A program made the position numbers and the translations under genes. A stretch of DNA of 10,897 bases from Desulfovibrio oxyclinae DSM 11498 (lineage in GTDB: Bacteria; Desulfobacterota; Desulfovibrionia; Desulfovibrionales; Desulfovibrionaceae): the NCBI RefSeq assembly GCF_000375485.1, contig NZ_AQXE01000011.1, positions 66,239 to 77,135 of the forward strand, in the 5' to 3' direction. Shown here one piece after another: positions 1 through 10,897 of the stretch. Position 1 is the first letter of the stretch; each line of letters starts with the position of its first letter. The notes below the pieces were generated by a model. The model was not told the DNA's origin. It did no database searches and worked only from the letters and a program-made list of their open reading frames with translations.

Positions 1-118
1 TCATCCCCCTTGTAGAAATCCTGACCGCACGGCACGACCAGCCGTCCGGTAATCCCAGACGAGTCGTACAAGAAAAGTCCCGCTCAAGGCCAAGTCGGCC
101 CGGCGGTTGGAGATATTC
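1..118. other. Unassigned left edge; possible partial or decayed coding DNA
   Basis: No reading frame here can be assigned with confidence. On the minus strand, a frame opening at a TTG at 69-71 and running off the left edge reads like real protein (YDSSGITGRLVVPCGQDFYK) and ends most codons in G or C. It has no convincing ribosome binding site, and a TGA lies just before it at 84-86. A second minus frame gives a complete 39-residue ORF (ATG at 119-121, stop at 1-3). A plus-strand frame entering from outside stops at 120-122, overlapping the next gene's ATG, which would fit translational coupling, but its product looks unremarkable. A frameshifted or truncated divergent gene is possible. The flanking sequence to the left would settle it. 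Confidence 0.25.
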
Positions 119-466
119 ATGAAAGCTCAAGAAGCACTGCAACACTTTCGGGGCAAGGAAAAGTACAACTGCGCTCAGGCGGTCCTCAAGGCTTTTCAGC
201 ATGAAGCGGGCATCCCCGAAGGCGCAGTCAAGGCTGCCTCCGGAGCCGGTGGCGGCAAAGCCGAAGGCGGACTCTGCGGCGCGCTTTTCGCCGCCGGCGT
301 CATATTGGGTAAAAAGGAAACCAATGACGTTCAGGAAGCCTTTGCCCAAAAGGCCGGTTCAGTCCTTTGCAAACAGATTCGTTCCCTCAAACGCATCTCC
401 TGCCGGGACTGTGTCTCCCTCAGCGCACAACTGACCCAGCGCCGCATGGAAGACAGCCCTTCTTAA
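119..466 (+). CDS. C_GCAxxG_C_C family small cysteine-rich protein
   Basis: This encodes a 115-residue protein of the C_GCAxxG_C_C (TIGR01909-type) family. The family is common in anaerobes and thought to be redox-active or metal-binding, with no established reaction. Visible marks are C18 in YNCAQAV, a glycine-rich run leading into GGLCGAL with C53, C84 in the LCKQ stretch, and a final C95-x-x-C98 pair in SCRDC. There is no signal peptide and no long hydrophobic segment, so it should be cytoplasmic. I chose the ATG at 119 over the in-frame TTG at 107 because GGAG at 109-112 lies 6 bases before that ATG, and the family normally begins with a short helix ahead of the first cysteine. It converges with the DUF1538 operon, and the 467-600 gap holds the transcription stops. 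The family call is secure; the function is unknown. Confidence 0.85.
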   Translation: MKAQEALQHFRGKEKYNCAQAVLKAFQHEAGIPEGAVKAASGAGGGKAEGGLCGALFAAGVILGKKETNDVQEAFAQKAGSVLCKQIRSLKRISCRDCVSLSAQLTQRRMEDSPS

Positions 467-482
467 GCACCTATCCGATCAA

Positions 483-517
483 TTTTACTAAAAAAACGCC
501 GCTTCGGGCTAGTAAAA
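483..517. terminator. Inverted repeat with T-run, possible terminator (mainly minus strand)
   Basis: Arms TTTTACTA (483-490) and TAGTAAAA (510-517) are perfectly complementary. Between them is a small GC-rich core (CCGCTTCGG). Read on the minus strand, that core is followed by seven T residues (complement of 490-496), the form of an intrinsic terminator. It lies beyond the stronger hairpin at 526-556, so it may be a backup stop for the minus-strand operon or act on both strands. On the plus strand it starts 17 bases after the cysteine-protein gene but lacks a good T-run. Confidence 0.4.
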
Positions 518-525
518 CAGCAAAA

Positions 526-556
526 CGGGCCCGACCGACAATGTCGCTCGGGCCCG
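526..556 (-). terminator. Intrinsic terminator of the DUF1538/PII/CBS operon
   Basis: A strong hairpin is formed by CGGGCCCGA (526-534) and TCGGGCCCG (548-556). After one C-C mismatch, the stem continues for four more pairs (536-539 with 543-546) around a 3-base AAT loop. On the minus strand the stem is followed directly by TTTTGCTGTTTT, a broken T-tract. This places termination about 45 bases after the stop codon of the zinc-ribbon gene. On the plus strand no T-tract follows, so it is assigned to the minus strand. Confidence 0.75.
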
Positions 557-600
557 CTCCACAAATATACACGCACACAAGCAGGTGCTGCCGGCTTGGA

Positions 601-768
601 TCAGGAATTCCTACCGCGTCCGCTGCTGGGCGGGATGTCGGCCCCGCAGTTGCGGCACCTCACCGTATCATGCTTCTGCGAATCACCCACCGCCTGCTTG
701 TGGCGGCACTTCGGGCATATCCGCACCTTATTGAGCAGCGAATTGATCGCAACGAAGAATCCCCACAT
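601..768 (-). CDS. Small zinc-ribbon protein (55 aa)
   Basis: This short gene encodes a 55-residue protein whose core is a four-cysteine zinc ribbon: C18-P-K-C21, then 16 residues, then C38-R-N-C41-G. The N-terminus (MWGFFVAINSLLNKV) is fairly hydrophobic and may form an amphipathic or membrane-contacting helix. The C-tail is short and basic (SSGRGRNS). The ATG at 766-768 follows GGAGG (772-776 on the plus coordinates) with close spacing. The gene begins 11 bases after the CBS gene stops and is the last gene before the 526-556 terminator, so it belongs to the same operon. What it binds is not evident. A zinc-bound adaptor, a nucleic-acid-binding protein or a partner of the membrane proteins are all possible. 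The reading frame, ribosome binding site and paired CxxC motifs make it very likely real. Confidence 0.8.
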   Translation of the reverse strand: MWGFFVAINSLLNKVRICPKCRHKQAVGDSQKHDTVRCRNCGADIPPSSGRGRNS

Positions 769-779
769 CCATCCTCCAG

Positions 780-1175
780 CTACAGGAGCTCGTGTTCCAG
801 AATGAGGGAGTCGAGCGTGACCATGCCGACGATCTCGCCCATGTGCTCCACCGGAGCGCGATGAATCTTCATACGATGAATCAGCCTCGTGGCGTAGCGG
901 ATGTCCATCACCGCGGGGACGGTGATGACCGGCTTGGTCATTATTTCATAGACGCTCACGTCCTCGGCGTCCTGACCGGGAACAAGCACGCCTTCCACGA
1001 TGTCCATGATGGTTATGATGCCCCAGGCATCATCTTCGTGCCGGCGCTCCACCAGAAGCTCGGAGACCTGTTCCTGCCGCATCTTGTCTGCGGCCATTTT
1101 GACGGTCGCCATGCCATCGATGCTCAGGATTTCCGAATGCATCACGTCCCGGACGCGAACTATGGACTGTTTCAT
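780..1175 (-). CDS. Paired CBS-domain protein (131 aa)
   Basis: The protein is a free-standing Bateman module with two CBS domains at about residues 8-65 and 74-131 and nothing else. Such modules bind adenosine nucleotides (AMP, ATP, SAM or similar) and change the activity of a partner. CBS1 shows the usual core, DVMHSEILSI then SELLV then GIITIMDIV, with T55 and D58 in the normal T-x-x-D ribose-phosphate position. CBS2 has IMTKPVITV then GEIVGMVTLDSL; here the acidic residue is displaced (T120-L-D122-S), so the second site may be weak or empty. The ATG at 1173-1175 follows GGGAG with about 8 bases of spacing. It starts 27 bases after the PII-like gene and 11 bases before the zinc-ribbon gene. 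Context suggests it senses energy charge for the DUF1538 pair. That link is inference. Confidence 0.92.
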   Translation of the reverse strand: MKQSIVRVRDVMHSEILSIDGMATVKMAADKMRQEQVSELLVERRHEDDAWGIITIMDIVEGVLVPGQDAEDVSVYEIMTKPVITVPAVMDIRYATRLIHRMKIHRAPVEHMGEIVGMVTLDSLILEHELL

Positions 1176-1202
1176 TATGTCAACTCCCTGAAATGCTGGT
1201 TT

Positions 1203-1550
1203 CTAGAAATATTTCTCGCGGACTTCTTCCTTGAAACGCTCGATCTGGCTCTCCATACCGATGACCTTTTCAATGGGAACCACAAACGCGATACCTGTGC
1301 CCGGCTTCTGGAACTCACCGGCGGTACGGATGGCCTCCAGAACGGGATTGACGAGGTGTTCCTCGATCAGAAAGAAGACGATATCGGTCTGATCTTCCAG
1401 CGTCAGCCCGAAAAAGGTCTTGGCCTCGCGCATCCCCGTTCCGCGGGCGGAAATGATCGTCGCCCCAGTGGCGCCCGCCTCCTTGGCCGCATCCACGATG
1501 GGATCGGTCTTGTGCGTCTTGACCGGGGCGAAAATAGCTTTGAATTTCAT
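1203..1550 (-). CDS. PII-like signalling protein (115 aa)
   Basis: The protein is a small member of the PII/GlnB superfamily, whose trimers bind ATP/ADP and dock on membrane transporters or enzymes. Evidence is the ferredoxin-like start (MKFKAIFAPVKTHKTDPIVD), a helix AAKEAGATGATIISARG leading into the T-loop, and a C-terminal PGTGIAFVVPIEKVIG (83-98). That last motif matches the canonical nucleotide-contacting GxGxIFVxPVExxxxI segment. The T-loop (about 37-54, GTGMREAKTFFGLTLEDQ) is short and has no tyrosine at the uridylylation position, so GlnD-type control is unlikely and this is not GlnB or GlnK proper. The ATG at 1548-1550 follows AAGGA by 8 bases, and the gene begins 4 bases after the upstream DUF1538 gene stops, which implies translational coupling. 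It most likely gates the adjacent membrane proteins, by analogy with GlnK-AmtB and SbtB-SbtA. Confidence 0.88.
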   Translation of the reverse strand: MKFKAIFAPVKTHKTDPIVDAAKEAGATGATIISARGTGMREAKTFFGLTLEDQTDIVFFLIEEHLVNPVLEAIRTAGEFQKPGTGIAFVVPIEKVIGMESQIERFKEEVREKYF

Positions 1551-1554
1551 GACA

Positions 1555-2334
1555 TCATTCCTTTCGCGTTTTTGCTCTGGCTCGCATATTCAACAGATGC
1601 GCCATCTGCGCGTACCCCATGACGGCAATTATCGGGAAAAGGCTGGCGAATGCAATCAGCCCGAAACCGTCCAGCGCGGGGTTGCGCCCCGGAACGGCTT
1701 CCGAAAGTCCGAGACCAAGCGCCGCCACGAGCGGCACGGTTACAGTGGACGTCGTCACGCCACCGGAGTCGTACGCAATGGCAATAATTTTCTTGGGTGT
1801 GAAGAATGTCATCACCACCACTGCAACATACCCGCAAAGTATGTAAAGGGAAAGGGGCGTGCCGGTGACGATCCGATATGCCCCCAGCGTAATGCCTACC
1901 GCCACGCCAATGGCAACGGTGATCCGCAATCCCCACTGGCTGATGCTGCCGCCGGACACCTCGCTGGCCTTCAACGCCACAGCCAAAAGGGATGGCTCGG
2001 CAATGGTGGTGGAGAAGCCGATCATGGCGGCAAACAGGTAGACCCACAAATAGGCCGTCCAGTCCGACTGGGCTTCCACTCCGCCTATGAGAAAATCCGG
2101 AGCGGTCAACTGCGCGACCATGGCTTTACCCACAGGAAACAGCGCCTTTTCAAGTCCTATAAGGAAAAGGGCCAGTCCGAGCACCACGTACACACCGCCC
2201 ATAATCACCCTCGGCAAATGCGGGATGGGTTGGCGGATGACGAATATCTGAAAGACGAGAATCAGTCCGAGGATCGGCAGCGTATCGCGTACCGTGGCCA
2301 GAAAGACCGATCCGAAATCAATGAAAAAATCCAT
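1555..2334 (-). CDS. DUF1538 family membrane protein, copy B (259 aa)
   Basis: The protein is a polytopic inner-membrane protein of the DUF1538 family (putative permease, substrate unknown). Hydrophobic stretches lie near residues 19-35, 44-60, 95-112, 136-154, 162-180, 196-212 and 223-242, so about seven membrane passes. Conserved blocks shared with its neighbour are an RQP-x-P near 34-38, FSTTIAEPSLLAVA (107-120), AYDSGGVTTSTVTVP (187-201) and LDGFGLIAFASLFP (221-234). The polar threonine/serine and glycine-rich block inside an otherwise hydrophobic region looks like a substrate- or ion-binding loop. The C-tail is basic (RARAKTRKE). The ATG at 2332-2334 follows GGAAG by 5 bases and 13 bases after copy A stops. 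Adjacent PII-like and CBS genes suggest a regulated transporter, and the two copies may pair as a heterodimer. Confidence 0.88.
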   Translation of the reverse strand: MDFFIDFGSVFLATVRDTLPILGLILVFQIFVIRQPIPHLPRVIMGGVYVVLGLALFLIGLEKALFPVGKAMVAQLTAPDFLIGGVEAQSDWTAYLWVYLFAAMIGFSTTIAEPSLLAVALKASEVSGGSISQWGLRITVAIGVAVGITLGAYRIVTGTPLSLYILCGYVAVVVMTFFTPKKIIAIAYDSGGVTTSTVTVPLVAALGLGLSEAVPGRNPALDGFGLIAFASLFPIIAVMGYAQMAHLLNMRARAKTRKE

Positions 2335-2347
2335 ACGGCTTCCAGGC

Positions 2348-3100
2348 TTAGAAGATTATGAGGCCGTACCCCATCACGAAGATCATGGGCAGCAGGCTCG
2401 CCAGCGCCACGAGTCCGAAACCGTCCAGCAGCGGGCTGCGCCCCCTGATGATGGAGGCCAGCCCCACGCCGAGCGCCGCCACCAGCGGCACCGTCACCGT
2501 GGAGGTTGTCACCCCGCCTGCGTCATAGGCGACACCGATAATCTCTTCGGGCGCGACAATGGTCATCAGCATCACGAGGACATAGCCACTTATAATCACC
2601 AGAGAAATCGACCAGCCTCGTATTATTCGAAGAACACCGATCAGGATGGCCACGCCCACCGAGAGAGCCACGGACAGCCGCAGTCCCATGGCGTAGCTGT
2701 CCATGGAAGACTGTCCGGCATCGATGAGATTTGCAGTGGCGGCGATGCTCGCAGCCTCAGCGGCCACGGCGATCAGCGCTGGCTCTGCCACGGTGGTGCA
2801 AAAGCCAAGCAGAAAGGCGAACGTCAGAATCCAGAACAGACTCCCCTTTCTCGCAAGCGAGCGCGCCAGATTCTCCCCGATGGGAAACAGGCCCATTTCG
2901 AGCCCCTGCACGAAAAGCGCAAGCCCGACGAGGACCAACAGACTGCCGAAGGCCACTTCCCCGAGATTCGGGAAAGGCTGCCTGAGCACAACCGCCTGAA
3001 AGAAGACCACGACAAGAATGATGGGAAGCATGTCCTTGAGCGAGCTCCAGAGCTTGCCCAGAACAACCTTCGCAATTCGATCAAGAGTTTGAACCTTCAT
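2348..3100 (-). CDS. DUF1538 family membrane protein, copy A (250 aa)
   Basis: This is the first gene of the operon and a paralogue of copy B. From the ATG at 3100 it is 250 residues with a basic, non-membrane start (MKVQTLDRIAKVVLGKLW) and about seven hydrophobic segments. Matching blocks are LRQPFPNLG (39-47), CTTVAEPALIAVA (101-113), AYDAGGVTTSTVTVP (191-205) and LDGFGLVALASLLPM (225-239). The frame stays open to an ATG at 3169, which would add 23 residues. I prefer 3100 because it aligns with the start of copy B and the extra piece (GHFFCKVAKKAELPNI) looks unlike a membrane-protein leader. Neither start has a good ribosome binding site, so this choice is uncertain. Copy A differs in having a longer helical linker (AAEAASIAATANLIDAGQ, 113-130). 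Confidence 0.85.
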   Translation of the reverse strand: MKVQTLDRIAKVVLGKLWSSLKDMLPIILVVVFFQAVVLRQPFPNLGEVAFGSLLVLVGLALFVQGLEMGLFPIGENLARSLARKGSLFWILTFAFLLGFCTTVAEPALIAVAAEAASIAATANLIDAGQSSMDSYAMGLRLSVALSVGVAILIGVLRIIRGWSISLVIISGYVLVMLMTIVAPEEIIGVAYDAGGVTTSTVTVPLVAALGVGLASIIRGRSPLLDGFGLVALASLLPMIFVMGYGLIIF

Positions 3101-3392
3101 AATATTGGGTAGTTCCGCCTTTTTCGCAACCTTGCAAAAGAAATGTCCCAAGTCAAAGGTTCTTTGCATATTCGTGCATATTTATCACGGGATTGGATGT
3201 TCGAATACGTGCTAGCAAAAGAAAAACAACGTGAAGACTAAAACGCATTATCTATTAGCAGGCAACCGCGACGGAGGTCTGCGCCAGAATGGTAAACAGG
3301 CTGACACGTTACTTGCGGGTGAAGAAGGGATGGCTAGAAAACAAGTTGACGAGTGGTCACGCGATAAGGATCAAACGTGAAACGAAAAACAT
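3101..3392. other. Intergenic transition zone, no convincing gene
   Basis: This gap lies between the start of the DUF1538 operon and the end of the glycan operon, both on the minus strand, so it should carry the DUF1538 promoter. I see no clear -35/-10 pair. Two short plus-strand ORFs exist. One has a GTG start at 3231 and stops at 3378-3380 (49 codons, a hydrophilic product with LLAGNRDGGLRQNGKQADT near its start). The other is 39 codons from the ATG at 3289, with GGAGG at 3273-3277 but 11 bases of spacing, and runs into the end of the glycosyltransferase gene. Neither product is recognisable. The stretch also marks the change from GC-rich to AT-richer DNA. It could hold remnants of a gene lost when the glycan locus was acquired. 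Confidence 0.4.
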
Positions 3393-4490
3393 TTATGAGG
3401 CTCTATGAAGAGCCTTGTCAATAGATGATTCCCAAAATGACATCACAGTCGGCAGCGAAAAACGCTCTGTCACATTTTGCGCACGAAAAGCGAAAGTCTC
3501 TCTCATCTGTGAATCACTCATTAAAGCATCCATCGCACCAGCTAAAGCGGAAACATCTTCACAAGGGACAATCAAACCATCATAGCCATGATGCACAATA
3601 TCCTTCACAGCACCACATTCTGTCGAAATCACAGCGACACCAGAAGCCATGGCCTCACATAACGCGTTAGGGAACCCTTCATAAGAAGAAGGAAGCACAA
3701 AAAGTTCTGTCTGCTGAAGACAATTGGCTACATTAACAATCTGTCCTGTAAAATGAACCCGGTCATTAAGACCGAGCGAAGAAACCAACTGCTTTAAAAA
3801 AAGATTCAACGGCCCGTCACCAACAAGAGCCAAATGCCAACTCTCATGACGGGATGCAATTTGACTGAACGCTTTGATTAACCTCGAATGCCCCTTCTCA
3901 GCCGATTGACGACCAATGGAAGTTATCAAGGGACTTGGCAAGGATACATTCTCACCGCCTGGATGCGGCGCAGAAACAGGGTTCGCTATTATATCAATTT
4001 TATTACTTAATCGTCTCGGGAAGAATTGCTTAGCATTTGAGCTCTGTACAACAATCCTATCAGCCAGAGGATAGGTCAAAGACCTTAGTTTTCCCCACAC
4101 CTTACCTATGTCATGCTTCCATGGATCACTTCTTTCAGATATCAGGACAGGGTAACCAGCCCCCAAAAGACTCAGGAGCAAACGAACATTAACAGTATCC
4201 ACAAAGCTAATCACAACGTCTGGATTTATATTTCGAATAGCACGACGTAGTACAATGCTTCTTTTTAGGTTGTTGACAACAGACTGCAATAAGTTCTGCG
4301 AAGGCCACAAGAGTGACAAATTCTGCACCGACACACTCTCATGCAAAGGATAAAATGAATCATTTATTTCACTGAAAGTAACTATACTTATGGAATGCTC
4401 ACAGGACGCAGCCCAATGATTAGCCATTGTACAAACCACACGTTCTGCGCCACCAGCATCCAATGAAGATATTACAAAAACAATATTCAC
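3393..4490 (-). CDS. Family 4 glycosyltransferase (365 aa)
   Basis: The protein is a retaining GT-B fold glycosyltransferase of family GT4, which moves a sugar from a nucleotide donor to a growing glycan at the cytoplasmic membrane face. The N-terminal acceptor domain opens with MNIVFVISSLDAGGAERVV, including the GGAERVV signature. The donor domain shows SIGRQSAEKG (191-200), LVGDGP (222-227) and the EX7E pair E271-GFPNALC-E279, then MASGVAVIST. Length is normal for GT4. The start codon is GTG (4488-4490) preceded by GGATG. It is the last gene of the operon, 119 bases after the GT2 gene, and a terminator hairpin overlaps its stop codon. Sugar specificity cannot be read from sequence. Confidence 0.93.
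   Translation of the reverse strand: MNIVFVISSLDAGGAERVVCTMANHWAASCEHSISIVTFSEINDSFYPLHESVSVQNLSLLWPSQNLLQSVVNNLKRSIVLRRAIRNINPDVVISFVDTVNVRLLLSLLGAGYPVLISERSDPWKHDIGKVWGKLRSLTYPLADRIVVQSSNAKQFFPRRLSNKIDIIANPVSAPHPGGENVSLPSPLITSIGRQSAEKGHSRLIKAFSQIASRHESWHLALVGDGPLNLFLKQLVSSLGLNDRVHFTGQIVNVANCLQQTELFVLPSSYEGFPNALCEAMASGVAVISTECGAVKDIVHHGYDGLIVPCEDVSALAGAMDALMSDSQMRETFAFRAQNVTERFSLPTVMSFWESSIDKALHRAS
3398..3415 (-). terminator. Hairpin overlapping the 3' end of the GT4 gene
   Basis: AGGCTCT (3398-3404) and AGAGCCT (3409-3415) form a perfect 7-bp stem with a 4-base loop, made from the last codons of the glycosyltransferase gene just before the stop at 3393-3395. On the minus strand a T5 run (in ATGTTTTTCG) begins 8 bases past the stem. 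This fits a modest intrinsic terminator closing the glycan operon. The distance to the T-run is longer than ideal. Confidence 0.5.
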
Positions 4491-4609
4491 AAATCATCCA
4501 CAGAGCCAAAAATTGAAAACACGGAAAATTAAGTTGTATTTTTTATAGTAGGTCTGGCAGCAGCAAAGACACAGCGTCAAGTACTTATTAAATACTCCAC
4601 AAGACTCTT
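4491..4609. other. 119-base AT-rich spacer inside the glycan operon
   Basis: This is the only long gap in an operon whose other junctions visible here are 25 bases or less, or overlaps. It contains no ORF of note. It holds AT-rich runs such as TATTTTTTATA and a small near-palindrome GTACTTATTAAATAC around 4581-4595. It could carry an internal promoter or processing site for the GT4 gene, or be scar DNA from gene rearrangement. Nothing decisive is visible. Confidence 0.35.
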
Positions 4610-5542
4610 CTAAAAATGCAGCCTTTTAATCAAAAATGCAACGCTCATTCTCACGGTACGAGCGTAATCATGCTGCAACATTTTAAGCCAATAACGAAAA
4701 GCTGAGAAACGGCGTCCATGCAGACGGGAAAGGGTCAAGGCTTCTTCAAACTGATGAAAGATGTGTTTTCTAATGATGGATGAATACTTCTTGTTAAAAT
4801 AACCATCAAGCTCAACAAGAAAGCTTGTTTTGCGTTCATTGACTGCGATCAACTCTTCAAAAGGTTTCTTGGCAATTGTCTTAGTTATTCCTGCTGGATG
4901 CTGTCGGTAAACTGCCATCACATCATCCATAAAATATATATCTCCAAAAGTAGCAAGCCAAATCAGCAAGGCATGGTCACGAGATACGGTGGTGTAAAAC
5001 CAACTGGGAAGAGTCTTTGGATTCCTGAAAAGAAGCGAAGCAGTGAAATTACAAGGAAAGCAAGCCAAAACATCTTCAAGCGCAACCCTTTTCTTGCAAA
5101 AGATATTGCCTTGAACAAAATTCTGACCTTCCATTCCATCAAAAATCACTGCTTGACTATGTATAGCCACGGAAAGGTGAAGATCAGACTCAAGAAGCTC
5201 TACTTGCTTTATAAGCTTACGAGGATCTGTCCAGTAATCGTCACCTTCACACATGGCGACATACTTCACTCCCGACGAGAAACATTTGTCATATAGACTC
5301 TCAACAATTTTACCTTTTGTGTTCTCCTCAGACATCAGCAAGTAAATACGATCAGGGTGCTGCTCCTTGTATTTCTGACATATCTCCCGAGTACCATCAG
5401 TAGAACCGTCGTCAGACAAAAAAATCTTAACAGGAAACTCCCCTCGCTGCATCAAGACTCCGTCAAGAGCATGAGAAATATAGTTGGCTTGATTATACGT
5501 TCCCATAATCACACCAACAAAAGGGGCAGTCACATCAGACAC
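4610..5542 (-). CDS. Family 2 glycosyltransferase (310 aa)
   Basis: The protein is an inverting GT-A glycosyltransferase of family GT2 that would add one sugar from an NDP donor during glycan assembly. The start VGVIMGTYNQANYISHAL is the classic nucleotide-binding strand and loop. SDDGSTDGT at 43-51 is the first acidic motif, and EGDDYW at 99-104 is the metal-binding DxD-type motif followed by the acceptor-side aromatic. A Q-x-H-P stretch (YRQHPAGIT) sits in the C-terminal part, as in many O-antigen GT2 enzymes. There is no C-terminal membrane helix, so it is likely peripheral. The start codon is GTG (5540-5542): an in-frame TAA lies two codons upstream and the next Met is inside the catalytic fold. 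GGGATGGG upstream can act as the ribosome binding site. It follows the propeller gene by 25 bases. Confidence 0.93.
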   Translation of the reverse strand: MSDVTAPFVGVIMGTYNQANYISHALDGVLMQRGEFPVKIFLSDDGSTDGTREICQKYKEQHPDRIYLLMSEENTKGKIVESLYDKCFSSGVKYVAMCEGDDYWTDPRKLIKQVELLESDLHLSVAIHSQAVIFDGMEGQNFVQGNIFCKKRVALEDVLACFPCNFTASLLFRNPKTLPSWFYTTVSRDHALLIWLATFGDIYFMDDVMAVYRQHPAGITKTIAKKPFEELIAVNERKTSFLVELDGYFNKKYSSIIRKHIFHQFEEALTLSRLHGRRFSAFRYWLKMLQHDYARTVRMSVAFLIKRLHF

Positions 5543-5567
5543 AGATTAACCCATCCCGAACTAGCAA

Positions 5568-6494
5568 TTACTCCCACACAGCGCAGCAAAAGCCATTCAT
5601 CCCAAAGCCATTACCGTTATAAAAAAGGTACTTTGAGCTTTTTGTACTAACAACAGAAGGATAGGCTTGCATTTTAGAATCCCATTCTTGCGGCCCTGGC
5701 TGGATTCCACATTCAGCATCACTTCGGATCCAACTCAGTCCATCTTCAGAAGTTGCATACCCGATACGGTAACTCTCAGGACCGTCTCTAAAGTCATTGC
5801 TTCCTCGATAGCAGAACCACATTTTATACATTCCATCTTCAAAAACTACAGTCGGCTTGGCATTTGCCTCATATTCAGACATGGTCGGGATGCAAGTTAG
5901 ATCATCCTTGCACCAATTTATTGCATCTTGTGAAAATGCAGTCTTTATCTGGTACAAAGATTCTGGTTTACCATCCACAGTAATCCATTTAGTACCTGCG
6001 GCATACCACATGCGCCATCCCTCCCCAAATTTCATGACCCATGGAGATATGACAAAATAAGGATCATAAGCGCTTCTATCCAAAACAGGACCATCAAATA
6101 AGCGAGTGAAACTGTTCCCTCCATCATCACTTACAGCAAGTCCAATCGCATTGCCATAAGGCACAGTCACTCGAATATTGTAAGCAGTGTAATATAAATA
6201 AATTTTTCCGTCGCACTCAAGCGCGCAAGTACATAAGGTACCACTGTCATCACAAGCACCAAGTTTTCCGAGGCTTAAAACTGGTTCTTTATGCACATAC
6301 AGGACTTTTGCAGGGTCGTCTTTGTCTAAGTCCACGTAAGTAATCCGACTCTTCCCATTTACATCACGCGGACTATAGTAGACACGGATACAATCTTCCA
6401 TCACAAGAGGTGTCGGCAACATTGCATGGCTGTTAATCCAGTCGAGTTCATACTTACTACGATCAAAGACAAGTCCAATTTTTCTCCAGGCCAT
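5568..6494 (-). CDS. Cytoplasmic five-bladed beta-propeller, GH43/GH32-like (308 aa)
   Basis: The protein resembles the catalytic propeller of glycoside hydrolase clans with GH43/GH32/GH130-like folds. Blade-type repeats are visible: RVYYSPRD (37-44), IYLYYTAY (98-105), RMWYAAG (161-167), YKMWFCYRG (223-231) and YLFYNGNGFG (289-298). They are interleaved with sequencing-grade 'S-x-D-G-x-x-W/F' turns at VSDDGGNSF, FSQDAINW and TSEDGLSW. Length matches a single propeller with nothing attached. There is no signal peptide, so it should sit in the cytoplasm beside the biosynthetic enzymes, which is odd for a secreted hydrolase. Candidate acidic residues include D19, D144 and E209, but I cannot assign a catalytic triad. 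The ATG at 6492-6494 has a good AAGAAGG site 7 bases upstream and follows the GNAT gene by 24 bases. Alternatives are a transglycosylase, phosphorylase or non-catalytic sugar-binding protein. Confidence 0.75.
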   Translation of the reverse strand: MAWRKIGLVFDRSKYELDWINSHAMLPTPLVMEDCIRVYYSPRDVNGKSRITYVDLDKDDPAKVLYVHKEPVLSLGKLGACDDSGTLCTCALECDGKIYLYYTAYNIRVTVPYGNAIGLAVSDDGGNSFTRLFDGPVLDRSAYDPYFVISPWVMKFGEGWRMWYAAGTKWITVDGKPESLYQIKTAFSQDAINWCKDDLTCIPTMSEYEANAKPTVVFEDGMYKMWFCYRGSNDFRDGPESYRIGYATSEDGLSWIRSDAECGIQPGPQEWDSKMQAYPSVVSTKSSKYLFYNGNGFGMNGFCCAVWE

Positions 6495-6518
6495 CGAAAC
6501 ACCTTCTTGAAATTCAAG

Positions 6519-6995
6519 TTACAAATTATACCCCAAAGACCAAAAATCTTTTCCCCACCAATGATGCGGATGAAAACCCTCGACTTGAAAACCGATTCTT
6601 TTATAAAATGCTACTGCATCTTCGCTCGGAGCCGTTAACTTTATCTTGTGAACACCGTGCTTTTTATAGAAGTCCACACACTGATCAAACAGCATAGAAC
6701 CGATACCTCTCGCTTGAAAGGATTGGTCAACTAGAAGCCAAAGGACAGTTGAGACTCCCCCCTCAGGAGGCAAGGCCAACAAGAAACCACAAACCATTTC
6801 ATCAAAAACGGCAACCCAGACAGCAGCTCTCTCTCTTTCTAAAAAGCTGGTAAAATTGTTTGTCTCAAAAAGCTGCGCATATCCGGCAATGGCCTGCTCA
6901 GGAAAATTAAAATTAGTTCGACAACTATTTTTCATCAAAGAGCAAAGACGCTCAGAATCATCAATACTAGCCAATCTAAAACAAAGACGGTTCAT
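6519..6995 (-). CDS. GNAT family N-acetyltransferase (158 aa)
   Basis: The protein is a GCN5-related acetyltransferase that would use acetyl-CoA (or another acyl-CoA). Strand 4 and motif A read VLWLLVDQSFQARGIGSMLF (84-103), with the pyrophosphate-binding Q-A-R-G-I-G-S at 94-100. Motif B is AVAFYKRIGFQVEG (127-140), and the C-terminus is rich in Trp and His (HPHHWWGKDFW). Length is standard. The ATG overlaps the stop of the methyltransferase gene by 4 bases (ATGA at 6992-6995), so translation is coupled. In this locus the likely acceptor is the amine of an amino sugar made by the upstream aminotransferase. A ribosomal or small-molecule substrate cannot be excluded. Confidence 0.9.
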   Translation of the reverse strand: MNRLCFRLASIDDSERLCSLMKNSCRTNFNFPEQAIAGYAQLFETNNFTSFLERERAAVWVAVFDEMVCGFLLALPPEGGVSTVLWLLVDQSFQARGIGSMLFDQCVDFYKKHGVHKIKLTAPSEDAVAFYKRIGFQVEGFHPHHWWGKDFWSLGYNL

Positions 6996-7639
6996 ATCGC
7001 ATCTCTATAAACATAGACAGTGTACTCATATAATCCATAATCCATTCGAACTGTGACATGCCGACTGATATTCTTAACCAAATATGAAACACATTCATCC
7101 AGAGGCCAATGAAAGAGGTCATCCCTGTACCAATCTACATGACTGCTCATCACATTGAAGGCCAGTCCTTTGCGGCAAAGACCATACGTTGAGTAAATAA
7201 TGTGCTTTGCGAAATCGGCCATACGCTGATGTGAAAGAGTAAGCTTTTCTGTAAGGACTCCATTCATTAAAACATAATCGGCAATTTGCTCTTGAATTGG
7301 ATTTTTTAGTAAATCCCTAGCTTCAAAAAACTCATTGGGATGTCTACGACTAGCAGCTTCAATCATCTTTTCGGATATATCAATACCGCGGTAGTTAAAA
7401 CGCTCCCTCTGCCCTGTGTCAGTCAAGTAGTCCACCATCAATCCGACTCCACACCCTACATCAGCCAGACACACACTGCCAGCTCGTGTACGGACAACAT
7501 CCAACATCACTGCGAACCGACGTTCTAGATCGTGTTGATTTGGCCAGTCAACCCCGCGATGATTGGGGCCAAACTCTGCCAGTCGTTTTTCATAGTGTTC
7601 TTTAACGACTTCATAATCGCCACCATTCATTTTAGACAA
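6992..7639 (-). CDS. Class I SAM-dependent methyltransferase (215 aa)
   Basis: The protein has the Rossmann-fold SAM-binding core of small-molecule methyltransferases. Motif I is LADVGCGVG (58-66), the acidic ribose-contacting motif II is YRGIDIS (83-89), and an IADYVLMNGV strand (119-128) follows. The C-terminal part contains WYRDDLFHWP (170-179). The frame is open to an ATG at 7738, but that would bury 85 bases in the upstream FemAB-like gene and add unrelated residues. I chose the TTG at 7639 because GGAG lies 7 bases before it, just after the upstream stop; the ATG at 7630 is the alternative. The start is therefore uncertain by up to three codons. Context suggests O- or N-methylation of a sugar or its acyl group. 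Confidence 0.88.
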   Translation of the reverse strand: MSKMNGGDYEVVKEHYEKRLAEFGPNHRGVDWPNQHDLERRFAVMLDVVRTRAGSVCLADVGCGVGLMVDYLTDTGQRERFNYRGIDISEKMIEAASRRHPNEFFEARDLLKNPIQEQIADYVLMNGVLTEKLTLSHQRMADFAKHIIYSTYGLCRKGLAFNVMSSHVDWYRDDLFHWPLDECVSYLVKNISRHVTVRMDYGLYEYTVYVYRDAI

Positions 7640-7653
7640 AAGCACATCTCCTG

Positions 7654-8694
7654 CTAGCGCGTAGAGCTTTTCCTGTTTTTCCAATATGGAGGAAAGTATC
7701 CGTCTTGCGAGTTGGAATCCACACCTGCAGAAAGGCAAAGTTGCTTGTATTCAGTTGACAAAACAACTTGCTTCAATGCTTTCAAATTACACGGTACGGC
7801 ATTAAATCGCTGTTTAAATCGATCGAGGCCATCACCGGGGGCAACTCCGCCTCCCAAATTGAGCAAACCGGCGCCTCTTTTTTTCTGCATTTCTAGTGCG
7901 TTCCAGATTATATTTCTGGAATATTTTCTGCCAGCTGAGGTTGATGCGCTAAGGAAGTATTCCATCACATTGCAGTCTCCCCTCCCATTCCCTTCGGGTA
8001 AAATGAAAAGTGAAACCGCCTCGACTTTGCCACCTACAATAACACCCACCGGCACCATTTCTGGAATCTCAAGAAAAGCCTTCAACGTTTCGCGGCTAAA
8101 ATCGTAGCAATCAGAAGCACCAACACGTTGCATAGTCTGTGGATACAATTCAAGAAAAGCTTCGTGCAAAACAGGCGTACTATGCGCGATTGTAACTGTA
8201 TGATCGCGATCAACTTTTCTAATCTCATACCGATGAGTCTTATTAAGCGAAGAAAACATATCCTTCAGAGGCGGAGTCAGGTCCAAAAGGTAGACCACTT
8301 GGGGCTGCTCCTCAAATTCATGAACCATGTCCGTAGGCAACTCAATCGCTGGATTTTGCACGATGTATGCAGTTGCAAATCCTTCTCGACGGCAAAAATC
8401 TGTCCATTCAGCAAAAAATGAGTGGCCTTTGTTTGAGGGCCATGTGGTTACGAAGCCACCAGAACCATAGGGAGAAAATAATTCCGGAGGAGCTGTGGCT
8501 GACAGTCTTCGAACTCCTAGAGGACATACAGCCTTGCCTCCATCACCATCACACCGATACAAAAACAACTCATATTCCACTGACAAAGACAAAGCTTTGC
8601 AGTAAGCATGAGAATGAGCCAGCGGAGTAGCCATCCCATCTAATGCTCTGCACCAGCGCTCTTCATCCGTTAATGGAATCAATTCGTGTTTCAT
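7654..8694 (-). CDS. FemAB/GNAT-like acyl or aminoacyl transferase (346 aa)
   Basis: The protein belongs to the FemAB-like double-GNAT group (Pfam GNAT_6 type) found in capsule and exopolysaccharide loci. Typical signs are FSPYGSGGF (73-81), the LNKTHRYEIRK basic motif (150-160), SLFILPEG (228-235), and the conserved LNLGGGVAPGDGLDRFKQRF block (278-297) that marks the end of the second GNAT domain. Classical FemABX enzymes transfer amino acids from charged tRNA to peptidoglycan. Relatives in glycan loci are thought to acylate amino groups, so an aminoacyl or acyl transfer to the sugar is inferred. The ATG at 8692-8694 is preceded directly by a TTG (8697) that could also start. No strong ribosome binding site is seen. 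It starts 16 bases after the radical SAM gene. Confidence 0.85.
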   Translation of the reverse strand: MKHELIPLTDEERWCRALDGMATPLAHSHAYCKALSLSVEYELFLYRCDGDGGKAVCPLGVRRLSATAPPELFSPYGSGGFVTTWPSNKGHSFFAEWTDFCRREGFATAYIVQNPAIELPTDMVHEFEEQPQVVYLLDLTPPLKDMFSSLNKTHRYEIRKVDRDHTVTIAHSTPVLHEAFLELYPQTMQRVGASDCYDFSRETLKAFLEIPEMVPVGVIVGGKVEAVSLFILPEGNGRGDCNVMEYFLSASTSAGRKYSRNIIWNALEMQKKRGAGLLNLGGGVAPGDGLDRFKQRFNAVPCNLKALKQVVLSTEYKQLCLSAGVDSNSQDGYFPPYWKNRKSSTR

Positions 8695-8710
8695 CAATAA
8701 GGCCTAAGGC

Positions 8711-9955
8711 TTAAGACAGGATGTAACACCCGTCTTCAGACAATACAGCAGCCCTTTTTTCTATAGTCGCTGAGTCAACCTTTTGAGGAAGAGATGATGA
8801 CACAGCCTTGGGCCTATCCTCATATCGGTTAACAGTGACCTCAGCAAATCCCAAAGCTTTCGCAGCCTTTCTGGACAATTGGAAATCTTCCTCAGTTTCA
8901 CCAGGAAATCCAATAAGCAGACTGGTTCTTAACGCAATCTCAGGCGCTCTCTCATTGATCTCTTTAAGAGTATCCAAGGCATCTTGTGCCTTGTATTCCC
9001 GCTTCATCGACTCAAGTACTGAATTAGAGCCTGACTGAAGTGGGACAAACAGCTCCTTAATGTTTTCCTGGTGTCTAACAATTACAGGCAGCAGTGTATC
9101 TCGATCCTCAATTAACCACTGTGGATTACAGTCGATTATTATAAGATTAAAATCTTCAGCATAACTGCAAAGAGACTTAATCAGTTCGGCCAAAGAACTG
9201 TTTATGTCTTTCCCGTAGCATCCGGTGTCTTCTGCGATTAACTGAAAAGTCTTATAACCTTTGTCTATTCCCTTTTTAAAATCATGGAAAACGTCCTCAA
9301 GCGGTCGGCTACGCAGGGTGCCTGTAGCATACTTCGTTGCACAAAAAGCACATTGACTAAGACATCCATCCGCAATTTTAATATTATAGTATGGAATAAA
9401 AGTTTGCGGCTTGTTGCCTTTGGCAAGACTTTTAATCTTTTCGTATAAACTTTTCCCTCGAACTGAGTATTCGAGAAACTTACCGTTCATAAAGAATTTG
9501 TAGAATATTCTTTTGTACAGCTTTGACTTGCGACAAAAACTACGGGCTACAAGATAATTCACTATATCCGGATTATCGGCAATACTGTCCGGATACTCCA
9601 CTTCTTCAAAAGGAGTGATGGCATTAATCAACTCATCAAATTTTTCCAGTTGACCCGTGGGGACAAAAACGCAATCACGGATGTCACTCATCGGGCCAGC
9701 GTTAATCAGAGGAAGGCAGCCAGTTACAACGATAAGAGAGTTCTTGTTTCCACGCCTTGCAACCGCTTCATGAATAGCTCTAAGCGAATTCTCCTCATTA
9801 AGCTCAACGACACCACAGGTTGCAACAATTATCATGTCAGCAGTCTCAGGTTTCCTGGACATATCCCAACCATTGCGCTCCAGATAACTCTGAAGATGGA
9901 TAACATCCAGGCCCCTTCGAATACACCCCGCGCTAAACACATAGAATTTTTTCAT
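8711..9955 (-). CDS. Methylthiotransferase-like radical SAM protein lacking TRAM (414 aa)
   Basis: The protein has the MiaB/RimO/MtaB architecture minus its last domain. An N-terminal UPF0004-type domain has the three cluster ligands C11 (SAGC), C47 (ATCGVVE) and C80 (VTGC). The radical SAM CxxxCxxC is C198-LSQ-C202-AF-C205. Further family motifs are AEDTGCYGKD (241-250), FVPLQSGSNSVLESMKREY (303-321), LIGFPGETEEDF (347-358) and NRYEDRPKAVSSSLP (376-390). It therefore should carry two [4Fe-4S] clusters and SAM. The spacer before CxxxCxxC is about 40 residues longer than in MiaB and basic (KSKLYKRIFYKFF), and the protein stops right after the radical SAM domain with no RNA-binding TRAM domain. 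A tRNA substrate is thus doubtful. The ATG lies 18 bases after wbqC-like, with no clear ribosome binding site. Confidence 0.88.
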   Translation of the reverse strand: MKKFYVFSAGCIRRGLDVIHLQSYLERNGWDMSRKPETADMIIVATCGVVELNEENSLRAIHEAVARRGNKNSLIVVTGCLPLINAGPMSDIRDCVFVPTGQLEKFDELINAITPFEEVEYPDSIADNPDIVNYLVARSFCRKSKLYKRIFYKFFMNGKFLEYSVRGKSLYEKIKSLAKGNKPQTFIPYYNIKIADGCLSQCAFCATKYATGTLRSRPLEDVFHDFKKGIDKGYKTFQLIAEDTGCYGKDINSSLAELIKSLCSYAEDFNLIIIDCNPQWLIEDRDTLLPVIVRHQENIKELFVPLQSGSNSVLESMKREYKAQDALDTLKEINERAPEIALRTSLLIGFPGETEEDFQLSRKAAKALGFAEVTVNRYEDRPKAVSSSLPQKVDSATIEKRAAVLSEDGCYILS

Positions 9956-9961
9956 ATAATC

Positions 9962-9967
9962 ATTATA
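9962..9967 (-). promoter_or_regulatory. Perfect -10 hexamer TATAAT just before the radical SAM gene
   Basis: On the minus strand TATAAT is followed by six bases and then the ATG at 9955. A start site seven bases past the hexamer would be the A of the ATG, giving a leaderless transcript. That would suit the missing ribosome binding site. No good -35 hexamer stands 16-18 bases upstream (the sequence there is near AAAACG), and the region is AT-rich, so chance is possible. Confidence 0.3.
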
Positions 9968-9973
9968 CCCGTT

Positions 9974-10678
9974 CTAGCATTGAACGTTTTCAGTTTCGTA
10001 AACTAACAACTCTTGGAAGCTAGATGTACACATCATAGCATCAAGAACCGACAACCCTGAAACAAAATCCCCTGTCCCCTGTGGATATGACCTAAGCTTG
10101 GGCTGTAAAAACTCAAGTGATATACCCTTCCGCCGAAAGGTTGCGCAGTCATACAGATCTCTACCGCCGGGAAGGTTGACATACGTTTCAGCACAATTTT
10201 GGATGCAAATATCCAAAACCCTGTCAGACCCGGACAGCCCTTTCCGAGGGTATACAGAAGAAGTTTCAACTATTTCCGTACTAATCCCAAGATAAGAACA
10301 AACTCTCTTCAGCGAATGCACAAGAAAAGTGGATAAACCACTTATTTTACAGGCAAGCATGTCTTCAATCAAAGGCATCACGTTATTATACATAGGTGCT
10401 TTTTTGTAAGCATGCTTTATTGTTTTAAGAAACCTTCTAGCCCAATCCTCGTAATCCTGCCCGAGTTCCAACTCATTGATCATTTTATTCTGGCTTGCCT
10501 TTTTAACAGGCAAAGAAAAAGTATTAGGTCGCCCATCTACAAGAATACGGTTTCGATTCACCCATCCCCGCTTAATATAATTAACATCATCAAGCACAAC
10601 GAATCGATCTACGGATGCAAGCAGCTGAAAATAACCAAGATAGGGCAAAAAATATGGCTGCATCACGGCTAATCGCAT
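9974..10678 (-). CDS. WbqC family protein (234 aa)
   Basis: The protein is a full-length member of the WbqC family, named after an O-antigen gene and repeatedly found with sugar aminotransferases. The signature is intact: MRLAVMQPYFLPYLGYFQLL at the N-terminus with the QPYxxPYLGYF core, and LDDVNYIKRGWVNRNRIL (29-46) with conserved acidic, Tyr and Arg residues. VNLPGGRDLYD lies in the C-terminal part. It has no signal peptide or membrane segment. The biochemical role is not well settled; the family is suspected to act in N-acylation or related decoration of amino sugars. The ATG overlaps the aminotransferase stop by one base (TAATG at 10676-10680), and a strong GGAGG sits inside the upstream gene's end, so the two are translationally coupled. 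That supports a joint step. Confidence 0.9.
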   Translation of the reverse strand: MRLAVMQPYFLPYLGYFQLLASVDRFVVLDDVNYIKRGWVNRNRILVDGRPNTFSLPVKKASQNKMINELELGQDYEDWARRFLKTIKHAYKKAPMYNNVMPLIEDMLACKISGLSTFLVHSLKRVCSYLGISTEIVETSSVYPRKGLSGSDRVLDICIQNCAETYVNLPGGRDLYDCATFRRKGISLEFLQPKLRSYPQGTGDFVSGLSVLDAMMCTSSFQELLVYETENVQC

Positions 10679-10897
10679 TACTGTCCTCCTCTGCAGGAAA
10701 GAACCAGATCAATAATTTTTTCTTGGTCAAACGGAGCAAGGTCTGGATAAATCGGAAGGCAAATCACTGCTTCACTGATTTCTGAAGCGACCGAAAGAGA
10801 GTGTTGACCAGCGCTTTTGAGGTCTCTGTATGAAGGGAAATCACTAATTAAAGGATAGTAGTATCGCCTCGGATGAATATCATGTTCCTTAAGCTTT
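10678..10897 (-). CDS. DegT/DnrJ/EryC1/StrS aminotransferase, C-terminal 72 residues (partial)
   Basis: Only the end of the gene is inside the window; it continues past the right edge. The visible 72 residues carry the C-terminal signature of PLP-dependent sugar aminotransferases: HPRRYYYPLISDFPSY, which is the substrate-side R-x-Y-Y-x-P loop, and EISEAVICLPIYPDLAPFD, followed by a closing helix (EKIIDLVLSC). Such enzymes convert a keto group of an NDP-sugar to an amine in the cytoplasm. The catalytic lysine would lie outside the window. The YYYP form is typical of the 3- or 4-amination group, but position specificity cannot be told from this piece. Its stop overlaps the WbqC-like start. Confidence 0.88.
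   Translation of the reverse strand, partial: KLKEHDIHPRRYYYPLISDFPSYRDLKSAGQHSLSVASEISEAVICLPIYPDLAPFDQEKIIDLVLSCRGGQ

Follow-up and report, generated by a model that had tools for sequence, protein, structure and literature searches.

The closest described relatives of the enzyme presented here are the radical SAM methylthiotransferases (MTTases) MiaB, RimO and MtaB. Methylthiolation by MTTases uses two SAM per turnover. In the available excerpt of PMC5352715, the MTTase pattern comprises a UPF0004 domain with CX35-36CX32-33C, a radical SAM domain with CX3CX2C and a TRAM domain of about 60 residues, and in MiaB and RimO the sulfur of the auxiliary cluster is methylated and then attacked by the carbon radical of the substrate (PMC5352715). 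According to the same excerpt, MTTases act on tRNA and on ribosomal protein S12 and fall into five families, all with TRAM (PMC5352715), and an excerpt of PMC10702137 distinguishes four major MTTase clades. The window, meaning the whole stretch of 10,897 nucleotides from Desulfovibrio oxyclinae DSM 11498 that was analysed, encodes a further protein of this type among glycan genes (Table 1).

Table 1. Features of the window, with positions counted from its first base
Feature	Position	Strand	Basis
TRAM-less MTTase-type radical SAM enzyme, 414 aa	8711..9955	(-)	ORF, domains, structure alignment
Auxiliary-cluster cysteines C11, C47, C80 (UPF0004 domain)	9716..9925	(-)	C in 59/59 relatives
Radical SAM CX3CX2C (C198, C202, C205)	9341..9364	(-)	C in 59/59 aligned relatives
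Basic helical insert, residues 128-185, with C141, R142, F160	9401..9574	(-)	absent from MiaB/RimO/MtaB-type rows
C-terminal tail C410-Y-I-L-S at the expected place of TRAM	8714..8728	(-)	52/52 subclade proteins
DegT sugar aminotransferase, gene start; runs on outside the window (L031:10916-12031)	10678..10897	(-)	PF01041 304.8 bits
WbqC-family protein	9974..10678	(-)	PF08889 237.5 bits
FemAB-like N-acyl/aminoacyl transferase	7654..8697	(-)	PF02388 25.8 bits, cut-off 24
Class I SAM methyltransferase	6992..7738	(-)	PF13649 35.8 bits
GNAT acetyltransferase	6519..6995	(-)	PF00583 53.5 bits
GH130-like propeller protein	5568..6494	(-)	by L006 relative
Family 2 glycosyltransferase	4610..5542	(-)	PF00535 55.7 bits
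Family 4 glycosyltransferase, with which the island ends	3393..4490	(-)	PF00534 136.4 bits

An MTTase-type enzyme without TRAM

The reading frame starts with ATG at 9955 and stops at 8711. Pfam places PF00919 (UPF0004 domain) on residues 3-82 (52.1 bits, cut-off 27) and PF04055 (radical SAM) on residues 193-359 (56.5 bits, cut-off 29.5), and detects no TRAM domain (PF01938) in this protein, while the MiaB of the same genome, taken as a control, scores 28.3 bits. The six cluster cysteines listed in the first-pass annotation (C11, C47, C80, C198, C202 and C205) are present, each of them is a cysteine in 59 of 59 aligned relatives, and their spacing, CX35CX32C and CX3CX2C, agrees with the MTTase pattern as excerpted from PMC5352715. 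The QSGS, DTGCYGKD and RPKAVSSSLP motifs were likewise found where they had been reported (starting at residues 307, 243 and 381). That the chain ends after the radical SAM domain is borne out by Pfam, by structure alignment and by the number of residues past the conserved R401. Model residues 1-411 align with residues 1-364 of MtaB (chain of 451) and 17-386 of MiaB, and residues 3-410 with 2-359 of RimO (chain of 424); hence the protein ends where TRAM starts in these enzymes. Because TRAM labels in databases can be missed, the length past R401 was compared directly: it is 8-36 residues in 74 TRAM-less rows versus 73-92 in 44 TRAM-type rows, two disjoint ranges, and 13 in the window protein. 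The missing TRAM domain, first noticed in the sequence, is thus confirmed.

In a protein search, 5540 of the 8000 candidates scored matched at E <= 0.001. Among the best 120 of these matches, the first 77 carry no TRAM label and from 178 bits downwards some are TRAM-labelled. A profile search had 176 proteins at E <= 1e-60, the best 120 of which carry neither PF01938 nor PF18693, and no TRAM was found in nine freshly scanned clade rows, with the genome's own MiaB positive. For the tree, computed by a quick method with midpoint root, eight short or odd sequences were removed from the 120 and the three other MTTases of the genome and three loci were added, giving 118 rows. Here, the window MTTase lies apart from MiaB, RimO, MtaB and e-MtaB, in a TRAM-less clade of 74 rows (SH-aLRT 99) and a subclade of 49 rows (SH-aLRT 99); nine tree rows sit on long branches and their exact placement is unsure. 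The search and placement proposed in the first-pass annotation therefore yield a separate clade without TRAM in any row, and the close relatives with TRAM and tRNA activity that would have spoken for a different reading are not among them. The fifth MTTase family goes by the name MTL1, and the TRAM-less clade could be or include it; neither a sequence nor a description of that family was found in open-access PMC. A point against the role proposed below is that the window MTTase stays under the curated TIGR00089 cut-off (227.4 versus 251 bits), as does L009 (240.4), although its relatives L006 (254.5), L037 (289) and L038 (252.9) pass; all equivalog scores are below cut-off as well (TIGR01574 142/355, TIGR01125 192.5/357, TIGR01579 186/357 and TIGR01578 208/315 bits). 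Many relatives bear automatic MiaB or MtaB names, and this should be a warning for database users.

Besides the missing TRAM, a cysteine tail, a basic helical insert and the residues R14, D275 and W280 set the protein apart from MtaB, MiaB, RimO and e-MtaB. The ending C-x-[ILVM]-L-S is kept in 52 of 52 subclade proteins (49 tree rows and the short P0037, P0048 and P0064) and occurs in none of the other 122 proteins compared. A cysteine lies within the last 14 residues in 34 of 71 sister-clade proteins, and in 28 of the 71, for example P0059, P0125 and P0134, it is the very last residue. The basic insert, earlier placed near residues 135-180, covers residues 128-185 with a net charge of +11 (mean +9.5 over 47 subclade rows) and is helical in the model (129-142, 145-154 and 158-179; pLDDT about 80-93 by block). 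Accordingly, C80 and C198 are 107-119 residues apart in 64 close rows versus 43-78 in 44 TRAM-type rows. C141 is absent from all sister rows but occurs in 47 of the 49 rows of the subclade. A position alignment compared 49 rows of the subclade with 15 sister rows and 44 of TRAM type, 10 deeper rows having been dropped; 24 positions are common to all three sets, including the six cysteines and GFPGE. Fixed differences are R14 (N in 44/44 TRAM-type rows), D275, W280, E242 and K392, and R142 and F160 in the insert; some of these may face the substrate. The auxiliary motif of the sulfur-inserting radical SAM enzyme lipoyl synthase (LipA), CX4CX5C, is absent from the window MTTase by pattern search.

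A conserved glycan cassette on an acquired island

The MTTase gene is the seventh of eight closely packed genes on the minus strand, 18 bases from WbqC and 13 from the FemAB-like gene, which overlaps the methyltransferase gene by 85 bases (with the TTG start as listed); the next overlap is 4 bases and the remaining spacings are 24, 25 and 119 bases. The GH130-like assignment comes from the L006 relative (PF04041 27.5 bits, cut-off 26; PDB 9fj8 at 3.6e-5), and a PDB sequence search gave no match for the FemAB-like protein. Rfam has no match within the window, a promoter scan of it found 25 sites with 22.4 expected, no better than chance, and terminator-like sites number 18 versus 12.1. One undetermined base (L031:11136) lies within the DegT gene outside the window. 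Past DegT, outside the window, come an ABC transporter and a gene that we call sulfotransferase-like. The latter (L031:12039-13199, minus strand), upstream of DegT and beside the cassette, presumably has a P-loop-like start, hence our label; it has no PDB match in a sequence search, and none of the five further close loci shows such a gene. Residues 1-200 of P0055 (724 aa), a protein whose N-terminal domain is fused to a sister-clade TRAM-less MTTase, are homologous to it (26% over 200 aa, E 5e-13), and Pfam offers no family for the gene or for the matching part of P0055.

A scan of genome contigs returned six loci, one from Desulfothermus okinawensis, a cultured carrier, and the others from five MAGs. 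L005, L006, L007, L008 and L010 form one close type with the window locus, judged by identity or gene order, and L009 (38% identity) is a sister. Profiles built from the same loci served to assign the gene families, where training members match by construction, and an all-against-all comparison without profiles gave the same gene order. The FemAB-like gene adjoining the MTTase, the methyltransferase and DegT are each present in 6/6 close loci, GNAT and the GH130-like protein in all five whose contig continues (that of L007 ends in the methyltransferase) and WbqC in four of the six. In L010, the D. okinawensis assembly, the cassette genes are frameshifted; P0051 is an intact protein from the same species. 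The MTTase thus stands inside a conserved glycan operon, as the first-pass annotation had it, and the expected clustering with DegT and WbqC holds for the subclade. It does not hold for TRAM-less MTTases overall: the deeper loci L009, L037 and L038 contain no cassette genes (0/3), hence absence of TRAM by itself does not mean glycan. At L009 the MTTase (4823-6106) has a sigma-54 regulator region on one side and CP_ATPgrasp/Alpha-E/Peptidase_Mx genes on the other; those of L037 (7602-8819) and L038 (9216-10457) adjoin other radical SAM genes, one of them B12-binding.

Of 395 genomes of the phylum, 9 encode the GH130-like protein at E <= 1e-30, and two of these 9 also have the MTTase. The seven MTTase-free loci, L049-L055, resemble the MTTase cassettes in their GH130-like protein, which is 36-45% identical to the L006 one, and, in some, in DegT, WbqC or methyltransferase. 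They differ in that a gene of hexapeptide-acyltransferase type, picked by eye and with hexapeptide repeats checked in one case, stands beside the GH130-like gene in 7/7 and replaces MTTase plus GNAT; neither MTTase nor this GNAT type was found there (0/7 each), and a FemAB-like gene in one of the seven, one of the seven contigs being only 3.9 kb long. These loci appear as a recurrent, uncharacterised sugar-modifying module of a widespread GH130-like protein and a hexapeptide acyltransferase, often with WbqC, DegT and methyltransferase. That MTTase and GNAT (and FemAB) stand where otherwise an acyltransferase is found points to the acyl part of the amino sugar.

Distribution of the gene is sparse. 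It is present in one of 36 genomes of the genus, that of D. oxyclinae (other matches there align along the radical SAM part at 26-33% identity), and in 4 of 395 genomes of the phylum at E <= 1e-75, where the close type is limited to the window genome and G266, the genome of L005. The Nitrospirota-side phylum of G455 yields 1/295 genomes and the class of G458 1/274, in each case that genome itself. A phage or viral origin was set aside, a scan of viral contigs having given 24 loci with a best segment of 29% identity. The island has a G+C content of 0.40-0.46 (about 42%) versus 0.56-0.57 in its flanks, and the loci of the genome's other MTTases have 0.59-0.61; the island was therefore acquired.

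A flagellin gene lies on the same contig in four of six close loci (L005 3.2 kb, L007 11.5 kb, L006 17.8 kb and L010 22 kb away, the contig of L010 being an exact match). By Pfam, flagellin and FliD are confirmed at L005 and on the contigs of L006 and L007; on the L006 contig NeuB separates flagellin from the cassette, and a flagellin stands beside the MTTase-free cassette L049. Next to both cassette and flagellin, L005 also encodes one protein of 1190 aa (L005:11888-15460) that combines glycosyltransferase 2, radical SAM and TPR parts. The three flagellins of the window genome are on contigs C15, C7 and C3 and not on the cassette contig C11, and none was seen in the L008 genome, indicating that flagellin is not the only target; we conclude that a surface glycan is targeted, often but not always the flagellar one. 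The conserved C410 tail, C141, the flagellin neighbourhood and the low-G+C island all go beyond what had been noticed before.

Proposed role and competing explanations

The case for a glycan role is strong, and C-S chemistry is likely. With moderate confidence, we propose that the TRAM-less MTTase-type enzyme belongs to a glycan pathway and adds sulfur or SCH3 to a sugar unit of a surface glycan. The auxiliary cluster (C11, C47, C80) would carry and methylate a sulfur, and the SAM cluster (C198, C202, C205) would generate the 5'-deoxyadenosyl radical that takes a hydrogen from a substrate carbon, and the carbon radical so formed would pick up the S or SCH3 that the auxiliary cluster carries. 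The nearest PDB entry to the L006 DegT is 2po3, which we take to be DesI; dTDP-4-amino-4,6-dideoxyglucose is therefore the likely starting sugar. Within a flagellar or other surface glycan, the modified unit may be an acylated 4-amino-sugar. The most likely substrate is a 4-amino-4,6-dideoxyhexose linked to a nucleotide or lipid, whose amine would come from DegT, or, alternatively, the acyl or aminoacyl group that the FemAB-like and GNAT enzymes would set on it. The adjoining glycosyltransferases would add the product to flagellin or another surface glycan, the order of steps being our supposition. The basic insert may hold a phosphate or a membrane-bound carrier, and the cysteine tail may serve sulfur handling or as a cluster ligand.

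A more detailed combination of these ideas is a further MTTase family that provides sulfur-bearing sugars or aminoacyl-sugars for flagella and surface glycans. The FemAB-like enzyme would attach an amino acid to the dideoxyhexose at its 4-amine, the MTTase would methylthiolate it as RimO does aspartate, and GNAT and methyltransferase would finish the cap; the basic insert would replace TRAM for a phosphate-linked or membrane carrier, with the cysteine tail and C141 in sulfur supply or cluster ligation. We put this forward tentatively, and with some doubt, because the added steps are conjectural.

Among the alternatives, a glycan-pathway radical SAM enzyme on an MTTase scaffold that has lost C-S bonding and performs dehydration, epimerisation, methylation or oxidation of the sugar or acyl group fares best, and we regard it as unlikely. 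Catalytic side positions are changed (N14 to R) and so the chemistry could have shifted; the protein retains the parts for a MiaB/RimO-type mechanism. Clearly less probable is a direct, RimO-like modification of a side chain of flagellin or another protein, with the glycan genes as mere neighbours. RimO is indeed a protein-acting MTTase and four of the six cassettes share a contig with flagellin, however the cassette of D. oxyclinae is not near one, the L008 genome shows none, the MTTase gene travels with acyltransferase, methyltransferase and aminotransferase genes, and TRAM, by which RimO holds S12 according to the excerpt of PMC5352715, is absent.

A diverged tRNA methylthiotransferase that came to lie in the island by chance would explain the MTTase core and the automatic names of the relatives, but is very improbable. 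The genome has four PF00919 genes, and MiaB (475.6 bits, cut-off 355.3), MtaB (370.2, cut-off 357.05) and RimO (432.7, cut-off 356.95) are all encoded elsewhere, hence the known reactions on tRNA and S12 do not depend on the window MTTase; a genome lacking any other MiaB, which the first-pass annotation had named as a counterargument, is not what we find. Further MTTases are also present in G454, G455 and G456 (three each), G458 (two) and G457 (one), the lower numbers in the latter two meaning that the full set is not visible in some MAGs; in G459, whose assembly is frameshifted, five matches lie scattered. Against a tRNA role stand also the absence of TRAM in 74/74 clade rows, the shared cassette at 6/6 close loci and the presence in just 1/36 same-genus genomes, and we reject it as unlikely on the other MTTases, the rarity in the genus and the conserved cassette. 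A degenerate or truncated MTTase without function, suggested by the missing C-terminal domain, is hardly credible given the open frame, the conserved cysteines and the C-terminal end kept in 52/52 subclade proteins, and truncation is rejected on this ending for the subclade as a whole.

Meaning for MTTases and surface glycans

For MTTases, TRAM-less ones included, in glycan clusters no paper was found in the open-access PMC literature, in agreement with the earlier view that sulfur-modified surface sugars made by such enzymes are undescribed. A known methylthio surface sugar, and in this respect like the modification proposed here, is the 5-deoxy-5-methylthio-xylofuranose on mycobacterial lipoarabinomannan (excerpt of PMC9912281). 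Organisms and glycan are different from ours. The mycobacterial sugar presumably derives from methylthioadenosine and not from a radical SAM MTTase. The TRAM-less clade contrasts with the statement, in the excerpt of PMC5352715, that all MTTases have TRAM. If sulfur or SCH3 is indeed added to a sugar unit as proposed, the enzyme would be a compact MTTase for small substrates, useful to enzymologists, and an overlooked sulfur modification of flagella would be predicted, with +46 Da for SCH3 replacing H. A TRAM-less clade in a repeated glycan cassette would then extend the conversion of C-H to C-S bonds to surface carbohydrates.
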